Assembly (NCBI GenBank): GCA_030746455.1
Contig: JASLMQ010000571.1
Span: 1-5,300 of the forward strand
From: Candidatus Latescibacterota bacterium
GTDB lineage: Bacteria; Latescibacterota; UBA2968; GCA-2709665
Direction: 5' to 3'
Length of the DNA: 5,300 nucleotides
Positions 1 through 5,300 of the stretch are shown piece after piece. A program made the translations under genes and the position numbers. Every line of letters starts with the position of its first letter. Position 1 is the first letter of the stretch. The notes beneath the pieces are model-generated. The model had not been told where the DNA came from, ran no database searches, and saw only the letters and a list, made by a program, of their open reading frames with translations.

Positions 1-33
1 AGCCTCGATCCGACGAAATCGGGGGGTGCGAGT

Positions 34-81
34 GGCGCGAAGCGCCTGGGTACCCAGGTTCCGCCTCGGGCCCAGGCCTGG
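34..81. repeat. Cluster of CCTGG/CCAGG inverted repeats, REP-like intergenic element
   Basis: This non-coding stretch downstream of the operon holds overlapping inverted repeats. GGCGC/GCGCC around a GAA loop lies at 34-46. CCTGGGTACCCAGG, a perfect 14-base palindrome, lies at 45-58. GCCTGGG (44-50) can also pair with CCCAGGC (71-77), and CCAGGCCTGG (72-81) is a 10-base palindrome. The alternative pairings and the GCGGAACCTGGGTACCCAGG core on the minus strand resemble the mobile palindromic intergenic repeats common in planctomycete-like genomes. No T-run adjoins it, so it is not an obvious intrinsic terminator, though it might stabilise the 3' end of the operon mRNA. The rest of 1-193 shows no gene that I can support. 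Confidence 0.5.
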
Positions 82-142
82 ATCCTTCATGCCTCCCTTT
101 GTGAGCCAACGCCCGGGCCTTCCTCCACCTGGATATGCCCTG

Positions 143-169
143 CTTTCGTGTCTTTCGTGTCTTTCGTGG
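143..169. repeat. Three tandem 9-bp units (CTTTCGTGT-type repeat)
   Basis: CTTTCGTGT at 143-151 and 152-160 is followed by the variant CTTTCGTGG at 161-169, ending 25 bases beyond the fusion-gene stop codon (TAA, 196-194). On the minus strand it reads CCACGAAAG followed by ACACGAAAG twice. From general knowledge, this sequence recurs between genes in many environmental bacterial genomes and is often mis-translated as KDTKDTK or SFVSFVV peptides. Its function is unknown. I see no spacers or longer units, so it is not a CRISPR. Confidence 0.75.
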
Positions 170-193
170 TGACCGGGTTCTGTCGAATCAAGG

Positions 194-1309
194 TTAGTTC
201 GCCCGAGCGACCGATGGTTCCAAGGCGTTCGCCTGCGTCCTGGTTGTCACCAGCCTCGCCGACACGAACAGGTCGGCCGCCGCCGGGCTGCACGCAATGG
301 GCGTGTCGTGCAGGATGGCCAGACGGGTGAGTGCCATCAGATCGACATCGCTGATCTTGGCAGTCGTCGGATCCGAGAAGAAGATCACAATGTCGATCGT
401 GTGGTCCGCGATCCGGGCGCCGATCTGCTGGTCGCCTCCGCGGGTTCCGCTCTGCAGGCGCTCGATGTCCAGCTCGGGGAACAACTCCTTCAGCATGGTG
501 CCCGTACCCCACGTGCACACCAGCTTGTGGCCAACCAGCTTGCTGAGGTGCCTCCCTACCCACGCGGCCAGCTGTGCCTTCCGACCGTTGTGCGCCACCA
601 GCGCGATGTGCTGCCTGCCCGGATGCGCCATCCGCGCCCGCTCCGCCATAGCCAGAATCGACCGAACCTGTTCGGTCACCCCGGGCGTTTCGGCAGGAAA
701 GCGATCCGAGAACGCGGCAGTTCCCACCGTGAATCCCGCGGCCCCGGCCTCGGCAATGGCATGCACGCGCTCTTCCCTGTCGATGCTCCCTGCCATGATC
801 ACCGGTCCCCTCGAGGCCTCACAAACGGCGTCCATCAGACGGGGCGCGTCACCGGTATACCGATAGGCGAGCAGGTCCAGCCCGTAAACGCAAGGGGTCT
901 CGGTCAAACGGCGTGCGGAATCGCAAATCTCGTCGATGCTGCCCTCCAGTACGCTAGGGTGTCCGACGATACGCCCGGGAAACGGGTAGTAGAGCACCGG
1001 GGAAGGCGCGATGATGGGCACGACCTCTTCCGCCCGGGTGCCTCCCAGCAGACAGTCCACATTGAGCTCGACCGCCGCACGCGCGGACTCGATCTCGCTT
1101 TCTTCATCCAGGCTGACCACCTCCAAATAGCTTCTGGCGCCCGCGGACCGGATGTCATCGGCCAGCCCCTTCAGCTCGTCGAATGGTAGCCCCACGTCCT
1201 TGAAGCCGATGTGCTGGCAGCCGCCGGCCACCACCTCGTGGAGTCGCTCGCGAGCGTTGGGGATCGTCTGGTCATTCTCCGTCATCATGAAGATGAAATC
1301 GAAGCCCAT
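194..1309 (-). CDS. Fusion of a phosphate-binding TIM barrel and a methylglyoxal-synthase (MGS) domain
   Basis: A 371-residue cytoplasmic protein with two domains. Residues 1-205 show eight beta-strands of a TIM barrel: FDFIFMM (3-9), HIGFKDVG (33-40), SYLEVV (60-65), VDCLLGG (84-90), VLYYPFPG (105-112), VYGLDLLAY (141-149), VIMAGS (170-175) and GFTVGTAAF (192-200). The last two form a phosphate-binding end like that of HisA/ribulose-phosphate-type barrels. Lys37, Glu63 and Asp145 sit at strand ends as candidate active-site residues; the barrel's reaction is unknown. Residues 232-352 match methylglyoxal synthase, which turns dihydroxyacetone phosphate into methylglyoxal and phosphate: VAHNGRK (238-244), SGTRGGDQQIGA (287-298, with Asp293 equal to E. 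coli MgsA Asp71) and FFSDP (310-314). Asp321 and Asp323 match Asp99 and Asp101. E. coli Asp20 is Asn241 here and His98 is Ser320, so synthase activity is uncertain. ATG at 1309 has GGGAGG eight bases upstream; the stop is TAA. It is the last gene of the operon, 111 bases after the glycosidase. Confidence 0.9.
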   Translation of the reverse strand: MGFDFIFMMTENDQTIPNARERLHEVVAGGCQHIGFKDVGLPFDELKGLADDIRSAGARSYLEVVSLDEESEIESARAAVELNVDCLLGGTRAEEVVPIIAPSPVLYYPFPGRIVGHPSVLEGSIDEICDSARRLTETPCVYGLDLLAYRYTGDAPRLMDAVCEASRGPVIMAGSIDREERVHAIAEAGAAGFTVGTAAFSDRFPAETPGVTEQVRSILAMAERARMAHPGRQHIALVAHNGRKAQLAAWVGRHLSKLVGHKLVCTWGTGTMLKELFPELDIERLQSGTRGGDQQIGARIADHTIDIVIFFSDPTTAKISDVDLMALTRLAILHDTPIACSPAAADLFVSARLVTTRTQANALEPSVARAN

Positions 1310-1317
1310 ATCTCCGA

Positions 1318-1323
1318 CCTCCC
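1318..1323 (-). promoter_or_regulatory. Ribosome-binding site of the TIM-barrel/MGS gene
   Basis: GGGAGG on the minus strand, eight bases before the ATG at 1309. A second GGAG lies only two bases from the ATG, too close to act. This fixes the start so that the first barrel strand (FDFIFMM) immediately follows the initiator. Confidence 0.7.
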
Positions 1324-1364
1324 GCTACGGAATTGGGGTCATCCAGGTTCTGCCACGTAGGATA

Positions 1365-1381
1365 GCGCCGCGGGTCGGCGC
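1365..1381 (-). other. Small GC-rich hairpin in the gap before the last gene
   Basis: GCGCCG and CGGCGC form a perfect six-base-pair stem around a five-base loop, in the middle of the 111-base non-coding gap between the glycosidase stop (1421) and the fusion-gene start (1309). No T-run follows on the minus strand, so it is not a standard intrinsic terminator. It could be an mRNA processing or stability element, or chance in GC-rich DNA. Confidence 0.3.
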
Positions 1382-1420
1382 ACACAACCGGTACGGGACC
1401 CGCGCCCGAATAGCTGGCGG

Positions 1421-3274
1421 CTACTGGCGAGAGATGGTCAGCTCTCGCACGCCGTCGATCGCGGCGTCGACCTTGGCGTAGGATGACGTCTCGATCGTTT
1501 CCCTCTGGCAGCGTATCGGCTCCCCATCGAGCGCGACCTTGATGCGTCCCTTCCACCTGGGCAGCAGGACCCGGAAGGATGCCCGCTCGCCCGTGCCCGT
1601 GAAGGAAATGGTGATCCGCTTCGGGCGCAGCTGGTAGCTGTATGCGAAATAGGTGTTCGAAGCAGGGAAGTGGGCGACGGCTCTGGCCTCCTTGACCTTC
1701 GCCACCGGCCACCTGGGGCAGCACGCGACATGCTCGAAGCGCTTGCCCTGGGAGGAGATGCCCGCCAGCTCCTCCACCACCGCCTGGGTCCACGGAGTCA
1801 TCCCCCATGGGTCGTAGTTGGTCTGATGGTGGGGGGCGTTGATGGCTGCATTCCCATCCAGATCGTACCAGGTGAAGACCGCCCCGTTGTCGCGCTTGAT
1901 CACCGAGTGGAAGCCGCACAGCAGGTCATACCCGAGCTTCTCCATTCCATGCTGGAACGCGCCCCGGCACAGCTCGCCGCCCACCCACGGGAAGAGCCCG
2001 CCGTTGCAGTATTCGCCCTGCGCCTTCGACCACGGTCCCCCGATCTCGAAGTATCCCAGCTCGTCCGGGTACCCCGGCTGCAGACTCCACCACGGGAAGC
2101 GATCTCCCGTCTTCTTCCAGCGGCGAACGTACTCGCTGAGGATAGACACCGCCTTGTCGTGGTCCGCGAATCCCCGCGTGATCGCCCACGAGTTACTCAT
2201 GGCGAGCTGATCGTCCTCATCGAAATCCCCGTGGTCCACGGGATCGAGGTGGATGTGATGTTTGTACTTGACCCCATCCCAGAAGAAATGATTGCCTCTT
2301 GAGTAGTAGTGTTCCTGGCGCTGGCGCCAGTAGGCCGCGCGGTCCTCCTGTCCCAGGGCGGAGTAGAGCTCCGCGAGCAGGCGACTCGCCTGGAAAATGG
2401 AGGAGGTGTCACCCTGCGTGAGAACGAAGCGGCTCTCCTCGTTAATGAAGGTGCTGTCGAGCTTATCGACTGGGAACTGGATGTCCCACTCGTCCAACGT
2501 GTGCGGGCGCTTGATCAGCATGTGCTCGTTGTCGTACATATCGGGATCGGTCGTCACCCACGCCAGGGCCGCCTCCACGCGGGGCAGCCACTCCCGGATC
2601 CATTCGTCGTCGCCGTGCGCCGTCCACGCCTTGCAGAACATCGCGGCCGACGCGGTCTCCAGGTCCGCCATTACCGTCCGGATCTTCCGCTGCCCGTTCC
2701 ACTGGGGGTTCGCGTCGGTGTAGATGTGGTCCGGCAGTTTTCCATCGGACCACTGCTGGCTGTACAGACCCTCGAACATGCTCTTCACGTCACGAATGAA
2801 ATAGCGCATCGCCGCAACCGCGAACGGTGGGAATGCGAAATTCTCACGGCTGTTGTCCGCGTGTTTATAGTAGGTGACCCGCCTGCCGTCGATATTCGCC
2901 ACGTCGATCGACTGCCTCAGGCCCTCCTCGAGAAGCTCGAGCGTCTCGTCGGCCACCGGATTGTCGGTGGATACGCTCGTCCTGGCCTCGACCCGGAAGC
3001 TCCCGCACCGATTGTAGCTCTCCTTCCCGGGCAGCGAGGTCCAGGCCTTGATGTGATGGATGCCCGCACATCCTCCCGGCCGGACCACGATCTCGGCCTC
3101 TCCCTTCCCGGACTTCACCACCTCGGTCAGGTACTGTTGATGGTCCCCGTCCGTGATCTCGAAGCGGACGTCCTGCCCGCTCAATCCGTTGAGCCTCAGG
3201 ACGATCCTCACGTCCTCCAGGGGGGCACAGATTCTGGGATGGGTCCACACAACACCTGCATCGTCAAGTCTCAT
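1421..3274 (-). CDS. Six-hairpin (alpha/alpha)6-barrel glycoside hydrolase-like protein
   Basis: A 617-residue protein with no signal peptide (it starts MRLDDAGVVW), so probably cytoplasmic. It reads as three parts: a beta-rich N-terminal domain (about 1-98), a helical region (about 105-515) with alternating helices and aromatic loops, and a beta-rich C-terminal domain (about 535-617). The block YCNGGLFPWVGGE (422-434) resembles the NG-x-x-W-P motif near the active site of six-hairpin glycosidases, such as amylo-1,6-glucosidase-like, trehalase-like and GH78-like proteins. Acidic, aromatic-rich stretches likely to line the pocket are DEWD (261-264), NEES (278-281), QGDTSS (287-292), FDEDDQLAMSNSW (351-363) and WWSLQPGYPDELGYFE (395-410). 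I cannot assign a CAZy family or a substrate, nor name the catalytic pair with certainty. ATG at 3274 has AGGAGG 11 bases upstream. The stop is TAG. Its place between a UroD-like gene and a sugar-phosphate-type enzyme suggests intracellular cleavage of an imported glycoside. Confidence 0.85.
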   Translation of the reverse strand: MRLDDAGVVWTHPRICAPLEDVRIVLRLNGLSGQDVRFEITDGDHQQYLTEVVKSGKGEAEIVVRPGGCAGIHHIKAWTSLPGKESYNRCGSFRVEARTSVSTDNPVADETLELLEEGLRQSIDVANIDGRRVTYYKHADNSRENFAFPPFAVAAMRYFIRDVKSMFEGLYSQQWSDGKLPDHIYTDANPQWNGQRKIRTVMADLETASAAMFCKAWTAHGDDEWIREWLPRVEAALAWVTTDPDMYDNEHMLIKRPHTLDEWDIQFPVDKLDSTFINEESRFVLTQGDTSSIFQASRLLAELYSALGQEDRAAYWRQRQEHYYSRGNHFFWDGVKYKHHIHLDPVDHGDFDEDDQLAMSNSWAITRGFADHDKAVSILSEYVRRWKKTGDRFPWWSLQPGYPDELGYFEIGGPWSKAQGEYCNGGLFPWVGGELCRGAFQHGMEKLGYDLLCGFHSVIKRDNGAVFTWYDLDGNAAINAPHHQTNYDPWGMTPWTQAVVEELAGISSQGKRFEHVACCPRWPVAKVKEARAVAHFPASNTYFAYSYQLRPKRITISFTGTGERASFRVLLPRWKGRIKVALDGEPIRCQRETIETSSYAKVDAAIDGVRELTISRQ

Positions 3275-3285
3275 GGTCTTCGATC

Positions 3286-3291
3286 CCTCCT
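3286..3291 (-). promoter_or_regulatory. Ribosome-binding site of the glycosidase-like gene
   Basis: A perfect AGGAGG on the minus strand, 11 bases before the ATG at 3274. The match is the strongest of the operon although the spacing is slightly long. It lies in the 63-base gap after the UroD-like gene. Confidence 0.75.
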
Positions 3292-3337
3292 ATCCGGTCT
3301 TCGTGTCCATCGGTTCCCGCGTGTGTCTACTCCCGCT

Positions 3338-4306
3338 TCATTCCTGGGCTCGCCGTCGCACGTGCGCTGCGGAGATCGCCGTCCGGATCCGGCGCCAGTC
3401 GATATCGCTCGGTAGCGTGCAGTCGGCTCCAAGGATGAACCGATCGGGTGCGTCATCCATGGCAGCCGCGACGGCCTCTTCGATCTCAACCGGGCTCCCC
3501 GAAACCAGGGCCCCCTTCCGATCCATGCCACCCATGAATGGCCTGCCGAACAAACGCGAAAGCTCCTTCGCCGAGACCCGCTCGTCGCCCAGCTCCAGGC
3601 TGCAGTTCACGATATGTCCTGGATAGTCCAGGAACGGAGTCAGGTCGCCGTACCCGGCGTGGAAATCGCACACGTGGAGGATGTTAAACGCACAGGCGCG
3701 GTTCATTTCCTCCATAAGGACCAGATCGAACGGCTTGATGCACGTATCGAAGAGCGCCGGATCCGCGAATCGACCGCTCTCCCCACCCTGCGTGGATGCG
3801 TAGAAGCCATCGATGCCGAGGTCGATGCACCCCTTCACGAATAGCATCAGGCTTTCGGCGATGGTCTCGATCCCCTTCTTCACCTTCGCCGGGTCTTCGT
3901 GGATCTGCCTGGTGATCACCTCGTGGCCGACCGTCTGCTCGTGACGCACGGTCTGCCCCGCGCACATAAAGGGCGAATACAGGGTCATGATCACCAGTGC
4001 TTCCTGCTTCGCCGCTCGAACGAGATCCTCCACGACCTTCAGGGGAGCTTCGTAGAAGTCGGCGCCATACAGCGGCATCTTGTCCCAGTCACGAGCGCGC
4101 TCGATCTCCGACCTCACGGGAAAGGGATGCTCGAACTGGATCTTCACGAAATCCATTCCCGTGTACCTGAAGAACTCGAGGTGCTTGTCGATTGCCGCCT
4201 GACCCCGGTGGTACTCCGGATCGAAGTGGATAAAGAACCCGGCCGGAGTGCCGTCCTGCGTCCCACCGTCGTCAAGAATGCTCAGGACTCTGTCTCTCTT
4301 ATTCAC
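3338..4306 (-). CDS. Uroporphyrinogen decarboxylase-superfamily (UroD/MtaA-like) protein
   Basis: A 322-residue cytoplasmic TIM-barrel protein of the UroD / cobalamin-methyltransferase superfamily. It opens with VNKRDRVLSIL, the typical N-terminus of the non-HemE branch, and lacks the RQAGR motif of true HemE. It keeps the pattern that binds zinc in MtaA/MtbA-type methyltransferases: His211-x-Cys213 (ILHVCDFH) and Cys296 (GADCTLPSD). The DxLF/GGMD block at 248-262 (SRLFGRPFMGGMDRKG) and the glycine-rich end before Cys296 also fit the family. In studied relatives the zinc activates a thiol that accepts a methyl group from a corrinoid protein; the substrate here is unknown. The start is GTG at 4306, set by GGGGGA eight bases upstream. 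The open frame continues much further upstream, but that part overlaps the transporter gene and is not coding. The gene lies 26 bases after the transporter and 63 before the glycosidase-like gene. No corrinoid-protein gene is in the window, so a non-methyltransferase role remains possible. Confidence 0.9.
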   Translation of the reverse strand: MNKRDRVLSILDDGGTQDGTPAGFFIHFDPEYHRGQAAIDKHLEFFRYTGMDFVKIQFEHPFPVRSEIERARDWDKMPLYGADFYEAPLKVVEDLVRAAKQEALVIMTLYSPFMCAGQTVRHEQTVGHEVITRQIHEDPAKVKKGIETIAESLMLFVKGCIDLGIDGFYASTQGGESGRFADPALFDTCIKPFDLVLMEEMNRACAFNILHVCDFHAGYGDLTPFLDYPGHIVNCSLELGDERVSAKELSRLFGRPFMGGMDRKGALVSGSPVEIEEAVAAAMDDAPDRFILGADCTLPSDIDWRRIRTAISAAHVRRRAQE

Positions 4307-4314
4307 GCCGCGAA

Positions 4315-4320
4315 TCCCCC
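4315..4320 (-). promoter_or_regulatory. Ribosome-binding site of the UroD-like gene
   Basis: GGGGGA on the minus strand, eight bases before the GTG codon at 4306. It lies in the 26-base gap after the transporter stop codon and decides the start against the in-frame upstream codons, which would run into the transporter gene. Confidence 0.6.
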
Positions 4321-4332
4321 AACGCTGCAAGC

Positions 4333-5280
4333 CTACGCTGCCGAGACAGCCTCCTCGCGTCCCCGTCTTCCACCCAGCGCCCCGAGCATCGATCCCGCAA
4401 CCACCATAGCTACGCCGACCCATCCGAGCACAGTCAGTCCTTCCGGACTCAGCAGATCGGGAAAGATCCTGGCCAAAAGGGCGGCGTTTCCCATGGTCAT
4501 CAGCGGCGTAAGCGCAACCACCACGCCCGTCCTTGACGCCTCGAGGTGGTTCATCGCCGTACCGAAGCACACGTAGGACGTCACCGTCATCACCGAGGCC
4601 AGCCCCAGCAGACCCAGCTGCGTTCGATTCAGATCCGCCAGACAGGATGGCTGGCCCAGCGGAAACATCAGCACCACGCCGGCTGCGTAAACGAACAGCA
4701 GCACCGCTTCCGGCGGCAGGTAGGCCTGGAGCTGCTTTTGTGACAGGATGTATGCCGCCCATAGAACGGCGGACAGAACCAGCAGGAGCACACCCCCCGT
4801 GTACGCGTCCAGGCCCGTCAGAAGCCCATCGTACCGATGGTGAAGGAACAACCCGATCCCGAAAACCAGCAGGCCGAGCCCCAGCCATTGGGTCCGGGTG
4901 AACGTCTCTCGGAAGATCACCAACCCGCCAAGAAGCACGAGCATGGGGGTCATCTGCATGACCACTTGCGCTGCCCCGGGTGAGACAAATCGCAGGCTTG
5001 TCAGATACGTCACGTAATTTCCGCACAGGCCGCCGATGCAGACCAGCATCAGCAGCGGCGCCCGCCGGACATCGCCCAGGACACGCCAGCCATACCGGCG
5101 AACCAGAATGGGAGTCAGAAGCGCACCTGCCAGCAGGAAGCGGGTCCACGCCAGGGTGTAGACATCCACCCATTGCACCAGAATCTTCAGCACCACCGGG
5201 AGTGCGCCCCAGATCAGCGCCGTAGAGAGCGCCAGAAGGAGTCCCAGCGTTCGCCGCCCGGATGGCGTGTGTCGATTCAC
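4333..5280 (-). CDS. EamA/DMT-superfamily membrane transporter
   Basis: A 315-residue inner-membrane protein, first gene of the visible operon. It has about ten hydrophobic segments (roughly residues 11-31, 40-60, 74-93, 101-122, 130-147, 160-180, 190-208, 221-240, 250-270 and 281-303) in two homologous halves, the classic 5+5 layout of the drug/metabolite transporter superfamily. Each half carries the expected Thr-Pro in its fourth helix (TPMLVLL at 111-117, followed by FRE at 123-125; TPLMTM at 258-263). The length matches the usual 280-320, and the C-terminus is short, charged and probably cytoplasmic (GRRGREE). The start is GTG at 5280, chosen because GGAG lies five bases upstream. The stop is TAG, 26 bases before the UroD-like gene. 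EamA proteins carry many small metabolites in either direction, so the substrate cannot be read from sequence. The neighbours suggest a sugar-derived compound, which is inference. Confidence 0.93.
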   Translation of the reverse strand: MNRHTPSGRRTLGLLLALSTALIWGALPVVLKILVQWVDVYTLAWTRFLLAGALLTPILVRRYGWRVLGDVRRAPLLMLVCIGGLCGNYVTYLTSLRFVSPGAAQVVMQMTPMLVLLGGLVIFRETFTRTQWLGLGLLVFGIGLFLHHRYDGLLTGLDAYTGGVLLLVLSAVLWAAYILSQKQLQAYLPPEAVLLFVYAAGVVLMFPLGQPSCLADLNRTQLGLLGLASVMTVTSYVCFGTAMNHLEASRTGVVVALTPLMTMGNAALLARIFPDLLSPEGLTVLGWVGVAMVVAGSMLGALGGRRGREEAVSAA

Positions 5281-5284
5281 CCGA

Positions 5285-5289
5285 TCTCC
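5285..5289 (-). promoter_or_regulatory. Ribosome-binding site of the transporter gene
   Basis: On the minus strand GGAGA precedes the GTG start at 5280, with five bases between GGAG and the GTG. It supports GTG as the start. A nearby ATG at 5291 opens a frame that stops after four codons, so it cannot be the start. Confidence 0.7.
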
Positions 5290-5300
5290 ATTGCGGCTCA

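Follow-up and report, generated by a model that had tools for sequence, protein, structure and literature searches.

A recurring bacterial fusion of a TIM barrel with a methylglyoxal synthase domain and its possible place in three-carbon keto-phosphate metabolism

Introduction

A single open reading frame in a 5,300-nucleotide stretch of a Candidatus Latescibacterota contig (the whole stretch is called the window here) encodes a TIM barrel followed by a methylglyoxal synthase (MGS) domain. Is this join real, and what could the two parts do together? An earlier note on this DNA had proposed either that the barrel works on a triose phosphate which the MGS domain then dephosphorylates by elimination, or that the MGS domain senses a phosphate and regulates the barrel. 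The observation was confirmed and the interpretation was partly supported, as described below.

Results

Two domains in one chain

The AlphaFold2 model of the whole 371-residue chain (Table 1) had a mean pLDDT of 93.4. In this model the barrel strands (DSSP) lay between residues 4 and 195 and were followed by a helix (211-228) and then by the MGS fold; the barrel modeled alone reached a pLDDT of 96.2 and a pTM of 0.92. The models thus place an eight-strand barrel and an MGS domain in one chain, both predicted with confidence.

Table 1. Features of the window (positions as numbered in the 5,300-nucleotide stretch).
Feature	Position	Strand	Basis
Barrel-MGS fusion protein, ORF of 371 aa in one frame	194..1309	-	Family search and model
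TIM-barrel domain, aa 1-209, unnamed family; conserved strand-end residues K37, D38, E63, D145, R150, D13	683..1309	-	Models and alignment
Connecting helix and short linker, aa 210-231	617..682	-	DSSP of the model
MGS domain, aa 232-360	230..616	-	NCBIfam PRK05234, 133 bits; best solved MGS, E 2.3e-29
SGTRGGDQQ, aa 287-295, containing the equivalent of the E. coli MgsA catalytic base Asp71; Ser65 kept, Pro67 replaced by Thr	425..451	-	Alignment; roles from excerpts of PMC7843640
CTWGTG, aa 265-270, altered TGTTG phosphate-binding motif	500..517	-	Alignment
Weak six-hairpin-glycosidase-like gene, upstream, co-directional	1421..3274	-	Pfam, 22.5 bits (cut-off 27)
URO-D / corrinoid-methyltransferase-like gene, upstream, co-directional	3338..4306	-	57.9 bits (cut-off 23.9)
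EamA transporter gene, upstream, co-directional	4333..5280	-	111 bits (cut-off 28.2)

Recurrence and distribution of the fusion

The MGS-like family PF02142 was present in all of the 120 listed homologues (the best 120 of 3243 matches, including the window's own protein), with lengths of 349-388 aa. When a genome collection was scanned with the barrel alignment and the best 80 of 529 loci were taken, 77 were fusions and 3 were lone barrels. Seventy-six of these 77 fusions, each in a separate genome record, were one open frame, and the other (L005) was a fusion split by a frameshift, which was left as found. An assembly error was therefore ruled out as the source of the join, and the fusion was not confined to one contig, an outcome that the earlier note had allowed for. 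The fusion is a real join and a recurring family across many bacteria.

The two-domain form was held at about 60-86% identity in alphaproteobacterial, Latescibacterota and a few other loci, and the window protein clustered with Latescibacterota-type sequences (80-86% identity). Its distribution was patchy in the genomes sampled. Two of 64 Latescibacterota genomes carried the fusion. Of 289 alphaproteobacterial genomes sampled at class level, 1 (the center genome) had the fusion, 22 an unfused barrel and 13 a separate MGS. The corresponding counts among 295 genomes sampled at family level around a Mameliella genome, made by hand from tables and omitting matches weaker than about 1e-18, were 17, 4 and 19. 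One fusion (L009) came from a metagenome-assembled genome (MAG) labeled Verrucomicrobiales, yet was placed among Hyphomicrobiales in the tree, by horizontal transfer or mis-binning. Searches of open-licence papers gave no description of the fusion or of the barrel, and neither an assay nor a ligand structure of the barrel was found. The earlier note, too, knew of no described pathway built on the fusion.

The MGS domain: conserved core, altered pocket

The MGS domain of the window passed the cut-offs of PRK05234 (133 bits vs. 84) and PF02142 (43.8 vs. 24.1) but remained under the stricter equivalog cut-off of TIGR00160 (102.6 vs. 146.9 bits), and eleven solved MGS sequences matched it with E values from 2.3e-29 to 1.2e-17. 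Longer MGS-domain proteins also matched PF02142; by their length we take these to be CarB and PurH.

In the excerpts of PMC7843640 available to us, Asp71 is the catalytic base, His19 is also assigned a role, and His98 is non-critical; Lys23, Ser65 and Thr45-Gly49 surround the phosphate, and Gly66-Pro67 lie over C1 and C2 of the substrate. These positions were compared in 194 aligned fusions (120 listed proteins and 74 loci, 185 different sequences). H19, K23, T45, T48 and G66 were kept in all 194, D71, D91 and D101 in 193, and GGDQQ in at least 190. Other positions were changed: D20 to Asn in 141 of the 194, T47 to Gly in 187, and S65 to Arg in 184 (Ser in 9), whereas P67 was absent in all 194 (S, T, A or G instead) and H98 was kept in 22. 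Among 14 canonical MGS rows, D20, T47, S65 and H98 were each kept in 13 and P67 in 14, the only canonical row lacking H98 being the E. coli H98N mutant. The window domain had the equivalents of Asp71 and His19, kept Ser65 and Gly66, and showed Asn20, Trp46, Gly47, Thr67 and Ser98. From these alignments the fused MGS looks like a domain with its chemistry kept and its substrate pocket remodeled; since the loop around the phosphate and C1-C2 is altered, its activity on dihydroxyacetone phosphate (DHAP) may be changed or lost.

The barrel: an often misnamed family of phosphate-binding type

The MGS part was assigned to known families, but the barrel of the window was below every Pfam and NCBIfam cut-off. 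Scores were low for the HisA profiles (PF00977, 13.9 bits vs. 23.6; TIGR00007, 16.3 vs. 228.95) and for archaeal class I FBA (13.8 vs. 430). Only P0215 among 10 lone barrels scored passed a cut-off (His_biosynth PF00977, 30.1 bits), and P0097 had a precomputed PF00977 assignment, so that a distant kinship between the barrel and HisA is likely. The family profile reached PriA/HisA at 6e-9 through two weak stretches, and the commonest weak matches of the barrels were NMO, HisA, ADH synthase, GGGP synthase and TrpA. The top structural neighbors were phosphate barrels of many functions (10-20% identity), with no aldolase or isomerase singled out. With its scores below cut-off, the window barrel was not assigned to the HisA family; what holds of its earlier description as HisA-like is a distant relation of the phosphate-binding half.

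K37, E63, D145 and R150 were kept in all 135 clade A sequences, all 14 clade B sequences and the one staphylococcal sequence, and D38 in 134 of 135, 14 of 14 and the staphylococcal sequence. This family-wide set of charged residues at the strand ends makes the barrel look like an enzyme and not a scaffold. The staphylococcal relative (L085, 5992-6654), about 33% identical and located on a Staphylococcus warneri plasmid, had all five residues. A frameshifted, decayed copy on a Rhizobium plasmid (L087, 6001-6684) adjoined a D-threitol dehydrogenase / DhaK region and fragments that by eye resembled transposases.

A barrel-only query, with a length limit excluding most fusions, matched 4928 proteins at E <= 1e-3; 98 of the best 120, which were listed, had 220-250 aa. 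Many named lone barrels (among P0121-P0240, and L081, L083, L084 and L153) are publicly called 4-hydroxythreonine-4-phosphate dehydrogenase, the name of PdxA. However, 19 barrel sequences gave no PdxA family match (Pfam and NCBIfam, E <= 0.01), and the true PdxA was the gene adjoining the barrels so named. Context or fusion has probably spread this name as an annotation error; in one protein (P0160) the C-terminal part of PdxA was joined in frame to the barrel. Cupin-tailed barrels (P0163, P0181, P0202, L082, L086, L131-L135, L137, L152) formed a separate group, with one change on the tree (support 90), the cupin domain confirmed in six loci and PdxA upstream in most loci.

Unfused barrels often lie next to PdxA or near genes of possible polyol-phosphate pathways

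Eighteen clade A loci with an unfused barrel and with flanks were compared (L037, L045, L068, L081-L084, L086, L131-L135, L137 and L151-L154; L085, staphylococcal, and L087, decayed, were excluded). Some of them are close kin (the pairs L151/L154 and L083/L153 and the triplet L134/L135/L137), and 9 of the 18 have a cupin tail. Ten of 15 barrel-type plasmid matches (H1-H15) were fetched, together with the staphylococcal H24. PdxA was directly upstream of the barrel in 16 of the 18 loci (the exceptions were L131 and L133), and a DUF1537 kinase was in the same run in 11. In annotated records a LysR gene came first, then a four-carbon acid sugar kinase, PdxA and the barrel, or else PdxA and the barrel came with a cupin gene of its own. 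Gluconobacter (L084) has its barrel and cupin as two adjoining genes. Five rhizobial-type loci (L082, L083, L086, L152, L153) had genes for LtaE, DSD1/alanine-racemase-like, RidA or FAD-oxidase proteins close to the barrel; LtaE, DSD1 and RidA were found in none of the other 13.

No PdxA was found in the 14 clade B loci. Their neighbors included a relative of glycerol-1-phosphate dehydrogenase (L147; PRK00843, 173 bits, below cut-off), proteins with the same Fe-ADH_2 domain (L146, L148, L149), an FGGY kinase (L146), a relative of glycerol-3-phosphate oxidase (L139; 195 bits, below cut-off), a protein with DAO and BFD domains as in L139 (L136), a class II aldolase (L140) and an RraA-like protein (L145); the family scan gave none of these in the remaining clade B loci. 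The runs of L136, L139 and L146-L149 also contained HAD or inositol-phosphatase-like phosphatases and are possible polyol-phosphate pathways.

A separate MGS gene was found in the flanks of none of 34 loci with unfused barrels, the three fusions in the set serving as positive control. Apart from the fusion itself, no physical link between barrel and MGS was seen. The barrel thus has relatives without MGS, but the second refuting outcome of the earlier note, homologues consistently carrying the two parts as unlinked genes, did not occur in that form.

Fusions have more varied neighbors

Among the 77 fusions from the best 80 of 529 loci, 3 directly followed PdxA (L038, L072, L079), 22 directly followed a PdxY/PdxK-like gene and 52 had neither directly upstream; four loci had less than 1.2 kb of upstream sequence, and a kinase 788 nt away (L050) was not counted as adjacent. 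With three fusions after PdxA, this slot is evidently open to the barrel in fused and in unfused form, and this shared position suggests that the job of the barrel is unchanged by fusion.

The window gene had no adjacent DUF1537 kinase or PdxA. The three genes upstream of it (1421-5280) share its direction, with 26-111 bases between neighboring genes, and form a possible operon. A search of 154 fetched loci, in which the window served as positive control, gave no relatives of the glycosidase-like, URO-D and EamA proteins at E <= 0.1, and the neighbors in the two closest loci (L001 and L002) differed from those of the window gene; no conserved operon around this gene was thus found.

Co-occurrence and evolution of the two parts

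A separate MGS was not found in 17 of 21 fusion genomes, several of which are incomplete MAGs. All 3 lone-barrel genomes and 4 of the 21 fusion genomes had one (Fisher p 0.017), but these genomes are too few and too related to rely on. In the 289 alphaproteobacterial genomes, with at most 6 candidates scored per genome, a separate barrel and a separate MGS co-occurred in 1 genome vs. about 1.0 expected.

On a tree of 105 of 149 selected rows, the fusion label required 7 changes, 3 of them forced by well-supported branches. The lone barrels L037, L045 and L068, which follow PdxA, fell within the fusion-rich part, and the rhizobial lone barrels (P0174) and the cupin group fell outside it. The count of true gains and losses is uncertain, because fusions that are truncated or, like L005, frameshifted may be among the "lone" rows.

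Discussion

Tentatively, we regard the fusion protein as a possible bifunctional enzyme of C3 keto-phosphate metabolism that ends in phosphate elimination, with a substrate that we infer. A PdxA-type dehydrogenase would, by oxidation and decarboxylation, yield a three-carbon 2-oxo-propyl phosphate, either DHAP (from a 4-phosphorylated four-carbon sugar acid) or 3-phosphohydroxy-1-aminoacetone (from 4-phospho-hydroxythreonine). The barrel would take this product and isomerize it, or otherwise prepare it at the enediol level, and the joined MGS domain could then expel the phosphate by enolization and beta-elimination, giving methylglyoxal or its imine. Organisms that lack the fusion have the barrel step by itself, so the MGS domain would be an added exit from the barrel pathway. 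PdxA2 was reportedly found, in work published in PNAS in 2016, to yield DHAP from 4-phospho-D-threonate. According to the excerpts of PMC7954711 and PMC9997740 available, PdxA converts 4-phospho-hydroxythreonine to a beta-keto acid which loses CO2 to give an aminoketone phosphate, and DUF1537 kinases belong to acid-sugar catabolism and can phosphorylate 4-hydroxythreonine; threonate catabolism in bacteria ends in DHAP (PMC12540250, in excerpt).

We favor this C3 keto-phosphate reading because of the PdxA and DUF1537 genes with the unfused clade A barrels (16 and 11 of 18), the three fusions after PdxA, the PdxA-barrel chain P0160, the neighbors of some clade B barrels, whose chemistry also lies around DHAP, the substrate of known MGS enzymes, the conservation of the charged barrel residues and the MGS core, and the failure to find a separate MGS in 17 of 21 fusion genomes. 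Against it stand the 52 of 77 fusions (among the best 80 of 529 loci) without PdxA or a pyridoxal-kinase-like gene directly upstream, the window neighbors without relatives in 154 loci, the absence of PdxA from the 14 clade B loci, the altered phosphate/C1-C2 loop, and the co-occurrence of separate MGS and barrel genes no more often than by chance in 289 alphaproteobacterial genomes. The earlier idea of a barrel acting on a triose-phosphate-like compound fits the PdxA and glycerol-phosphate-dehydrogenase-like neighborhoods; plain DHAP as the MGS substrate fits less well, the loop being altered in nearly all fusions.

It is rather unlikely that the fusion is a plain DHAP bypass, in essence the first proposal of the earlier note, in which the barrel, acting as an aldolase or like triose-phosphate isomerase, would supply DHAP to an ordinary MGS that relieves phosphate limitation or sugar-phosphate stress. 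The catalytic residues are kept, most fusion genomes gave no separate MGS (17 of 21), and the window has a glycosidase-like neighbor; however, the phosphate and C1/C2 loop is systematically changed, the best conserved partner of the barrel is PdxA and not a glycolytic gene, and the structural neighbors are spread across many phosphate barrels without pointing to an aldolase or isomerase.

A narrower reading, which seems unlikely, takes the PdxA product 3-phosphohydroxy-1-aminoacetone, the amino counterpart of DHAP, as the substrate and the barrel as an isomerase of a new kind for it. The barrel would move the carbonyl (a reverse Amadori step) to form the imine of glyceraldehyde-3-phosphate and then glyceraldehyde-3-phosphate and ammonia; in the fused form, the same enaminol would instead lose its phosphate at the MGS domain to yield methylglyoxal and ammonia. 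The LtaE, DSD1/alanine-racemase-like, RidA and FAD-oxidase genes of the five rhizobial-type loci and the remodeled MGS pocket fit such a substrate, and the barrel would then complete a catabolic route for 4-hydroxythreonine-type amino acids.

A part in vitamin-B6 housekeeping, with the fusion destroying or recycling 3-phosphohydroxy-1-aminoacetone as an intermediate of the PLP pathway in connection with PdxA and pyridoxal salvage, also appears improbable. The 22 of 77 fusions (among the best 80 of 529 loci) after a PdxY/PdxK-like gene would agree with it, as would the fact that the adjoining kinase was the best pyridoxal-kinase match of its genome in 7 of 7 such genomes examined, that the sole PdxA match adjoined the fusion in two genomes (G366 with L038, G367 with L072), and that PdxJ was present in 23 of 24 genomes searched. 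However, DUF1537 kinases are assigned to acid-sugar catabolism (PMC7954711, in excerpt), and the adjoining kinases scored 106-138 bits, under the TIGR00687 cut-off of 144.5. All loci with the kinase link were alphaproteobacterial and mostly Rhodobacterales-like, and a single arrangement passed on by descent may account for it; G366 and G367 are both MAGs and may be incomplete, and PdxA was found only elsewhere in the genome in 17 of 21 fusion genomes and not at all in one.

MGS-like domains regulate carbamoyl-phosphate synthase, and a C-terminal domain that binds a phosphate effector and controls the barrel would agree with the non-canonical phosphate loop and the score below the TIGR00160 cut-off; this sensor, the second proposal of the earlier note, is very unlikely, because the catalytic core (His19, Asp71, Asp101 and GGDQQ) is kept in at least 190 of the 194 aligned fusions, which a pure sensor need not do. 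It is just as improbable that two chemically unlinked activities are held together by drift, as the lack of statistical association between separate barrels and separate MGS genes and a tree permitting several MGS gains or losses (7 changes, at least 3 forced) would allow, since alphaproteobacterial, Latescibacterota and a few other loci keep both domains at about 60-86% identity, and the active-site residues of each are intact.

Compared with MgsA (PRK05234 / PF02142), the fused MGS has in common the fold, GGDQQ, Asp71, His19, Lys23, Thr45, Thr48, Asp91 and Asp101, but the solved enzymes are stand-alone chains of 126-178 residues, whereas here MGS sits behind a barrel, with T47 changed to G, S65 to R (Ser in the window), P67 to S/T/A/G and H98 mostly lost. 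HisA/PriA, PcrB, TrpA, KDPG aldolase, ribulose-phosphate epimerase, OMP decarboxylase and PdxJ resemble the barrel in fold and in the C-terminal phosphate-binding half; they differ by an identity of 10-20% and by the barrel's own set K37/D38/E63/D145/R150. The bifunctional 3-hexulose-6-phosphate synthase/6-phospho-3-hexuloisomerase (9lj9) is 14% identical, and its second activity is a hexuloisomerase, not MGS. The PdxA2 / DUF1537 operons of four-carbon sugar-acid catabolism and 4-hydroxythreonine phosphorylation are similar in that the MGS-free barrel is the third gene of LysR-DUF1537-PdxA runs; however, such a barrel is absent from the available excerpts of PMC9997740, PMC7954711 and PMC12540250, and 74 of the 77 fusions (among the best 80 of 529 loci) lack PdxA directly upstream.

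A large barrel family, often under a public name that its profile scores do not support, thus holds a well-defined operon slot after PdxA. The fusion is a clue to its function, as the product or substrate of the barrel, whatever it is, can go on to an elimination of the MGS type. Methylglyoxal chemistry is usually seen as a toxic bypass. Once solved, the function of the barrel would complete the DUF1537-PdxA pathways and correct many annotations, and it could reveal a dedicated rather than an overflow methylglyoxal chemistry.
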